Assembly (NCBI RefSeq): GCF_003967015.1
Contig: NZ_AP017560.1
Coordinates: 4,462,048 to 4,526,047 of the forward strand
Length of the DNA: 64,000 nucleotides
Direction: 5' to 3'
Origin: Pseudanabaena sp. ABRG5-3
GTDB taxonomy: Bacteria > Cyanobacteriota > Cyanobacteriia > Pseudanabaenales > Pseudanabaenaceae
Positions 1 to 64,000 of the stretch are shown here, piece after piece. The notes under the pieces are model-generated. The model worked only from the letters and a program-made list of their open reading frames with translations, ran no database searches and was not told the origin of the DNA. Each line of letters opens with the position of its first letter. The first letter of the stretch is position 1. The position numbers and the translations under genes are program-made.

Positions 1-7
1 TATCCTA

Positions 8-38
8 TTGAAGAATCGTGCAAAGCACGATTCTTCAA
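8..38. terminator. Hairpin upstream of hypC
   Basis: A perfect 13-bp stem (TTGAAGAATCGTG and its complement) around a CAAAG loop lies just before the hypC ribosome-binding region. No T-run follows on the plus strand, so it is either the end of the preceding transcript or one of the extragenic palindromes common in this window. Confidence 0.5.
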
Positions 39-65
39 TGTCTGTAAACCAAGGAGCTTAAAATC

Positions 66-284
66 ATGTGTTTAGCTATTCCCGGAAAAATTCTCTCTAT
101 TCAAGGGGAAGACTTAATGAGAGTCGGCAAAGTGAGTTTTAGTGGTGTTGTGAAAGAAGTAAATCTTGCCTATTTACCAGAAGCAGAAATTGGTGACTAT
201 GCGATTATCCATGCAGGGGTGGCAATTTCCATCGTTGATCCCGCAGAAGCAGAACAAACATTACTCGATTTGCAACAAATTTAG
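66..284 (+). CDS. hypC: Hydrogenase maturation chaperone HypC/HupF
   Basis: A 72-residue protein beginning MCLAIPGKI, the invariant HypC start. Cys2, exposed after removal of the initiator Met, is the residue that in known HypC proteins binds the Fe(CN)2CO precursor together with HypD and contacts the hydrogenase large subunit. Length is normal for the family. An AAGGAG ribosome-binding site precedes the ATG. hypD starts 11 bases after the stop, which fits the usual hyp operon and the obligate HypC-HypD complex. The rest of the hyp genes and the hydrogenase itself are presumably upstream of the window. HypC is cytoplasmic and is needed only if the cell makes a [NiFe]-hydrogenase. Confidence 0.95.
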
Positions 285-294
285 ATCAACTGCG

Positions 295-1386
295 ATGAAA
301 TATATTGACGAATACCGCGATCGCCAACTTGCTCATGAATATGCCTCAGCGATCGCCTCCATAACTACTCGTCCTTGGACATTGATGGAAATCTGTGGCG
401 GACAAACCCACTCCATTGTTAAACATGGCATCGATCGCCTGATTCCATCAGAAATTACCCTCATTCACGGGCCAGGTTGTCCCGTCTGTGTTACGCCTAT
501 TGCTCTGATCGATCAAGCGATCGCGATCGCCTCACAACCCAATGTCACTTTATGCTCCTTTGGCGATATGTTGCGCGTTCCCGGAAGTAGTAGTGATTTG
601 TTAAGTGCAAAGGCTTCAGGGGCAGATGTACGGATGGTTTATTCCCCCCTTGATGCAGTTAAGCTCGCCCAACAAGACTCTCATCGCCAAGTCATATTTT
701 TTGCGGTTGGCTTTGAGACTACTGCGCCGATTACGGCTCTTGCGATCGCCCAAGCTGCCCAATTAGGTTTGGATAATTTCTCGATTCTCTGCGCCCATGT
801 GCTTGTCCCGCCAGCAATGGAGGCAATTCTGAGCAATCCCGATCACATGATGCAGGGATTTTTGGCAGCAGGGCATGTTTGCACGGTGATGGGCTATGGC
901 GAATATGAAGCGATCGCCCAACGATATCAAGTCCCTATCGTTGTGACAGGCTTTGAACCGATTGATATTTTGCAAGGGATTTATCTATGTATCAAGCAGT
1001 TGGAAGCAGGCAAAGCGGAAGTTGAAAATCAATATGCGCGATCGGTCAAAAAGGAGGGTAATCAACAGGCGATCGCAATGATGCAAGAAGTTTTTGAAGC
1101 GACGAATCGGCAATGGCGGGGCTTAGCAGAGATTCCTGAAAGTGGACTTAGATTGAAGGATAAATATGCTGCTTTTGATGCCCAAAAACGCTTTAACTAT
1201 GAGGATAATGCCCTAGAAATTTCTGAATCTCCGCTCTGTATTAGTGGTTTAATTTTGCAAGGTACAAGCAAGCCCCATCAATGTCCTAGTTTCGGCAAAG
1301 CTTGTACCCCTGAACATCCCCTCGGTGCACCAATGGTTTCTTCGGAAGGTGCTTGTGTTGCCTATTATCAACATGCAGTAAGATAA
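295..1386 (+). CDS. hypD: Hydrogenase maturation protein HypD
   Basis: A 363-residue HypD, the [4Fe-4S] scaffold on which the Fe(CN)2CO group of [NiFe]-hydrogenases is assembled with HypC and HypE. Visible family motifs are [12 protein letters not shown] near residue 35, [10 protein letters not shown] (the CxxC pair) near 65, [19 protein letters not shown], and a C-terminal Cys cluster ([15 protein letters not shown] and GACVAYY). The ATG at 295 ([10 protein letters not shown]) is chosen because an in-frame start upstream at 166 would lie inside hypC and add a meaningless 43 residues. It forms an operon with hypC. A palindrome immediately follows the stop. Confidence 0.95.
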
Positions 1387-1388
1387 AT

Positions 1389-1433
1389 AACCAATTTTGA
1401 TGGGCTGGCAAAGCCAGCCCATCAAAATTGGTT
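1389..1433. repeat. Long palindrome after hypD
   Basis: A perfect 20-bp stem (arm AACCAATTTTGATGGGCTGG) around a CAAAG loop, directly after the hypD stop. Only a short TCTT follows, so it could be a weak terminator or an extragenic palindromic element. Confidence 0.6.
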
Positions 1434-1455
1434 CTTGAATAAATTCTAAAATTCC

Positions 1456-2322
1456 ATGCTCACTAGACATACCCTCCATTTACCCAATCTTGACCTGTCC
1501 TACCTATTGGGCGGCAATGGCTCAGAAGCTTTATTGCTAATACATGGTATGGCAGATTCAGCGATGGTGTGGACAAATTTAGCAGAGCATCTAGGCAATG
1601 TGGGTGGCGATCGCTATCGGATTATTGCGCCTGATCTGCGTGGACATGGTGAGAGCAGCAAAGACATTACCGACTATTCCTTTGCGAGTATTATTGCGGA
1701 TTTAGAGGCTCTCATGGAACATTTGGGAATCACTAGCGCCCATGTACTTGCCCATTCATGGAGTGCCAAAACCGTCGCAATTTGGGCTACCCAAAAAAGC
1801 GATCGCTTTCGCAGTTTGATTTTGGTCGATCCATTTTTTATTGGCAGATTTCCGAGTTGGATCAGGATTACCTTCCCACTGATGTACCGTGTCTTACCAT
1901 TTCTAAAAGTAGTCGGAAACTTCCCAAATTACGAAACCGTAGAAAAGATTGCGCGGAGCCTCAAGCAATATCAAGGGTGGTCAGATTTCCAAAAAACGGT
2001 TTTTCAGTCTAGTCTCAAAGCTAAACCCGATGGTACATGGCAGAGCAAATTTCCACTTCAGGCTCGCGATTTCATCTTTGAAGAAATTATGGATGTTGAA
2101 GGTTTAACCCAGTCCATTGATATTCCCACTTTGTTTGTGCAACCCAAGCAGGGATTGAATCGGCAAGCATGGCAGTTACGCCCCTATCAGAAGTATTTCC
2201 CCAATTTACAAATTTGTGAAGTATTAGGTAATCATTGGGCTTTTTTAGTAGAACCTGAAGCTTTTAATCAGGCGATCGCTAATTTTTTACAAAGCATTAC
2301 AACGACCAATTACCAAGCTTAA
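1456..2322 (+). CDS. Alpha/beta-fold hydrolase
   Basis: A 288-residue alpha/beta hydrolase of the AB_hydrolase_1 type. It shows the oxyanion-hole segment LLIHGMADSAMVW near residue 30, DLRGHGESS near residue 70, and a nucleophile elbow in the variant form HSWSA with Ser at about 101 instead of G-x-S-x-G. The catalytic His is probably in GNHWAFLVEP near residue 260. The substrate cannot be deduced; relatives include esterases and haloperoxidase-like enzymes. It has no signal peptide. It follows hypD after a palindrome, so it is probably transcribed separately. Confidence 0.8.
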   Translation: MLTRHTLHLPNLDLSYLLGGNGSEALLLIHGMADSAMVWTNLAEHLGNVGGDRYRIIAPDLRGHGESSKDITDYSFASIIADLEALMEHLGITSAHVLAHSWSAKTVAIWATQKSDRFRSLILVDPFFIGRFPSWIRITFPLMYRVLPFLKVVGNFPNYETVEKIARSLKQYQGWSDFQKTVFQSSLKAKPDGTWQSKFPLQARDFIFEEIMDVEGLTQSIDIPTLFVQPKQGLNRQAWQLRPYQKYFPNLQICEVLGNHWAFLVEPEAFNQAIANFLQSITTTNYQA

Positions 2323-2398
2323 GAATAATATTGGGAACCGAATAAACGTTGTATAATTGTAACATAGGTTACAAAACCTTCATGGAGGTATTACCAAT

Positions 2399-2707
2399 AT
2401 GAATACCATTGATCTCAAAGAACCGATGGTCATTGATGAGCCAGAAGGACTTGATGAAGCTTTCGTTGCTGAATTATCAGAATTGCCAGAAGCATTGCCA
2501 ATTAAGGAATCTACTGCTCCAAAAATAACCATTACAAATAGCTATACCGTAGATGAGCAAGGTTTACTCAACAATTTTGCAATTATGCCCCCGATGTATG
2601 TTGAGGAAACAGCTTCTACTATGATAGGAAAGCCTTTCCCAATGCAAATCATAGTTTCCTTGCTTATTGTCTCTATAGCTCTTGTAGTTGCACTTTTAGT
2701 TAGCTAA
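2399..2707 (+). CDS. Hlip-derived membrane protein lacking the pigment-binding helix
   Basis: A 102-residue protein. Residues 45-70 (ITNSYTVDEQGLLNNFAI) are plainly homologous to the N-terminus of the two high-light-inducible proteins (Hlips) in this window at 19504 and 19781. The Hlip signature [12 protein letters not shown] is absent. After MYVEETAS the sequence switches to a different hydrophobic helix of about 20 residues (IIVSLLIVSIALVVALLVS). An acidic N-terminal extension of about 44 residues is also unlike ordinary Hlips. A GGAG ribosome-binding site precedes the ATG. It is probably a thylakoid single-pass protein that cannot bind chlorophyll in the Hlip manner. Its function is unknown. 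Confidence 0.7.
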   Translation: MNTIDLKEPMVIDEPEGLDEAFVAELSELPEALPIKESTAPKITITNSYTVDEQGLLNNFAIMPPMYVEETASTMIGKPFPMQIIVSLLIVSIALVVALLVS

Positions 2708-2786
2708 ATCATGCAAAAGCAAGAGGTTGCTTAGTCGTCAAAATGGCACATCTTGCTTTTGTCTATCTATTTCTAGGGAAATGTGA

Positions 2787-2852
2787 CTAGAAGAATTTCT
2801 CATTGTGTTGAGATTAACTCAACAAGAACTAGCCAAAGATATTGGTTCCTGA
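2787..2852 (+). pseudogene. Fossil of an XRE-type helix-turn-helix gene
   Basis: One frame reads LRLTQQELAKDIGS and then a stop, the start of a typical Cro/C1-type helix-turn-helix domain. A stop codon lies just upstream in the same frame and no further helix follows. Too short to be functional; probably the remnant of an antitoxin or phage-type regulator. The call rests on this motif alone. Confidence 0.35.
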
Positions 2853-2870
2853 CAATAGACCTACCTACTG

Positions 2871-2911
2871 CTCAAGAAAGAGAGGATGCTAAGCATCCTC
2901 TCTTTCTTGAG
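2871..2911. repeat. Long palindrome
   Basis: A perfect palindrome with arm CTCAAGAAAGAGAGGATGCT, almost no loop. It separates the XRE fossil from the minus-strand fossil that follows and has no T-run on either side. Confidence 0.6.
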
Positions 2912-2914
2912 GGA

Positions 2915-3079
2915 TTAAGGGCAATCGCCATTAGTATCTTCGGGTAGCTTAGGTGGGAAACCTAAAGCCGCAATTAATTACTCTTTAGTAATGCCCAACT
3001 TCTTAGCAGCAGCATCGTGAGCAATAGCTCAGAGGATATTCCTGCGGGCGATCGCGATCGCCTTTTTGACCGTTTCCAT
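2915..3079 (-). pseudogene. Small decayed gene with two in-frame stops
   Basis: Reading one minus-strand frame from the ATG at 3079 gives METVKKAIAIARRNIL, a TGA, AIAHDAAAKKLGITKE, a TAA, then LIAALGFPPKLPEDTNGDCP and a final TAA. The composition stays protein-like and in phase across both stops, so this looks like a 54-residue gene inactivated by two nonsense mutations. The product is not recognised. An alternative is chance, given the short length. The remaining sequence from 3080 to 3315 is AT-rich promoter DNA for pncB with no gene. Confidence 0.4.
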
Positions 3080-3315
3080 TGCGCTGATCCTTCATAGCAA
3101 CTAGCATTTAAATTAAAAATTACTATAAATATTGTAGTTTCTAGGTAGATAATTTCAATCTTTAGGGAGATTATATATTTTTAAAAGCTTCAAAACATAA
3201 GATTAAATCAAATTTAATCATCTTAATTGAAATCATATCCAATAAAAAATATACTTGCAATTTTGGTAAAAAACACTATAATAAAAACATACCAGCCTCT
3301 ACCCCACTAAAAGTC

Positions 3316-4674
3316 ATGAGCGCTAACACTGTTAATCCTGTTGTTAATCAAGTTGTCAGCCTGAAGTCCGACACATTAAACATCGCTACGGATGAATATG
3401 GACTACTCACCGATCTTTATCAACTGACGATGGGTGCTTGCTATGTGCAAGAGGGATGCGATCGCAAGCGGGCTAGTTTCGAGTTATTTGTGCGTCGTCT
3501 TCCTGAGGGATTTGGATACTTAATTGCAATGGGTATCGCCCAAGCGGTGGAATATTTGCAAAATCTTCATTTCACTTCCGAGCAAATCGCCGCTTTGCAA
3601 TCTACAGGTATCTTTGCTAAGGCAGATCGCCGTTTTTGGGAATTGCTAGCGAACTTCCGCTTTGAAGGCGATCTTTGGGCAGTACCAGAGGGAACAGCGA
3701 TGTTTGCCAATGAGCCTTTCTTGAGAATTGAAGCTCCCCTTTGGCAAGCACAACTAGTTGAGACTTATCTCTTAAACACGATCAACTATCAAACTTTGAT
3801 TGCCACAAAAGCCGCCAGAATGCGTGATGCAGCAGGCGATCGCATTACCCTTTTAGAATTTGGCACAAGACGCGCCTTCAGTCCCCAAGCCTCACTCTGG
3901 GCAGCAAGGGCAGCGATCGCCGCAGGTATGGATGCTACTTCCAATGTTTTGGCGGCGCTTAAACTCGGCAGAAAACCCAGTGGCACGATGGCTCATGCAT
4001 TAGTTATGGCGCTGAATGCGACAGAAGGAAGTGAAGCCCAAGCCTTTAGTGCTTTCCATCAAGTTTTCCCTAATAGTTCTCTTTTAATCGACACCTTCGA
4101 CACGATCGCTGCCGCCAAAGATCTTGCTGAAAAAGTGAAATCGGGCGAGATGCAAGTAAAAGGAGTTCGCATTGATTCAGGTGATATTGCCACCATTTCT
4201 AAAGAAGTAAAAGCGCTACTTCCTGATGCTATGATCTTTGCCAGTGGCGATATTGACGAAGCCGAGATTCTGCGATTGAAAGCATTAGGTGCGCCTATTG
4301 ATGGCTATGGCATTGGCACAAAACTAGTCACAGGTTCTCCTGTAAATGGAGTTTATAAATTAGTAGAAATTGATAATATTCCTGTTTCCAAAAAATCGAG
4401 CGGAAAGCAATCGATCGCCAGTCGTAAACAAGTCTGGCGCAGTTTCGAGAATGGTGTAATCAAAGGTGATCGCCTTACCCATATTTCCGCAACCCCTCAA
4501 CCTGACGAGCAACCCCTCTTAGAACTGATCATGCACAATGGCGAATTATTGAAGCCTTTAGATGATTTGGATGCGATCGCAAAACGTACTCGTAATTCTG
4601 TCCAGTCTTTACCTCAAGCAGTCCGCAACATTGCCAACCCAGCGACAGTTCTGGTAAAAGTTGACATGGTTTAG
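3316..4674 (+). CDS. pncB: Nicotinate phosphoribosyltransferase
   Basis: A 452-residue PncB/NAPRTase, which joins nicotinate and PRPP to nicotinate mononucleotide in the Preiss-Handler NAD salvage route. The N-terminal YGLLTDLYQLTMGACYVQEG is diagnostic. Further family segments are LLEFGTRRAFSPQAS, SGTMAHALVMALN and VRIDSGDI. Length is normal. It stands alone on the plus strand behind an AT-rich 230-base leader. The mazF stop of the opposite strand lies only three bases after its own stop. nadD, the next enzyme of the same pathway, is at 36.1-36.7 kb. Confidence 0.93.
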   Translation: MSANTVNPVVNQVVSLKSDTLNIATDEYGLLTDLYQLTMGACYVQEGCDRKRASFELFVRRLPEGFGYLIAMGIAQAVEYLQNLHFTSEQIAALQSTGIFAKADRRFWELLANFRFEGDLWAVPEGTAMFANEPFLRIEAPLWQAQLVETYLLNTINYQTLIATKAARMRDAAGDRITLLEFGTRRAFSPQASLWAARAAIAAGMDATSNVLAALKLGRKPSGTMAHALVMALNATEGSEAQAFSAFHQVFPNSSLLIDTFDTIAAAKDLAEKVKSGEMQVKGVRIDSGDIATISKEVKALLPDAMIFASGDIDEAEILRLKALGAPIDGYGIGTKLVTGSPVNGVYKLVEIDNIPVSKKSSGKQSIASRKQVWRSFENGVIKGDRLTHISATPQPDEQPLLELIMHNGELLKPLDDLDAIAKRTRNSVQSLPQAVRNIANPATVLVKVDMV

Positions 4675-4677
4675 GAT

Positions 4678-5007
4678 CTATTCCGCAAACATTTCCGCCA
4701 AAATATCAAGAACTTCCCTTTGCTCCTCTTGGCTAATTTGACCAATCTTTTTCACCAATCGAGATTTATCGACGGTGCGAATTTGATCGATGACTATTTG
4801 TCCATCTTTACCCTGAAACTGACAAATAACGCGAGTGGGATAGATTCTGCCTCTAGTTGTCATTGGCGCAATAATCACTGTGGAAATATAGCGATTCATC
4901 TCATCTGGTGAAACAATCACGCAGGGGCGAGTCTTTTGAATTTCGCTACCGATCGTAGGATCGAGATTAACCAGAAAAACATCAAACCGCTTAGCTACCA
5001 CTCCCAT
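4678..5007 (-). CDS. mazF: MazF/PemK-family endoribonuclease toxin
   Basis: A 109-residue MazF-type toxin. The opening VAKRFDVFLVNLDPTIGSEIQKTRPCVIVSPDEMN is the family hallmark: the R of KTRPC and a T/S in the APMTTRG strand are the usual catalytic residues. Known members cleave single-stranded mRNA at short sequences. Its start overlaps the 3' end of the antitoxin gene by 13 bases, the usual translational coupling of such pairs. Intact by sequence. Confidence 0.92.
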   Translation of the reverse strand: MGVVAKRFDVFLVNLDPTIGSEIQKTRPCVIVSPDEMNRYISTVIIAPMTTRGRIYPTRVICQFQGKDGQIVIDQIRTVDKSRLVKKIGQISQEEQREVLDILAEMFAE

Positions 5008-5255
5008 TCATCCTGCTCCCAATCTGTTGGATTAACTTCATCTAAAAGCACATCATCTTGCTGTGTTGCCATTGACGCGAAAGCTTGATCCCAACCAGTC
5101 CGCAATTGTTGGAGAGGTCGAATAGTCAAGCGATCGCCATCAACACTAATTTCAACTTCTGTTTGAATTCCGCTTTGTTCTAGCAAGGTTTTGGGAATAC
5201 GGATGCCCTGAGAGTTCCCAATTTTAATGATCCGAGTTCTGATAGCTGTACTCAT
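4995..5255 (-). CDS. mazE: MazE/AbrB-type antitoxin
   Basis: An 86-residue antitoxin with an N-terminal swapped-hairpin AbrB/SpoVT domain (RTRIIKIGNSQGIRIPKTLLEQSG) and an acidic C-terminal tail (DEVNPTDWEQDEWEW) of the kind that wraps MazF. The start MSTAIRTRI at 5255 is preferred over an in-frame ATG seven codons upstream because the domain begins immediately after it. The pair probably autorepresses through the AT-rich DNA upstream. Confidence 0.9.
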   Translation of the reverse strand: MSTAIRTRIIKIGNSQGIRIPKTLLEQSGIQTEVEISVDGDRLTIRPLQQLRTGWDQAFASMATQQDDVLLDEVNPTDWEQDEWEW

Positions 5256-5392
5256 ATTCAAATAACTTTTCATCAAAAGTAATTACATTGTAACTACTTT
5301 TGACGAAAATTGCCAATCAAGTGCAGTGTATTGACATTGTATATACAAAGACTTAGGATTATTTATGAAAAGGTGTTTCAGAGATTTTAGTT

Positions 5393-5704
5393 ATGTCTAC
5401 GCCATCTCAAAAAACGACAGATCTGACTAAACCTATAAGTAAAACTCGTGACCTGTCGATTAATCTGCGGATTAGTCAAAACCAGCGAGACTTAATTGAT
5501 CGCGCGGCAACATTACAAGGGAAAAGTCGCTCAGAGTTTATGCTAGATTCCGCCTACCAGAAAGCACAGGATGTTCTACTCGATCGCTGTTTATTTGATG
5601 TCGATGAGCAGAGATTTCAACAATTCCTAGACCGTCTAGATGCGCCTGTGATGCCCAATGAACATCTGCGGCAGTTGCTCACTGCTAATGCTCCTTGGGA
5701 TTAA
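5393..5704 (+). CDS. DUF1778 (TacA-like) antitoxin
   Basis: A 103-residue ribbon-helix-helix protein of the DUF1778/TacA family. Key segment: INLRISQNQRDLIDRAATLQGKSRSEFMLDSA, with the conserved E-F near residue 50. The C-terminal half (LDRCLFDVDEQRFQQFLDRLD) is the part that in TacA-TacT complexes covers the acetyltransferase toxin. Only a few bases separate it from the toxin gene, so the two form an operon. Confidence 0.92.
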   Translation: MSTPSQKTTDLTKPISKTRDLSINLRISQNQRDLIDRAATLQGKSRSEFMLDSAYQKAQDVLLDRCLFDVDEQRFQQFLDRLDAPVMPNEHLRQLLTANAPWD

Positions 5705-5710
5705 TCTGTG

Positions 5711-6220
5711 ATGTCCGAATTGGAACAGGTGCTGAATCGACCAGAAAAACTTAATTCATCTCATCAACTCGATCAATTTGATTGTGGAAATGTTCAACTC
5801 AATGACTGGCTGAAACATCGGGCGCTCAAAAACGAATTGCAAGGTGCTTCGCGAACCTATGTTGTTACAGTTGGGAAGGTAGTTATCGCCTATTATTGTC
5901 TAGCGAATGGTGCGATCGCGCAGACGATCTCCACAGGCAAAGTCAAGCGAAATATGCCTGATCCTATTCCTGTGATGATTATTGGACGTTTGGCAGTTGA
6001 TCTTAATTGGCAGGGCAAAAGAATTGGCAAAGCGTTACTGAGAGATGCGATACTTCGCACTTTGCAGGCTTCTGAAATTGCGGGAATTAGAGCGATTTTA
6101 GTGGAAGCAATTTCTGAGGAGGCAAAGCAATTTTATGAGAAGTGTGGCTTTACGGTTTCGCCACTTGCGCCGATGACTTTGATGATTACCATCAACGATG
6201 CAATTTCATCTTTAACGTAA
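5711..6220 (+). CDS. GNAT-family acetyltransferase toxin (TacT/AtaT type)
   Basis: A 169-residue Gcn5-type acetyltransferase. It shows the toxin-family start LDQFDCGNVQLNDWLKHRA, the acetyl-CoA loop WQGKRIGKALLRDA (the R/Q-x-x-G-x-G/A pattern), and the C-terminal FYEKCGF motif with the catalytic-type Tyr. Known relatives acetylate charged aminoacyl-tRNA and stop translation. A GTG three bases upstream could also serve as start. Paired with the DUF1778 antitoxin just before it. Confidence 0.9.
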   Translation: MSELEQVLNRPEKLNSSHQLDQFDCGNVQLNDWLKHRALKNELQGASRTYVVTVGKVVIAYYCLANGAIAQTISTGKVKRNMPDPIPVMIIGRLAVDLNWQGKRIGKALLRDAILRTLQASEIAGIRAILVEAISEEAKQFYEKCGFTVSPLAPMTLMITINDAISSLT

Positions 6221-6334
6221 ATAAATCAAGCGATTTGGGATATTGCTGACTTATCTTAAACTGGTAATAGATAAACATTATCTATTTACCCTGTGTTAGA
6301 CTTTGACTAAATTGTTGCTTAAAAAGAGGCAAAT

Positions 6335-6565
6335 ATGAACTACCGAAATATCATTACAATTGAAGCGGATAAACGAGGTGGTAAGCCTTGCATTCGCCGA
6401 ATGCGTATTACTGTATATGATGTTTTGGGTTGGTTGGCGGCTGGAATGTCTCATGCTGAAATCTTAGATGATTTTCCAGAATTAACTGAGCAAGATATCA
6501 GGGCTTGTTTGGAGTTTGCTGCTGATCGGGAACATAGATTGATGGCTGTTGTGGGTGCTGCGTGA
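6335..6565 (+). CDS. DUF433-family antitoxin
   Basis: A 76-residue DUF433 protein. The motif GGKPCIRRMRITVYDVLGWLAAGMSHAEILDDFP is diagnostic; it folds as a winged helix-type DNA-binding domain and is the antitoxin of VapB45-like systems. Preceded by an AAAGAGG ribosome-binding site. Its TGA stop overlaps the GTG start of the toxin by four bases (GTGA). Confidence 0.9.
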   Translation: MNYRNIITIEADKRGGKPCIRRMRITVYDVLGWLAAGMSHAEILDDFPELTEQDIRACLEFAADREHRLMAVVGAA

Positions 6566-6894
6566 GATTACTATTCGATCAAAACTTGAGCCGTAAGCTC
6601 GTCGGGAGATTGATTGACCTTTTCCCAAACTGTAGCCATGTTCAATTTCATGATTTGGCAGATAAAACTGATACGGAGATATGGGAGTTTGCAAAGAATA
6701 ACGGTTTCTGCATTGTGACTCAAGATGCAGATTTTGCCGAGAGAAGTCGTTTGTATGGTTCTCCTCCTAAGGTGATTTGGTTGCGCTGTGGAAATGTTCC
6801 TACAAGCCAGATTGAGAAAATACTACGTTCTGGAGTAGAAGTAATTCAGGAATTGGGAAATAGTTCAAATATAGATTGCCTTGAACTTTATTAG
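6562..6894 (+). CDS. DUF5615 PIN-like toxin (VapC45/Mut7-C type)
   Basis: A 110-residue PIN-like nuclease. It begins with a GTG start inside the antitoxin stop (GTGA overlap). Family residues visible are LLFDQNLS at the start, HDLADKTDTEIWEFAKNNGFCIVTQDADF in the middle, and the second acidic cluster around TQDADFAE, consistent with metal-dependent RNase activity. Length is typical. Substrate unknown. Confidence 0.88.
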   Translation: MRLLFDQNLSRKLVGRLIDLFPNCSHVQFHDLADKTDTEIWEFAKNNGFCIVTQDADFAERSRLYGSPPKVIWLRCGNVPTSQIEKILRSGVEVIQELGNSSNIDCLELY

Positions 6895-6966
6895 GTAACA
6901 GCATAATCACCCAATACAATCGAAAATTTACACATTTAGCCTTAAGTCAATAAACAGATTAAAACT

Positions 6967-8427
6967 ATGCAGATTCGCCATACTAAGCTAGAGATACCTC
7001 AAGATGATCCATTCAAAAATGATGCATTGGGACGTAAAGATATAGAACCACCACTCACGCAGTTTGTCTCGCAAGCTACAGGTTCATTTGTTCTTGCTTT
7101 AGATGCATCTTGGGGTTCGGGTAAAACTACGTTTCTCGAAATGTGGCAAGTAAAACTCAAACAAGCAGGTCATATTTGTATACATCTTAATGCTTGGCAA
7201 AATGATTTTGTTCCAGATCCTTTAATTGCAATTGTTGGAGAGTTAAAAAAGGCTATTGAAGATTATGCTAGCCAATCTGGAGAGGCAAGCATAATTATTA
7301 GTGAGCAGATGAAGAAGAATAGGAGAATTGTTGACTCACTACTCAAACGTCTACTGCCTTTAGGTGTAAAGATTGCAACACATGGATTAATTGATATTGA
7401 ACCTGCTATAGAAAAAGGATTTGCAGATGCTGCATCATCTGCCGCAGAAGATCTTATAGAAAACTATGAAAAAGGCAAAGCTGAAATTAAGGAGTTTAGA
7501 AAATCTCTTGCGGATCTTGCTAGTCAAGTGGCATCTCTAAACCCATCAGCCAAAGTAGTAATCATAATTGATGAATTAGATCGCTGTCGTCCTACATATG
7601 CGATCGAACTCTTAGAACGAGTAAAACATCTATTTGATGCGTCTGGTGTAGTTTTCATTCTTGGTATTGATCGCAGCCAGCTAAATCACTCAATACGTTC
7701 GCTTTATGGCTCAGAGTTTGATGCAACTGGATACCTCAGACGCTTTATTGATTTAGACTATCGACTACCAGAACCCCAAGTGGGAAATTACTGTAATTAT
7801 CTATTCAAGAGTTTTGGTATTGAAGATTTAATATCAAAAAGGAAGTTTTCAAATTCTATTCAAAAGGACACTGAGGATTTAAAAGTTTATTTGGGTGGAC
7901 TTATGTCAGCTTCAAAAATGAGTTTGAGAGAACAAGAGCAAACAGTATCAAGATTGAGAGTGATTCTTCAAACAATTCCAGTAAATGAGCGTATTTATCC
8001 TATAATGCTCAGTATTCTCGTATTCTTGAGGGAATGTAATAGTTCCCTTGGGATAGATGTTACAGGAGGAGAAATCGATTCTGATAAAGTTGAAAAACTT
8101 ATTTCTATGATTTGTGAAATGCCTAATATTAAGCAAGTTAAGGAATCTTCTGAAAATTTTGATGCAGATGAAATTGAAGCACATCTTCTTGCTGTATTAG
8201 ACGAGTTAAACCTAAATCCTGATCGACTCAAAGATTACAAAAGACTCTCTGGATATAACTTACCATCTTTAGATGACGAATCGATGAGAACGCCTGAAGT
8301 GAGAAAAGCTAGAAAAATCCGTACTAGCGTTGAGAATCTACGAAATCAAGGAGATCATTGTACTGGATTTCAAATCACAGTAGACAGGCTAAAACTCACC
8401 AATCATTTTGTATTGTACGATAACTAG
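6967..8427 (+). CDS. KAP family P-loop NTPase
   Basis: A 486-residue KAP NTPase. Walker A is SWGSGKTTFLEMW at about residue 48-60; Walker B is VVIIIDELDRCRPTYAIELLE near 200, with the DRCRP signature typical of the KAP group. KAP ATPases are STAND-related and are often membrane-associated or part of phage-defence modules. No clear transmembrane helix is seen here, and the middle insertion (about 105-175) is amphipathic. It sits directly after three TA modules and before the ATPase-TOPRIM pair. Its function is not known; a defence role is inferred from context. Confidence 0.8.
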   Translation: MQIRHTKLEIPQDDPFKNDALGRKDIEPPLTQFVSQATGSFVLALDASWGSGKTTFLEMWQVKLKQAGHICIHLNAWQNDFVPDPLIAIVGELKKAIEDYASQSGEASIIISEQMKKNRRIVDSLLKRLLPLGVKIATHGLIDIEPAIEKGFADAASSAAEDLIENYEKGKAEIKEFRKSLADLASQVASLNPSAKVVIIIDELDRCRPTYAIELLERVKHLFDASGVVFILGIDRSQLNHSIRSLYGSEFDATGYLRRFIDLDYRLPEPQVGNYCNYLFKSFGIEDLISKRKFSNSIQKDTEDLKVYLGGLMSASKMSLREQEQTVSRLRVILQTIPVNERIYPIMLSILVFLRECNSSLGIDVTGGEIDSDKVEKLISMICEMPNIKQVKESSENFDADEIEAHLLAVLDELNLNPDRLKDYKRLSGYNLPSLDDESMRTPEVRKARKIRTSVENLRNQGDHCTGFQITVDRLKLTNHFVLYDN

Positions 8428-8592
8428 AATTAATCAACAGGTAATCCATGCTTATATCCCACAAAGTTAAATTATTCTTTTCATATTATAGAATTGAGGA
8501 TTCTGGTGATTGCATTGATTTTCAGCTTTGAGAAAGACGATCTATCAAACTGTACAAGAACAAATTATAGGTAAAGTAACAAAAGTTTTAAT
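8428..8592. other. AT-rich spacer before the ATPase-TOPRIM cassette
   Basis: No gene is seen. It contains the first copy of a degenerate ~50-bp repeat (8494-8543) and then the leader of the cassette. Confidence 0.6.
8494..8543 (+). repeat. Direct repeat, left copy
   Basis: Begins TTGAGGATTCTGGTGATTGC and ends GAGAAAGACGATCT. It aligns along its whole length with 10509-10559 by eye, the HIP1 part being decayed. Together the two copies bracket the two-gene cassette at 8593-10484. Confidence 0.65.
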
Positions 8593-9771
8593 ATGAAAAT
8601 CAATGATTTTAATTTTAAAAATAATAACCAAAATTGGCATCTAGAAAAGACTTACTTTGACAACTTAAATTTATTAGTTGGTGCTTCTGGAGTTGGAAAA
8701 ACCAGAATTCTTAAAGCACTTTATTTAATCTGTAATGTCGCTCAAGGCGAAGTCCAAATGCTAGAAAATGTAGAATGGTCTATTGACTTTTCTCATTTAG
8801 GAAAAAAATATCGATGGGAGCTAAAGGCATTAAACCCAACTGAAAAAACTTTTTCTAATGAGCAAAATCAATCTGAGATTGTAGATGAAAAGCTTATTAT
8901 ATTTGCAGAAGATAACGAGCTTATAGAAATTCTGCATCGCACTAAAACAGAATCTACATTAAATAAAAGTCAAATCCCAAAACTTAAAAGAACTGAAAGT
9001 GCGATTACTCTTCTCGCCGAAGAAGAATCTATAGCCCCAATAGCTGATGCATTCAAGAGATTTATTTTCAATGAAACACTTCAAAATGTAGAAATATCTA
9101 TTGGTTTCGATCCTAGCAGCTTAACTCCATCTCCATTTTTAAATTCTCAGTTGAGATTAATAAATACTGATCATAATGCTTCTACAAAGGCTCTAGAAAA
9201 ATTTAAAGAAACTTCCATACATTTCGCGACAATACTTAAAGCATACTACCTAAAAGAATATTTTCCACAAACATTCGATGAGATAAAAAAATCTTATATT
9301 GAGATTTTCCCCAGTGTAAAAAATATCAGAGTCACCGTAAATAAACAGTCAGATAAAAACTATAATCTTCTCCTTGAAATTCAAGAACATGGCTCAGAAA
9401 ACTGGATTCCGCAATATCGAATCTCCTCTGGTATGTACGTTACCCTAACCTATTTGATAGAAATAACAACCGCTCCTGAAGGATCGGTATTTGTCGTTGA
9501 TGAATTTGAGAATAGCTTAGGCATTAACTGTATGCCCCAATTAACAGACTTTATTCTAGACAAATCGCCTAATCTACAATTTATTCTGACCAGTCATCAT
9601 CCCTATATCATCAATAACATCCCTTGGAAGACTTGGCAATTAGTGAGCAGAACCAACGGCACAATCAGAACCAGAAAAGCTGTAGATATCCCCGAACTCA
9701 ACACAGCATCTAGCCTAGACAAGTTCACACAACTAATTAACTTACTCGAACATGAGGAAGAAGCTGCGTGA
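8593..9771 (+). CDS. ABC-type/AAA ATPase of a two-gene ATPase-TOPRIM cassette
   Basis: A 392-residue ATPase of the AAA_21/OLD/RecF-like superfamily. Walker A is LLVGASGVGKTRILKAL (about 27-43). An ABC-signature-like RISSGMYVTLTYLIE is followed by Walker B SVFVVDEFENSLG (about 298-310), and an H-loop-like LTSHHPYII comes near residue 337. The region between residues 80 and 230 is a poorly conserved helical insert. The downstream gene starts inside its stop codon (GTGA). Such ATPases with a small TOPRIM-like partner occur in PARIS (AriA-AriB), Gabija-like and retron-associated immune systems. Assignment to any named system is not possible by eye. Confidence 0.75.
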   Translation: MKINDFNFKNNNQNWHLEKTYFDNLNLLVGASGVGKTRILKALYLICNVAQGEVQMLENVEWSIDFSHLGKKYRWELKALNPTEKTFSNEQNQSEIVDEKLIIFAEDNELIEILHRTKTESTLNKSQIPKLKRTESAITLLAEEESIAPIADAFKRFIFNETLQNVEISIGFDPSSLTPSPFLNSQLRLINTDHNASTKALEKFKETSIHFATILKAYYLKEYFPQTFDEIKKSYIEIFPSVKNIRVTVNKQSDKNYNLLLEIQEHGSENWIPQYRISSGMYVTLTYLIEITTAPEGSVFVVDEFENSLGINCMPQLTDFILDKSPNLQFILTSHHPYIINNIPWKTWQLVSRTNGTIRTRKAVDIPELNTASSLDKFTQLINLLEHEEEAA

Positions 9772-10484
9772 ATCTTTTGTTTTTAGTTGAAGGAGGCAAA
9801 ACAGAACCTAAAGTCTACAAAGCTTGGCTATCGCATCTATTCCCGCAGATCAACTTTGTAGAAAAACCTGAAGATATGACCACTAACTCATGTCGAATCA
9901 TTGCAGGTAATGGTTATCCCAATATGGTGAGCACCCCAAAAATATATGGAGGACGCTCCCGATTAGAAGCATGTTTACTAGATATCAAAAAATACAAGAA
10001 TGTAGATCATTTCTTCATTTGTGTAGATTCAGAAGATGATCCTTATCAAACTAGATTCGACGAAATTCACAACAAACTAGAAGACTTCAAAACCAAACTG
10101 GGTATAGATCAAACCCAAGCTACAGAATTCCACATCATTGTTCAAAATTGTTGTCTTGAAACTTGGGCGCTAGGCAATGCGGATATTCCTGCTCAATACT
10201 CACCCAAAGGCAATTCCGATTTTTTCTCAGTTTTTCATCCTTACTATGACGTTCTCACCAACGATCCCGAATTAATGGGTTGTCCACCTGAATATATTAC
10301 AAAATCCAGATTTCATGAGAAATACCTCAAGCAATATTTGCGAGAATTTGGCTTGTTTTATAAAAAAGAAAGACCAAAGACCATTGAAGATAGGACATAT
10401 CTTGATGCTCTAATCAAAAGATGTAAATCGACTAATCATTTATCCAGCCTAAAATATTTATTGGATATCTGGGACAGGATGTAG
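9768..10484 (+). CDS. TOPRIM/RloB-like nuclease partner of the ATPase
   Basis: A 238-residue protein with the layout of a TOPRIM or RloB-like domain: a first strand with acidic residue (NLLFLVEGGKTEPKVYKAWL, Glu8) and a second strand with an acidic cluster (FFICVDSEDDP, Asp87 to Asp91). A HIIVQNCCLETWALGN segment follows near residue 128, resembling the C/N-E-x-W motif of RloB-type proteins. It uses a GTG start overlapping the ATPase stop, so the two are translationally coupled and likely form a complex. Predicted to act on nucleic acid or tRNA; not shown. Confidence 0.65.
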   Translation: MNLLFLVEGGKTEPKVYKAWLSHLFPQINFVEKPEDMTTNSCRIIAGNGYPNMVSTPKIYGGRSRLEACLLDIKKYKNVDHFFICVDSEDDPYQTRFDEIHNKLEDFKTKLGIDQTQATEFHIIVQNCCLETWALGNADIPAQYSPKGNSDFFSVFHPYYDVLTNDPELMGCPPEYITKSRFHEKYLKQYLREFGLFYKKERPKTIEDRTYLDALIKRCKSTNHLSSLKYLLDIWDRM

Positions 10485-10508
10485 AAAGCGATCGCTGTTT
10501 TGATTAGC

Positions 10509-10559
10509 TTGAGGATTTTGGCGATCGCCTTTAATTTGTAGCCTTGAGAAAGGCGATCT
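10509..10559 (+). repeat. Direct repeat, right copy
   Basis: Begins TTGAGGATTTTGGCGATCGC and ends GAGAAAGGCGATCT. It lies 24 bases after the TOPRIM-like gene and matches 8494-8543. Part of it also matches 11051-11090. Confidence 0.65.
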
Positions 10560-10634
10560 CCATACCTCAAACTAGCATCTCAAAGATGCCTTATCATAAA
10601 CACATAGAATTCAAAATCAATAAAAACATCCACC

Positions 10635-10895
10635 ATGAGCGAAAGACTAGATCGGATTGAAGCAGACCTTGAAAAGACTCAATCAATTGCCAACTCCAAT
10701 GCAAGAGCAATTGAGGCTATGTTGCAGCAAATAGCTATGGATAGGGAAGAAAGAAATGCAGTTTTAGAAGTAATAGCCAAACAGCAAAAGCAACTAGATC
10801 GTCATCAACGTATTCTTAAGGGATTACAAACTGAAAATCGTCGTATTTTAGACTTACTGATTAATAATCAAACTGAAATAGATGATGATGAATAG
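10635..10895 (+). CDS. Short coiled-coil protein
   Basis: An 86-residue, almost wholly alpha-helical protein with a strong heptad pattern from residue 1 to 80 (LDRIEADLEKTQSIANSNARAI and following). It is charged and ends in an acidic DDDE tail. Small proteins of this kind are frequent in cyanobacterial accessory regions. It probably forms a coiled-coil oligomer; no function can be given. Preceded by a 150-base spacer carrying the right direct repeat. Confidence 0.65.
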   Translation: MSERLDRIEADLEKTQSIANSNARAIEAMLQQIAMDREERNAVLEVIAKQQKQLDRHQRILKGLQTENRRILDLLINNQTEIDDDE

Positions 10896-10908
10896 AGTTG
10901 GAAAATTA

Positions 10909-11064
10909 ATGAACATCGCTCTCTTTGGCACTAGCGCCGATCCACCTAGCATTGGACATCAGCAGATCTTGCAATGGCTCAATAACCATTACGATCGCAC
11001 AATCGTTTGGGTATCAGACAACCCATTCAAAACTCATCAAGCCAGCCTAAGCGATCGCTATTAA
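10909..11064 (+). pseudogene. nadD: Truncated second copy of nadD
   Basis: The 51 codons from ATG at 10909 encode MNIALFGTSADPPSIGHQQI and onward, identical at about 46 of 51 positions to the start of the complete nadD at 36097-36684. The similarity stops at a HIP1 site (GCGATCGC at 11051), where the copy runs into the GAGAAAGGC repeat and a stop codon. The rest of the nucleotide-binding fold, including the C-terminal SSSDYRNN segment, is missing, so it cannot be an active adenylyltransferase. Confidence 0.85.
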
Positions 11065-11090
11065 TTTTTAGCTTGGAGAAAGGCAATCGC
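11051..11090 (+). repeat. Third, partial copy of the GAGAAAGGC repeat
   Basis: GCGATCGCTATTAATTTTTA followed by GCTTGGAGAAAGGCAATCGC. It corresponds to the 3' two thirds of the repeats at 8494 and 10509 and forms the breakpoint of the nadD fragment. Confidence 0.55.
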
Positions 11091-11107
11091 TATTACAAAA
11101 ACAACAA

Positions 11108-11280
11108 CTACCCTTCAGGCAAAAAATTCTCATCTAGCGTTTGCTCAGGATTAAAAGGAGACTCTATTGGGAAAGTAGCGATCGCTGATCCTGTTCCGTT
11201 ACTGGCTAATTTTCTTGCATTTAGATAGCAATCAGCAAACTCCTGCAAAAAATATCGCTTCAAGCTAGGACTATGATATA
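11108..11280 (-). pseudogene. DUF29 gene remnant (C-terminal end)
   Basis: The minus strand reads SLKRYFLQEFADCYLNARKL and ends FPIESPFNPEQTLDENFLPEG before a TAG at 11110-11108. This is the typical C-terminus of the cyanobacterial DUF29 family. The N-terminal two thirds are absent: upstream the frame runs into a palindromic element. Not functional in its present form. Confidence 0.65.
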
Positions 11281-11358
11281 AAACCACAAAACCTGTAGCG
11301 CACGCGCAGCGTAAACTACAGGTTTTGGTTCTGTTTTTTTATTATGCCCAGCTACTTA
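11262..11358. mobile_element. Palindromic MITE-like element A1 at the 3' end of hisS
   Basis: An imperfect palindrome with inner arms AACCTGTAG(C/T) around a CGCACGCGCAGCG core. Its right end GCCCAGCTACTTA is the exact complement of the left end of element A2 at 12738. The last three bases TTA are the hisS stop codon read on the minus strand. No coding capacity. Confidence 0.6.
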
Positions 11359-12621
11359 CAACTTTTGTCTCAGCACCTCAAAACTGTCACTGAGATCAGC
11401 GATCGCAATTGCTTCCTGTTCCCCAGAATCTAGCCATTTGATTTGGACTTGTCCCGCTTCGATTTCGCTATCACCAATGACAACGGCGGCTTTGGCGTTA
11501 GCATTGCTAGCGCGTTTGAATTGCTTATCAAACTTTGCACCACTGAGATCAAGTTCCACTGTAAATCCTACCTTACGGAGAATTTGAGCAATGGATAGAG
11601 ACTTCGCTTCCGCTTGTTCGCCTCGCGAAATCACATAGAAATCGATCGCCGCTTGTTTTTGTTCCGCAACCTGTTGCATGAGAATGACCAAACGCTCTAA
11701 GCCGATCGCCCAACCTACCGCAGGCACATCCGCACCGCCAAGTTCCGCAATTAAGCGATCGTAGCGACCACCGCCACAGACTGCCGACTGTGCGCCCAAT
11801 TGATTGGACTGGATTTCAAAGGCGGTGCGGGTGTAGTAGTCTAAGCCACGCACTAGACGAGGATTAATGCGATAGGTGATATTCAAATCCGTTAAGAGAT
11901 TTTGGACTTTCTCGAAATGCTGTTGTGATTCAGGGCTTAAATAATCGAGAATGCTCGGTGCATCTTGGGAAATTTCTTGAGTGCGCTTATCTTTGCTATC
12001 AAGAATTCTTAAAGGATTGCGAGTAAGGCGATCGCGAGAATCGGCATCAATTTCCTCAACAAAAGGCGTGAAATAGTCCACCAGAGCGTGGCGATAGGCA
12101 ACCCGATCTTCCGCACTACCCACCGAGTTGAGATCCACCACAAGATCGGTTAAACCGACGGCTTTTAAAAAATCACTAGCGATCGCAATTACTTCGGCAT
12201 CAGCACGCGGATCAGCGCTACCTAATACTTCTACCCCTAATTGGTGAAATTGACGCTGGCGACCTGCTTGGGGGCGTTCATAGCGAAACATTGCACCCAT
12301 ATACCAAAGACGCTGCACACCGCCTTGAGCAAATAATTTATTTTCGATATAGGATCGCGCTACGCCCGCCGTCCCCTCTGGACGCAAAGTCAAAGAGCGA
12401 TCGCCGCGATCGCTAAAGGTATACATCTCTTTGCCGACAATATCTGTAGCTTCACCGATGCCCCGCGCAAATAGCTCCGTAGCTTCAAAAATGGGCGTGC
12501 GAATCTCGGTATAGGCGGCTTGATTCAAAATTTGACGCGCAGTTGTCTCTAACTGCTGCCAGTAATAAATTTCGGGGGCGAGGATATCGCGAGTGCCGCG
12601 TGTGACCTGAAGTGAAGACAT
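11356..12621 (-). CDS. hisS: Histidyl-tRNA synthetase
   Basis: A 421-residue class II synthetase that charges tRNA-His. It shows motif 1 (EIRTPIFEATELFARGIGEATDIVGKEMYTF), motif 2 (LWYMGAMFRYERPQAGRQRQFHQLGVE), the histidine-specific LVRGLDYYTRTAFE, and motif 3 (AVGWAIGLERLVI). A C-terminal anticodon-binding domain begins near residue 330. Length is normal. The gene lies between two related palindromic elements; element A1 supplies its stop codon. Confidence 0.97.
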   Translation of the reverse strand: MSSLQVTRGTRDILAPEIYYWQQLETTARQILNQAAYTEIRTPIFEATELFARGIGEATDIVGKEMYTFSDRGDRSLTLRPEGTAGVARSYIENKLFAQGGVQRLWYMGAMFRYERPQAGRQRQFHQLGVEVLGSADPRADAEVIAIASDFLKAVGLTDLVVDLNSVGSAEDRVAYRHALVDYFTPFVEEIDADSRDRLTRNPLRILDSKDKRTQEISQDAPSILDYLSPESQQHFEKVQNLLTDLNITYRINPRLVRGLDYYTRTAFEIQSNQLGAQSAVCGGGRYDRLIAELGGADVPAVGWAIGLERLVILMQQVAEQKQAAIDFYVISRGEQAEAKSLSIAQILRKVGFTVELDLSGAKFDKQFKRASNANAKAAVVIGDSEIEAGQVQIKWLDSGEQEAIAIADLSDSFEVLRQKL

Positions 12622-12737
12622 GGATACTAACGTGTGATTTACAGCAAACTGTGATGTTATTCCAGAATACAGAGTTTTTGGTCATCAAAATCCCAATTTT
12701 CGAGAAAGGCTTACAAAGCCATCCTTTCTCAGAAATA

Positions 12738-12840
12738 TAAGTAGCTGGGCGCAATTAATATAAAACCCTAAAAGCTGTGGCGCACGCTGCGCGTGCGCCA
12801 CAGCTTTTGGTTCTATTTTTTAATTATGCCTAGCTACTTA
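12738..12840. mobile_element. Palindromic MITE-like element A2 upstream of hisS
   Basis: A ~103-bp near-palindrome. The terminal repeats TAAGTAGCTGGGC and GCCTAGCTACTTA match at 12 of 13 positions. The core is AAAGCTGTGGCGCACGC and its complement around TGC. No gene. Same ends as element A1. The rest of 12622-12968 is AT-rich leader DNA for the next gene with nothing else recognisable. Confidence 0.65.
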
Positions 12841-12968
12841 GAGACGGTGCTTCTTATTTTTTTGAGTTTCGCAAGAATACGATCGCACTGCACATTCAGT
12901 CGGTAACAAATCTAGGTAAAATCTGCATAGTGCCAGTTAATCTCAGCTAGTTAATCTAAAGACTCCTT

Positions 12969-13223
12969 ATGCCACAAGATAACGCGAACGACCAGCAAGC
13001 AAGCCAAGCGGCTAATGAAGCAGTATTTAATGAGGTGCTAAAAAGTGTAGACATCGATCCTGCTTTGCTTGCTGAACTCGGTGAAGTGACTAATGATCCT
13101 GAACAGGCGATCGATACGGCGATCCGTCAATGGTTGCAACGCCGTGCCATCAAGGAAGCCGATCGCTCTCGCCCCCTCACCATGAATCCTGTTGTGCCTC
13201 CACGCGGCGAATGGAATGACTAA
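12969..13223 (+). CDS. Small protein with a C-terminal RHH-like WND domain
   Basis: An 84-residue protein of unknown function. Its C-terminal part (DPALLAELGEVTNDPEQAIDTAIRQWLQRRAI, ending GEWND) is homologous to the C-terminus of the next gene, with the pattern P-x-L-x-E-L, N-x-P-E/A, A-I-R-x-W-L-x-R-R and a final W-N-D. The predicted helical content and the AIRQWL segment suggest a ribbon-helix-helix or small protein-binding fold. The N-terminus is polar and disordered. It precedes a paralogue and holB on the same strand. Confidence 0.7.
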   Translation: MPQDNANDQQASQAANEAVFNEVLKSVDIDPALLAELGEVTNDPEQAIDTAIRQWLQRRAIKEADRSRPLTMNPVVPPRGEWND

Positions 13224-13281
13224 CCCCCATTTAAACCCAAGACTTATTAGCAAGGCTAAATTAAGCTGATCCCAAAAATTT

Positions 13282-13836
13282 ATGTATGAATTTTGGACAC
13301 CAAACAAGCTGCTCTTGATGATTGGACTATCTCAGTTTGGATTTGTCCTCATGATGTTCATCATCATTACTATCAGTCAGCGTAAACTAGGCAAGTCACC
13401 TATGAGCAACGACAATAGCCCTAACTCAAACCCTAATCTATCATCGGCAGCGATCGCCGCTAATCGGCTTAATGCAGTTCTTAAGACAACAGACACCCCA
13501 GAAGCTGAGCAAACCAGTATTAGCAGTAATAATGAACTAAATACGCCAATTTTTAGCGATCCACAAGAATCAAACAAAGATATGCAGATAGATACAAGCG
13601 ATCTCCTAGAAGCTAGGTCTGGATCTGACATTTACAAAATTGCCATTTCCCCAGAATTATTCACAGAATTGCTGGAAATCTCGAATAATCCTGCGGAAAC
13701 GGTTGATGAGGCGATTCGCTGGTGGTTGCACCGCCGTAATTTAAACGCGCTAGAAACATCCATGGATCGCCGCGATCGCCTTAGTTCTCGGTCGTATAGC
13801 TCTAAGCGCTCGCAACAAGAATTGTGGAATGACTAA
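13282..13836 (+). CDS. Membrane-anchored paralogue of the preceding small protein
   Basis: A 184-residue protein with an N-terminal transmembrane helix (residues 8-30, LLLMIGLSQFGFVLMMFIII), a low-complexity Ser/Asn-rich linker (35-115), and the same C-terminal domain as the gene before it (ISPELFTELLEISNNPAETVDEAIRWWLHRR, ending ELWND). So one soluble and one membrane-tethered version of the domain are encoded in tandem. The holB start follows after three bases, suggesting an operon. Function unknown. Confidence 0.7.
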   Translation: MYEFWTPNKLLLMIGLSQFGFVLMMFIIITISQRKLGKSPMSNDNSPNSNPNLSSAAIAANRLNAVLKTTDTPEAEQTSISSNNELNTPIFSDPQESNKDMQIDTSDLLEARSGSDIYKIAISPELFTELLEISNNPAETVDEAIRWWLHRRNLNALETSMDRRDRLSSRSYSSKRSQQELWND

Positions 13837-13839
13837 GCG

Positions 13840-14787
13840 GTGAATGCTCTCAACTCAGGCTTAATCTCACCCTTTGATACCGTCGTTGGTCAATCGCAAG
13901 CAATCACTTTATTAAAAGCTGCCATCAAACGCGATCGCATTGCTCCCGCTTATTTATTTGCAGGGGCGAGTGGGGTGGGGCGCAGTAAAACTGCATCGGC
14001 TTTTGCCGAAATTTTATTAGGCGATCGTAAATCTGCAAATCGACTGAGCGATCGGAACCATCCTGATTTACTGTGGGTCGAGCCAACCTATTTAGATAAG
14101 GGCAAAATGCTCACGGCGAAAGAGGCAGAGGCAGCAGGATTAAAGCGACGTGCCTTGCCCCAGATTCGGATTGAGCAAGTCAGAGAAATTAGTGAATTTG
14201 TCAGTCGCGCCCCCCTTGAGTGTCAGCGCTCAGTCGTAATTATCGAAGAAGCGCAGTCAATGGCAGAATCTGCGGCAAATAGTCTGCTCAAAACCCTTGA
14301 AGAACCCCTCTATGCCACGATTATCTTGATCGTGCCAGATGCTGGCTCGATTTTGCCGACCCTCGTTTCACGCTGCCAACGTATTCCCTTTACCAGACTA
14401 AATCAAGCACAAATGCAGGAAGTACTCATCCGTGAAGGACATACGGATATTCCGCCCGATGTGGTTGCTCTAGCCCAAGGTTCGGCAGGACAAGCGATCG
14501 ATTCTTTTGAAAGATTTAAAAGTATTCCCATCGAATTATTAAACTCAGTCCGCCAAATTCCTAAAGATGCCAAAAGTGCAATGGCGATCGCAAAACAAAT
14601 CACTAAAGATTTAGAGGTAGATTTGCAGCTATGGCTAATTGATTATTTACAAAATTATTTTTGGGAACAACAAAAATCACAATCCGTATTACAACACCTC
14701 GACAAAGCCAGAGAGTTAATTGCTCGATATGTCCAGCCCCGCCTAGTCTGGGAAGTTACATTGCTCCAAATCGCAGACAAGATATAG
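13840..14787 (+). CDS. holB: DNA polymerase III delta-prime subunit
   Basis: A 315-residue clamp-loader subunit. N-terminal FDTVVGQSQAITLLKAAIKRDRIAPAYLFAGASGVGRSKTASAF carries a P-loop. Further marks are VREISEFVSRAPLE, SVVIIEEAQSMAESAANSLLKTLEEP, and the sensor region LPTLVSRCQRIPF with the SRC motif. It opens the beta clamp ring together with tau/gamma and delta. The GTG start at 13840 is the only in-frame start close to the conserved domain. It is close behind the WND-domain gene. Confidence 0.93.
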   Translation: MNALNSGLISPFDTVVGQSQAITLLKAAIKRDRIAPAYLFAGASGVGRSKTASAFAEILLGDRKSANRLSDRNHPDLLWVEPTYLDKGKMLTAKEAEAAGLKRRALPQIRIEQVREISEFVSRAPLECQRSVVIIEEAQSMAESAANSLLKTLEEPLYATIILIVPDAGSILPTLVSRCQRIPFTRLNQAQMQEVLIREGHTDIPPDVVALAQGSAGQAIDSFERFKSIPIELLNSVRQIPKDAKSAMAIAKQITKDLEVDLQLWLIDYLQNYFWEQQKSQSVLQHLDKARELIARYVQPRLVWEVTLLQIADKI

Positions 14788-14844
14788 CAGAGACAGCACA
14801 AAATGCTGCCTCTGCCATTAGTGCTATGATCAAAACTCAGATTT

Positions 14845-14993
14845 CGGTTTTAGTGAAGAGCAGTCACTAAAAGTAATGGGGAAAGTTTGGTGCAAGTCCA
14901 ACGCTGTCCCGCAACTGTAATTTTTAGCCATAGCAATGTTTTACTGTAGCTAAATAAGTCAGAATGCCCGCCGAATCGCCACTACACATAAAT
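14845..14993 (+). promoter_or_regulatory. Cobalamin riboswitch
   Basis: The conserved core is readable: GGTGCAAGTCCAACGCTGTC, then CCGCAACTGTAA, and later AGTCAGAATGCCCGCC. These match the cobalamin aptamer consensus (GGTGxAAxTCCxxxGCxGxCCCGCxACTGT and AGTCAGxATxCCxGCC). The first gene downstream with a good ribosome-binding site begins at 15199. Boundaries are estimated by eye. A long palindrome at 15097-15144 sits between aptamer and gene and could act as expression platform. Confidence 0.88.
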
Positions 14994-15096
14994 CTACATC
15001 TACGAGGTCATAGATGATGAGTTCATATTTTTGCGAATGGGAAAAAAACTCCATTCTTCCTTGTCAATTACAACGATTTGCGCTCAAACCCAAACC

Positions 15097-15144
15097 AAGA
15101 AGAATTTTAAAAGCGTTGCTAAGCAACGCTTTTAAAATTCTTCT
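15097..15144. repeat. Perfect 24-bp palindrome in the riboswitch leader
   Basis: Arms start AAGAAGAATTTTAAAAGCGT and meet at GCTAAGC with no spare bases. Only a short T-rich tract (CTTCTTGTAGTTCTTTTG) follows, so terminator activity is uncertain. It lies between the aptamer and the ATG at 15199. Confidence 0.7.
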
Positions 15145-15198
15145 TGTAGTTCTTTTGCTCGGTAATTGCTGTAAATTTGCAGTCATGGAGGATTGGCA

Positions 15199-15660
15199 AT
15201 GAAGCTTAAGGATAGTGACTGGCAAGGAAATTTTGGCTATTGGCAAAAAAGCTTTATTCACAACCACCTCATGATGATTGGCTATACGGCATGGCATGGC
15301 TTTTTGCAATATGGTCGCGGCGTTGTGGTCTGTGATATTGATCGTCAAGCGATCGCACCTAGTAACACAGGTTTAGAAGTAACACAATTCAAATCTCAAT
15401 TCATCGCTGAGCAGGAATTAATTACCTCGATTCAAGCCTTTTCCCTCGATCAAGATTTAATCTCTATACTTGTGCAAGCAGTAGGAAACTATGTCCCCGA
15501 TCGCGAGATTGTTCTGCTGATGAAAATGGAAGAACATCTCGAAATTAATCTGTTTCAAAATCTCAAGATTTTTCCTCCTGACTGTTATGTTCAAGTCAGT
15601 CGTCGTTGGGAAGAGTTTCAGCCTTGCCTAGAAACCCAAACTAAAGGTTCTGCGATTTAA
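15199..15660 (+). CDS. Unknown protein under a cobalamin riboswitch
   Basis: A 153-residue soluble protein that I do not recognise. It starts MKLKDSDWQGNFGYW behind a GGAGGA ribosome-binding site. It contains HNHLMMIGYTAWHGFLQYGRGVVVCDID (residues 22-49) and a C-terminal VPDREIVLLMKMEEHLEINLFQN. No signal peptide, transmembrane helix or Cys cluster. The riboswitch makes it a candidate for a B12-related or B12-sparing role, but nothing in the sequence states which. A small ORF at 15014-15202 in the leader runs through the palindrome and is not considered real. Confidence 0.75.
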   Translation: MKLKDSDWQGNFGYWQKSFIHNHLMMIGYTAWHGFLQYGRGVVVCDIDRQAIAPSNTGLEVTQFKSQFIAEQELITSIQAFSLDQDLISILVQAVGNYVPDREIVLLMKMEEHLEINLFQNLKIFPPDCYVQVSRRWEEFQPCLETQTKGSAI

Positions 15661-15662
15661 TA

Positions 15663-15717
15663 AAGAAACCGATTTATTGTGGTGCGGCGAAGCCACGCCA
15701 CAATAAATCGGTTTCTT
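15663..15717. repeat. Palindrome after the riboswitch gene
   Basis: Arms AAGAAACCGATTTATTGTGG with a GCGGCGAAGCCACG centre, directly after the stop codon. No clean T-run. Confidence 0.6.
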
Positions 15718-15801
15718 GCGCGTCTATAAATAGAATGAGAGGCGTATTCTCACAACTAATTTGCTCAGGCATATGTAGAAAACCGCTATACTAAATAATC
15801 T

Positions 15802-16650
15802 ATGAATAATGTAATTCGCTACCAAAACGCTGCCCTCCAATATTACCGAGATCTGACAGGTTCTTCCTATCTTCACTATGGCTATTGGGAACCCATTCCA
15901 TCACCCACTGATGAGTTGACTGTTACCAAGCTCCGTGTCGCTCAAGAAGCCTATGCCACCCATCTTCTATCTTTTCTCCCTACCGATATTCATACCGTCT
16001 TAGATGTCGGTTGTGGTAATGGTGATAATGCTGTAGCAATGATTGAGAAGGGTTTGAAAGTTGAGGGATTAGCTCCCGATCCACTGCAACAAGCTAATTT
16101 CCTAGAACGCACCAATGGCAAAGCTTTATTCCATGTCGATACCTTCCAAGAATTTGTGCAAGCCCCTGCGAAGTATTCTTCACAGCTTACCTATGACTTA
16201 ATTCTATTTAGTGAAAGCACTCAATATATGTCACCAGAAATGATTGCCGATGGTTCGGCTGCGGTGACGAAATCTGGCAGTTATGTACTGTTAGCAGATA
16301 TGTTACGGAAAGATCCTGAATATAAGGAAGGAATGTTTTCCAACTGTCTGATTAATGCCGATCTGCATAAATCAATGGAGAATGCTGGATTTAAGTTAGT
16401 CAAGACTGATGATATTTCGGCACATATTGCCCCAACTCTAGATATTTGCGTGCAGAGCTTCCAAACCTTTGGAGTTTCGACAATGACATACATCGGTAAT
16501 CTGATCGCGATCGCCGTGCCACCAATTTATAAAGTTCTGAGCTACTTCTTCGGAAAGTCAATCAAGAAATTGATTACAGAAGGGCTTCAAGCATCATCCC
16601 TTTTCCATAAGCATCTCTGCTATGAAATCCAGCTTTGGCAAAAGATCTAA
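15802..16650 (+). CDS. Class I SAM-dependent methyltransferase
   Basis: A 282-residue methyltransferase. Motif I is VLDVGCGNGDNAVAM at about residue 70-84, followed by post-I acidic EGLAPDP and a YDLILFSESTQYMS segment near residue 133. The N-terminal HYGYWEP resembles small-molecule methyltransferases that open with HxGYW. The C-terminal third has a hydrophobic stretch (YIGNLIAIAVPPIYKVLSYFF) that could touch a membrane. The substrate is unknown. Confidence 0.85.
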   Translation: MNNVIRYQNAALQYYRDLTGSSYLHYGYWEPIPSPTDELTVTKLRVAQEAYATHLLSFLPTDIHTVLDVGCGNGDNAVAMIEKGLKVEGLAPDPLQQANFLERTNGKALFHVDTFQEFVQAPAKYSSQLTYDLILFSESTQYMSPEMIADGSAAVTKSGSYVLLADMLRKDPEYKEGMFSNCLINADLHKSMENAGFKLVKTDDISAHIAPTLDICVQSFQTFGVSTMTYIGNLIAIAVPPIYKVLSYFFGKSIKKLITEGLQASSLFHKHLCYEIQLWQKI

Positions 16651-16653
16651 TTG

Positions 16654-16686
16654 ATAATAATCGGGTGCTTTGCGCCCGATTATTAT
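16654..16686. terminator. Hairpin between methyltransferase and GST fragment
   Basis: Stem ATAATAATCGGG(T)GC with a TTTGC loop between convergent genes; likely bidirectional terminator. It overlaps the stop of the GST reading frame. Confidence 0.6.
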
Positions 16687-16907
16687 TTAATCAATTCTGC
16701 TAAAAAACTATTTCGCTTTTTTAGGAACTCATCTAGTAAATCGTAGTAATTCTCGGCAACAGCTTGCTGAACCGATGGTCTTTGCAATAGAGCTTCGCGC
16801 CAAGCATTAACCTTAGGAGTGCGATCGCTAAAGCCAAAATTTTGATAGCGATCGAAGGCGACGAAATAGCGAAAGATCGGTGCATAGACTGCATCAATCA
16901 GCGAAAA

Positions 16908-16916
16908 CTTTTCACC
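16908..16916. repeat. Target-site duplication, left (CTTTTCACC)
   Basis: The 9 bases CTTTTCACC flank the insertion sequence here and again at 18227-18235, identical in both copies. Confidence 0.95.
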
Positions 16917-18226
16917 CTGATTGACTGACAAAAGTAGAACTAGAAGTAGCGAGAAAGTATACAGAGAGTAGAATTGAGAAGAAAGAGGCGTATGCTGTTT
17001 TTATCAAAGAAAGAGCATAGGACAAATGCCCCAAAACGCCTCACGTATCTATAATGAACTAACAAAATTCGGGAGTCAATACAGTGACTGGTCAGATGTG
17101 CGCCATTTAGGAGTAATGGTGTGGATGATGGTGGGAATGATCGCCACAGGGAGTGTAAATTTAACAAAATGGCTAAGCCACATCAACACCAAAGCATTAA
17201 TCGCTCAAAGTACACAAAGGCAACTGTCAAGATGGCTAAATAATCCACGGATCAATCCCGCCAAGCTCTACAGTCCAGTGATTAAAGAGTTATTGTCAAA
17301 CTGGAAAGAGCAAGAAATCTATCTAAGTTTTGATACGAGCCAACTGTGGAAAGAATACTGCATAATTCGATTGTGTGTAGTGCATCGGGGAAGAGCCTTG
17401 CCCTTATGTTGGCGTGTTATCGAACATCGCAGTAGCAGTGTGGATATGAGTAGCTATCGGGACATGTTTCAACGTGCATCAAAACTGTTACCCGTGAATG
17501 TCAAAGTAATTTTATTAGCTGACCGAGGATTTGCTAATCCAGAATTGGTGCGCTATGTAAGTGAATTAAAGTGGCAATGTCGGATTAGGATCAAAGGGAA
17601 TTTCTGGATACATCACCCCAAGAATCGCTGGCAAACTGTCAACCAATTACATCTTCGTCTTGGTGAAGCCAAGTTGCTCCACAATGTCCAAGTCCATAAA
17701 ACTGAGTCCAAGCGTCTTACCAATATGCATATTGCGGCGGCTTGGGAATCCCATAGCCGAGAGCATTGGTATATTCTCAGCACTGAACCCACATCAATCC
17801 AGACTTTTTGGGAGTATGGTCTCAGATTCGATATTGAGGAGAATTTCTTGGATGACAAATCCAATGGCTTTGACTTGGAATCTTCGCGTTTACGTTCGGC
17901 TCCTGCTATTTCCCGCCTTTGTTTCGTTGTTGCCATGACCACTTTGTTTTTGACTGCTCAAGGGCTAGCAGTTGCCAATTCTGGCTTTCGTCGTTTGGTT
18001 GATCCTCATTGGTTTCGTGGGCTTAGTTATCTCAAGATTGGCTGGAACTGGATTCACTCAGCTCTTACGAAAAACTGGGCTTTCTTCCCTTCTTACTCTT
18101 TTACTTCTTATCTGGACTCCGATCCTGCTATTGCTTCTCGTCCAAAACATTGTCAGAAGAGCTTTCGTATTGAGTTCTATGTTTCTACTCTCGACTGTAC
18201 TTCCTAGACTTTTGTCAGTCAATCAG
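16917..18226 (+). mobile_element. IS4-like insertion sequence, 1310 bp
   Basis: Perfect 19-bp terminal inverted repeats (CTGATTGACTGACAAAAGT at 16917-16935 and its complement at 18208-18226) enclose one transposase gene and are flanked by the 9-bp duplication CTTTTCACC. Perfect ends, perfect duplication and an intact transposase indicate a recent insertion. Confidence 0.93.
17026..18207 (+). CDS. IS4-family DDE transposase
   Basis: A 393-residue transposase. Acidic residues in DDE-like positions are visible in LSFDTSQLW (near residue 105), ILLADRGFANPELV (near 167) and the C-terminal DIEENFLDDKSNGFDLESS (near 275), with the spacing and the E-x-x-F-x-D-x-K-S pattern of IS4-type enzymes. It fills the insertion sequence. 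The reading frame is intact, so the element may still be active. Confidence 0.9.
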   Translation: MPQNASRIYNELTKFGSQYSDWSDVRHLGVMVWMMVGMIATGSVNLTKWLSHINTKALIAQSTQRQLSRWLNNPRINPAKLYSPVIKELLSNWKEQEIYLSFDTSQLWKEYCIIRLCVVHRGRALPLCWRVIEHRSSSVDMSSYRDMFQRASKLLPVNVKVILLADRGFANPELVRYVSELKWQCRIRIKGNFWIHHPKNRWQTVNQLHLRLGEAKLLHNVQVHKTESKRLTNMHIAAAWESHSREHWYILSTEPTSIQTFWEYGLRFDIEENFLDDKSNGFDLESSRLRSAPAISRLCFVVAMTTLFLTAQGLAVANSGFRRLVDPHWFRGLSYLKIGWNWIHSALTKNWAFFPSYSFTSYLDSDPAIASRPKHCQKSFRIEFYVSTLDCTS

Positions 18227-18235
18227 CTTTTCACC
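18227..18235. repeat. Target-site duplication, right (CTTTTCACC)
   Basis: Second identical copy of the 9-bp duplication at 16908-16916. Confidence 0.95.
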
Positions 18236-18697
18236 AGCAAAAAATGGGACTGCATCAAGTTGTGCTTCTAGTAGTTCTAAATTTGCAATTAAATCTAAAC
18301 GTTTAGCCTCAAAGGTTTCTTGATCCTTAGCCGCATAGAAACCCGCAATTTTTGTCAGTAGATTTGAGCCAAATTCGATCCAAGAGCGATGTTTGGCTTT
18401 TGTTAAAGCATCTGGTGGATGTAGCGAGTCTGGGGTGATTTCATCGAGATATTCACAAATTACTGCCGATTCAAATAGTACTTCGCCATCGACTAGCAGC
18501 AAAGGAACTCTGCCCAATGGTGAAATTTTGAGAAACCAGTCGGGTTTATTGGCAAGGTCAATGTATTCGCGATCGTAAGGAATTTGCTTTTCAAGGACGG
18601 TGATCAGCGATCGCTGCACGTAGGGACAGAGGGTATGGCTGATTAGCTTGAGTTTAGGCAACATGGCAATTTGTAAGTGTAGCTAATATTTGGAGAT

Positions 18698-18762
18698 AGT
18701 TGCATTTACATTAATTGTAATTGCAACTAAAATCAATCTAGCATATTTAATTGCAATTGCAA
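18698..18762. promoter_or_regulatory. Probable MarR operators between GST and marR
   Basis: Two dyads lie in the divergent promoter: AGTTGCATTTACA with its near-complement TGTAATTGCAACT (18698-18728), and the perfect palindrome TTGCAATTGCAA (18751-18762). A third, weaker copy, TTGCGATTGCAA, is at 18821-18832, just before the marR start. The shared half-site is TTGCAA. The symmetry and position fit binding by the adjacent MarR protein. Confidence 0.6.
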
Positions 18763-18855
18763 CTAAATTCCAAAAATAGAGGCGGCGCAAAGCAATGCCT
18801 TGATGAGCCTATTTTGATAATTGCGATTGCAACAATTTTTTTGGATACTGGAAGT

Positions 18856-19332
18856 ATGTCAACAAATTTAGCCCTAGATCCTTTGCGAAATTCAGCTTGG
18901 AGATCGCTTTTGACCGTTCATACCAAGCTACTAGATCGCATTGCCGAAAGACTTACTCAAGCTAATCTGCCACCTTTGGAGTGGTACGACGTGCTGCTCA
19001 CACTCAAAGAATCGCCCGATAACAGTTTGCGCTTAAGTGAACTAGCCGAAAAAGTACTATTAACCCGTAGCAATCTAACGCGATTAGTCGATCGCTTAGA
19101 AAAAGCAGATTTGCTCTATCGAAAATCCTGTCCCAGCGATCGGCGCGGGACTTACGCCGTCTTAACTGAGGCAGGTTTAGAGATGCAGAAAAAGATGTGG
19201 GTAGTTTATGCTGAGGGCATTTCTGATTATTTTGCTAGTCACATCTCAGAGGATGAGGCGAGAACTCTACAGCAAATATGCGATCGCTTATTAAGTAACT
19301 CGGCACAATTAAATATACAACCCAAGAATTGA
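18856..19332 (+). CDS. MarR-family transcriptional regulator
   Basis: A 158-residue winged-helix regulator. The core DNSLRLSELAEKVLLTRSNLTRLVDRLEKADLLYRKSCPSDRRGTYAVLTEAG contains the recognition helix and the wing with the conserved D-R-R. The ATG at 18856 is chosen because an upstream in-frame start at 18751 would lie in the operator region and add non-conserved residues. It is divergent from the GST gene, its likely target. Its last codons (QPKN) and stop are supplied by the arm of a palindromic element. Confidence 0.85.
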   Translation: MSTNLALDPLRNSAWRSLLTVHTKLLDRIAERLTQANLPPLEWYDVLLTLKESPDNSLRLSELAEKVLLTRSNLTRLVDRLEKADLLYRKSCPSDRRGTYAVLTEAGLEMQKKMWVVYAEGISDYFASHISEDEARTLQQICDRLLSNSAQLNIQPKN

Positions 19333-19370
19333 CTGGCGGCGCGGAGCTCCGCCAGTCAATTCTTGGGTTT
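19319..19370. repeat. Palindromic element, AACCCAAGAA family, copy 1
   Basis: Outer arm AACCCAAGAATTGACTGGCG and complement around CGCGGAGCTCCG. It overlaps the last codons of the MarR gene. Same outer arms as elements at 54324, 59342, 63009 and 63935; inner stem differs. Confidence 0.7.
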
Positions 19371-19423
19371 TGATTAATAGCGGTGTACCGCCATTTCTTG
19401 ACTAGGAAGGGAGTATAACCAAT

Positions 19424-19453
19424 AAAAAAACCCTACCTTTTGGGTAGGGTTAA
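19424..19453 (-). terminator. Terminator of the Hlip genes
   Basis: On the minus strand a stem AACCCTACC/GGTAGGGTT with an AAAA-containing loop is followed by TTTTTTT, a standard intrinsic terminator downstream of the 19504 gene. Confidence 0.8.
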
Positions 19454-19503
19454 ATAATCGTTTTTACTTTGTCTTAAACACTTTGATTGGGAACAGGCAA
19501 TAT

Positions 19504-19713
19504 CTATAGATTTCCCAACAACCAAATCAATCCATGCCCCGTTGCAGCTTCAGTAATTAGGAGGGAGACAAAACCAATCATGGCAAGTCTACCGTTTAGT
19601 AATTCCGCATAAGGTGTAAAACCAGCTTTTTCAGTATCATCAACATACATCTTTGGTTCAATTGCGAAGTTGTTGAGTACACCGCGTTCATCAACTCTGT
19701 AGCTATTAGTCAT
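19504..19713 (-). CDS. High-light-inducible protein (Hlip/SCP), copy 1
   Basis: A 69-residue single-helix chlorophyll a/b-binding-like protein. The membrane helix carries the Hlip signature [20 protein letters not shown] (E-x-x-N-G-R-x-A-M-I-G), whose Glu, Asn and Arg bind chlorophyll and pair helices in dimers. The N-terminal [21 protein letters not shown] faces the stroma. The protein is identical to the neighbour at 19781. Such proteins protect photosystem II assembly under high light. Confidence 0.93.
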
Positions 19714-19780
19714 TGTTTTTTCCTCTGTTTAAATTCTTTTTTACTTTGTCTCAAATACCTTGATTGTTACCAATCAAAAT

Positions 19781-19990
19781 TTATAGATTCCCCAGTAACC
19801 AAATCAATCCATGCCCCGTTGCAGCTTCAGTAATAAGGAGCGAGACAAAACCAATCATGGCAAGTCTACCGTTTAGTAATTCCGCATAAGGTGTAAAACC
19901 AGCTTTCTCAGTATCATCAACATACATCTTTGGTTCAATTGCGAAGTTGTTGAGTACGCCGCGTTCATCGACTCTGTAACTGTTAGTCAT
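19781..19990 (-). CDS. High-light-inducible protein (Hlip/SCP), copy 2
   Basis: Same 69-residue protein as the gene at 19504. About a dozen nucleotide differences separate the two genes and none changes an amino acid. The duplicated unit is about 277 bases and includes downstream flank (a TTTTACTTTGTCT box occurs after both). It is the upstream member, so it lies next to the probable shared promoter. Ribosome-binding site AGAGG precedes the ATG. Confidence 0.93.
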
Positions 19991-20150
19991 TGCTTTAACC
20001 TCTGTGTGAGTTCCTTATGTAAAGAAATATAACAAAATATTTCGAGATGTTAATCTAGCTAAAGGCATGGATGCTAGGTTGTCTGCACCTACATAAAGAG
20101 GTAGTCAAAATTTGGGTTGTCTCACAAATAAATATTGCGACCACTATAGA

Positions 20151-20197
20151 GATCAATAAAGAAGGGCATCACTTTGCGATGCCCTTCTTTATTGATC
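20151..20197. terminator. Long hairpin between hli and the signalling gene
   Basis: Arm GATCAATAAAGAAGGGCATC and complement with an ACTTTGC centre. It lies between divergent genes, so it cannot be a simple terminator of either; classed with the extragenic palindromes. Nothing else is seen in 19991-20282 apart from promoter-like AT-rich DNA. Confidence 0.5.
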
Positions 20198-20282
20198 CCT
20201 ATGTTATTTTAGTGAATTGATGGTGATCTAAATGGACGAACACTTATACTGCTTTAAATCGAAAAATTCCTAAGCGATCGCT

Positions 20283-23200
20283 ATGACTATTCTTTCTAAA
20301 TATGAAGAGTTAACGCAAATTTATGACGGTAAAAACTCTCAAGTGTATAGTGCGCGTCATAAAAAAGATGGTCAACCAGTAATCCTCAAAGTCTTAAAAA
20401 CCGAATATCCAACCCCAGAACAACTACGGCGTTACCGACAGGAATATCATCTTACACATCAGCTTCAACTGCCCAAGGTAATTAAATCCTATGGATTAGA
20501 AGAATGGCAGAGAACCCTAGTAATTATTTTTGAGGATTTTGGCGGAATTTCTCTTAATCAATTATTAAAACAATATCCTCAAGGTTTACCTATCGATCAG
20601 TTCTTAAGTCTAGCTTTCAAACTGGCTAATGCACTAGGGCAAATCCACAGTCAATCGATTATCCATAAAGATATTAACCCCAACAATACCGTTTTCAATC
20701 CAGAAACAAAAATCTTGAAGCTGATTGATTTCGGCATTTCTACCCAGCTAAGCCGTGAAAACCCCGCACTCCAAACACCAAATGCATTGGAGGGAACTTT
20801 ACCCTATCTTTCTCCAGAACAAACTGGACGGATGAATCGCTCACTAGATTATCGTACCGATTTTTATTCGTTAGGTGTAACTTTCTATGAGTTATTGACA
20901 GGCAGATTGCCTTTTAACAGTAACGATCCGATGGAGTTGGTATATTGTCATATTGCCAAACAGCCTGCTCCCTTAAGCGAAGCTAAGAATGGACAGATCC
21001 CCCCAATGATAGTGGAAATTGTCAATAAACTTATGGCAAAGAATGCGGAAGATCGCTATCAAAGTGCTTGGGGACTAAAGGCTGACTTAGAAGAATGCTG
21101 GGCTCAATGGGAAAGAAAAAGTACAATCTCTAAATTTACTCTAGGTAGATTAGATATTCCTGATCACTTCCAAATCCCTCAAAAACTTTATGGGCGCGAA
21201 CGGGAAATTAAACTATTACTATCCTGCTTTGAGCGAGTAGCAAATGCGGATCTGGATAAAGATAAATATGCAGCAGAACTAGTCTTAGTGACAGGGTATT
21301 CAGGTATTGGGAAATCGGCAGTTGTGCGATCGCTATATGAGCCAATTACGGCTAAGCGGGGTTATTTTATCTCAGGCAAGTTCGATCAGTTTCAGCGAAA
21401 TATTCCTTACTCCGCAATAGTAAAGGCTTTTGCGGGTTTAGTGAAACAGTTATTAGGCGAATCGGAGACTTTACTTCAGCAATGGCGCGATCGCTTACTA
21501 ACAGCTTTAGGCAACAATGGCAAAGTGATTATCGATGTCATTCCTGAAGTGGAATTAATCATTGGTACTCAGCCACCAGTAACGGTATTGGGAGCTAGTG
21601 AAACCAAAAATCGCTTTAATCTGGTATTCCAACAGTTTATGCAAGTATTTTGCCGTCCAGAGCATCCCTTAGTGATATTTCTGGATGATATGCATTGGGC
21701 AGATCTGGCAACTTTAGAATTACTAGAACGCCTTTTAAGCGATCAACAAATCCATCATCTATTGGTAATCGCCGCCTATCGCGACAATGAAGTATCCACA
21801 AATCATCCGCTAACGTTGATAATTAGGCAACTGCAAGCTAAGGGTGTAAATTTAGAATCAATTACCTTGGCTCCTTTAGCGATTAATCAAATTGAGCAAT
21901 TGATCGCTGATACTTTGTGTCAGAATCCTCGCGATGTAGAGGACTTAGCCGAGTTAGTGAGCCATAAGACGGAAGGTAATCCTTTTTTTATTGATCAGTT
22001 TCTGAAAACTCTATATAGGGAAAACCTGCTGAGTTTTAATTATAGTTCTAGAGAATGGCAATGGGAACTACGGGAAATTGAGCAAATGGGGTTCACCGAT
22101 AATGTGGTGGAACTAATGGTTGGGCAGTTGCAGAAGTTACCCCAATCGGTGCAAGAAGTCCTATCAATTGCAGCTTATCTAGGTACAGATTTCGATCTCA
22201 GTACCCTTTCACTTGTCCAAAATCGTTCTTCACAAATTATTTTCGACGATCTCAAGCTTGCGATCGAACAAGGATTTGTCGTAGCGCGATCGCCTTTTGA
22301 TGAAAATATTCTCATTCAACATTATCAATTTGGACATGATCGCATTCAACAAGCGGCTTATGCGTTAATTCCTGAAATAGAGAAGAACAAAACCCATTAC
22401 CAAATTGGACAATTGTTATTACAACATTGGACAGGTACAAGGCAAGAAGAGCAGATTTTCCAACTAGTGAAACATCTCAATGATGGCATCACGTTGATCG
22501 TTGACCAAACAGAGCGCGATCGCTTAGCTCAACTCAATCTCCTCGCCAGTCGTAAAGCCAAGTCAGCAAACGCTTATCAATCAGCCTATGAGTATGCAGA
22601 AATTGGACTAGGTTTAATGGGTAGCGAAGCTTGGCAACAGCATTATGATATGACTTTACAGTTGCATGAGATTGCCGCCGAAGTTGCGGCCCTATGCCGT
22701 CAATTTGAGCAGATGGAACTTTATGTGCATACGATCATTCATCATGCAAGAAATGCCCTTGAACAAGTAACGGCTTATATTATCAAAATTCAAGCTTTGA
22801 CATTTCAAGATCAGTTTGCCGAAGCAATATCACTCTCCCAAGTAATTCTCCAAAAACTAGGAGTGCAATTCCCTAACGATATTACGCCCGGTCTGGGCTT
22901 ACAAGCCAGCCAGCAGATCAAAAATTTAATAAGCGATCGCCAAATTGTCGATTTGTACAACTTGCCTACAATGCAAGATCCCATAGCCCTTGCCATCACG
23001 CAGATCGCTGCAATTACGATTCCAGCTTGCCATATCCTTGGTGAGCCTATCTATCCCTTTCTAATGACATTACAGGTACGTTTGTCAATCCAGCATGGCA
23101 ATAGTCCTAGTTCTGCTTTTAGCTATGCTGCCTATGGAGTTTTCTCAATTATCTATCTACAGGATATTGTGTCAGCAACTCAATTTGGTCGCCTTGCTTA

Positions 23201-25364
23201 TTATCTTGCCTCCAAACCCGAAGCTAAGGATATTCGTTCCGAAACTTTTTTCCCCATTGGATTGTTTATCCACCACCGTCAGTTTCCCTTACAAGAAACT
23301 TTGCCAATTCTTCAAGAAGGCTATCAAATTGGCTTGGAAACAGGAAAATTTGAACATACTGGATATTGTGGATATGGATATTGTGTCAATGCTTTCTGGA
23401 GTGGGATGGCTTTTAGAGACATAGAACCGACAATTAACGCCTATGGACAGCAATTACATCAACTCAATCAGCTCACTAATGCTAACTATTGTGAAATTAT
23501 TAGAGCCGCAATATCGGCGTTATTAAGCAATCCCGACAAGGTGGAAGAGAATTTTGCTCAAATTACTCAATCCGAGCAATTGATTCAGGAATCTCTGGAG
23601 GCAAATAGTCAATTACGATTATTTCTATTCTATTTACATAGAGCTTTCTTAAGATTTTTGATGGAAGAGATCGATGATGCAAATGTTGATATTAACCATG
23701 CAAGACATTACATGCAATCTCGGGCGGTAATTATTTGCAAAGCCAGTTTTCATTTTTATGATTCTCTAATTTTGTTAGCAACTATCAAAAATTCTGAGGA
23801 TGGATTAAATGTGGAATATCAACGACTTCAAGATAATCAGTCTCAACTAAAGGCTTGGGCAGAACATGCTCCGATGAATCATTTGCACAAGTGGCAACTA
23901 GTGGAAGCTGAGACCTGTCGCATACTAGGACAAAAAGAACGTGCCATGGAACTTTACGACCTTGCGATCGCAGGAGCGAGACACAACCAATATCTTCAAG
24001 AAGAAGCTTTGGCAAATAAACTCGCCGCAAATTTCTATCTCAACTGGGGCAAAGAAAGGATCTCACGGCTTTATATGCTAGAAGCTCGTCATGGCTATTT
24101 ACAGTGGGGAGCGATCGCTAAAGTTAAGCATATTGACAGTCAATATCCGCAATTATTCCAAACAGTCGTTAGTAATTCATCTTCACAAAATCGATTTTCA
24201 CTTAGAACGTTTAATACACTTAACAATAGTAGTGGCAGCAATCTCGATTTGGATACAGTGATGAAAGCATCACGGGCGATCGCTAGTGAAATTGTGCTCG
24301 AAGCTCTGTTACAGACCTTGATGCGGATTTTATTAGAAAATGCAGGTGCCCAAACGGGTTGTTTGTTGTTGCCATCTACAGAAACCTCAGAAGAGGTTTC
24401 TAAAAAATTAGCGATTGCTATTTATATTAGTGGTGATCAAACAAATATTTTTCCTACACAAATGATTAATCAGGTCTTGCCAGAATCAGTGCTGTACTAT
24501 GTGGTACGCAGTCATGAAAGTGTTGTCCTTGATCATGCAACTAATGATGGTGACTTCACGCAAGATCCTTATATTCAATCTGTTCAACCGATGTCTATTC
24601 TCTGCTATCCCTTACTGAATCAGGGAAATCTAGTGGGGCTGGTCTATATGGAAAATCAAGTTACAATTGCAGCCTTTACCAGTAAACACATTGAGTTTTT
24701 ACAATTACTCAGTGGACAAGCGGCGATCGCGATTACTAATGCTCAACTCTATGCGGAGAAGGTGAAGTACACCTATACCTTAGAGCAAAAGGTTGCAGAA
24801 CGCACAGCCGAACTCCAATGTGCCAATGAGGAATTATATCGTCTCGCAACTTTGGATGGACTTACTCAAGTCGCCAATCGTCGTTACTTCGATCAACAAC
24901 TAGATCAAGAATGGCACAGACTCAAGCGCGAACAATCACCACTCTCGTTAATTTTGTTTGATGTGGACTATTTCAAACGTTATAACGATTGTTATGGTCA
25001 TCAAGCGGGAGATTCATGCCTCATTCAAGTTGCCCAAGCTGCTAAGGAGGGAAGCAGTCGGGCAGCGGATCTCGTAGCGCGTTATGGAGGGGAAGAGTTT
25101 GTGATCATTCTGCCTAACACCGATCAAAAGGGAGCGATCGCTACAGCCAAACGTATTCAACAGGCACTTCGCGCCAAGGCAATTCCCCATGATCGCTCAG
25201 AGGTAAGCAAGATTGTTTCGATCAGCCTTGGCATTACCTCTGTCATTCCTTGTTCCAAGCTTGCTCCTGACATGTTAATTTCTGCTGCTGATGAAGCTTT
25301 GTATGTTGCCAAGCAAAGGGGGCGCGATCGCTATGAAATCAGCGATCGCTACAATGTGGAATAG
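20283..25364 (+). CDS. Ser/Thr kinase - AAA ATPase - GAF - GGDEF signalling protein
   Basis: A 1693-residue multidomain protein. Residues 5-270 are a eukaryotic-type kinase (catalytic loop IIHKDINPNNTVF, DFG-equivalent LIDFGIS, LEGTLPYLSPEQTGR activation segment). An AAA_16/STAND-like ATPase follows (Walker A TGYSGIGKSAVVRSL near 340, Walker B PLVIFLDDMHWAD near 465). A long helical TPR-like region spans about 620-1310. A GAF domain is at about 1335-1490 (LLENAGAQTGCLLLP). Then comes a coiled coil and a C-terminal diguanylate cyclase with active-site GGEEF near 1601 and an intact inhibitory RxxD site five residues before it. It probably links a sensed signal to c-di-GMP synthesis. Confidence 0.93.
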   Translation: MTILSKYEELTQIYDGKNSQVYSARHKKDGQPVILKVLKTEYPTPEQLRRYRQEYHLTHQLQLPKVIKSYGLEEWQRTLVIIFEDFGGISLNQLLKQYPQGLPIDQFLSLAFKLANALGQIHSQSIIHKDINPNNTVFNPETKILKLIDFGISTQLSRENPALQTPNALEGTLPYLSPEQTGRMNRSLDYRTDFYSLGVTFYELLTGRLPFNSNDPMELVYCHIAKQPAPLSEAKNGQIPPMIVEIVNKLMAKNAEDRYQSAWGLKADLEECWAQWERKSTISKFTLGRLDIPDHFQIPQKLYGREREIKLLLSCFERVANADLDKDKYAAELVLVTGYSGIGKSAVVRSLYEPITAKRGYFISGKFDQFQRNIPYSAIVKAFAGLVKQLLGESETLLQQWRDRLLTALGNNGKVIIDVIPEVELIIGTQPPVTVLGASETKNRFNLVFQQFMQVFCRPEHPLVIFLDDMHWADLATLELLERLLSDQQIHHLLVIAAYRDNEVSTNHPLTLIIRQLQAKGVNLESITLAPLAINQIEQLIADTLCQNPRDVEDLAELVSHKTEGNPFFIDQFLKTLYRENLLSFNYSSREWQWELREIEQMGFTDNVVELMVGQLQKLPQSVQEVLSIAAYLGTDFDLSTLSLVQNRSSQIIFDDLKLAIEQGFVVARSPFDENILIQHYQFGHDRIQQAAYALIPEIEKNKTHYQIGQLLLQHWTGTRQEEQIFQLVKHLNDGITLIVDQTERDRLAQLNLLASRKAKSANAYQSAYEYAEIGLGLMGSEAWQQHYDMTLQLHEIAAEVAALCRQFEQMELYVHTIIHHARNALEQVTAYIIKIQALTFQDQFAEAISLSQVILQKLGVQFPNDITPGLGLQASQQIKNLISDRQIVDLYNLPTMQDPIALAITQIAAITIPACHILGEPIYPFLMTLQVRLSIQHGNSPSSAFSYAAYGVFSIIYLQDIVSATQFGRLAYYLASKPEAKDIRSETFFPIGLFIHHRQFPLQETLPILQEGYQIGLETGKFEHTGYCGYGYCVNAFWSGMAFRDIEPTINAYGQQLHQLNQLTNANYCEIIRAAISALLSNPDKVEENFAQITQSEQLIQESLEANSQLRLFLFYLHRAFLRFLMEEIDDANVDINHARHYMQSRAVIICKASFHFYDSLILLATIKNSEDGLNVEYQRLQDNQSQLKAWAEHAPMNHLHKWQLVEAETCRILGQKERAMELYDLAIAGARHNQYLQEEALANKLAANFYLNWGKERISRLYMLEARHGYLQWGAIAKVKHIDSQYPQLFQTVVSNSSSQNRFSLRTFNTLNNSSGSNLDLDTVMKASRAIASEIVLEALLQTLMRILLENAGAQTGCLLLPSTETSEEVSKKLAIAIYISGDQTNIFPTQMINQVLPESVLYYVVRSHESVVLDHATNDGDFTQDPYIQSVQPMSILCYPLLNQGNLVGLVYMENQVTIAAFTSKHIEFLQLLSGQAAIAITNAQLYAEKVKYTYTLEQKVAERTAELQCANEELYRLATLDGLTQVANRRYFDQQLDQEWHRLKREQSPLSLILFDVDYFKRYNDCYGHQAGDSCLIQVAQAAKEGSSRAADLVARYGGEEFVIILPNTDQKGAIATAKRIQQALRAKAIPHDRSEVSKIVSISLGITSVIPCSKLAPDMLISAADEALYVAKQRGRDRYEISDRYNVE

Positions 25365-25375
25365 TCACAACCCGA

Positions 25376-28252
25376 TCAAAAAGTACCTGCTAATGCGCTG
25401 ACGCAGCGATCGCAGATATGGGGATGTTCGGTAGACTCACCGATATGGGTCGAGTAGTTCCAACAACGGGGACATTTCTCACCATCAGCTTTGATTACAG
25501 CAATTTGTAAATTCGTAGCCTCTCCCTTGAAGTCAGCAGAGGGTAAGCTATCGACAAGCTCGACCTGTGACACGATGAAGAGATAGCGCAAATCTTCCCC
25601 TAACGATTCTAGATAAGCTTTCTGAGTGGCATCGGTGGCAACTAGTAAGACCTTCGCTTCTAGGGGTGCGCCGATCAGTTTGCCAGTTCTGGCGGATTCC
25701 AAAACTTTGTTGACCTCAGAACGGACATCGCGCAAGTATTCCCATTTGTCTGCCAATTCAGGTTTATGCCATTCAGGATGCACAATAAACCAGCCAGATT
25801 GGAAGACAGACTTGGTCGGTGCAGGATAGGGCAAGTATTGCCAGATATCTTCGGCAGTGTGGGCAAGGACCGGTGCGATCGCTTTGGCAATAGCCTCTAA
25901 GCAATACATCAACACCGTCTGGCAACTGCGGCGACGGGCAGCATTGGGCGCACTGATATAGAGGCGATCTTTGGCAATGTCTAAATAGAAGTTCGATAAA
26001 TCGACGGTGCAGAAGTTTTGGATGGTTTGGAAGAAGCGCGAGAATTGGAATTTTTCATAGGCTTCGGTGATGTCTCTAGTGACTTCGTAAAGTCGATGCA
26101 GGATGTAGCGATCGCTTTCCGTGAGATCGGCATAGGGAACTAGATGTTCCACAGGTTGAAAATCAAAGAGATTGCTGAGCAAGAATCTGGCGGTATTGCG
26201 AATCTTGCGCGACACATCGGACATCTGCGCCAAAATCGTCTTGCCGACAGGAACATCACTGCTATAGTCAACGCTTGCAGCCCAAAGCCGAATTACGTCA
26301 GCACCGTATGGCGGCTCTTTCTTTTGATCTTTCCCTCCATTGATCACCACCATGGGATCGACAATATTGCCAAGGGATTTACTCATTTTCTGTCCCTTCT
26401 CATCTAGTAAAAAGCCGTGAGTTAGAACTGTCTTGTAAGGAGCGTAGCCATTAGTCGCCACACTGGTAAGGAGCGAAGACTGGAACCAACCACGATGTTG
26501 ATCAGAACCTTCGAGATAGATATCCGCAGGATAGTTTAGTTCGTAGGGAACCAACTTAGAATCATGACTCTCACCGCCAAGTACCCCTGCCCATGAGGAA
26601 CCAGAATCAAACCAGACATCCATCGTGTCTGTACCTTTGCGGTACTTGCGACCGTTGTTTTTATAGGATTCAGGAAGTAATGCTTCTACTTCTCTTTCCC
26701 ACCACACATCGGAACCATGCTCACGAATGAGTTCTTGAATGTGAGTAACAGTTTCTTCCGTGAGCAAAGGCTCATTAGTTTCTTCGTCATAGAATACGGG
26801 AATCGGCACGCCCCAAGTGCGCTGACGGGAAATACACCAGTCCGATCGCTCTTGCACCATTGAAGTAATCCGATTCTCACCGATCGCAGGAATCCAGTTA
26901 ACTTCTTTGATCGATTTCAAAGCTTCTTCGCGGAAACCATCAACGGAAGCAAACCACTGCTCCGTGGCGCGAACAATCACAGGCTTCTTAGTGCGCCAAT
27001 CATAGGGATATTTATGGTTATAGGCTTCTTCTTTAATCAGGGTTCCATTCGCAGTCAAGATTTCGACAACCTTAGCATTGCCTTCCTTAAGAACACTCAA
27101 ACCTGCTAACTCTTCGCCAGCATCCTCATTGAAAATGCCGCGATCATCCACAAGGGAAATCATGCCTAAATGATATTTTCTGCCCACTACAAAGTCATCT
27201 TGACCATGATTAGGCGCAGTATGCACTAAACCCGTACCTGATTCCGCAGTGACGTGATCGCCTAAGACAATCGGACTAGGGCGATCGCAAATGGGATGCT
27301 TAGCGATCGTTCCTTCGAGAACATCACCCTTGAAGGTATATTTCACTTCCAAAGCTTGCTCAAAAGTAGCGGCTAACTTCTCAACCAGTTCCGTGGCAAC
27401 GATATAGTTCTTGTCACCAGCAGCGACAATGCTGTAACTGAGATGGGGGTTAGCGCTAATGCCCAAGTTGGCAGGAATTGTCCAAGGTGTAGTTGTCCAG
27501 ATCACAGCATGGAGATTTGCGAGATCAGCGATCGCCTTCAACTTCTCGCTAGATTGGGTAACTGGAAACGCCACATAGATACTGCGCGAAACATGATTCT
27601 CGGGATATTCCAATTCGGCTTCCGCGAGGGCAGTATGGGAACTGGGCGACCAATATACGGGCTTCAGACCACGATAGATATAGCCTTTCAGAGCGATTTT
27701 TCCAAATACACCGATTTGGGCTGCTTCATATTCAGGCTTTAGGGTGTAATAGGCGTTCTCATAATCACCCCAAACCCCTAAACGCTTAAACACAGCCGCT
27801 TGTTCGCCAATAGTTTGTAACGCGAATTCCTTCGCCCGTTGCCGCAACTGTAACGGCGTTAACTTAGCCCGTTCTTCTGCTTTGATATTTTGTAAAACTT
27901 TAAGTTCGATCGGTAAGCCATGACAGTCCCAACCTAAAACATAACGGGCTTTACGTCCACGGAGAAGTTGGTAACGGTTAATAATATCTTTTAAGGATTT
28001 GCCCAAGGCATGACCCATGTGCAACGTCCCATTCGCGTAGGGAGGACCATCATGTAGGGTAAAAATATCACCCTTGTTATTGCTGCTTAAGTCCTCATAA
28101 ATGCCCTGCTCTTGCCAAAACTTTTGAATCTCTGGTTCACGAATAATTGCATTTGCCCGCATCGAAAAGTCGGTTTGGGGCAAGTTTACGGTGTCCTTAT
28201 ATTCAGGATTACCTGCCAGATTCTCAGAGTTGGCTTTAGGAGCAGATGTCAT
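25376..28252 (-). CDS. ileS: Isoleucyl-tRNA synthetase
   Basis: A 958-residue class I synthetase. HIGH motif in PPYANGTLHMGHALGKS near residue 75; KMSKS motif in EKGQKMSKSLGN near 620; an editing (CP1) domain lies between (TTTPWTIPANLGISANP, GTGLVHTAPNHGQDDF). The C-terminal zinc finger CPRCWNYSTHIGE...HICDRC is complete. Length is normal for the bacterial cytosolic type. Single gene, no T-box or other leader visible on the minus strand upstream (28253-28496 holds nothing recognisable). Confidence 0.97.
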   Translation of the reverse strand: MTSAPKANSENLAGNPEYKDTVNLPQTDFSMRANAIIREPEIQKFWQEQGIYEDLSSNNKGDIFTLHDGPPYANGTLHMGHALGKSLKDIINRYQLLRGRKARYVLGWDCHGLPIELKVLQNIKAEERAKLTPLQLRQRAKEFALQTIGEQAAVFKRLGVWGDYENAYYTLKPEYEAAQIGVFGKIALKGYIYRGLKPVYWSPSSHTALAEAELEYPENHVSRSIYVAFPVTQSSEKLKAIADLANLHAVIWTTTPWTIPANLGISANPHLSYSIVAAGDKNYIVATELVEKLAATFEQALEVKYTFKGDVLEGTIAKHPICDRPSPIVLGDHVTAESGTGLVHTAPNHGQDDFVVGRKYHLGMISLVDDRGIFNEDAGEELAGLSVLKEGNAKVVEILTANGTLIKEEAYNHKYPYDWRTKKPVIVRATEQWFASVDGFREEALKSIKEVNWIPAIGENRITSMVQERSDWCISRQRTWGVPIPVFYDEETNEPLLTEETVTHIQELIREHGSDVWWEREVEALLPESYKNNGRKYRKGTDTMDVWFDSGSSWAGVLGGESHDSKLVPYELNYPADIYLEGSDQHRGWFQSSLLTSVATNGYAPYKTVLTHGFLLDEKGQKMSKSLGNIVDPMVVINGGKDQKKEPPYGADVIRLWAASVDYSSDVPVGKTILAQMSDVSRKIRNTARFLLSNLFDFQPVEHLVPYADLTESDRYILHRLYEVTRDITEAYEKFQFSRFFQTIQNFCTVDLSNFYLDIAKDRLYISAPNAARRRSCQTVLMYCLEAIAKAIAPVLAHTAEDIWQYLPYPAPTKSVFQSGWFIVHPEWHKPELADKWEYLRDVRSEVNKVLESARTGKLIGAPLEAKVLLVATDATQKAYLESLGEDLRYLFIVSQVELVDSLPSADFKGEATNLQIAVIKADGEKCPRCWNYSTHIGESTEHPHICDRCVSALAGTF

Positions 28253-28496
28253 TGTTCTAAACTACGTTAAAATTTGCTAAGGTTTACCCCCCATTATGAC
28301 GCAATATTAAGCAAACAGATATTACAGATATTATTTTGTGGGTCATGTTTGCAATTGCTTCGTTGTATTTGAAGCAAAATCTCAGAAGAGAATTGACAGG
28401 AAATCTCGGCTAAATCTAAGGACGAGATAGCTACTTTTTGTCGTGTATCCCTAAACAGGCTAGGATACAAATACATCAAGTAATTAGGAATTAACA

Positions 28497-28784
28497 ATGG
28501 TAGAACGTCCTATCAAAAAAGCAGATCGTCAGCCTAAGCCCGAAGGTAACGAAAATACAACTAGCGCGAAACGGTCTGACGACTCCGATAAAAAGCGTTC
28601 TGGCCGTGATGGTGGCAAGGGCAAGAGAGATAAAAGGGGTGGAAGAGATGAAGAAGTAAAGGCTCCCGTAAATCTTGCTTTGGTGAGGGGACCAAAACCA
28701 GTTAAGCCCCAGCCAGTTGTAGAAGAAATTATTTCCGAAGAACCCGCAGCAACTGAAGAAAGCGCACCAGAAGAAACAGCATAA
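28497..28784 (+). CDS. Disordered basic-acidic small protein
   Basis: A 95-residue protein with almost no hydrophobic core. The N-terminal half is rich in Lys, Arg, Asp and Gly (DKKRSGRDGGKGKRDKRGGR) and the C-terminal third is acidic and Pro-rich (EEIISEEPAATEESAPEE). A good TAGGAATTAACA-ATG context and a terminator immediately after the stop support expression. Basic Gly-rich tracts suggest RNA or ribosome association, but this is inference. Function unknown. Confidence 0.65.
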   Translation: MVERPIKKADRQPKPEGNENTTSAKRSDDSDKKRSGRDGGKGKRDKRGGRDEEVKAPVNLALVRGPKPVKPQPVVEEIISEEPAATEESAPEETA

Positions 28785-28787
28785 ATA

Positions 28788-28864
28788 AAAAAAAGGAGGT
28801 GCAAAGTACCTCCTTTTTTAGTAAATATAAATATAAATATAAAGAGGTGCAAAGCACCTCTTTT
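28788..28864. terminator. Twin terminators between convergent genes
   Basis: Two short hairpins with runs on both sides: AAAGGAGGTGCAAAGTACCT followed by CCTTTTTT, and AAAGAGGTGCAAAGCACCTC followed by TTTTATTTTTT. The loops are nearly the same; one probably serves each strand. Confidence 0.8.
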
Positions 28865-29735
28865 ATTTTTTAGTAAGTAAACCTTGGCTAGGACTAAAAA
28901 CTAGGGTTAGCAAAAACAAAATGAGGACGGATAAAACGATCGCAGGACCAGAGGGCAGATTCAAATAGTAACTGGCATATAAACCGATCGCACTTGCTGT
29001 TACACCTATAGCTGCGCCCACAAAAATCATTTGATGCAATTCCTTGACTAATAAATAAGCCGTAATCGCAGGGCCCACTAACAGCGAGACGACTAACACT
29101 ACGCCCATCGTTTGCATACTGGCAATAATCGTTAAAGTGACTCCTGCCATTAAGCCCAAATAGATCAGATTCACAGGGAGTCCTAGTGCTTGCGCCCCAG
29201 TGCGATCAAAGGTGTAAAACAGTAATTGCTTATAAAATATGGCGATCGCGACTAGAACGATCACGGTAATAACTCCAGACCGAATCGTATCGGTCTGAGA
29301 AACGCTGAGAATATCGCCAAACAAAAAGCCATGTAGGTCGATTTTGATTTTGAGTAGGGAAATTAGCAAAATCCCGATCGCAAAGAAACTAGAAGATGTC
29401 AATGCCATTGCTGCATCAACCTTGACGCGAGTTTGCGATCGCAACCATGCAATTAAAAATGCGCTGCTAATCCCTGAAATAAATGCCCCGATCGCTACAT
29501 CAATTTTATAAAAAAAGGCGATCGCCATCCCCGGCATGACAGTATGGGTCATCACATCTCCTAGCAATGCCATGCGCTGCACAATCAGGAAACATCCGAT
29601 CGCAGGGCAAACAATTCCTGCTAAACCACCTGCAATGATGGCATTTCGCATAAATTCTAGGGCAAGTGGTTCGGTGAGCCATTGCCAGATGGGAAATTGG
29701 GCAAATATTGGCGTGATTATTGATGTGGATATCAA
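28863..29735 (-). CDS. Metal ABC transporter permease (ZnuB/MntB family)
   Basis: A 290-residue ABC-3 family permease with about eight hydrophobic helices. Recognisable segments: RNAIIAGGLAGIVCPAIGCFLIVQRMALLGDVMTHTVMPGMAIAF (residues 30-75) and VVLVVSLLVGPAITAYLLVKEL near 210. It imports Zn2+, Mn2+ or Fe2+ across the plasma membrane in partnership with an ATPase and a periplasmic binding protein. Neither partner is encoded in the window, so the metal cannot be inferred. The gene ends close to the twin terminators. Confidence 0.9.
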   Translation of the reverse strand: MISTSIITPIFAQFPIWQWLTEPLALEFMRNAIIAGGLAGIVCPAIGCFLIVQRMALLGDVMTHTVMPGMAIAFFYKIDVAIGAFISGISSAFLIAWLRSQTRVKVDAAMALTSSSFFAIGILLISLLKIKIDLHGFLFGDILSVSQTDTIRSGVITVIVLVAIAIFYKQLLFYTFDRTGAQALGLPVNLIYLGLMAGVTLTIIASMQTMGVVLVVSLLVGPAITAYLLVKELHQMIFVGAAIGVTASAIGLYASYYLNLPSGPAIVLSVLILFLLTLVFSPSQGLLTKK

Positions 29736-29845
29736 AGCTAATTATTGAGTGAGTTATACGTGTCGTCGCTATGTCAATTTTGTCATACGCGATCGCTTTC
29801 CATTGAAACAGAGGAATTTGTGCAGCAGGTTGCTGCACTATTGGT

Positions 29846-30355
29846 TCATTGTGCTTCTGAGCCAAACGCAGCGATCCATTTGTGCTGAATTGCGGTTTCG
29901 AGGAGACTTTGGACGATCGCTAACCATGCAATATTTTCGAGTAGTAAGATGGCGCTTACTAAAGCTAGTTGGACTAAAGGCAAGAGCGTAAGTGTAGGCA
30001 AGTCGCGATCAATTGCACCAAAACTACGGATACAGGCAAAGGCTAAAATTGCGCCTGATTTGAGATGGGAGTTGCGATCGCGCCGCACAATGTAGCGATA
30101 GGTAACGGCAAACAAAAAACCTGAAAAGCCGATCATGCCTAGCTTAATTAGCAAAATGAAGGAGTTACCAAGCTCAAAGCTGCTGATTAGCTGCTCACCT
30201 GTTAGAAAATTCTGCAAAAAGTGATGCAATAGGGCGATCGCAAAAAATGCGAAAACACTAGCGATCACGCCGAGAAAACCAGCTTTAAAAGATTCAATGC
30301 GATCGGCTACAGATAGATGCTCTGATTCAGTCGAAATAGGATGAGAAGATTGCAC
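29846..30355 (-). CDS. Conserved cyanobacterial membrane protein
   Basis: A 169-residue protein with four predicted transmembrane helices (about 28-45, 65-82, 98-108 and 120-142). No catalytic motif is visible. It is upstream of and co-directional with the permease, 110 bases apart; whether they share a transcript is unclear. The N-terminal 20 residues are polar. I do not recognise the family. Confidence 0.7.
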   Translation of the reverse strand: MQSSHPISTESEHLSVADRIESFKAGFLGVIASVFAFFAIALLHHFLQNFLTGEQLISSFELGNSFILLIKLGMIGFSGFLFAVTYRYIVRRDRNSHLKSGAILAFACIRSFGAIDRDLPTLTLLPLVQLALVSAILLLENIAWLAIVQSLLETAIQHKWIAAFGSEAQ

Positions 30356-30441
30356 GCTCGTTAACTATATTTGGGTCTACAGCAATCCTACATGAGTTCA
30401 GAGGTTACAGAAAATCTCTACACTGCATAAAATGAAAAAAT

Positions 30442-30849
30442 TCAGTTGCTAACTCGCCAGTTCTGAATTTGCAGATTTGCGATTCTTTCAAATTCGCGAA
30501 CATTAGCTGTTACAAGAATTAGCTCATGCGTTATGGCAGTGGCGGCAATAAGTACATCATAAGCACCTATTGGAGTGCCTGCCTGTTTTAGAAAGCTTCT
30601 AATTTGAGCAGTTTGTTTTGCTTCTTCTTCTCCAAAAGGCAAAATTGTAACTGAATCAAGAAACGAGTTGATTAGGGGTTGGATTTTGACTGCTCTTTGG
30701 GGATTGATAGCCAATCCATATTTCAGTTCCATAGATGTTATCGATGAAACAGCAATATTTTCAGGAGAAATCGACTTTAATCGTTGTGATGTATTTAGTT
30801 CACCTTTTACAAAGTCACTGACTACACAAGTATCAAGTAAATATCGCAT
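30442..30849 (-). CDS. VapC-type PIN-domain toxin
   Basis: A 135-residue PIN nuclease. Acidic residues at the expected places: MRYLLDTCVVSDFVKG (D6), MELKYGL (Glu in the SxxExxxG-type motif), GAYDVLIAATA (Asp near 99) and VTANVREFERI. This set coordinates Mg2+ in VapC toxins, which cleave tRNA or rRNA. The antitoxin gene lies 18 bases upstream. The sequence looks intact. Confidence 0.9.
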   Translation of the reverse strand: MRYLLDTCVVSDFVKGELNTSQRLKSISPENIAVSSITSMELKYGLAINPQRAVKIQPLINSFLDSVTILPFGEEEAKQTAQIRSFLKQAGTPIGAYDVLIAATAITHELILVTANVREFERIANLQIQNWRVSN

Positions 30850-30867
30850 AGATGAGATTTACAAACT

Positions 30868-31083
30868 TTAAAGTGTTATTTCTTGGGGCGGTAGTAGCTC
30901 ATCTCGATAGGACTCAAAGTCAATACTGTCTGCAAAACCTTGATGTTGCAAAATCAAATCTGACCAAGTACTAATCTTATTTTCCAAAAATGTAACAAAT
31001 ACATTGCTTTCGCGAATCCCCTGCGGGACTTCAGCAAGACTAATTTGCCCATTTTTATAAATTCCCTGCACAGTTTTTAGCAT
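30868..31083 (-). CDS. Antitoxin of the 30-kb VapC (DUF104-like)
   Basis: A 71-residue protein. VQGIYKNGQISLAEVPQGIRESNVFVTFLEN resembles the short beta-rich antitoxins of the DUF104/AF2212 type that begin with a Y-x-x-G-x-(I/L) pattern. The C-terminal part is acidic and would cover the PIN active site. Located just upstream of the toxin on the same strand. Confidence 0.75.
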   Translation of the reverse strand: MLKTVQGIYKNGQISLAEVPQGIRESNVFVTFLENKISTWSDLILQHQGFADSIDFESYRDELLPPQEITL

Positions 31084-31160
31084 AGATTAACCTCCAACAA
31101 TTGCACGATCTCTATTCTCACATTCTGCCATGTCAAATTAGGATTTCAGTGCGATCGCTT

Positions 31161-31487
31161 TTAACTTTGCTGTTCTAAATAATCGGCGACTGCTTGCAAA
31201 TCTGCTAATCCTCGATTCAGGCGATCGCGCATTGCTTCATCGAGTTTAGGATTTTGCAAGGCAACTTCTTGAATTGCTTCTAGCCATTTGGAGATTGGTA
31301 CATGGCGCACGGCTTCACGTAGTCCCATGTTTGCCAAGATGCCAAGATAAAAGCCTGTGAAGTCTTGACCTCCATATTCATAGAAGCCGTCCCATAGTTC
31401 TAATTTTTCAGGGGTGTATTCAAAGTATTGATCGGAGGTGATTGGGGTGCGATCGAGTTGGGGTTGGGGAAGTGGTGGTTTAGTCAT
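31161..31487 (-). CDS. Unknown cyanobacterial protein, 108 residues
   Basis: Proline-rich start, then ITSDQYFEYTPEKLELWDGFYEYGGQDFTGFYLGILANMGLREAVRHVP and a helical C-terminus (DEAMRDRLNRGLADLQAVADYL). The W-D-G-F-Y-E-Y-G-G block is reminiscent of proteins encoded beside Uma2-type nucleases, but no function is known. It lies 78 bases downstream of the VapBC module and 22 bases from the next gene on the same strand. Confidence 0.65.
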   Translation of the reverse strand: MTKPPLPQPQLDRTPITSDQYFEYTPEKLELWDGFYEYGGQDFTGFYLGILANMGLREAVRHVPISKWLEAIQEVALQNPKLDEAMRDRLNRGLADLQAVADYLEQQS

Positions 31488-31509
31488 GGGAAGCCACTGA
31501 AAATTCTTA

Positions 31510-32451
31510 TCAATTTATCAAATAAGTTTGTCGATAATTTCTATCTGCCATATATAAAGCCTCTGATTCACTCCATTGTTTCATCGGCTCCAAATCTGCA
31601 ACAATTGCAAACTGACTTAAATATAAATTATCTCCTAAAACATTAGCGATAACTTTGGCGATCACCTTACAGCAACTTTGCGGATAACGTACTACTTGTT
31701 CTTCACTAAAGCGAATTACCAACCAATTTCTATTAAGGAAAAAGTTATTGCGATTTGTATCTTTGCTAGCTCCAACAAAGTGAGTAGGAATTTTACTGTT
31801 ATAGGCATAAGGCTCATCAATCTCTATGTCAATGTATAAATTTACTTCTTTGTCGATATAGACAAAATCAGGGCTGTAATGATACTTAAAATTTGGAATA
31901 TTTAGCGTAAGTCCGCGTTTTACTTTGTCCTTAAAATAGTGAGTGAGATATGCATAAAACTTGGCTTCTGAGAAGCCTACTTGAGCTTTACTATTCCCTC
32001 CATCGTGGGTTTTGGTTTGCCTGAGTATCCGCAAAAGTTCTAATTTTCGATACGAAGCTACATTTTCGTAACTATGGATATGCTTGATCTCTTCCTGATA
32101 TTCTCGCTTCGCCTGTTGATAGAACTGCAATAACTTTGGATACTTCCTTACTTGGTTATCATAGTCACGTTTTCGCTGTGGAAAACTCTGATTCATTGAC
32201 CATGCGAGATAAGCAACTATACAAGTGCTTAGAGTGATCGCTGTAATACCTAGCCAAATATTAAAAAATGCAAGCACCAATGACGCGACAAAGCCAACAG
32301 TCATCCACCTTATTAATACCTTTCTGTCATAGATTTCTGGTGGTGAAGATGGTTTTTGTGGTGCTGTCTCTGTAAATACAGGTACAGGTGGATTGACGCT
32401 TTGGGCGCGTTGTATGGACTGGGGAATTAAGATGATCGGATAGTTCATCAT
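31510..32451 (-). CDS. Membrane-anchored protein with a nuclease-like C-terminal domain
   Basis: A 313-residue protein starting at the ATG behind GGAGG (7 bases upstream). Two adjacent transmembrane helices at about residues 45-85 are followed by a helical linker and a C-terminal domain. The latter contains FKYHYSPDFVYIDKEVNLYIDIEIDEPYAYNSK, with Asp...Asp-x-Glu-x-Asp spacing like the PD-(D/E)XK/DUF559 endonuclease fold, and RNWLVIRFSEEQV, a common late strand of that fold. Catalytic activity is inferred, not shown. Nothing indicates its target. Confidence 0.6.
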   Translation of the reverse strand: MMNYPIILIPQSIQRAQSVNPPVPVFTETAPQKPSSPPEIYDRKVLIRWMTVGFVASLVLAFFNIWLGITAITLSTCIVAYLAWSMNQSFPQRKRDYDNQVRKYPKLLQFYQQAKREYQEEIKHIHSYENVASYRKLELLRILRQTKTHDGGNSKAQVGFSEAKFYAYLTHYFKDKVKRGLTLNIPNFKYHYSPDFVYIDKEVNLYIDIEIDEPYAYNSKIPTHFVGASKDTNRNNFFLNRNWLVIRFSEEQVVRYPQSCCKVIAKVIANVLGDNLYLSQFAIVADLEPMKQWSESEALYMADRNYRQTYLIN

Positions 32452-32690
32452 CACTAAACCTCCATTTGACAAACTCTAACACAGGCGATCGCTTGATCTA
32501 CTGTCGGCATGATTGACTGATAAATTTGACAAGCCTTACTTTATTAGACTTTAAAATTTCAGACTTAAGTTTCGTTTTTAGGAAACTTGTGAGACTTTAG
32601 GCAACTAGGCAAGCCTGTCAAAAAGATGTAATAATTTGTAACAGAATTGACAAGCGATCGCTTAACCATACGTTCAAAACGATCAAATCC

Positions 32691-33092
32691 ATGGAACCCG
32701 AATCAATAAATACGGAAACCTCTGACGCAGAAACTAAACCCGTACTCAATATCACCATAGTTGAAGCCTCTGAAGGCAAAGAAGAACCCCATCGTCATGA
32801 ATGTGGCGTATGTGGCTATATATATGAACCATCAATAGGTGATACCAAACGGAATATTCCTGCGGGTACACCCTTTGAAGAAATTGCCGAAGACTGGCGT
32901 TGCCCCGTCTGTAACACCAAGAAAAAATCCTTTGCAGATATTGGCGTTGCCTCCAAGCCTTCAGGATTTACCGAAAACCTTGGCTATGGCTTTGGCGTAA
33001 ATGTCATGACCCCTAGCCAGAAAAACCTACTCATATTTGGATCATTGGCACTTGCCGTCATTTTCTTTATCAGTCTATACGCACTCGATTAA
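32691..33092 (+). CDS. rubA: Membrane-anchored rubredoxin RubA
   Basis: A 133-residue rubredoxin with the two CxxCG-type knuckles HECGVCGYIYEPSIGD and WRCPVCNTKKKSF binding one Fe, an acidic N-terminal extension, and a C-terminal membrane helix (residues 112-131). RubA is required for photosystem assembly in oxygenic phototrophs. It is followed by ycf48 on the same strand, the usual cyanobacterial arrangement. Confidence 0.95.
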   Translation: MEPESINTETSDAETKPVLNITIVEASEGKEEPHRHECGVCGYIYEPSIGDTKRNIPAGTPFEEIAEDWRCPVCNTKKKSFADIGVASKPSGFTENLGYGFGVNVMTPSQKNLLIFGSLALAVIFFISLYALD

Positions 33093-33171
33093 TTGGCGAT
33101 TAATTAACTAGTTCAGTATTCATTCGGTATTATTTCAGAATTATCATTTTACGGACTTTTATAGATTTTTT

Positions 33172-34173
33172 ATGAAAAAAAGCATAAAACGCTTTCTTAG
33201 CTCTTTACTTGTTTGTCTATTGCTTTGCGTGACATTGTTAGGCGTAGCGATACCCAGTGCCTCCGCAAATCATGGCAACTGGCACAAAGTAGAGCTACCT
33301 GTAGCCATCACCCCCCTTGATCTTTGGTTTGACAAATATGAACCCAATCATGGCTGGCTAGTAGGTACTGACGCTACTTTGCTCGAATCTATCGACGGCG
33401 GCAAAACTTGGGAAGAGCGCAAACTCGATCTCGGCGATGGCATCTATCGTTTCTCATCGATCAGCTTCTCTGGTAACGAAGGTTGGATTACAGGGCAACC
33501 TGCACTCCTGCTCCATACCACCGATAACGGTCAGTCTTGGTCACGCATTGGGCTTAGCTCCAAACTCCCTGGAGATCCCTTTAAGATCGTGGCTCAAGGT
33601 CGTAACTCTGCGGAAATGGTCACCGACTTAGGCGCAATTTATAGCACCCAAGATGGTGGTCAAAACTGGAGAGCCTTAGTTACTCAAGCCGTTGGTAATG
33701 CGCGTAACCTCAACCGTAGTGATGATGGTCGTTATGTAGCTATCTCGGCTAATGGCAACTTTTATTCCACATGGCAACCGGGGGATATGACTTGGATTCA
33801 GCATAATCGCAATAGCTCTCGCCGTGTGCAGAACATGGGCTACACTCCCGACAATCGCCTCTGGATGCTCAATCGTGGTGGTCAAGTTCAGTTTAGTGAA
33901 GTTGCCGAATTTGATAAATGGGACAAGAAGCAAACTCCTAAAGATGGTGGCGGTTTCGGTCTGCTCGATCTTGCCTATCAAGATCAAAATAATGTCTGGA
34001 TTTCTGGCGGTAGTTCAAGATTGCTGCATAGTGAAGATGGCGGCAAAACTTGGAAGCGAGATGAGTCCGCCGCAAATGCTGGCGCAAACCTTTACAAGCT
34101 CTACTTTTTCTCTCGCGATCGCGGTTTCGTAGTTGGACAAAATGGCACATTACTAGCCTATTCTCCAGACTAA
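33172..34173 (+). CDS. ycf48: Photosystem II assembly factor Ycf48/Hcf136
   Basis: A 333-residue Ycf48. A signal peptide (residues 1-33, KKSIKRFLSSLLVCLLLCVTLL then SASA) directs it to the lumen. The mature part is a seven-bladed propeller of BNR-type repeats with the repeated S-x-D-G-G-x-T-W motif (SIDGGKTWEE, TTDNGQSWSR, TQDGGQNWR, SEDGGKTWKR). It stabilises newly made D1 during PSII assembly. In many cyanobacteria psbEFLJ follows directly; here a plsC gene on the opposite strand follows. Confidence 0.96.
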   Translation: MKKSIKRFLSSLLVCLLLCVTLLGVAIPSASANHGNWHKVELPVAITPLDLWFDKYEPNHGWLVGTDATLLESIDGGKTWEERKLDLGDGIYRFSSISFSGNEGWITGQPALLLHTTDNGQSWSRIGLSSKLPGDPFKIVAQGRNSAEMVTDLGAIYSTQDGGQNWRALVTQAVGNARNLNRSDDGRYVAISANGNFYSTWQPGDMTWIQHNRNSSRRVQNMGYTPDNRLWMLNRGGQVQFSEVAEFDKWDKKQTPKDGGGFGLLDLAYQDQNNVWISGGSSRLLHSEDGGKTWKRDESAANAGANLYKLYFFSRDRGFVVGQNGTLLAYSPD

Positions 34174-34185
34174 AAAAATCGTGCT

Positions 34186-34224
34186 AAATAGTTAAGGCGG
34201 CGCTCCGCGCCGCCTTAACTATTT
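34186..34224. terminator. Palindrome after ycf48
   Basis: Arm AAATAGTTAAGGCGGCG with a CTCCG centre; it ends the ycf48 transcript or belongs to the extragenic palindromes. Confidence 0.65.
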
Positions 34225-34251
34225 AAATCCTTTGCTTTTTAGGAATACCCT

Positions 34252-34283
34252 AAAAAAAATCCCCGCTTTGCGGGGATTTTTTT
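34252..34283. terminator. Bidirectional terminator
   Basis: Stem ATCCCCGC/GCGGGGAT with a TTTG loop, flanked by A7 and T7, between convergent ycf48 and plsC. Confidence 0.9.
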
Positions 34284-34953
34284 ATCTGCCTAATGCGTGG
34301 AGTGCGTTAATTGCATCCGCGCATTTTTGTGTGTATGCCTCAAGGGTGGCGCGATCGCCTGACTCTGGCGCAGGAATCAACTCCCCAATCCGCACCGTCA
34401 CAGGCTGAAATAATTTAGGAAATTTGGCTCCTTTCGGTAAAATTGTCTCCGTACCCCACACACATACGGGTAAAAAAGGTGCATTGGTTTTCGAGGCAAT
34501 CATTGCTGCGCCTAGTTTAGGATTTGTAATCTTGCCGTCAAGGGTGCGTGTCCCTTCCAAAAAAATACCCGTCGCCCAGCCCTTATTAATTGACTCGATC
34601 GCTGATCTAATTGCTGCGCGATCGCCTGCCCCACGCTTCACAGGATAAGCACCAAAAGCTGTAATCGCCTGCTTTAACACTGGTACTTCAAACAATTCTT
34701 CCTTTGCCATAAAAGCAACGGGACGCGCCATACAACTACCAACGATCAAAGGGTCAAAGTCACTGGCATGGTTACTAACCACGATGAGATTGCCAGTTAG
34801 TGGTACATTTTCAGCGCCATAAATTCGTTCTTGGTAAAACAAATACAGCAGTGGACGCACCACTAGCCACTTGAACATCATATATAAAATATGATTACCG
34901 CCTTGAGCCTTCTCGTTATCTTTGGTAGTCGTAGGGGTAGTTTCGTTTTCCAT
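34282..34953 (-). CDS. plsC: 1-acyl-sn-glycerol-3-phosphate acyltransferase
   Basis: A 223-residue PlsC-type acyltransferase. Catalytic NHASDFDPL (the H-x4-D motif, in VVSNHASDFDPLIVGS) and GTRTLDG (substrate-phosphate motif, FLEGTRTLDGK) are present, as is PVKRGAGDRAAIRSA. It makes phosphatidic acid from lyso-phosphatidate and acyl-ACP at the membrane. Length is normal. Confidence 0.9.
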   Translation of the reverse strand: MENETTPTTTKDNEKAQGGNHILYMMFKWLVVRPLLYLFYQERIYGAENVPLTGNLIVVSNHASDFDPLIVGSCMARPVAFMAKEELFEVPVLKQAITAFGAYPVKRGAGDRAAIRSAIESINKGWATGIFLEGTRTLDGKITNPKLGAAMIASKTNAPFLPVCVWGTETILPKGAKFPKLFQPVTVRIGELIPAPESGDRATLEAYTQKCADAINALHALGR

Positions 34954-35014
34954 TTACCAATATGTCCAGAACATTGCTACTTAAACTTAATACGAATTAG
35001 GTACATAAGGCTTC

Positions 35015-35055
35015 AGCTTTTTTTGGGCGCGGCGAAGTCGCGCCCAAAAAAAGCT
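35015..35055. repeat. Palindrome at the bolA stop
   Basis: Arm AGCTTTTTTTGGGCGCG and complement around GCGAAGTC. The last bases include the bolA stop codon. Confidence 0.6.
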
Positions 35056-35344
35056 AGTTCTTAAGCTGCTGCCATTGTTCTGGGGTATAGGTTTTTAAAG
35101 CAAGGGCATGAATTGTCGTTTGCATCTGATCGGCTAGAGCCGCATAAACCATGCGATGTTGCTGCATCATCGTTTTACCTGCAAAGTTCTCCGCAACGAT
35201 GATCGCATCATAATGGCCACTACCCGCAGGGGCATTCATCCGCCCTTGATGGTGTTTATGCAAATCACTACGATCTTCGATTTCCACAATAGTTGCCCCG
35301 ATTTTTTCTTGTAAAGTAGCTTTGATTGTCGCGATCGCGTTCAT
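35054..35344 (-). CDS. bolA: BolA-family protein
   Basis: A 96-residue BolA/YrbA-type protein. The conserved end MQQHRMVYAALADQMQTTIHALALKTYTP contains the H-x-x-V-Y-x-x-L signature and the IHAL-x-x-x-T helix, with the class His used to bind [2Fe-2S] with monothiol glutaredoxin. No glutaredoxin gene is adjacent here. Confidence 0.92.
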   Translation of the reverse strand: MNAIATIKATLQEKIGATIVEIEDRSDLHKHHQGRMNAPAGSGHYDAIIVAENFAGKTMMQQHRMVYAALADQMQTTIHALALKTYTPEQWQQLKN

Positions 35345-35389
35345 ATGGTTCTACTGAATTGAGCCAACCTACTTATACCAAATTAAGAA

Positions 35390-36121
35390 CTAAATAAAAA
35401 CCATCGGTTTATTCTTGAATGGAGCGAAGGCTTCGGCATCAAACCGATAGAGACTAGCTGGACGACCTGCTCCTTTTGAAGTTTTAATACCCGTATCACT
35501 AAGAAATCCTAACTTGAGTAATCGAGTACGGAAATTAGAATAATCGGAGAAATTCTCGCCAAGGACTGTGGTGTAGAGTTGATAAAGATCACTAAGGGTA
35601 AAAGCTTCAGGCAAAACATCAAAGGCAACAGGACTATATTCCAATTTATTGCGAAGGCGGCGATGTCCATATTCGAGAATGCGGTTGTGATCAAAGGCAA
35701 GTTCTGGAACTTGCTTAACGGGATACCACGCAATTCCACTAACTCCATCGGCGATCAGTTCTGCTTGAGAGAAGGGAACTAGGGCAAAATAACTGACAGA
35801 TAGATAACGAACTGCATAGCTATCTGGCGCTTCACGAGGATCACGTCCAATGTCGCCAAAGGTGAAGAGTTGTTCTAAATAAAGATTTTTAGCGCGGATT
35901 TTTTCCGAGAGAATTCGATAGGCTGCTTCTTCAAGGGATTCACCCTGACGCACGAGGGTTCCGGGCAGACACCAGCGATCGCGATAGGGTTCATGTTGGC
36001 GCATCACCAGTAGCACTAATAGACGATTCTGCTCGGTATCTACGGAAAAGATCACGTTATCAACACCGACCTTAAAGTCTGCTAGGGGTTTAGGGGCTAT
36101 GGGGCGGGACTTGTCTGCCAT
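35390..36121 (-). CDS. NUDIX-winged-helix protein, NrtR-like NAD regulator
   Basis: A 243-residue protein with an N-terminal NUDIX fold and a C-terminal winged helix (FSDYSNFRTRLLKLGFLSDTGIKTSKGAGRPASLYRF). The NUDIX box is degenerate: GESLEEAAYRILSEKI lacks the R-E-x-x-E-E residues needed for hydrolysis, as in NrtR repressors that sense ADP-ribose or NAD-related ligands. Its start overlaps the end of nadD by 25 bases, so it is cotranscribed and probably controls NAD synthesis. The alternative is a catalytically active ADP-ribose pyrophosphatase, which I consider less likely. Confidence 0.8.
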   Translation of the reverse strand: MADKSRPIAPKPLADFKVGVDNVIFSVDTEQNRLLVLLVMRQHEPYRDRWCLPGTLVRQGESLEEAAYRILSEKIRAKNLYLEQLFTFGDIGRDPREAPDSYAVRYLSVSYFALVPFSQAELIADGVSGIAWYPVKQVPELAFDHNRILEYGHRRLRNKLEYSPVAFDVLPEAFTLSDLYQLYTTVLGENFSDYSNFRTRLLKLGFLSDTGIKTSKGAGRPASLYRFDAEAFAPFKNKPMVFI

Positions 36122-36684
36122 GCGTAAAGCGACTCTCGTTGGATATATGCTGCGACTGTGGGTATTATGACTGAACTGTTACCATTGTTGCGATAGTCAG
36201 ACGAAGAAACGTTAGGAATCGAGGTCGAGTCAGGGGCGATCGCCACTTTAGTCCCCATATACACAAGGTGATCGACATCCGCTTGGGCAATAGTCACGCC
36301 TTGACGGGGAACAACTAGTAGCTTGACTTGCTTGAGCAGATCTTGGGCGCGATACCAAGTTGGCAATTGTGGCACTAGATCCCCACCGATAACGAGGGTA
36401 AAGTTTGCCTGAGGCAGGATTTGTTTGGCTTTTTCGATGGTGTTAATTGTGCGCGGATCGCTAAGTTCGGGATGTAGCGTAATTGTTTGGGCAGGTGGCT
36501 GGATAGCGGCGATGGTTAGATCCATCATTTTGAGGCGATCGTTTAAGCTTGCCTGATGGGTTTTAAAGGGGTTGTCCGATACCCAAACTAATACGCGATC
36601 GTAATGGTTATCCAACCATTGCAAGATCTGTTGATGTCCAATACTAGGCGGATCAGCACTAGTGCCAAAGAGCGCGATGTTCAT
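36097..36684 (-). CDS. nadD: Nicotinate-nucleotide adenylyltransferase
   Basis: A 195-residue NadD. It opens with the nucleotidylyltransferase segment NIALFGTSADPPSIGHQQIL, in which G-H replaces the H-x-G-H pair, followed by SDNPFKTHQASLNDRLKMMDL and later VIGGDLVPQLPTWYRA. The C-terminal NVSSSDYRNN takes the place of the I-S-S-T-x-x-R motif. It adenylates nicotinate mononucleotide in NAD synthesis. A truncated second copy of its start is at 10909. Cotranscribed with the NrtR-like gene. Confidence 0.9.
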   Translation of the reverse strand: MNIALFGTSADPPSIGHQQILQWLDNHYDRVLVWVSDNPFKTHQASLNDRLKMMDLTIAAIQPPAQTITLHPELSDPRTINTIEKAKQILPQANFTLVIGGDLVPQLPTWYRAQDLLKQVKLLVVPRQGVTIAQADVDHLVYMGTKVAIAPDSTSIPNVSSSDYRNNGNSSVIIPTVAAYIQRESLYAWQTSPAP

Positions 36685-36920
36685 TTTTCTTACAACTAAC
36701 CATTTTTGCGATCGCCATTATCTTTATCAAAAATAAAACCCCTACGAAAGAGATTAACCTATTCCGAGAAATGTTGCAGCAACATAGGCAATGTAATCCA
36801 ACAAGGTTAGCTAAGGTATTAGGCGATCGCGCTGTAAGTATCTGATAAAGACAAGATAGATTGTCACTTTATGATCGTTTCGAGACATACTCCATCTAGA
36901 AATACTCTGACTTACTAGTT

Positions 36921-37715
36921 CTAGAAGTACTTAGTTTTACCGAAGCGGATTGCTTCTGTTCTATCTTCTCGATTGTTGGGATGTAGCTGATCAACTTGCC
37001 ATAATCTTGGATTTGTTTGGATGTACTGGCGAATCTTTTTTAATGATGTTTCATCACGAATGATATGGTCGTAATAATTGCGCTGCCATACGGGAATTCC
37101 TGATGTGTGACGGATTTGGTTAACGCGACGAGCAAAGAATGTTTTAAATCCTCGAATAATTTCTGGGCTCCCATAATTGTTCTCTGTTGTAAAATTCTTT
37201 GTAGGGGCGGTTTCTGTAGGAATCGAGGTTTTGTAGGGGCGGGTTTTGTTGATAGATTCTGCATTCAGCGCAAAATTATCTGCTAAACCCGCCCCATCGG
37301 GTAAATCTTTGTTTTTAAATGCAAAATCATCTGCTAAACCGTTTGTAGGGGCGGGTTTTGAAAATGAATTTTGGTTCTCAAGGCTAAAATTGTCTGCTAA
37401 ACCCGCCCCTACAGAATTGTCGTGATTCATAGAAATATCATCGTTATCTATCAAAAATAGAATGCCGTGAATGTGGTTAGGCATTATGACAAATTCATCT
37501 AATTCCAATCTAGGATAGTATTTAGGTAGGTTTTGCCAATGAGAATGCACGATTTTTCCATATTGATTTAACCGCATTTCTCCATCGCTAATTGTTCCAA
37601 ATAGGCATTCTCGTTGAAAAGTACAAATGGTGATGAAATAACTACCTACAGATGAATAGTCGTATCCTTTGAGCCGAATAGAGCGACGATGGTGTTTTTC
37701 GCGATCGTATTTCAT
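36921..37715 (-). CDS. RAYT (REP-associated tyrosine transposase) with REP-like inserts
   Basis: A 264-residue Y1/HUH transposase. The histidine pair is MPNHIHGIL (H81, H83) and the probable catalytic tyrosine is in KKIRQYIQTNP (Y231). Between them, residues 92-180 hold an insert composed of three related blocks beginning GLADNFSLEN, GLADDFAFKN and GLADNFALNA. These are encoded by copies of a GTAGGGGCGGG motif in alternating orientation. The start ATG overlaps the preceding pseudogene stop (ATGA). Such proteins mobilise REP palindromes; activity of this interrupted form is uncertain. Confidence 0.85.
   Translation of the reverse strand: MKYDREKHHRRSIRLKGYDYSSVGSYFITICTFQRECLFGTISDGEMRLNQYGKIVHSHWQNLPKYYPRLELDEFVIMPNHIHGILFLIDNDDISMNHDNSVGAGLADNFSLENQNSFSKPAPTNGLADDFAFKNKDLPDGAGLADNFALNAESINKTRPYKTSIPTETAPTKNFTTENNYGSPEIIRGFKTFFARRVNQIRHTSGIPVWQRNYYDHIIRDETSLKKIRQYIQTNPRLWQVDQLHPNNREDRTEAIRFGKTKYF
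37200..37413. repeat. REP-like GTAGGGGCGGG cluster inside the RAYT gene
   Basis: Copies of GTAGGGGCGGGTTT or its complement AAACCCGCCCCTAC occur at about 37201, 37233, 37285, 37344 and 37399, all in a 214-base stretch. The reading frame stays open through all of them. Opposite orientations can fold into hairpins. Confidence 0.8.
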
Positions 37716-38112
37716 GGCATTATTGAGATTGCGTAGGGGCGGGTAGAAATTGAGATTGCGTAGGGGCGGTATGGGAATATGTCTAAAACGATGAGTAAGG
37801 CTTGCTGAATATCCTGCATAGCCTTCTCATCTAGCTGTCCTAGCTTGCAGACAAATCTTTCTTGAGATAACGATCGCACTTGAAAGGTATCAGCCGCAGA
37901 AATTTTGCTCAATCCATTATCTGTTGTGGGTTCCAGTTTTACCATCCAAGTACGAATTGCGTATCTTTATTTCCAATCAGTAATGGGAATAATCACTTTT
38001 AGGGGCAGAATTCCTATGGCGTTATTACTGACAATAATGACTGGACGAGTTTTCCCGATTTCACTACCAACGGAGGGATTGAGTTGAACTAGCCAGATTT
38101 CACCTCTATTCA
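37712..38112 (-). pseudogene. MazF-family toxin gene with in-frame stop
   Basis: The frame starts MNRGEIWLVQLNPSVGSEIG at 38112 and continues KTRPVIIVSNNAIGILPLKVIIPITDWK to a TAA (37951-37949). It then resumes in the same phase, RYAIRTWMVKLEPTTDNGLS and onward, to the tandem repeat. Compared with the complete toxin at 39120-39473 (ITDWKPYFEENIWHIKIEP) the lengths around the stop are equal, so this is a nonsense mutation, not a frameshift or deletion. The tail beyond LDIF has been replaced by REP-like repeat. Probably inactive, unless the second half is reinitiated. Confidence 0.8.
37722..37770 (+). repeat. Tandem 27-bp repeat with REP-like motif
   Basis: ATTGAGATTGCGTAGGGGCG occurs twice at a 27-base period. 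It makes up the last residues (PYRPYAISISTRPYAISI) of the interrupted MazF frame and abuts the RAYT start. Confidence 0.8.
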
Positions 38113-38339
38113 TATTCGTAAAAGTCCTCACCATCAACGGTAGTTAGGGCTGTTAATTCTGGATCGTTTGTGTAGTCGTCAACGGCAAGTAAGGCGGCGA
38201 TTTTTAGCTGTTGGTTGATTTGAGCGCGGGTGGGTTTTGTTTGAGTTAGTAGTCTTTGTAGAAGTATTTCTGCTATTTGGAAGCAGTCTTCTTGAGAGAG
38301 TTTTGGAATAGTTTGGAGGATTTCTGTAGTTGTAATCAT
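38106..38339 (-). CDS. Antitoxin-like partner of the interrupted MazF
   Basis: A 77-residue helical protein (TTEILQTIPKLSQEDCFQIAEILLQRLLT then an acidic C-terminus, VDGEDFYEYE). It resembles the other small antitoxins of this block (MxxLLxQAxxxxxxLSxxxQ...L). Its stop overlaps the toxin start by seven bases. A TTAGGAGAAA ribosome-binding site is present. With its toxin broken, it would be an orphan antitoxin. Confidence 0.7.
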   Translation of the reverse strand: MITTTEILQTIPKLSQEDCFQIAEILLQRLLTQTKPTRAQINQQLKIAALLAVDDYTNDPELTALTTVDGEDFYEYE

Positions 38340-38348
38340 GGGTTTCTC

Positions 38349-38762
38349 CTAACTTCTTAATAAGGCAACAAAACCTGCTTGTTCAAAATGTTTGTCATAA
38401 GTTAGGGCTTCTATAATTCCTAGTTCTTCCATGATGCAAAATGATGAGCAGTCGGTATGACTCCATGCTTTGTCTTGACGTTGGGCATAGAGTTGAAAGG
38501 CGCTTGTGAAAAGTTGACTCGTTATAGGAATAACTTCCATATTTTCGTCTTCTTGAATTTGGCTAATTAGATTGACTGTGGTTTCACGAAATCGCGATCC
38601 ACTGCCTGAGTAATGATTGAGCAATTCATTGAGTATGAGTTCACTTGTAACTAGCTTAGATGGAAATAGTGTTAGTGTGAGATTGTTAGCAAACTCATGG
38701 AGTGAATCAGTAGGGTTAAGAACTGCGATCCAGTAGCTTGTATCAACAAATATTTTTCGCAT
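38349..38762 (-). CDS. PIN-domain toxin
   Basis: A 137-residue VapC-like nuclease. Acidic residues are in MRKIFVDTSYWIAVLNPTDS (Asp7), LVTSELILNELLNHYSG (Glu near 43), KAWSHTDCSSFCIMEEL (Asp near 100) and LTYDKHFEQAGF. These are the four PIN positions. The gene starts at the last base of the antitoxin stop (TAATG). Confidence 0.88.
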   Translation of the reverse strand: MRKIFVDTSYWIAVLNPTDSLHEFANNLTLTLFPSKLVTSELILNELLNHYSGSGSRFRETTVNLISQIQEDENMEVIPITSQLFTSAFQLYAQRQDKAWSHTDCSSFCIMEELGIIEALTYDKHFEQAGFVALLRS

Positions 38763-39034
38763 TAGTCTTCTTTGGGTGAGCCATATAAGTAATGATCGAC
38801 GTTTTTAGAAGCGTCAGATGGTAGTTTTTGCCATTCTTCTTTGGGGATGCTTTCTCGGATTTTGGCGATGCGCTGTAGGAATGCTTGGGCTTGGGCGTAA
38901 CCTGCTTGTTTTTCTAGTTCTTGCTGTTTGCGAAGGGTTTCTACTTCTTGCAAGATTAAGGCGGCGATATGTTCTTGGTCGGTTTCTGAAAGTTGAGAAA
39001 TGACTTCAAGGGCTTGGTTGAGTAGTTGTGGCAT
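38762..39034 (-). CDS. Antitoxin of the PIN toxin at 38349
   Basis: A 90-residue mostly helical protein (QLLNQALEVISQLSETDQEHIAALILQEVETLRKQQ). The N-terminal third resembles the antitoxins at 39460 and 40163 (TLLEQAFTAATKLSQERQDQLAQLILQE). The C-terminus (SDASKNVDHYLYGSPKED) would bind the toxin. It uses the shared leader GGAGAAAAACACC. Confidence 0.8.
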   Translation of the reverse strand: MPQLLNQALEVISQLSETDQEHIAALILQEVETLRKQQELEKQAGYAQAQAFLQRIAKIRESIPKEEWQKLPSDASKNVDHYLYGSPKED

Positions 39035-39112
39035 GGTGTTTTTCTCCTATTGTATCAAGGCTTGAAAGCGTGGATCGTGGCGGATGTTGTCAAAATCTGA
39101 GTCGGTCTTTGC
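39032..39112. repeat. Duplicated leader plus TPR-gene 3' end
   Basis: An 81-base segment identical at all but two positions to 40418-40498. Read on the minus strand it ends the TPR protein (AKTDSDFDNIRHDPRFQALIQ, stop), so the piece between two TA modules is an orphan tail of that gene followed by the leader. A third, shorter match to the leader is at 39686-39753. Confidence 0.85.
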
Positions 39113-39119
39113 TTGCTTG

Positions 39120-39473
39120 TTATTCTGGCGTGTATTCGATTACTAGAGCGATCGCGATCGTAATTTCTATCATTAGGTCTTCAGTAAGTTTTCCTAGTTG
39201 TCGGATAAACCTTGTAATATCTAGACCTCTTAGTTGAAGCGTATCAATTGCTGAGACTTTACTTAATCCATTGATGCTATCTGGCTCAATCTTGATATGC
39301 CAGATATTTTCCTCGAAATATGGTTTCCAGTCAGTAATGGAAGCAATCAGTTTTATTGGTAATTTGCCGATCGCATCTGAGCTAATCACAACTACTGGTC
39401 TAGTTTTGCGAATTTCTGCACCGACGGTTGGTTCAAGATTGACCATCCAGATTTCACCTCTATTTGGTTTCAT
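39120..39473 (-). CDS. MazF/PemK-family toxin
   Basis: A 117-residue toxin starting MKPNRGEIWMVNLEPTVGAE inside the antitoxin gene (14-base overlap). Catalytic-type Arg in KTRPVVVISSDAIG and the SITDW segment are present, and the frame is complete to EYTPE. It is the intact relative of the pseudogene at 37712. A start four codons upstream is also possible. Confidence 0.88.
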   Translation of the reverse strand: MKPNRGEIWMVNLEPTVGAEIRKTRPVVVISSDAIGKLPIKLIASITDWKPYFEENIWHIKIEPDSINGLSKVSAIDTLQLRGLDITRFIRQLGKLTEDLMIEITIAIALVIEYTPE

Positions 39474-39720
39474 TGTGGTACTCAAGGATATCTCCTACTC
39501 CTATTTCTTTCCATTCTGGATTTTGTTGATAATGCTCTACCATCTTTTCTGCTTGCTGAGCAAGGATTTGGCGGCGTTGTTCTAATGGCATTTTTAGTAA
39601 GAAGCGGCGAGACTTTTTTCGGGCTTCAAGTCTTCGGAAGATATCATGGGCAATTTCTTCTTGTTCTGTCTGGGGTAATGCAGAAGCGGCGGTAAAGGCT
39701 TGTTCGAGTAGGGTAGTCAT
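39460..39720 (-). CDS. Antitoxin of the MazF at 39120
   Basis: An 86-residue helical protein. The first 13 residues (MTTLLEQAFTAAS) and the DNA encoding them are shared with the antitoxin at 40163, although that one serves a PIN toxin. The rest (PQTEQEEIAHDIFRRLEARKKSRR, then EWKEIGVGDILEYHNETK) is different. So DNA recognition or dimerisation may be shared while the toxin-binding part differs. Confidence 0.78.
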   Translation of the reverse strand: MTTLLEQAFTAASALPQTEQEEIAHDIFRRLEARKKSRRFLLKMPLEQRRQILAQQAEKMVEHYQQNPEWKEIGVGDILEYHNETK

Positions 39721-39765
39721 GGTGTTTTCTTCTATTGTATCAAGGCTTGAAAGTGGGAAGAGTTG

Positions 39766-40176
39766 CTAAATCAAAAGGTTCTCAAATGGTTTATTATTCC
39801 AGCGATAGACATTGAAATCACGGCGATCGACGGTTAATATGCGTCCACTGTTTAACTGCTCTGCTAAAACGACTAAAGAGGCATCTGCCATATCCATTGG
39901 GAGATCTGCGTATTTTTCCATGAGAACGATCATGCGATCGATGTGAGTTGGTTCAAGGTCGAATATTTGAAAGGCTCCTAGGACAAAGCTTTTTAGAAAG
40001 TTGGATTGGGCGGTATGGCTGACTGTTGCGGCTAGGAAGTAACAGGTTTCGGTGATGACAGGGAATGTCGTAATCATTGGTTCTTGAATTGTTTCAAAGG
40101 CTCTTTGCGCTGCTAAATGGGCAGAATCGCGACGATTGAATAGTGCGACAAAGGCTCCTGTATCAACTATGATCAT
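39766..40176 (-). CDS. PIN-domain toxin
   Basis: A 136-residue VapC-like toxin: MIIVDTGAFVALFNRRDSAH (Asp5), ITTFPVITETCYFLA (Glu near 43), YADLPMDMADASLVVLAE (Asp near 99) and ILTVDRRDFNVY (Asp near 121). Starts 14 bases inside the antitoxin gene. Confidence 0.9.
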   Translation of the reverse strand: MIIVDTGAFVALFNRRDSAHLAAQRAFETIQEPMITTFPVITETCYFLAATVSHTAQSNFLKSFVLGAFQIFDLEPTHIDRMIVLMEKYADLPMDMADASLVVLAEQLNSGRILTVDRRDFNVYRWNNKPFENLLI

Positions 40177-40420
40177 GCTTTTTGAGAATGTAGGATTTGA
40201 CTACGGATTTGTAGTTAGTTGAGAGATCGGGTTCTCCTTCAATACATCCAACTAAGCCGAGTTCTGTAAATATTTGGAGGGGACTTTTTTGGGTGGGTGC
40301 TTTATTGACTTGATGCTGTGGTCGTGAAATTTCTTGCAGGATTAGTTGTGCTAGTTGGTCTTGTCTCTCTTGGGAGAGTTTGGTGGCGGCGGTAAAGGCT
40401 TGTTCGAGTAGGGTAGTCAT
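40163..40420 (-). CDS. Antitoxin of the PIN toxin at 39766
   Basis: An 85-residue protein starting MTTLLEQAFTAATKLSQERQ; N-terminal region as in the antitoxin at 39460. Middle part HQVNKAPTQKSPLQIFTELGLVGCIEGEPDLS is typical of VapB-type antitoxins whose tail enters the PIN groove. It shares the leader at 40418-40454 with the other modules. Confidence 0.8.
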   Translation of the reverse strand: MTTLLEQAFTAATKLSQERQDQLAQLILQEISRPQHQVNKAPTQKSPLQIFTELGLVGCIEGEPDLSTNYKSVVKSYILKKHDHS

Positions 40421-40432
40421 GGTGTTTTTCTC

Positions 40433-40723
40433 CTATTGTATCAAGGCTTGAAAGCGTGGATCATGGCGGATATTGTCAAAATCTGAGTCGGTCTTTGCCA
40501 GTTCGCGATACTTCTCAGGATCGAGTTGAATTGCTTTTTGCAAGTTCTCTAAAGCAAGCTCAATCTGGTTTTGAAGAGAATAAGCACAGGCTTTGTTGTA
40601 GTAAGCACTTGGATCGTCAGGTTTGATTTGCAAGGCTTGGTCATAGGCGGCGATCGCTTCTTCGTTTCTGCCTGCTAAACGATATACTGTTTGATATTGA
40701 TAAAAGATAAAAGTTAATAGCAA
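40433..40723 (-). pseudogene. TPR protein remnant
   Basis: Up to 96 residues with two complete TPR repeats (NEEAIAAYDQALQIKPDD and IELALENLQKAIQLDPEKY). The first helix of a further repeat (YRLAGR) is cut: before it the sequence MLLTFIFYQYQTV is not TPR-like. So the gene has lost its 5' part. The C-terminal tail was duplicated to 39032-39112. It may still be translated from the ATG at 40723. Confidence 0.6.
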
Positions 40724-40739
40724 GATTTAATTGAAGCAT

Positions 40740-41342
40740 TTATTTATGCCCCCCTCCATGAAGAATGCGCTTAATAAGCTTTGATAAAGTTCCTTCTAAA
40801 GATAAGTATTGTGAACTAATTTCATGCAATAAATTTTTAGCTTTGTCTTTTGCTGCAAAAATACTAGACTCAGATTCATCATTAAATTCAACTTGTTTGA
40901 GTCTATCTAAGTACTTACGAATTTCTTCCAAAATCCTCATTACAGTACCTAATTCATTGCTGTCTACTTCTGGCAATCCTATTATTCTTTTATGGACATT
41001 CATATAAGTTCTCTCCATATCTCCAGGTAATCTGGTCAAGAAATCTGCAATTTGATCACGCTTCTTAGCAGTTCCCAGTAATTCCCAATTTTTATCTGCC
41101 AAAATCCAAGCTTCTCTGACATCTGAAGCTACATCAGAATACAAAATGACCAAGTTTGCCAGACTAGGAAATCCAGATTTAACTTGGCTTTCTAGCCGAA
41201 CAACTATTTCTTCTAAATCTTTAAGTTTTTTGCGATTATTAGGAAGAACTCCAGCGTCTAAGGTATTGCAGGCTTCTTTAATAGCTTTGATAGTGTTTAG
41301 AACCGTAGGAACTAAAGCTAAAGCTTCTTTAATTTCAGTCAT
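40740..41342 (-). CDS. Small helical protein coupled to a P-loop ATPase
   Basis: A 200-residue, almost entirely alpha-helical protein (EALALVPTVLNTIKAIKEAC, LKDLEEIVVRLESQVKSG, and LEEIRKYLDRLKQVEF). There is no transmembrane segment and no Cys or catalytic cluster. Its ATG directly follows the stop of the ATPase gene (no spacer), so the two are translationally coupled. The helical-bundle character is compatible with a death-fold or HeLo-like effector, but I cannot assign it. Confidence 0.7.
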   Translation of the reverse strand: MTEIKEALALVPTVLNTIKAIKEACNTLDAGVLPNNRKKLKDLEEIVVRLESQVKSGFPSLANLVILYSDVASDVREAWILADKNWELLGTAKKRDQIADFLTRLPGDMERTYMNVHKRIIGLPEVDSNELGTVMRILEEIRKYLDRLKQVEFNDESESSIFAAKDKAKNLLHEISSQYLSLEGTLSKLIKRILHGGGHK

Positions 41343-43067
41343 TTAATTGCTCCTAATTCTTCTTTCGTTGGTTTGCTGGCGAATTTTCCAGTAAGAAGAC
41401 CATTGTATAGCCTCTGCATATTCGTCACTATCTTGCTTCATTTTTAATGAATCAGCGACCCTTTCATACATTTGATGTATATCTCGTGCGATTAGACTTG
41501 CTTCAAGATAGTTTTCTGCATCGATCATTTGAGCGTATAACTTTTCTGCTTCATCCATCACATTAATTAGTTCTGCATCTGCGGACAGTAATGGATGTTT
41601 TATTTCCTGAATATTTACATATACATTTTCATTATTTCCATATATTTGAATCTTATCTAAAGGCACATTAGATTCGCTAATTTGTTGAGTTTCCATGACT
41701 ATAGATTTAACTGCATCATCAAACTGTTTAACCCCGCGAACTAAAGGATGCACATCATACCAGATCTGCAAGTCCACCTCACCATGCTCATTCGCACCCA
41801 AAAAGGCATATTGCAAAATGCACCGACTAAACAGCAACTTGCGATAGATCGTCGCCTCACCACTCAAACTCTTGTCCCGCGACACCTTTGCCAATACTTG
41901 CCATTCTTTCTCTTCTTCCACCGAGCGCCGATAGGTATCCCGCGTTCCCGTAATCGCTCGATCCACCGCTTCCTTCGTAAGAGGCAACTCGTCAATAGCA
42001 TCAAAGGCAGTTCGCACCAACCGTAATAGATCGCGCACATGACCACCACTCATCTCGCACAACCGCAACAACACCGACTCGCTCTCAAACACATCAGGAA
42101 AGAGTTTCGCATCAGGTGCATGACGATGAACTCGCTTAACAATCAAATCCTGCAACCTTTGTCTTCCTTCTGTATAGGGCTGTCCATCGGGTGTATTAGT
42201 GGCAATAACTGTCAATATTGAAGGCTCAAGCTCATATAGATTAGCCAGATCGTTAGCGCGAGAGTAAGCAATGGAAATGGCAATGGGCATTGTATAAATC
42301 ACATGACAACCCAAACCCCTTAGCTGCTCAGCGCGATCAATAAATATCTCTTCATGATTGGTGCGTCCATCGGCTCGGCGAATTGGTACAATCCGATCCA
42401 AATTATCCACAATCACCACTAACTGTTCTTTGCCATCAGGCAACTTTTTCTTCGCATCGGCAATAAACGCTTGCAAGGTCTGTAGCAAAGTTACCGTATG
42501 AGCATTCAACTTCTCGCGGATCTTTTGTCTTTCGCTAGGAATGGCTCGAATACTGGTAGATAGTTTGGCAAATAGTTCAGATACACTGCTGTTTGCTTTT
42601 GCCCCAATTTCTAATTTCAGATCATCAAACTTGATTTCCGTCAGAGCCAAATCAATTAAATCCTGCCAACGTGCTTCTAGCCAAGGCAAAAAGATGCGGC
42701 GATCAGCTTGCTTGAGATTTTCCAATAAATGCCGCGTACAAGCAATCAAAATATCCGTATACTGAGCATCTTCAGGATCGATATCTCCCTCATCTGCCGC
42801 AAAATAGACCACATGACACTTGCGTTCTTCTAAATATTTCTTTAACCGTAATAACTCAGTTGATTTTCCCGTGCCGCGATGTCCTGCATATAGCTGTGCC
42901 AGAGGCTTATTCTGGCTACGTTCGATTTTGCGCCCCAAGTCCCTCTCGACCTTAGCATTGCCCCTCGCCTTCTCAAAATCTACATAGAGATCTTGATCCT
43001 TCTCAGCGTCTAGAGGCTGAAACGGGTCAAAGGCGTTATAAATCTGAGTCAGCAGATCTTGAGACAT
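41343..43067 (-). CDS. STAND/ORC-like P-loop ATPase
   Basis: A 574-residue ATPase (start MSQDLLTQIYNAFDPFQPL; ATGs at 43100 and further upstream are possible). Walker A is LYAGHRGTGKSTELLRLKKYL near residue 60-80; Walker B is EQLVVIVDNLDRIVPIRR near 205; a sensor-type GGHVRDLLRLVRTAFDAI lies near 330. The C-terminal 200 residues are a different helical region with a YGNNENVYVNIQE strand. It is the first gene of a minus-strand unit with the helical protein and possibly the TPR remnant. Function not known. Confidence 0.78.
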   Translation of the reverse strand: MSQDLLTQIYNAFDPFQPLDAEKDQDLYVDFEKARGNAKVERDLGRKIERSQNKPLAQLYAGHRGTGKSTELLRLKKYLEERKCHVVYFAADEGDIDPEDAQYTDILIACTRHLLENLKQADRRIFLPWLEARWQDLIDLALTEIKFDDLKLEIGAKANSSVSELFAKLSTSIRAIPSERQKIREKLNAHTVTLLQTLQAFIADAKKKLPDGKEQLVVIVDNLDRIVPIRRADGRTNHEEIFIDRAEQLRGLGCHVIYTMPIAISIAYSRANDLANLYELEPSILTVIATNTPDGQPYTEGRQRLQDLIVKRVHRHAPDAKLFPDVFESESVLLRLCEMSGGHVRDLLRLVRTAFDAIDELPLTKEAVDRAITGTRDTYRRSVEEEKEWQVLAKVSRDKSLSGEATIYRKLLFSRCILQYAFLGANEHGEVDLQIWYDVHPLVRGVKQFDDAVKSIVMETQQISESNVPLDKIQIYGNNENVYVNIQEIKHPLLSADAELINVMDEAEKLYAQMIDAENYLEASLIARDIHQMYERVADSLKMKQDSDEYAEAIQWSSYWKIRQQTNERRIRSN

Positions 43068-43251
43068 GGGGTTAGATTGCAAGAGAGGATTTGTCAGCAT
43101 TATAGATCGCCAGATCAAGTACTGAGCAAGTCAACAAAGCGATCGCCATTCAGTCAGATCAAACTATGCCAAAATAGTCTCAAACCAGTGAGTTTAGCCA
43201 TCATCACCACCAAAAAAATTAGCGTTCTGATGTTATTAACCCCTTAAGCGC

Positions 43252-44538
43252 ATGGCTATAAAAGTTTTACATCTCTCCGATATCCATCTCGGCAGCACGA
43301 CTCATGGCAAAGTCAATCCTCAAACAGGACTGAACACCCGCCTAGAGGACTTTGTAGCGGCTCTGACCATCTGTATCGATCGCGCAATTAACGAACCTGC
43401 TGATATCGTTCTCTTTGGTGGTGATGCCTTCCCTGATGCCACACCACCACCATTAGTCCAGCAAGCCTTCGCCAAACAATTTCGCCGCCTCGCCGATGCA
43501 GGAATTCCCACAGTGCTATTGGTGGGCAATCATGACCAACATTCACAGGGGATTGGCGGCGCGAGTCTAGCCATCTATCGCAGTCTTGCTGTGCCGAACT
43601 TCACCGTCGGCGACACGATCGCTACCCATCGCATTGCCACCAATGCAGGCGATATCCAGATTATTACGTTACCTTGGATCACGCGATCGACATTGCTTAC
43701 GAAGTCCGAAACAGAAGGATTTTCCATGAGTGAAGTCAGTCAATTTCTGATCGATCGCTTACAAGTAGTTCTCGAAGGCGAAATCCGTCAACTCGATTCT
43801 AAATTGCCGACGATTTTATTAGCCCATGTGATGGTGGATACCGCAACCTATGGCGCAGAGCGATTTCTCGCCGCAGGCAAAGGCTTCACAATTCCCCTAT
43901 CAATGCTCACCCGTGAAGCCTTTGACTATGTGGCTCTCGGTCATGTACATCGCCATCAAATTCTTGCCACGCAACCACTTGTAGTTTATCCAGGGAGCAT
44001 TGAGCGTGTAGATTTTGGAGAAGAGAATGAATCCAAGGGCTATTGTTGGCTAGAAGTAGAAAAGGGGAATGTAAAGTTTGAATTTTGTCCGATTCCCACT
44101 CGCGCTTTTCGGACGATGGAAGTTGATGTTACTCAATCCGAAGATCCGCAGGGGAAATTACTCAAGGCGATTCAGAAAGGAAAAATCGATAATGCGATCG
44201 CTCGTTTAATCTACAAAATCAAAGCCGAACAATTAGCCCTGATTGACGATCGCATTTTGCATGAAGCAATGGAAAGCGCCCATAACTATTCACTGATTCC
44301 TGAAGTCGTTAGCCAAAATCCGCGCACCCGTCTGCCTGATCTCAGTACCGCCGAGGCGCTCGATCCGATGACTGCTTTGAGAACCTATCTCAGTACTCGC
44401 GAAGACCTCAAAAATCTCGAACCTGCAATGCTCAATGCCGCCCAAGAGTTACTTAGCGAGATTGGTTTGGGCATGGATGGTATCGATCCTGCACCTGAAT
44501 CAGCCCAATCTAGTCAATTGGTGATAAGTTTCGAGTAA
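43252..44538 (+). CDS. SbcD-like metallophosphoesterase
   Basis: A 428-residue calcineurin-type phosphoesterase of the SbcD/Mre11 group. Metal motifs: LHLSDIHLGSTTHG (D-x-H), LFGGDAFPD (G-D), LVGNHDQHSQG (GNHD), TILLAHVMVD and GHVHRHQ (G-H-x-H). The C-terminal part (PSIERVDFGEE) follows the SbcD pattern. Processes DNA ends together with SbcC; no sbcC is adjacent. Its last codons overlap the convergent tatD gene by 39 bases. Confidence 0.85.
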   Translation: MAIKVLHLSDIHLGSTTHGKVNPQTGLNTRLEDFVAALTICIDRAINEPADIVLFGGDAFPDATPPPLVQQAFAKQFRRLADAGIPTVLLVGNHDQHSQGIGGASLAIYRSLAVPNFTVGDTIATHRIATNAGDIQIITLPWITRSTLLTKSETEGFSMSEVSQFLIDRLQVVLEGEIRQLDSKLPTILLAHVMVDTATYGAERFLAAGKGFTIPLSMLTREAFDYVALGHVHRHQILATQPLVVYPGSIERVDFGEENESKGYCWLEVEKGNVKFEFCPIPTRAFRTMEVDVTQSEDPQGKLLKAIQKGKIDNAIARLIYKIKAEQLALIDDRILHEAMESAHNYSLIPEVVSQNPRTRLPDLSTAEALDPMTALRTYLSTREDLKNLEPAMLNAAQELLSEIGLGMDGIDPAPESAQSSQLVISFE

Positions 44539-45162
44539 TTGCGTTTGCAGAGTTTCGAGGGACACTTGACGCAAAGTAGCAGCGCGATCGTAAATTTGTT
44601 CGATACTTATATCCTGACGATCATCGGTTTCGAGGAGAAATCTGCCATCGGGAATATTAGCGATCGCCTGAATCACAGGAGAGCGATCGCTTAAAATTGC
44701 AGCCCCAAAAGAGAAGTAAAAATCATGCTTGAGCAACTGCTGAAAGACTTCTATCTTTTTATGAAAGCCATGAATAACCCAAGGGATAGAAGTTTTATTA
44801 TTCTTCTTAAGTACAATCAATTCAGCAAAGGCTTTAACACAATGAATTACTAGAGGCTTCCGCAATGATTCGGCAAGGTGAATATGTTTCTGAAAAATTT
44901 CAATTTGCAAATCTATAGGTAATGTAATTTGGCGATCGAGTCCACATTCCCCGATCGCAATTACCTGCGGCAATTTTGCTAAGACTTCAAGGTTTCCCCA
45001 AGCTTCTTGCCAAGATGACGATTTCACAAACCAAGGATGCAGACCCAAACTACAAATCTGCGGCAACTCTGCACTTCGCAATTCAGCAGTCCCATGCAGA
45101 GTCTGCAAATTAATGAGGTTATAGGCTTGGCGATCTCGATGGGTATGGAAGTCAATAAACAT
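44500..45162 (-). CDS. TatD-family hydrolase
   Basis: A 220-residue TatD-type metal-dependent hydrolase: MFIDFHTHRD (D-x-H-x-H), AIGECGLDRQ (Glu ligand), PLVIHCVKAF, WVIHGFHKK and a late LLETDDRQD (D ligand). It is somewhat shorter than E. coli TatD (about 260). Probably a DNase or amidohydrolase. The gene follows purM with a start directly at its end. Confidence 0.85.
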   Translation of the reverse strand: MFIDFHTHRDRQAYNLINLQTLHGTAELRSAELPQICSLGLHPWFVKSSSWQEAWGNLEVLAKLPQVIAIGECGLDRQITLPIDLQIEIFQKHIHLAESLRKPLVIHCVKAFAELIVLKKNNKTSIPWVIHGFHKKIEVFQQLLKHDFYFSFGAAILSDRSPVIQAIANIPDGRFLLETDDRQDISIEQIYDRAATLRQVSLETLQTQLLETYHQLTRLG

Positions 45163-46194
45163 TTACACGAAGATTAGCGATCGCTCGCCTGCAATGACTT
45201 CACCGATGCGATTGGTGGTAAATCCTTGGGCTTGAAAATAGGCGATCGCCTGATCTGCTTTTTGGGGATCAACGACTACAGCTAGTCCGATCCCCATATT
45301 AAAGGTATTGAACATATCGGATTCTGGAACTTCACCTTGCGCTTGTAGCCATTGGAATAGTGGCGGAATTTGCCAGCTATTGCGAGTAATCTGCACGGCT
45401 TGACCTTCACCGAGACAACGAGGAAGATTTTCGGGTAAGCCGCCACCTGTGATGTGGGCAAGCCCATGAATGCCTAAATCAGCTTTGAGGGCAGCTAAAA
45501 CGGGTTTGACGTAAATCTGTGTCGGCGTGAGGAATACTTCGGCTAGGGTTAAGTCTGCGGTTTCTGGAGAAATGGCTAACTTCGCGCCCCAACTGTAACC
45601 TTTAGTTTCGATGATCTTACGGACAAGGCTGTAACCATTGCTATGGATACCCGAACTGGCTAGACCGATGACCACATCACCGATATTCACCTGTGTACCA
45701 TTGAGCATTTCTGATTTTTCAGCGATCGCCACACAAAATCCCGCCGCATCATATTCGCCGATACCATAAAATCCAGGCATTTCCGCAGTTTCGCCACCAA
45801 GTAAGGCACAACCTGCTAATTGGCAACCATCAGCGATCCCCTTAACTACTTCGGCGAGTTGATCGGGTTCGAGCTTGCCTGTGGCTAGATAATCCAAGAA
45901 AAATAATGGCTCAGCTCCAGAGGTCAGCACATCGTTCACACACATGGCTACGAGATCGATGCCGATCGTGTCGTGCTTATTAGCAGCTTGAGCAATTTTG
46001 AGCTTTGTGCCAACTCCGTCCGTACCTGAAACCAGAACGGGTTGCCGATAACCAGCAGGAATTTCAAAACAGCCACCAAAACCACCGAGATCGCCTAATA
46101 CACCTGCGCGATGGGTTCTTGCCACTGAATCTCGAATTTTTTCCACGAAGGTGCGACCTGCTTCAATATCTACACCCGCCTGACGATAATCCAA
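45163..46194 (-). CDS. purM: Phosphoribosylformylglycinamidine cyclo-ligase
   Basis: A PurM/AIR synthetase of about 343 residues. Marks: [71 protein letters not shown] (ATP and metal site) and [17 protein letters not shown] choose the TTG at 46194 (LDYRQAG, read as Met) because family members start MDYRQAG; a TTG at 46233 would add 13 residues. A small hairpin AAGCCATTG/CAATGGCTT (46222-46244) lies in front. It makes 5-aminoimidazole ribonucleotide in purine synthesis. Confidence 0.94.
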
Positions 46195-46253
46195 AACCTC
46201 TAACTCCCAAATTTCACGACCAAGCCATTGCAACGCAATGGCTTAAAAAACTA

Positions 46254-47048
46254 CTATTTGCCTAGCTCATCAGCACGACGAGTTGCCGCAAGTACGGCTT
46301 CTATCATAGCGGAACGCAAGCCTGCTTTTTCTAACTGAGCGATCGCCGCAATCGTTGTACCCGCAGGACTCGTCACTTGATCCTTTAACTGCGCGGGATG
46401 GAGCTTCGTTTCTGTAATTAATTGAGCCGTTCCTAAAACTGTTTGGGTCGCAAGTTGTAATGCGATCGCTCTGGGCAAACCTGCGGCAACCCCACCATCT
46501 GCCATAGCTTCAATCATCACTGCCACATAGGCGGGACCTGAACCTGATAGTCCAGTCACAGCATTCATCAGCGACTCGGCAACTTCTACCACCGTGCCAA
46601 CTGCACTAAAAATCTTTCGGGCTAACCCTAGATGCTCACTTGTCGCCAAGGCATTTGCCGCGATCGCAGTTACTCCTGCACCTACCTGAGCGGGTGTATT
46701 TGGCATTGCTCGGATAATTGACTTAGAGGGAAACATCGCCTCTAACTGAGCCAAAGTTACACCAGCTAAAATCGACACAACACAAGGTGCAGGAGAATCA
46801 GCTAGACCAATCGCAGCCGCGTTTAACGACTGAGGCTTAACTGCTAACAGCATTATCTCTGCTTCAGCAGCAACTAAATTATTGGGCGTAGTCTGTACGC
46901 CATATTTTTTTGCGAGGAGATCGCGACGCTCTGGCATCGGATCGCTAACACAAATATCGGATGGTGAGTAAATATTACTGGCAATCAGACGAGACAAAAT
47001 TGCCTCACCCATCACGCCGCCACCGACTAGACCAAGTTGAAATTTCAA
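46254..47048 (-). CDS. proC: Pyrroline-5-carboxylate reductase
   Basis: A 264-residue ProC. N-terminal NAD(P)H fold LGLVGGGVMGEAILSRL; family marks VSILAGVTLAQLEAMFP, RAMPNTPAQVGAGVTAI and VTGLSGSGPAYVAVMIEAMADGGVAAGL; C-terminal VTSPAGTTIAAI with catalytic Thr. It reduces pyrroline-5-carboxylate to proline. It is next to sepF, a common neighbourhood in cyanobacteria and Firmicutes. Confidence 0.96.
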   Translation of the reverse strand: MKFQLGLVGGGVMGEAILSRLIASNIYSPSDICVSDPMPERRDLLAKKYGVQTTPNNLVAAEAEIMLLAVKPQSLNAAAIGLADSPAPCVVSILAGVTLAQLEAMFPSKSIIRAMPNTPAQVGAGVTAIAANALATSEHLGLARKIFSAVGTVVEVAESLMNAVTGLSGSGPAYVAVMIEAMADGGVAAGLPRAIALQLATQTVLGTAQLITETKLHPAQLKDQVTSPAGTTIAAIAQLEKAGLRSAMIEAVLAATRRADELGK

Positions 47049-47073
47049 GAATTCACCAATAACTAACTACAAA

Positions 47074-47120
47074 CCAATAAGGTAGATGTGGCGCGAAGCG
47101 CCGCATCTACCTTATTGGTG
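47074..47120. repeat. Palindrome between sepF and proC
   Basis: Arm ACCAATAAGGTAGATGTGGC with a GCGAAGC centre; one mismatch in the stem. No strong T-run. Confidence 0.6.
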
Positions 47121-47166
47121 TTTGATTGTTTTTAATCATAACGGCGATTGCTGTAATTAAGTTAAA

Positions 47167-47751
47167 TTATTGTGCGAAACGGCTTACAGGGGCTTCAGCA
47201 GACCATGCAGGAGCGGGAGCCGCAGTTGGACGTACACGAGGCTGAGGCATAGGAGCATCATTGAGTACAGAAGACTGCGAAGTAACTTGAACACAGGAAG
47301 GGGCAAAGAGGAAAATGCTATCGCCAATACGTTCTTGATGACCATCGAGGGCATAGGTTCCGCCTGCAACAAAGTCAACAGCACGCTGTGCTTGATCAGG
47401 ATCCATCATGGTGAGGTTCAGTACAACTGATTTGCGCTCACGCAATGCTTGGATGGCTTGAGGCATTTCTTCAAAGCTGCGAGGCTCCATTACCATCACT
47501 TGGGACAAACCATTTGTTGCGCCAGGCATACCAATTACATTGCTCATACCGTCAGAAGTTGCTCTTAATGTTGTAGGACGTTCACGGGTGCGGCGAGTTT
47601 GTGGCTCTTCTGGTTCTGGGGCAGCGATCGCACCATTTTCTTCTTGGTAAATGTCTTGGTATTCACGGCTAGAGGCTTCATCGTACTCATATTCGTACTC
47701 TTGAGCTTCAGACAAACCAACAAAATCCTTGAGCTTTGTAAAAATTCCCAT
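47167..47751 (-). CDS. sepF: Cell division protein SepF (Cdv2)
   Basis: A 194-residue SepF. The N-terminal amphipathic membrane anchor [13 protein letters not shown], an acidic linker with [20 protein letters not shown], and the core DUF552 domain ([68 protein letters not shown]). It bundles FtsZ and tethers it to the membrane. Variable C-terminal Pro/Ala tail. Ribosome-binding site GGAG before the ATG. Confidence 0.95.
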
Positions 47752-48594
47752 CGTAATTAACTCCTAGTGTTTGCTCCTCAGTTTTGGCTCGGAAACCGAA
47801 ACATCATACTTCTAGACTAGATGAGGAGTGCAATCTATATAAAGCAATCTCATTAAAGCAAAGAGTTGCTTTGTCTAGGTATGTTGGATTGTTTTTACTG
47901 TCTAAAACAGTATTGACAAAATGTTTACCCGCAAACTTTAACCGATAACAGGGAAAAAAGATAGATAAACTTGTTAAATTTTTCAAATACGACAAAATAC
48001 GACTTTGCGTTCATAAAGCCTTGTTATATATAGGACTTAACTACTTCAGTAAAGTATTTACCTATGAAGATATCCTTTTAATACTTAACAAGTTTTTAAT
48101 AATTGGGCAAACTTACTTACCAATAAGGAATCTGCACAATCAAAGCTGTTCGCATTAAGAGTCTCTATGTGAGTCTAAATGATGATAATTGGAGGATGTG
48201 ATATCAAGATTTAGATTTGTTCAAATAGAGAAACTCTGAGAGTCATTTGTATTAATAGTCGCAAAAGATTAAAAACATAACATAGAATTGGTTAGCTATT
48301 TTTGCTTAGAACTAAACATAATTGCTGACCTTGATGCTGTTATTGGTTTACGATGCTTGCTAAGTATTCTAGGCTACAAAAAATGCAGATATTTAATGTT
48401 TTATTTAAGGGTTTTCAAACTGATGACCATAGAAAATTACTATAGTTCTCATGAGTGTTACCAGATAAACGATTAAAGATGCAGGATTATTGTTTAGCTA
48501 AGAACGCTAAAACTTATAACAGGTTTAGGGATATCTGGCAAGTAAAAAATAATTTATAGTGATTTTCAAGCAAGAGAGGGGAAAGGATTTATAT
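47752..48594. other. Long AT-rich intergenic region upstream of sepF
   Basis: About 840 bases without a convincing gene. A 62-codon reading frame at 48288-48476 has low-quality composition and no clear ribosome-binding site, so I leave it out. The region includes TATA-rich stretches and is probably the regulatory DNA of sepF on the left side. Confidence 0.5.
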
Positions 48595-48633
48595 GGTAAG
48601 GATGGGCGGCGCGAAGCGCCGCCCATCCTTACC
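48595..48633. repeat. Palindrome between the spacer and the SPFH gene
   Basis: Arm GGTAAGGATGGGCGGCGC with a GAA centre. It follows the stop of the SPFH gene, so on the minus strand it may aid termination, though without a T-run. Confidence 0.6.
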
Positions 48634-48666
48634 TATTTAGCAAGTATGAATCATTACGACTCCGAG

Positions 48667-49581
48667 TTATGGTTGCGTTGGTGCAGAAACCCTACTAGCT
48701 TCACGATCAACAGGCAAAATTAAAGGTGGACTCTGATTATTTCCCAGAATTACGAGTTTAGAGTTTTGAGATTGTGCTAGTTTTTCGGTTGCCTCAATCT
48801 GACGCAATTGCAAGACCGCAGGTGTTAACCCCTCCGCTAGAATTTTTTGAGCATCTGCACTACCTTTGGCTTCGATGCGCTTGCGTTCTGCTTCTTGCGT
48901 CTCTTTTTCTAAAATAAATTTCATCTGCAAAGTTTCTTGCTCTGCCTTAAGTCTTTGCTGAATTGCGACCTGCAAGGTTTCAGGAATTTTGACATTGCGG
49001 AGGAGAGCCTCATCGACAATGAAACCAAGGGGGGCAAGTTGCGATCGCAGTTTTTCGGCAAGCTTCAAGCTAACTTCTTCCCGTTTGGTCGCATATACCG
49101 CTTCGGCTGTATAACCAGAGACGATTTCCCGTGAAATTGACCGAAAGCGTGAGATTAGGATTTCCCTCTCTTCTAAGCCAATGTTTTGATAAATACTTGC
49201 GGCTTTGACAGGATCAATGCGGTATTGAATGCTGACATCAATTCCTATGGCTAAGCCCTCTTTAGAAGTTGCGGCAATTTCTTCTTTGAGATCGCGTAAT
49301 CTTGTTGAAAATTGCACCACATCAGCAAAGGGGTTAATGGCATGAATCCCTGCGGTTAAAGGGCGATCGCTAACTTTGCCCTGAAAATCTTCAACACCGA
49401 TACTTCCCGCAGGTATGACCACCAATAGACGACTCAAAGCATTTATGCCTGTGGCTAAGGCGATTAACCCTGCGATCGCTTTGATTACTAGTTGGGTGAC
49501 ACGATGATCAACTAAACGTTTGCTATTAAAAAATACAAGTATCGATACTAATGAGGCGATCGCCGAAACGACAAATGACAT
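48667..49581 (-). CDS. SPFH/prohibitin-family membrane protein
   Basis: A 304-residue band-7 protein. An N-terminal membrane helix (residues 3-50), then the SPFH domain (IPAGSIGVEDFQGKVSDRPLTAGIHAINPFADVVQFSTRLRDLKEE) with the typical KEGLAIGIDVSIQYRIDP, a coiled-coil EAERKRIEAKGSADAQKILAEG and a short polar tail. Prohibitins form membrane rings that control proteases such as FtsH and help PSII maintenance in cyanobacteria. Length and motifs normal. Confidence 0.92.
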   Translation of the reverse strand: MSFVVSAIASLVSILVFFNSKRLVDHRVTQLVIKAIAGLIALATGINALSRLLVVIPAGSIGVEDFQGKVSDRPLTAGIHAINPFADVVQFSTRLRDLKEEIAATSKEGLAIGIDVSIQYRIDPVKAASIYQNIGLEEREILISRFRSISREIVSGYTAEAVYATKREEVSLKLAEKLRSQLAPLGFIVDEALLRNVKIPETLQVAIQQRLKAEQETLQMKFILEKETQEAERKRIEAKGSADAQKILAEGLTPAVLQLRQIEATEKLAQSQNSKLVILGNNQSPPLILPVDREASRVSAPTQP

Positions 49582-49683
49582 TTAGATATACCTGTTATGG
49601 GAAAGTCCCGATCGCTGATTAATTTTCTAAATTATATCTACAGCCAATCTTGGTGAAAGTGTGGCAAAACACTCTCTTTGAAT

Positions 49684-49740
49684 ACAGCTATAAGATATTG
49701 AAGGTACTGCTTTGCGGAACCTTCAATATCTTATAGCTGT
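49684..49740. repeat. Long palindrome upstream of ldpA
   Basis: Arm ACAGCTATAAGATATTGAAG with a CTGCTTTGCGG centre. The ACAGCTATA end resembles the TATAGCTGT ends of the AACCCAAGAA family. Confidence 0.6.
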
Positions 49741-49831
49741 AAATAGCGACGATCACAGTTACAATCGAGAATATCCCGCATTATGAGGTCTTTCAGAGTG
49801 CAAATTACCATCGGTAAATTGTTCTGAAACT

Positions 49832-50827
49832 ATGGAAATCGAAGCTTTGCGATCGCGCCAGTGGTTTAAGCTCATTTGTGGTGCGAGTTATCAACATTTA
49901 CCTGCAATACGGCATTTAGCGCTGATCTATACCTTGGCGGGAGCTGATTGTATTGATATGGCTCCAGACCCTGCCACCATTGCCGCAGCTAGAGAGGGAA
50001 TTGCGGCGGCAATGGATCTAGGCGCGACGCGATCACCTTTGGTGATGGTTAGTTTTAATGATGGCGAAGACCCCCATTTTCGGAAAGCAGTTTTTGATCC
50101 TGAACTTTGTCCAACGGACTGCTCAAGACCTTGTGAGAAAGTATGTCCCACCACAGCAATTAAATTTGGGAATGATTACAATGGGGTTATCTCTAATCTT
50201 TGTTATGGGTGCGGTCGTTGTTTGCCGCTATGTCCAGTGCAGATTATTCACACTCGCAAACAGGTTTATGTCCCTGAAGATATTTTTGATGAAGTACTTA
50301 ACCACAAAGTTGATGCGATCGAAATTCATACACAGCCCAACCGCACTCAAGAATTTGCTGCATTTTGGCAACGCCTAAGTCCGATTATCCCCAAGCTCCA
50401 ATTGATGGCGGTCAGTTTCCCCGATTGCGAAAATTTACGGGATTATCTCATGTCGCTAATCGCAGGAATGCAACCTCAGCCGCGATCGCTAATCTGGCAA
50501 ACCGATGGCAGACCCATGAGTGGTGATATCGGTGATGGGGCAACAAGGGCCGCCCTGCAACTGGGGCGCAAAGTATTGGACTTTCAGCTACCCCTTGGCT
50601 TTGTGCAACTCGCAGGCGGAACCAATGCCAGCACCGTTCCTAAACTCCGCCAAGCGGACATTCCCGTCGCGGGAGTCGCCTATGGCAGCTATGCTCGGAA
50701 AATCGTGATGGATTTTCTCGAAGATTCGGGGGCAGAAATTCCCGATCGCCTTGAAGAGAAATCTTGTCTACTCTGGCAAGCCGTAGCGATCGCCAAACAA
50801 TTAGTTTCCCAAATCAAACAAAACTGA
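49832..50827 (+). CDS. ldpA: Circadian-period iron-sulfur protein LdpA
   Basis: A 331-residue LdpA. Two ferredoxin-type cysteine clusters are complete: CPTDCSRPCEKVCP (about residues 91-104) and CYGCGRCLPLCP (about 125-136). The N-terminal SRQWFKLICGASYQHLPAIRHLALIYTLAGADCIDMAPDPATI and the C-terminal TIM-barrel-like part (PVAGVAYGSYARKIV) match the family. LdpA senses cellular redox state and adjusts the circadian period to light intensity in Synechococcus. The neighbouring ycf45 is a usual companion. Confidence 0.93.
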   Translation: MEIEALRSRQWFKLICGASYQHLPAIRHLALIYTLAGADCIDMAPDPATIAAAREGIAAAMDLGATRSPLVMVSFNDGEDPHFRKAVFDPELCPTDCSRPCEKVCPTTAIKFGNDYNGVISNLCYGCGRCLPLCPVQIIHTRKQVYVPEDIFDEVLNHKVDAIEIHTQPNRTQEFAAFWQRLSPIIPKLQLMAVSFPDCENLRDYLMSLIAGMQPQPRSLIWQTDGRPMSGDIGDGATRAALQLGRKVLDFQLPLGFVQLAGGTNASTVPKLRQADIPVAGVAYGSYARKIVMDFLEDSGAEIPDRLEEKSCLLWQAVAIAKQLVSQIKQN

Positions 50828-50853
50828 AAGTACTGCTTCGCAGTACTTTCAGT
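50821..50853. repeat. Palindrome at the ldpA stop
   Basis: AACTGAAAGTACTG and complement around CTTCG. The stop codon TGA of ldpA lies inside the left arm. Confidence 0.65.
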
Positions 50854-50888
50854 TATAAAACCTAACCGTAAAACCTTAAAAAAGCCTA

Positions 50889-52634
50889 ATGGACTCCATC
50901 CGCAAGCAAGTTACCGACAACCTCGAACAACTCCTCGATATTCTGCCACCACGCATCAAAAATAGTCTTGAACTCTGCGGCGGGTTAGAACAACTTGTCG
51001 AAATTGTGATGGACTTGGGCAGGCTGCCAGAAGCAAGGTATTTTGACAGTACTAAATATTTAACCGATGACCCGATTACCAAAGAAGATTTAGCGCATTG
51101 TGTCAAACAGGTGGGGGAATTTGGCGGCGATAATCGTGCAGGTATTGAGCGCACCCTCCACCGCATCAGTGCCATCCGCAACCGCAAAGGCGAAATTATT
51201 GGCTTAACCTGTCGCGTCGGTCGCGCCGTCTATGGCACGATCGCTATGATTCGTGACCTCGTGGAAACAGGCAAATCAATTTTATTGCTCGGTAAACCGG
51301 GGATGGGCAAAACTACGGCTCTCCGCGAAATTGCCCGTGTCCTTGCCGATGACCTCAATAAACGGGTGGTAATTATCGACTCATCCAATGAAATCGCAGG
51401 TGATGGCGATATCCCCCATCCTGCGATCGGTCGGGCGCGACGGATGCAAGTCTCCCAGCCCGAATTGCAGCACCAAGTGATGATCGAGGCAGTAGAAAAC
51501 CACATGCCCGAAGTGATCGTCATCGATGAAATTGGTACAGAACTCGAAGCTCTCGCCGCCAGAACGATCGCTGAGCGTGGTGTGCAGTTAGTCGGCACAG
51601 CCCACGGCAATCAACTCGCCAATTTAATTAAAAATCCTACACTTTCGGACTTAATCGGCGGGATTCAGTCCGTCACCCTCGGTGATGAAGAAATGCGTCG
51701 GCGTGGCTTGCCCCAAAAGAGTATTCTCGAACGCAAAGCCCAACCCACCTTTGATATTGCCGTGGAAATGTGGGAGCGTTACCGTTGGGCAGTGCATAGT
51801 GATGTCGCAGGAACCATTGATATGCTCCTACGCGATCGCGACCCCGGTCGGCAAATTCGCTCCGTCAGTGATGGGGGCGAAGTAACCACCACCGAGGAAA
51901 AGCCTAAAAATCCTGAAGTAATGCGTAATCCTGCGGTCAAGGGTTGGCGGGCAACGGGCAAGCTCAAACCCATCCCCCTCGATCCACAGGTACAGATGCG
52001 TTCTGAGGTCACGAATTTGAGCAGCAAAATTAGTCAGACATCAGTAGCAGAAATCAACGAATCTAGCGATGAAGATGTAGAAGAATTTAGCGATATTGCC
52101 TCCTATAACGCCATCCAAGAGAGATTTGGCACACTCTATGTCTATCTCTATGGAGTCAGTCGCCATCAAACAGAGCAGGTAATTCAATCAATTAATTTAC
52201 CGATCGAAGTTACCAAGGATCTTGATGAAGCGGATATTGTGTTGGCTTTGCGATCGCAAATTCGTACTAGTTCCAAAGTGCGCCAAGTTGCCGAGGCTCG
52301 TCAAATTCCGATTCACGCAATTAAAACCAGCACCCTACCTCAAATCAATCGTGCGCTCAGACGGATCTTGCATATCGATGAAAGCCCTGCCGATACAATT
52401 ACTGATCTAAATATGTTTGCCTATGGCGACTCCGAGGACGAAATCGAAGCCCTCGAAGAAACCCGTCTCGCCGTTGAGCAAATCGTCATTCCTAAAGGTC
52501 AGCCCGTCGAGTTACTCCCCCGCTCATCGGTAATTCGCCGAATGCAGCATGAACTCGTCGAACATTATCAATTGCGATCGGAAAGTTACGGCTCCGAACC
52601 CAATCGTCGTTTACGCATCTTTCCAAATTCATAA
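50889..52634 (+). CDS. ycf45: Ycf45 / R3H-domain ATPase
   Basis: A 581-residue Ycf45. An N-terminal segment of SpoIIIAA type (LLDILPPRIKNSLELCGGLEQLVEIVMDLGRLPEAR) precedes an ATPase with Walker A ILLLGKPGMGKTTALREIAR near residue 136 and Walker B MPEVIVIDEIGTELEA near 213. The C-terminal domain has the R3H pattern SSVIRRMQHELVEHYQLRSES, suggesting single-stranded nucleic acid binding. The middle (about 330-400) is disordered. Widely conserved in cyanobacteria and plastids; role not settled. Confidence 0.93.
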   Translation: MDSIRKQVTDNLEQLLDILPPRIKNSLELCGGLEQLVEIVMDLGRLPEARYFDSTKYLTDDPITKEDLAHCVKQVGEFGGDNRAGIERTLHRISAIRNRKGEIIGLTCRVGRAVYGTIAMIRDLVETGKSILLLGKPGMGKTTALREIARVLADDLNKRVVIIDSSNEIAGDGDIPHPAIGRARRMQVSQPELQHQVMIEAVENHMPEVIVIDEIGTELEALAARTIAERGVQLVGTAHGNQLANLIKNPTLSDLIGGIQSVTLGDEEMRRRGLPQKSILERKAQPTFDIAVEMWERYRWAVHSDVAGTIDMLLRDRDPGRQIRSVSDGGEVTTTEEKPKNPEVMRNPAVKGWRATGKLKPIPLDPQVQMRSEVTNLSSKISQTSVAEINESSDEDVEEFSDIASYNAIQERFGTLYVYLYGVSRHQTEQVIQSINLPIEVTKDLDEADIVLALRSQIRTSSKVRQVAEARQIPIHAIKTSTLPQINRALRRILHIDESPADTITDLNMFAYGDSEDEIEALEETRLAVEQIVIPKGQPVELLPRSSVIRRMQHELVEHYQLRSESYGSEPNRRLRIFPNS

Positions 52635-52652
52635 CACCAGTTCAAGTTAGGC

Positions 52653-52727
52653 TTAAGGGCTTTGATGGTTGCTACGCAACCATCAAAGCCCTTAAAACTT
52701 TAGAGGCAGTGCTAAGCACTGCCTCTA
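52653..52727. repeat. Two tandem palindromes after ycf45
   Basis: First: arm TTAAGGGCTTTGATGGTTGC with a TAC centre (52653-52695). Second: TAGAGGCAGTGC and complement around TAA (52701-52727). They lie between convergent genes and may terminate both. Confidence 0.7.
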
Positions 52728-52771
52728 AAAATAGTCTCAACACAAAAAACTTCATTAGGGTAATTAACCGA

Positions 52772-53224
52772 TTACCACAAAGCGGGGACAGGCGCAGCAG
52801 GTACTGCGGCTGGAGTTTCTACTCTAGGAGCAGGAACAGCAGGGGCTGGCTCTTCAGGAGCAGCACAAGCATTGAATCCTTCAGCAAGCAACGAGGAACA
52901 ATATGAACTTGGCAAATCACGAGTGCGAATAGTCGCATCACTAAGAGTTTGCAAGTCCATCATTTCCCGATGAACTGATCTAATAGCATTTGCTTGACGT
53001 TCAATCCATTGATCCCTAAATGTGGTTTGAAAATAGGCATCAGGTAAATTAGGATCAGAGGTCATATCCAAAACTTTGTTCTGTACCTGAGGATAGGTAG
53101 CAGGAAAGTTTCGAGGATATTCATCCTGATCGGTAAGTCGGGGGTCGGCAAGAGCGGAACCACTAGCCAGCAGCGTTGACGCTACAACTAGTGACGAAGC
53201 AAGCCAAGAGAACCGAGTACTCAT
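52772..53224 (-). CDS. Secreted protein of unknown function
   Basis: A 150-residue exported protein. Signal peptide MSTRFSWLASSLVVASTLLA then SGSALA (cleavage near residue 26). The mature part (DPRLTDQDEYPRNFPATYPQVQNKVLDMTSDPNLPDAYFQTTFRDQWIERQANAIRSVHREM) has a Cys pair (YCSSLLAEGFNACAA). The tail is Ala/Pro-rich (PAPAVPAPRVETPAAVPAAP). The start six codons downstream of another ATG is preferred because it fits the signal peptide. Confidence 0.75.
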   Translation of the reverse strand: MSTRFSWLASSLVVASTLLASGSALADPRLTDQDEYPRNFPATYPQVQNKVLDMTSDPNLPDAYFQTTFRDQWIERQANAIRSVHREMMDLQTLSDATIRTRDLPSSYCSSLLAEGFNACAAPEEPAPAVPAPRVETPAAVPAAPVPALW

Positions 53225-53446
53225 ATAAATACACATCCTCACAGTTGGACGCTGACTAATGTAGCAGATCCAGTCAATTTATGGCTGGTTTCCTAAAATT
53301 GGGTATGTGGGACTAGAGCTAGACTGCCAATTTTGTGTGGCGAAGGGAGTGGCAGCCTTTAAACTTAGAAAAAGCATATAAATAGCTATAGCCAGTTATG
53401 TTACATGGCTATTAAAACTTGAAAACTCAGTACCTAAGTAAAAGTT

Positions 53447-54010
53447 GTGGAACATTCAAATCGCGAAAAATTACTAGCCCTGTTTTGCCGTCTTGCTTAT
53501 AAAAGTGGCGACTTTACCTTATCGTCTGGTCAAAAAAGTACTTATTACATTAATGGCAAGTTGGTGACATTACATCCCTTTGGGGGATTATGGACAGGTC
53601 AGGTTTTATTGTCCAAGTTACCAGAGGGAACGGGGGCAGTGGCAGGTTTGACATTAGGTGCTGATCCGATCGTGAGTGCAGTTAGCGTCGTCTCTGCTTA
53701 CGAAAACAAACCAATTCCTGCTTTGATCATCCGAAAACAACCAAAAGGACATGGGACAGGGGCATGGATTGAGGGGCCAGAACTTGCGCCTAATACCAAT
53801 GTGGTAGTGCTAGAGGATGTGGTGACAACAGGGCAATCAGCTTTATTTGCGGTCGAAAAATTGCGTGATGCAGGTTATACCGTGACCCATGTATTAACAC
53901 TGGTCGATCGCCAACAGGGTGGGGCTGAGCTGTACGCGAAGGAAGGCTTACAATTTGGTGCAGTATTCGATATTGGTGAAATTCAAAGCTATGCAAAAGG
54001 GATAAGTTAA
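53447..54010 (+). CDS. pyrE: Orotate phosphoribosyltransferase
   Basis: A 187-residue PyrE. The PRPP motif VVLEDVVTTGQSA (about 123-135) is perfect; KSGDFTLSSGQKSTYYINGKLVTLHP and ALIIRKQPKGHGTG are further OPRTase marks. It makes OMP from orotate in pyrimidine synthesis. A GTG start (M-E-H-S-N) is used; an upstream start is not available without stops. A small repeat GAGTGGCAGC occurs just before and again after the gene (53350 and 54102). Confidence 0.94.
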   Translation: MEHSNREKLLALFCRLAYKSGDFTLSSGQKSTYYINGKLVTLHPFGGLWTGQVLLSKLPEGTGAVAGLTLGADPIVSAVSVVSAYENKPIPALIIRKQPKGHGTGAWIEGPELAPNTNVVVLEDVVTTGQSALFAVEKLRDAGYTVTHVLTLVDRQQGGAELYAKEGLQFGAVFDIGEIQSYAKGIS

Positions 54011-54323
54011 TTGCCAGTACTTTGGGCTGAAGCCTGAACTAATTGAACTAATATAGCTAGCTGCCACCAGTCTTATTAGGACATTCCCCCAGAAGCGAGT
54101 GGCAGCTCTTCTGGTGTCTTGATTGACTTAAGGCAAGTGACGACAGATGACTACAGTTATAGATTCCAAACATGGCTTAGCATTGTCTTACATCTATGAG
54201 TTTATAAAAGTTTAAGTCTCAGTTATTTTTTGGAATTTATATTTTTGTCTGAGGCAAAATATAAATTGCTATATAGAGCTTTTATCGCACAAAATTTATA
54301 AAACGGGTATTCCTACCCCATGG
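54011..54323. other. Intergenic region after pyrE
   Basis: No gene. It holds an AGCTGCCAC...GTGGCAGCT inverted repeat (about 54059-54112) and an AT-rich hairpin AATTTATATTTTTG/CAAAATATAAATT (54236-54269) that may be a terminator. Confidence 0.5.
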
Positions 54324-54436
54324 TTATAGCCGTGCCTATATTAGGACAAAATCAAAACCCAAGAAGCGAGTTGTGGCGCTTCGCGCCGCAACTCACCTTC
54401 TGGGTTTGTGTCCTAACAAGAATGGCTACAGCTATA
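54324..54436. repeat. Palindromic element, AACCCAAGAA family, copy 2
   Basis: Inside: AAACCCAAGAAGCGAGTTGT and complement with CGCTTCGCG centre. Next layer: TTAGGACAAAAT on the left and TTTGTGTCCTAA on the right. Outermost: TATAGC on the left and GCTATA on the right. Arms are imperfect. Confidence 0.65.
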
Positions 54437-54469
54437 TTTAATATAAAAATTTAATTACAGGTTTAAAAA

Positions 54470-55228
54470 ATGGTGATTACAAATCTATTACATCGGTTGT
54501 GGTGCTTAGTTCAAGCATTGCCAAAGATAACAAACAGATGGCAAAGGCTCAGTTTTGGGGCGATCGCATTATTAATTAGTTTTAATTTGTTGGCGGTTCC
54601 AGCCTTTGCTTTGCAGGTATCTGATATTCCTAGCCTTGCCGAAATCCAGACACTAGCGGATCAGACTTGGGTGATTGATGACTCAGAAGTACTAAGTGCT
54701 TTGACCAAAAGTACAACCGCGAGTAAAGCTGCAAAACTAGCCGAACAAATAGGTATTGATGTGCATGTGGTGGCAATCCAGCGCATTGATTTAGGACAAC
54801 CTGCTTCCGAGTTTGCCGCCGAACTATTTGATAAATGGTTTCCCACAGAATCAGATAAAGCTAATCAAGTATTACTATTGTTGGCTACAGAAGACCATCG
54901 CACTGCCATTCAAACTGGCTCTAAGGTCAAGGAGTTATTACCAGATAGCATTGCTACTAGTATTGCCGATGAGACAATGCTCTATCCCGCACGTAAAGCG
55001 AACTATAACCAAGCAGTTAATGAGGGAATCTCTCGTTTAGAAGCAGTGCTAAGGGGTAAACCAGACCCCGGTGCGCCTCTTTTGGTGGTAGAGGAATCAG
55101 AGACCAGCAATTATGCAACGAAAGAGGAAACTGAAGCGAGCTCATCAAACGTAGTCGTGATTCTATTACTGATATTAGCAACACTATTACCAATGGCAAC
55201 CTACTATTGGTTGCAAGGTAAACCATAA
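54470..55228 (+). CDS. TPM-domain protein, Psb32-like
   Basis: A 252-residue protein with an N-terminal signal or anchor (RLSFGAIALLISFNLLAVPAFAL, residues 27-49), a TPM/DUF477 domain in the lumen (IDDSEVLSALTKSTTASKAAKLAEQIGIDVHVVAIQRIDLGQPASEFAAELFDKW, LLLLATEDHRTAIQTG) and a C-terminal membrane helix (VVVILLLILATLLPMATYYW). This is the layout of Psb32/TLP18-type proteins that protect PSII from photodamage. A clean terminator follows. Confidence 0.85.
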   Translation: MVITNLLHRLWCLVQALPKITNRWQRLSFGAIALLISFNLLAVPAFALQVSDIPSLAEIQTLADQTWVIDDSEVLSALTKSTTASKAAKLAEQIGIDVHVVAIQRIDLGQPASEFAAELFDKWFPTESDKANQVLLLLATEDHRTAIQTGSKVKELLPDSIATSIADETMLYPARKANYNQAVNEGISRLEAVLRGKPDPGAPLLVVEESETSNYATKEETEASSSNVVVILLLILATLLPMATYYWLQGKP

Positions 55229-55240
55229 ATCATAAAACAT

Positions 55241-55269
55241 AAAAAAGGAGCGCTTTGCGCTCCTTTTTT
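55241..55269. terminator. Bidirectional terminator
   Basis: AAAAAAGGAGCGC and complement around TTT, between convergent genes, with T6 on each strand. Confidence 0.9.
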
Positions 55270-57766
55270 ATTCATAAACATCTTGTGCTAAGTTTGGTGG
55301 AGTCACGGCACGAGTCACTCGCACTTTATGGCTTTCTCTCTGCGTTTGAGCCTCGATCGCGATCGCTTCAAATGCAACATCGATACTGCTAAGGGGAATA
55401 GAAATATTCGTGCGGGTTTCGATAAATTCCGTATTAGGAACCACACTAAAATCTAATAACCAACGTGGCCCATCAATAATTGTGCGGGTTTGCAAGTCCT
55501 TAATCCAGAACTTCACAAAAAACTTGGGTGCGATCGCAGGTAAGCGGACAGTCACGATCATTGGTGTACCAGAGACAATTTCACCTGCAGGAACAAGCAA
55601 CTCAGGTACTGGAACTGGTTCTTGCTCTGAGAGAGACTGAGCTGAAGATTCTTGAATGTTACGGATTGTTTGAGCTGTTTCGGAAAGGGTTGCCGCCGCC
55701 GCATTGGCACTTCCACTAACTGGAAAACTATTAGAGTCAATAGGATCTTCCCAAACATATTCATTGAGAATACGATCGGAGAAATCGGTTTCTGGCGCAA
55801 GTAATCGGTCAAGTTCCAGATCAAGTTCGCGATCAAGTTCAGCGAGACTAGCTTCCTCAGCAATCGTAAGTGGTGGTTGATTGGGGTTATCTAAGTCAAT
55901 TGATAAGCCCGATAGATTTTCAGGTAATTGATCAGGAGAGTTCAAGGGATCGCTAGTTGGGAACTTGTCAAGCAGTAACTCTTCATTACGCTGACTTTCT
56001 TTTTGAGCAGCGATCGCTTCAGCTGATAGGGTTTGGAGTTTATTTAGAAAACGATTGTTACGCCCACGCGAATTCTCAGCCCGATCCTGACGAGGCAGTA
56101 TTGGCGGATTGATAGATGCTTGTTTAGGTTTCTCTAATAGATCCTCATAATTTTTGGGAAGCTCTTCCTCAAAACTATAGAATAGTTCGGGTTCCTCTGG
56201 TGATGGCTCAGTATTAGCAGGTTCTGAAAAATCAGTTAAAGCAAACTCTGCCTCTATTTGCTGTAACTCATCGAATTCTACCTGTGGAAAACTCTGCGGA
56301 TATTCCTCGGATATAGGAAGATTTTCAAGGTTAACAGGATTATCGGTAGTCCGATTTTTGAGTGATGGTAACGGTGGTAACGATAAAGAAGTTGGTGGAT
56401 GTTGAATCTGTTCTGGCTCGATCTCAGAGGCTTTGGGCTTCCTAGAAGGTAAAGGCGGCAGACTCAACGAAGGTGTTGCTTTTACTTTTGGGGCTGGTTC
56501 GGGTGTAGGATTTTCCACGCTTCTTGATACCTGTGGAAAACTTTGTAAAGACTGTGGATAACTAGAAGAATTACTTGATTCTTCAATGTTTACAGGATCA
56601 TAGGCAGAACTAGAGCTATCTTGAGCCTGATACTTCTGCGCCTCTTTCAGCATCTCAGGGAGCACTCTTGATGCAGGATAGGAAACGGCGATCGCCTGTT
56701 GGGTGATAAACAAGTCACCGTACTGCTGAAAATCTTGCTGCGGATAAATCCGCACTTCCCCAATCAAGACTTGGATTTCCGATGGTGGTGGCACATTGAC
56801 TTGATAGGAAAATGGAATGGCTCCTGTTGCTGTATTGCGATTACCGATATTAGCGATCGCATAGCGCTCATGCACAACGACCTCAAGGGTTTGGGGATCT
56901 TTGAGACTAACTTCAATCTCTCCGCTAGTATAAGCATCACCAGCTAGATTGAAGCTATTATCGTCTTTGATAATATATTGAGGCTGTTGGAGGCGAAGTA
57001 AGATGCGCGGTTGTAGGGGCGCTTCACTAGGAAGATCAGACTGCTCACCTGCTAAGGGATCTGGATCTGGATTTGCTAATTCATCCAGATTGAGGCGATC
57101 GCTAGTAATTTCTCTGGGATTTGCTGATTCCGAATCATCACTCTCCTCATCTTCATCGTTAAACAGTGCAAACTCTTCAAACATCGATTGCACAAGCTCA
57201 GTCGATCGCTGCTCAGCAATATCTAGAATCGGTGAACTATAACTAAGTGGAGTTGGCTCAGTTTGCTCGATACCCAGTGCATTAGTATGAATCTCGTTGG
57301 GAATCTCCGACGGAGTTTCTACATCTTCTTCAGGGTCACTATCACTATATTGCCATTCTGACCCAAAGTCCGCAGAGATGGGAATTACATCAAACTTAAC
57401 CGTTTTTTTCCACGGGGGAAGATCATTCACATTGTCCGATTCAGCCTCATCCCCAATACTAGATTGCTCAACATCAGATTTCACCGACAGACAGTCAATT
57501 TGCCATAGCCCTGGCACAAAATTGGTATAGGGCATAACGATCACCAAACCGTCATGGCTGAGGCGTTTGACCAATTTTTGTTGAAGAGGCTGGTGTCGCA
57601 CATCAACAAGGGGACGATAGGCGATCGCAATACCAACTAGCACGTTCGCTAAATCAGAGCGTGCAGCGAGTCTGTACTGCCCTTCCAAAATTTCCACAGT
57701 TGGAGATTCTAGGGGCAACCAGGACTTGTCACCTTTGCGTTGTAACAAAAACTCCCAGTTTTCCAT
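55268..57766 (-). CDS. Large acidic low-complexity protein
   Basis: An 832-residue protein of unknown function. The first about 100 residues (WEFLLQRKGDKSWLPLESPTVEILEGQYRLAARSD) form a globular domain seen in other cyanobacterial proteins. The centre is acidic and rich in Ser, Pro, Glu and Gln and probably disordered. The C-terminal 130 residues (VPELLVPAGEIVSGTPMIVTVRLPAIAPKFFVKFWIKDLQTRTIIDGPRWLLDF) look like an immunoglobulin-like beta domain. No signal peptide, so it is probably cytoplasmic. Confidence 0.75.
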   Translation of the reverse strand: MENWEFLLQRKGDKSWLPLESPTVEILEGQYRLAARSDLANVLVGIAIAYRPLVDVRHQPLQQKLVKRLSHDGLVIVMPYTNFVPGLWQIDCLSVKSDVEQSSIGDEAESDNVNDLPPWKKTVKFDVIPISADFGSEWQYSDSDPEEDVETPSEIPNEIHTNALGIEQTEPTPLSYSSPILDIAEQRSTELVQSMFEEFALFNDEDEESDDSESANPREITSDRLNLDELANPDPDPLAGEQSDLPSEAPLQPRILLRLQQPQYIIKDDNSFNLAGDAYTSGEIEVSLKDPQTLEVVVHERYAIANIGNRNTATGAIPFSYQVNVPPPSEIQVLIGEVRIYPQQDFQQYGDLFITQQAIAVSYPASRVLPEMLKEAQKYQAQDSSSSAYDPVNIEESSNSSSYPQSLQSFPQVSRSVENPTPEPAPKVKATPSLSLPPLPSRKPKASEIEPEQIQHPPTSLSLPPLPSLKNRTTDNPVNLENLPISEEYPQSFPQVEFDELQQIEAEFALTDFSEPANTEPSPEEPELFYSFEEELPKNYEDLLEKPKQASINPPILPRQDRAENSRGRNNRFLNKLQTLSAEAIAAQKESQRNEELLLDKFPTSDPLNSPDQLPENLSGLSIDLDNPNQPPLTIAEEASLAELDRELDLELDRLLAPETDFSDRILNEYVWEDPIDSNSFPVSGSANAAAATLSETAQTIRNIQESSAQSLSEQEPVPVPELLVPAGEIVSGTPMIVTVRLPAIAPKFFVKFWIKDLQTRTIIDGPRWLLDFSVVPNTEFIETRTNISIPLSSIDVAFEAIAIEAQTQRESHKVRVTRAVTPPNLAQDVYE

Positions 57767-57850
57767 GGCGGCGATCGCGAGTTAAATCGGTAAGGTGTGT
57801 TTAGTTGCAAATACTAACCCATCTGGGCAGGTATAGCAATTAAACAGAGC

Positions 57851-57893
57851 TGTGAAGTGTGAGTTTTATCTAAGGTAAAACTCACACTTCACA
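57851..57893. terminator. Hairpin after the DUF4079 gene
   Basis: TGTGAAGTGTGAGTTTTA and complement; on the minus strand it lies right behind the DUF4079 stop. No T-run. Confidence 0.55.
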
Positions 57894-57897
57894 ATGG

Positions 57898-58389
57898 CTA
57901 GATCGAAAGTCCTAATTTCAGACCTAAAGCCGCATGAACAAATAACAAGAGTACGATCGCACTACCTAGATAAGCATGGGCATTACGGAGTAATGGTTTG
58001 TTACCACCAAATCCAGTGAGAGAGATGGCTCCATTAATAGCTAACAAAGTCAGAACTACTGAGCCTGTGATGAAATGAGGACTCTCAAGTAGGGGTTTGC
58101 CTTGCATCACTAGGGAAAGTAAACCACCACTGTAGCCTAGAGCCAAGAAAGTAGTCATTAACGGGGCAACTTTGCGGTGATCGGCTTTATTTTTAATCGC
58201 AACTTCAGTATCTGTGACCGTGCGACCACGCCATCCTGAAATAGCGACAAATGATCCCATCGCAAAAATAACGATCGCCATGAAAAATGGATGCCCCCAA
58301 TGAGTCACTGGAGCAGGAATATTCAGAGATTTAAATTGATCGGCAATAGGCTGAAGGGACTCAGCCATCTTAGTAGCAAATTCAGTCAT
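57898..58389 (-). CDS. DUF4079 membrane protein
   Basis: A 163-residue protein with four hydrophobic segments (about 33-51, 78-95, 105-122 and 138-158), ending ALGLKLGLSI. The conserved THWGHPFFMAIVIFAMG near the first helix and LRNAHAYLGSAIVLLLFVHAALGLKLG near the last are typical of the cyanobacterial/plastid DUF4079 family; the His residues could ligate heme. Role unknown. Confidence 0.85.
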   Translation of the reverse strand: MTEFATKMAESLQPIADQFKSLNIPAPVTHWGHPFFMAIVIFAMGSFVAISGWRGRTVTDTEVAIKNKADHRKVAPLMTTFLALGYSGGLLSLVMQGKPLLESPHFITGSVVLTLLAINGAISLTGFGGNKPLLRNAHAYLGSAIVLLLFVHAALGLKLGLSI

Positions 58390-58510
58390 AGATTTGTGCA
58401 GAGTTTAGTGCAAAAGTGCGATGAACAATTATTAAAAATCTTTACAATTTTTAATAATTGTAGCGGCTCTCTGGGATCTAGCTGTCACGAAATAACGACA
58501 AAAGTTTTGC

Positions 58511-58547
58511 CCTTGTGATGGCGTGGAAAAGCCACGCTATCACAAGG
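58511..58547. terminator. Palindrome between carbonic anhydrase and DUF4079
   Basis: CCTTGTGATGGCGTGG and complement (one mismatch) around AAAA. It follows the carbonic anhydrase stop on the minus strand. Confidence 0.6.
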
Positions 58548-58558
58548 GGCTTTGTAAC

Positions 58559-59251
58559 CTAATTAACCACCATACTATCGAGAGGATCAGACATATCTGT
58601 ATGCAAAGATGGTTCGGGCAGATCATCAACTAACTGATGCTGTGGCGGCATATAGGAATGACTCACGGGGTCATAGGCAAGCACTTCACCAGTTTCGAGG
58701 TTGTAGACCCAGCCATAAATATTTAAACGTCCTTGATATAGACGCGATCGCACCAGTGGATAGGTTTTGAGATGATCGATTTGCGTCAATACATTTTCGG
58801 CACTAGTGATTTCTAGTAACTCCTTATTCCGTAAATGGCTATAGTTCTCTTTCACTAAGCGTCTTGTCCCTTCAGCAAGTTTCAGCCATTCATAAACGAT
58901 CGGCATTTCTTCTCGCAAATGCTCCAGCTTTAATAAACCATTCATCGCTCCACAGTGAGTATGTCCACAGACAATCACCTGCTCAATCTCCAAGGATTGA
59001 ATGGCATATTCAATCGTCGCGCCTTCGCCGCTTAAACTACCATAGGGCGGGATAATATTACCTGCATTGCGCATAATGAAAAGCTCTCCCACATCCGCTT
59101 TAGTCAGCAAGTTAGGGTCAATCCGTGAGTCAGAACAGGTAATAAATAAAACTCTCGGTTTCTGTCCCATTCCCAACTTCTCAAACAGTTCTAAATGGGA
59201 TGGAAAATGATTATCTTTAAATTCGCGCAAACCCCTAATTAGTTTTCGCAT
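58559..59251 (-). CDS. Beta-carbonic anhydrase
   Basis: A 230-residue beta-class carbonic anhydrase. Zn ligands and the active-site dyad are in FITCSDSRIDP (Cys, Asp, Arg near residues 40-44) and VICGHTHCGAMNG (His and Cys near 97-100). The N-terminal FKDNHFPSHLELFEKLGMGQKPRVLF is typical. It interconverts CO2 and bicarbonate, in or near the carboxysome. No ccm genes are adjacent, so its location is not known. Confidence 0.94.
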   Translation of the reverse strand: MRKLIRGLREFKDNHFPSHLELFEKLGMGQKPRVLFITCSDSRIDPNLLTKADVGELFIMRNAGNIIPPYGSLSGEGATIEYAIQSLEIEQVIVCGHTHCGAMNGLLKLEHLREEMPIVYEWLKLAEGTRRLVKENYSHLRNKELLEITSAENVLTQIDHLKTYPLVRSRLYQGRLNIYGWVYNLETGEVLAYDPVSHSYMPPQHQLVDDLPEPSLHTDMSDPLDSMVVN

Positions 59252-59341
59252 AGAAGCACTTTTATTACTTTATTTATTAACCATAGAAGCTACCACAATG
59301 CTTAGAACAACAACGTAAACTAGAAATGCTTCTTTGCAATC

Positions 59342-59463
59342 AACTATAGCAATGTAAGGTTTGCTTAAGACATAAAACCCAAATAAGTGAAGGCGGCACT
59401 TCGTGCCGCCTTCACTTATTTGGGTTTTGATTTGTCCTAGCTATCTCTTACATTGCTATAGTT
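59342..59463. mobile_element. Palindromic MITE-like element, AACCCAAGAA family, copy 3
   Basis: The clearest copy: perfect 17-bp terminal inverted repeats AACTATAGCAATGTAAG (59342-59358 and its complement 59447-59463). Inside them is the AAAACCCAAATAAGTGAAGG stem with a CACTTCGTG centre, then TTTGTCCTAG. No coding sequence. It joins the next palindrome without spacer. No target duplication is obvious. Confidence 0.7.
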
Positions 59464-59614
59464 AACGCGAGTTCGGGATAATTTGAAACGGGCTTTGAGA
59501 GAGGGTTTGCTACGCAAACCCTCTCTCAAAGCCCAAAAGTAAAAGCCTTGCGTAGCAAGGCTTTTACTTTTGGGCTTTTAAAATTTGCCAGCTTAACCCG
59601 AACTGACGTTAGTT
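59461..59614. mobile_element. Compound palindromic element abutting copy 3
   Basis: Two hairpins (59490-59534 with arm GGGCTTTGAGAGAGGGTTTG; 59532-59574 with arm CCCAAAAGTAAAAGCCTTG) share the bases CCC. Outer arms GTTAACGCGAGTTCGGGATA (left) and AACCCGAACTGACGTTAGTT (right) are imperfect complements. The right arm contains the stop codon of the next minus-strand gene. Confidence 0.6.
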
Positions 59615-60490
59615 ATTCAAATTGTGATCGCTATTAAATGTCCGTAAGAATTTTTTGATCTTACGAAGGTTGTAAAGAACAGTTCTGTAAATAAACAGAA
59701 ACCAAAACATAAATGCTCTTTTTATAATATATTGACGAGAATTATTAGAGCAGGTATGTAGATTCTCAATTGTTGATGCTTCTGCACAGTAAAGCTTATA
59801 GCCTAAAATCAAGAACTCCTTATCTTGCCAATAGGATTCACCATATTGGTTCAGGGTGTCATTGCGGACATCACTGCGATGCAAATGATGGGACACAATG
59901 CTTAAGCAAGGATTAGCAACAACTAATCCTGCTTCCACTGCGCGTTGGGCAATCATCTGATCGCAGCCTAAAATACCTAAATGATAGTTAGACTGAAATG
60001 AGCGCAGTGGAGTACGGAACACCCAGCAATCATGGGAACCAATATCAGCTTTCTCAGTTAATACCCATTGATTTTCCACTTTTTCGTCATAGCGAGAAAT
60101 TGTCCAAAAAGAATCGCTAGGAATATTGTTAGCTAACTCCAGTCGGCTATTTTCATCAAAATAGATATCTGCATTACAGATGGCAATTATTTGATCTTTT
60201 CCAAGCTGATTTGCGATCGCAAAAAAATCAGAATAAAGTGGTCTTTGATCAATTTTAATGATTTCTAACTTCTCATTCTTAATTTCATTGAGCAAATTGA
60301 GATCTGCTTCATTATGATTACTTTTTACTTCCAATAAGACTTTAATCTTTTTGATGGATGGATTAGATAGATTAATTTGGAGGCATCTAAGATATTCAGC
60401 AAATCTTTTACTCTGACAGGGAATGTGAAAAGTCGTAAATAGCGTAACCATAGTTAGATCTTCAATAGTTCTAGAGCCCAAATACTGCAT
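59609..60490 (-). CDS. Glycosyltransferase-like protein
   Basis: A protein of 293 residues from the ATG at 60490 (or 280 from MVTLFTTFHIPCQSKR at 60451). It has a GT-A-like order: an N-terminal strand MVTLFTTFHIP, then KKIKVLLEVKSN, and a DxD-type metal motif IIAICNADIYFDENSR near residue 100. The later LGCDQMIAQRAVEAGLVVANPCLSIVSHHLHRSD is typical of hypothetical sugar transferases. No signal peptide. The ATG overlaps the gltA stop (TGATG). The acceptor is unknown. Confidence 0.65.
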   Translation of the reverse strand: MQYLGSRTIEDLTMVTLFTTFHIPCQSKRFAEYLRCLQINLSNPSIKKIKVLLEVKSNHNEADLNLLNEIKNEKLEIIKIDQRPLYSDFFAIANQLGKDQIIAICNADIYFDENSRLELANNIPSDSFWTISRYDEKVENQWVLTEKADIGSHDCWVFRTPLRSFQSNYHLGILGCDQMIAQRAVEAGLVVANPCLSIVSHHLHRSDVRNDTLNQYGESYWQDKEFLILGYKLYCAEASTIENLHTCSNNSRQYIIKRAFMFWFLFIYRTVLYNLRKIKKFLRTFNSDHNLNN

Positions 60491-61626
60491 CAACGCTCAT
60501 GGATGGGTACATAGGTCACATCATGCAATCCTGTGTACATTTGGGTAGGACGGAACAATCGGTTATCAGAAAGCTGTTCTTTCCAATGAGCTAGCCATCC
60601 AGGTACACGGGCGATCGCAAAAATTGTAGTAAACAAATTACTGGGAATTCCCAACTTCTTGTAAACCAATCCTGAATAGAAATCAACATTAGGATGAATT
60701 CCCTTACTCGCAAGCTTCTCATAGGCTTGCTTTTCCAGTTCTAAAGCAATGTCGTAGTAAGGATCGTGACCGAATTTGTCAAACAACTCATGGACTAATC
60801 CCTGAAGGACAATCGCACGCGGATCTTTCACTTTATAAATACGATGTCCAAAGCCCATGAGCTTCTCCTTCCTCTGAATTTTGCCCTCAAGATAAGAAGT
60901 GACATTATCAATGGAGCCAATTTCTTCGAGCATGTTCATTACCTCCTCATTAGCTCCTCCATGCAAAGGTCCAGCCAGAGTACCGATCGCCGAAGTCATC
61001 ACCGCATAGGGATCAGTTAAGGTCGAAGCTGTTACCAAAGCCGCAAAGGTCGAAGCATTAACTGTATGCTCAGCATGGAGAGTCAAACATACATCAAAAA
61101 TACGTGCCGCCAGAGGATCAGGAACCTTCTCATTTAACATGTAGAGAAAATTGGAAGCATAATCTAAGTCATCACGAGGCATCACAGGATCATTGCCTTG
61201 ACGCATCATGTGAAAGGCTGCCACCATAGTTGGGACTTTAGCTAAAAGTCTTACTGTTGCTTGATAGATATAGTCCAAATCATGGAAATTCCCCAAAGGA
61301 TAAAACATTCCCAACGCAGCAACACTAGTTTGTAGCGCATCCATGGGATGAGCATTATCTGGAAATGACTTAATCATGTCGCGAATACGATATTTGATTC
61401 TTCTTCTATGGGTAATATCGTGTTCAAATTCATTTAGTTGAATGGCTTTGGGTAGATCACCGAAGATTAATAAGTAACTGGTTTCAAGGAAATTACTATA
61501 CTTGCAAAGATCCTCGATACGGATACCCCGATATTCGAGCAAACCTGCTTGACCATCAACATAACTTATGTTTGATTGGGTGGCAGGCACTCCTTCTAAA
61601 CCAGGCTTATATTCTCCGATTGCCAT
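60490..61626 (-). CDS. gltA: Citrate synthase
   Basis: A 378-residue citrate synthase, the first step of the tricarboxylic acid pathway. Active-site blocks: LCLTLHAEHTVNAS (catalytic His), GTLAGPLHGGANEEVMNML (second His), KLMGFGHRIYKVKDPRA (Arg) and the C-terminal VDFYSGLVYKKLGIP (Asp). Length matches the short bacterial type. The stop TGA overlaps the start of the glycosyltransferase-like gene, so the two share a transcript. Confidence 0.96.
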   Translation of the reverse strand: MAIGEYKPGLEGVPATQSNISYVDGQAGLLEYRGIRIEDLCKYSNFLETSYLLIFGDLPKAIQLNEFEHDITHRRRIKYRIRDMIKSFPDNAHPMDALQTSVAALGMFYPLGNFHDLDYIYQATVRLLAKVPTMVAAFHMMRQGNDPVMPRDDLDYASNFLYMLNEKVPDPLAARIFDVCLTLHAEHTVNASTFAALVTASTLTDPYAVMTSAIGTLAGPLHGGANEEVMNMLEEIGSIDNVTSYLEGKIQRKEKLMGFGHRIYKVKDPRAIVLQGLVHELFDKFGHDPYYDIALELEKQAYEKLASKGIHPNVDFYSGLVYKKLGIPSNLFTTIFAIARVPGWLAHWKEQLSDNRLFRPTQMYTGLHDVTYVPIHER

Positions 61627-61790
61627 ATATTAGCTACCTTACAAGATTGATTTTGTTGATTTCTGGGATTATTTTATCGTTTGAATGCTTATGATTACGC
61701 ATCTAGTGCTGCAAGAATGTGTGGCAGGCTGCACTAACACAATTTTAGCGCTGTAAAAATGCAACTTGATAAATACCATCACTTTCTAAA

Positions 61791-61831
61791 AACTGGTATG
61801 AGCGCAAGCATTGCTCACGCTCATACCAGTT
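61791..61831. terminator. Long hairpin after psbY
   Basis: AACTGGTATGAGCG and complement with a CAAGCATTGCT loop, downstream of psbY on the minus strand; no clean T-run. Confidence 0.6.
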
Positions 61832-61875
61832 TCGATTAAGGCTTAGATAGGCGATAGATTGTAACTATCTAATTT

Positions 61876-62010
61876 TTATTGAAATGGGTTATTGCCATAT
61901 TTGCCAAAGAGAGTAGCTTCACCCTTAATAACGGCTTTACCAAGGTTAAAGGCTGCCCAGAAAACTACCAAAACAACTGGTCCTAATACAACTAATACTC
62001 TCCAATCCAT
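61876..62010 (-). CDS. psbY: Photosystem II protein PsbY
   Basis: A 44-codon gene: MDWRVLVVLGPVVLVVFWAA then FNLGKAVIKGEATLFGKYGN and NPFQ. The opening MDWRVLVVL and the single membrane helix ending W-A-x-x-N are characteristic of PsbY, a peripheral PSII subunit near cytochrome b559. The C-terminal tail is longer and less basic than in Synechocystis. An AAGGTGT ribosome-binding-like sequence precedes the ATG. It lies upstream of gltA on the same strand. Confidence 0.75.
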   Translation of the reverse strand: MDWRVLVVLGPVVLVVFWAAFNLGKAVIKGEATLFGKYGNNPFQ

Positions 62011-62170
62011 ATATTTACACCTTAAATAAAATTAAATAGAAATTGCTTTTAGCCCCTATTATGACAGTAAATCTGTCCAAAAAGTAGATGAGCAGAGGCA
62101 TGTCCCACTACTTTGTCAACGTTATTTGACTAGTTCGTGATATATGTCATCTGTCTAGTTTTAATTTTTT

Positions 62171-63010
62171 ATGGAATACTGGCAAGCTTTTATTTTGGGG
62201 ATTGTGCAAGGACTGACTGAGTTTTTGCCTATTAGTAGCTCAGCACACCTGAAGGTTATCCCCGCCCTTCTGCGATGGAATGATGCTGGTGTATCTTTTG
62301 ATGCTGTGATCCAGCTTGGGAGCATTGTGGCTGTGGTGAGCTACTTTTGGAAAGATCTCAGTAATATTACGCTTGGAAGTATTGAGGCTGTACGCAAGAA
62401 ACAATATAAATCGCAGGAGTTTAAACTCGCTGCGGCGATCGCCTTAGGGACAGTTCCGATTTTATTTGGCGGCTTGTTGATTAAAGTATTAGTCAAAGAT
62501 TACGACAACTCACCTTTACGGAGTTTGACCGCGATCGCGATCGCCTCAATCTTTATGTCGATCTTGCTCGCCTTAGCTGAGCTATTTGGACAAAATAGCC
62601 AAAAAGAAAAGCGCCATTTTCAAAGAGTCAGAGTGATTGATGGGATCTTAATGGGCTTAGCCCAAGCGATGGCACTTATTCCAGGGGTATCCCGTTCTGG
62701 TTCAACCTTAACCGCAGGTTTATTTCTTGGTTTAGATCGGGTTGCTGCTACGAGATTTTCATTTTTGTTAGGGATTCCTGCTATTACGATCGCAGGTTTG
62801 GTGGAGTTACTGAGCATTATCAAAAAGGGCTTTGATGTTGGCGCAGGACAGCTAGCCGTTGGACTATTCTCCTCAGTAATTTTTTCCTACTTAGCGATCG
62901 CATGGCTCCTCAAGTTCTTTCAAACCCATACTACATGGGTGTTTGTTGGCTACAGACTAGCTTTTGGGGCATTACTACTCGCAGGTGTAGGCTTAGGCTG
63001 GTTTAAATAA
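62171..63010 (+). CDS. uppP: Undecaprenyl-diphosphatase
   Basis: A 279-residue UppP/BacA with eight membrane helices. Family motifs EGLTEFLPISSSAHL-type (here QGLTEFLPISSSAHLKVIP, residues 14-32) and PGVSRSGSTLTAGL (about 173-186) contain the catalytic Glu, Ser, Arg and His. It recycles the undecaprenyl carrier for peptidoglycan and surface sugars. The stop codon adjoins a palindromic element. Confidence 0.95.
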   Translation: MEYWQAFILGIVQGLTEFLPISSSAHLKVIPALLRWNDAGVSFDAVIQLGSIVAVVSYFWKDLSNITLGSIEAVRKKQYKSQEFKLAAAIALGTVPILFGGLLIKVLVKDYDNSPLRSLTAIAIASIFMSILLALAELFGQNSQKEKRHFQRVRVIDGILMGLAQAMALIPGVSRSGSTLTAGLFLGLDRVAATRFSFLLGIPAITIAGLVELLSIIKKGFDVGAGQLAVGLFSSVIFSYLAIAWLLKFFQTHTTWVFVGYRLAFGALLLAGVGLGWFK

Positions 63011-63096
63011 AACCCAAGAATTGATTGGCGGCGCGGAGTGCCGCCAATCAATTCTTGGGTTTTGATTTGTCCTAAGATTAAGTGACTGTAGCTATA
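63009..63096. repeat. Palindromic element, AACCCAAGAA family, copy 4
   Basis: AAAACCCAAGAATTGATTGG and complement around CGCGGAGTG, starting within the uppP stop codon. It continues with TTTTGATTTGTCCTAAG and ends ACTGTAGCTATA. The left outer arm is missing because the gene is there. Confidence 0.7.
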
Positions 63097-63122
63097 AATT
63101 TTTGCTCTAGCAAAAATTTATT
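63097..63122. promoter_or_regulatory. Hairpin in the rplU leader
   Basis: TAAATTTTTGC and complement around TCTA, about 120 bases before the rplU ATG. It could be a transcriptional or autogenous control element; no known L21 leader motif is recognised. Confidence 0.35.
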
Positions 63123-63242
63123 TGTTTATTTCCTGTATAGTTATAGATCGCACGATCTTTCATGCTCGGATCGGGTTGTTTGTAAAATTGGTGAACTTTA
63201 CTCACCAATACCTGTACGGCATCTACTGAATATTTAAAAACC

Positions 63243-63572
63243 ATGAGTTACGCAATCATTGAAACAGGCGGTAAGCAATATCGCGTCGAAGTCGGCAGAT
63301 TTTATGACGTTGAATTACTTGAAGCCGAACCAGACAGTAAATTGACCATTGATAAAGTTTTGTTTGCCAACCTAGATGGTGACATTTCAATCGGTCAGCC
63401 TATCGTTGATAATGCAAGTGTCGAAGTTACTGTACTGCGCCACCTAAAGGCAAAAAAAGTAATCGTTTATAAAATGCGTCCCAAGAAAAAAACTCGCAGA
63501 AAGAACGGTCACCGTCAGCCCCTCTCCCGCATCATGGTTGAAGCAATCAATCTAAGTGGTAAGGCTGCTTAA
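63243..63572 (+). CDS. rplU: 50S ribosomal protein L21
   Basis: A 109-residue L21: MSYAIIETGGKQYRVEVGRFYDVELLEAEP, then the C-terminal MRPKKKTRRKNGHRQPLSRIMVEAI that contacts 23S rRNA. It precedes rpmA with 68 bases between, the conserved rplU-rpmA pair. A hairpin (63579-63602) separates them. Confidence 0.97.
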   Translation: MSYAIIETGGKQYRVEVGRFYDVELLEAEPDSKLTIDKVLFANLDGDISIGQPIVDNASVEVTVLRHLKAKKVIVYKMRPKKKTRRKNGHRQPLSRIMVEAINLSGKAA

Positions 63573-63578
63573 GTATAT

Positions 63579-63602
63579 AAAAAAGGCGCAAAGCGCCTTT
63601 TT
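63579..63602. terminator. Hairpin between rplU and rpmA
   Basis: AAAAAAGGCGC and complement around AAA, followed by TTTTTTAT: an intrinsic terminator form inside the operon, so it may set the ratio of L21 to L27. Confidence 0.8.
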
Positions 63603-63640
63603 TATCAGTTTCTGTTAATCATTACGAGGATCAAAAACAA

Positions 63641-63907
63641 ATGGCACATAAGAAGGGTACAGGTAGTACAAGAAACGGTCGTGACTCTAATGCTAAACGC
63701 CTTGGCGTAAAGCGTTATGGTGGTCAAGTTGTTAAAGCTGGCAGCATTTTAGTGCGTCAGCGTGGCACAAAATTCCACCCTGGTAATAATGTTGGTCGTG
63801 GTAGCGATGATACTTTATACGCAACCGTTGACGGCATTGTCACCTTTGAACGTTTTGGTAAAACCCGCAAGAAAATTAGCGTTTATGCTCCTGTAGAAGC
63901 AGCATAA
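63641..63907 (+). CDS. rpmA: 50S ribosomal protein L27
   Basis: An 88-residue L27: [61 protein letters not shown]. The N-terminal end reaches the peptidyl transferase centre. Behind a TACGAGGATC ribosome-binding region. Normal length. Confidence 0.97.
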
Positions 63908-63934
63908 AGCATATACAGCTATCGTCTGTGTTAG

Positions 63935-63987
63935 AAACCCAAGAAGAGAATGGCGACGCGAAGCGTCGCCATTCTCTTCTTGGGTTT
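63935..63987. repeat. Palindromic element, AACCCAAGAA family, copy 5
   Basis: AAACCCAAGAAGAGAATGGC and complement around GACGCGAAGCGTC, just after rpmA; a TACAGCTAT box precedes it, as expected for the family. Confidence 0.7.
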
Positions 63988-64000
63988 TATGTACTAATAA

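Follow-up and report, generated by a model that had tools for sequence, protein, structure and literature searches.

A cobalamin-riboswitch-linked protein family of the CcmS superfamily in cyanobacteria

CcmS (Slr1911, All1292; PDB 9iur, 8zlh), an assembly chaperone of the beta-carboxysome, is a dimer that binds the tail of CcmK1 (PMC11635287). Cobalamin riboswitches have been described in Anabaena sp. PCC 7120, where the operon concerned is strongly raised under cobalt starvation (PMC10878165), and in Mycobacterium tuberculosis, where they act together with upstream ORFs (uORFs) before metE and ppe2, in the case of ppe2 by termination-reinitiation (PMC11260477). According to the RegPrecise survey, a cyanobacterial genome has on average only 11 genes under RNA regulation.

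In the locus studied here, part of a 64-kb stretch of Pseudanabaena sp. ABRG5-3 DNA (the window), a cobalamin riboswitch and a predicted short ORF stand upstream of the gene for a 153-residue protein, called X hereafter (positions 15199..15657, + strand; stop codon 15658-15660). Homology and fold assign it to the CcmS superfamily, and riboswitch linkage to the B12 regulon. The riboswitch is of the cyanobacterial cobalamin type, as is that of the alr4027-btuB2 operon of Anabaena sp. PCC 7120 (PMC10878165), but the latter operon serves B12 uptake and X is unmentioned there. As in M. tuberculosis, a riboswitch and a short ORF are found jointly upstream of a gene, the ORF being translated there and predicted here; the bacteria are unrelated, the riboswitch variants are different, and the cyanobacterial case is only a predicted one. 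In the literature that we searched, which leaves the supplementary regulon tables of RegPrecise outside its coverage, X is neither described nor placed in any B12 regulon, and we found no experiment on it.

RF00174 is the sole RNA family above threshold in the window (cmscan). The match is full length (model positions 1-189; 14828..14989, + strand) and scores 55.5 bits (E 4.4e-11) against a gathering cut-off of 31.5 bits. This bears out the strong aptamer core claimed in an earlier sequence-only reading, which had named a poor covariance-model score as its refutation. The same reading had placed the start of the aptamer at 14845, about 17 nt too far downstream, and had given the gap to the gene as 110 bases; the actual distance from aptamer to ATG is 209 nt. 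The window genome (5.66 Mb; its near relatives carry the names Pseudanabaena or Phormidium) contains only one other RF00174 riboswitch, scoring 36.7 bits (locus L002). Behind it stand the genes for a HupE-like membrane protein and then for a CobW-like protein, a pair that likely serves cobalt uptake.

The aptamer is followed by a P13-like hairpin, CATCTA-CGAGGTCA-TAGATG (14997..15016, + strand), seen in the sequence and in the centroid fold, with GAGG (15004-15007) in its loop and an ATG (15014-15016) in its 3' arm. A CGAGG-containing stem-loop comes after nearly all of the 88 riboswitches examined; its stem varies in sequence with pairing kept (CATCTA/TAGATG, CATCTG/CAGATG, TCATCTG/TGGATGA), and most of the 88 have an ATG 9-12 nt downstream from where GAGG starts. 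With GAGG in the loop of the post-aptamer hairpin, the expression platform is able to hide a ribosome-binding site, and ligand binding would do so within the P13-like hairpin. A full-length aptamer above the gathering score and a Shine-Dalgarno in a downstream hairpin loop are features that the locus shares with RF00174 riboswitches having a translational platform. It differs from them in that X is no known target, and in the leader ORF and the repeat that lie between hairpin and gene.

In ten relatives, the hairpin ATG aligns with the start codon of X itself, and the gap between aptamer and gene is 28 nt in most relatives, against 209 nt in the window. Here and in two relatives, L004 and L005, X has been displaced downstream by an insertion, and the hairpin ATG opens a leader ORF. 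The latter has 30 codons in L004 and L005, where it runs a few bases beyond the start of X. In the window it reaches 62 codons after a second insertion, a 107-bp repeat; this predicted ORF (15014..15202, + strand) is taken from the ORF list and from the alignment to relatives whose same ATG starts X, and its stop TGA overlaps the start of X as ATGA. Leader ORFs of differing length are found behind most of these riboswitches, and the one in eight Microcoleus-type loci has 37 codons and stops 5 nt short of X. We saw no coding constraint on the leader peptides, the variable columns being spread about evenly over the codon positions. Translation of the leader ORF is therefore not proven; if it is translated, the act of translation itself would be what counts. 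As X has in the window a Shine-Dalgarno-like site of its own (GGAGGA, 15187..15192, + strand), retained in L004, its translational coupling to the leader ORF is not forced.

By analogy with other cobalamin riboswitches, one in Anabaena included, B12 would switch X off. Plentiful (pseudo)cobalamin would bind the aptamer and conceal the Shine-Dalgarno in the P13-like loop, turning translation off, and a shortage of B12 or cobalt would open the ribosome-binding site. In the window strain, the opened site may drive the 62-codon leader ORF, with ribosomes that finish at ATGA restarting on X.

The sequence-only reading had described a perfect palindrome in the gap and counted it as part of the riboswitch-gene arrangement. 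A palindrome is present, inside the leader ORF (15068..15174, neither strand assigned), but its 53-nt arms (15068-15120 and 15122-15174) are 77% complementary overall and only its core is near-perfect. It is a copy of the 107-bp repeat, which has at least 62 matches in the window genome, 18-71 matches in each of the 12 other genus genomes searched and none in the seven genomes searched outside the genus; at this site, alignment shows it to be missing in the nearest relative, L004. Being a genus-specific dispersed repeat that was inserted here, the palindrome is therefore unrelated to the riboswitch, and a role as terminator or riboswitch arm is ruled out; a terminator scan flags it merely on account of its strong stem. 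The repeat has the ends TTACA/TGTAA and may be a non-autonomous mobile element. A second palindrome (15663-15717; 26-nt arms, 92%) lies between X and the methyltransferase gene behind it.

Pfam contains no match to X (E<=1), and the sole NCBIfam match, with 13.6 of 445 bits, is meaningless. The earlier suspicion of an unrecognised gene therefore holds. Since X matches neither a Pfam nor an NCBIfam family above threshold, it agrees with the description given of it as no known B12 transporter, cobalt transporter or isozyme; the B12-independent isozymes looked for include MetE and class I RNR.

CcmS is the sole meaningful fold match of two AlphaFold models (pLDDT 78 and 80), with Foldseek E-values of 4.9e-7 and 2.1e-6. 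One model superposes on CcmS 9iur with a VIA Z of 9.6 over 121 residues (rmsd 4.5 Å) and the other on CcmS with a Z of 9.3 over 115 residues (3.4 Å), the next-best chain reaching a Z of 4.7. X is thus predicted from these models to adopt the CcmS fold. Profile-profile comparison by hhalign relates X to CcmS with a probability of 96.2% and E 2.6e-9. Genome searches give weak matches in both directions, and in three genomes X genes were retrieved with a CcmS query (E 2e-5 to 5e-4). In a single-profile sequence search of the PDB, the X alignment finds CcmS first, at E 0.17; another, diverse X alignment retrieved nothing relevant from the PDB. Homology to the CcmS superfamily is detectable, and X has in common with CcmS its fold, its size and the positions of W, F and P-x-C.

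X is not, however, an orthologue of CcmS. In a tree whose CcmS rows were confirmed against All1292 and Slr1911, CcmS, X and X' separate into one group each; the group of CcmS rows has a support of 100/100 and includes none of the 54 X rows. The contacts of CcmS with the CcmK1 C-terminus are D51, Q53, H57, F58, Y60, D126 and E130, numbered by the solved structure. Most of them appear not to be kept in X: in the hhalign alignment, which is gapped in this region, only F58 has a near-invariant counterpart (F68), and the positions of D51, H57 and D126 vary. Nearly invariant in X are C45 and C129 (P-x-x-C-Y motif). X also differs from CcmS in its B12 riboswitch control and in its neighbours. We conclude from the fold and profile comparison that X belongs to the CcmS superfamily as a different family, in a clade of its own with an apparently diverged contact surface. 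By analogy with CcmS, X may bind a peptide or a partner.

Homologues of X, gathered by protein similarity alone, are present in 23 of 58 related genomes. Each of the 13 close homologues, that of the window among them (71-100% identity), has RF00174 upstream, and in seven distant homologues, at about 32-39% identity, the riboswitch immediately precedes X; in others, operon genes intervene and it is found 1.5-3 kb upstream. A scan of GTDB genomes gave 80 named X loci, in which the riboswitch was sought with a covariance model built in this analysis. A same-strand upstream cobalamin riboswitch was found in 76 of them. The remaining four (L115, L124, L173, L184) lie on contigs that break off a short way from X, three of them inside or directly before a metE or cobW reading frame. 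No riboswitch was seen in the nine CcmS loci examined as the nearest outgroup, nor near the methyltransferase in seven related genomes that have this gene without X; the switch therefore follows X. The proposal of a new member of the cyanobacterial B12 regulon is supported by these counts, and the homologues without a riboswitch anywhere, which the sequence-only reading had said would overturn it, are not what the scan returned. Exceptions do occur among more remote genes. The 2.5-Mb genome G332 carries X-like genes in L199 (2069-3533) and L200 without an upstream riboswitch, the one in L199 adjoining a desaturase and a LysR gene. Another contig of the window genome (G000:C3, L197 2317-2850) encodes a 177-aa protein weakly similar to X (24.6 bits over profile positions 14-56), also with no riboswitch.

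X is linked to metE, cobW, DUF1636, TonB receptors, fatty-acid desaturases (FA_desaturase), SAM methyltransferases of two types, CMAS-type cyclopropane synthases, UbiH-type FAD hydroxylases and a CbiO-like ATPase, and tandem pairs of X and X' are common. In 10 loci X adjoins metE, with an exact 17-nt overlap in seven; in L064 its neighbour is a gene with an RNR barrel domain. Plasmids of Picosynechococcus PCC 73109 and PCC 7117 carry metE, X and a desaturase in this order under a riboswitch, with X annotated as a hypothetical protein. Unlike these operons, the genus of the window has no MetE, and MetH is present; X is therefore not for MetE here. Class II RNR (NrdJ), a candidate B12 client, has no match in the window genome.

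Behind X, the window encodes a SAM-dependent methyltransferase of 282 aa (15802..16650, + strand; Pfam Methyltransf_23, 6.8e-8). Across the 80 loci there are 32 places where a methyltransferase of the short type comes directly after X, most often at a distance of 18-19 nt. Within the genus, close-type X and the methyltransferase are only weakly co-occurring (9 genomes with both, 4 with X only, 4 with the methyltransferase only, 9 with neither). Two gene sets recur in B12-riboswitch operons (L121, L172, L212 and others): a desaturase with a 334-aa methyltransferase and a UbiH-type hydroxylase or, alternatively, a desaturase with a CMAS cyclopropane synthase. With these sets, the B12 regulon has a lipid or quinone branch that is as yet unexplained.

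We propose that X, probably a small dimer like CcmS, would act as a peptide-binding adaptor or assembly chaperone. Its clients would be enzymes produced under B12 shortage: in other organisms MetE among others, in the window strain perhaps the methyltransferase. Taken whole, a B12-repressed adaptor or chaperone of the CcmS superfamily, made when B12 is short, is our best explanation, and we rate its chances as somewhat better than even. The neighbours of X are very varied, which makes it difficult to single out one client; we know of only one client studied for CcmS. X might instead be an enzyme or a binder of small molecules (corrinoid or metal, for example) in B12 or cobalt salvage. The cobW, DUF1636, TonB receptor and CbiO-like ATPase genes among its neighbours would fit such a protein, as would the two nearly invariant cysteines; yet residues that would form a conserved catalytic or metal-ligand set are not obvious, and the fold matches CcmS alone, a peptide binder. 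We consider a salvage function unlikely. That X is simply the carboxysome chaperone of lineages without canonical CcmS, such as Pseudanabaena, is very improbable: a CcmS query finds no canonical CcmS in the window genome and the two proteins have their fold in common, but G056 carries both, about half of the genus is without this X, X forms a separate clade, and B12 control would be odd for a shell-assembly factor.

Two further alternatives concern the riboswitch itself. It could serve the methyltransferase at 15802, with X as a bystander, as the presence of this gene behind X in many loci would allow; but the riboswitch accompanies X also where there is no methyltransferase, and is missing near methyltransferase genes that occur without X, which largely refutes the idea and leaves it with hardly any probability. 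It is also conceivable, but in our view unlikely, that the repeat insertion uncoupled X from the riboswitch in this strain and made its expression B12-independent. The lengthened gap and the very stable hairpin between aptamer and gene speak for this; against it, the aptamer and the P13-like hairpin are intact, and the leader frame has stayed open through two insertions, ending exactly at the ATGA of X. We tentatively envisage, as a possibility we would not yet favour, a cyanobacterial B12-deficiency response organised around a dedicated family of riboswitch-controlled chaperones or adaptors with the CcmS fold, often encoded as an adjacent pair. They would assemble or regulate the enzymes that serve as replacements (MetE, RNR, lipid and quinone methyltransferases), and translated leader ORFs would relay the B12 sensing.

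X represents an unnamed family within the CcmS superfamily that recurs in linkage with B12 riboswitches, a larger finding than first stated. Because of its place in B12-controlled operons and its kinship with CcmS, it marks an unstudied part of the cyanobacterial response to B12 shortage. It is common to B12 operons of very different enzyme content, the annotations that we encountered being hypothetical protein only, and it connects metE, nucleotide reduction, desaturases and methyltransferases with B12 status in a group of central ecological importance. Its relationship also suggests that the CcmS fold is not confined to carboxysomes. The leader-ORF arrangement offers a simple test case for riboswitch-to-uORF control outside mycobacteria.

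Elsewhere in the window, a glutathione S-transferase-like gene (16683-18664) looks split by a transposase-like ORF (17026-18207); it is intact in L077 (5936-6598). Further downstream, two identical tandem ORFs of 69 aa on the minus strand (19504-19713 and 19781-19990) resemble high-light-inducible proteins.
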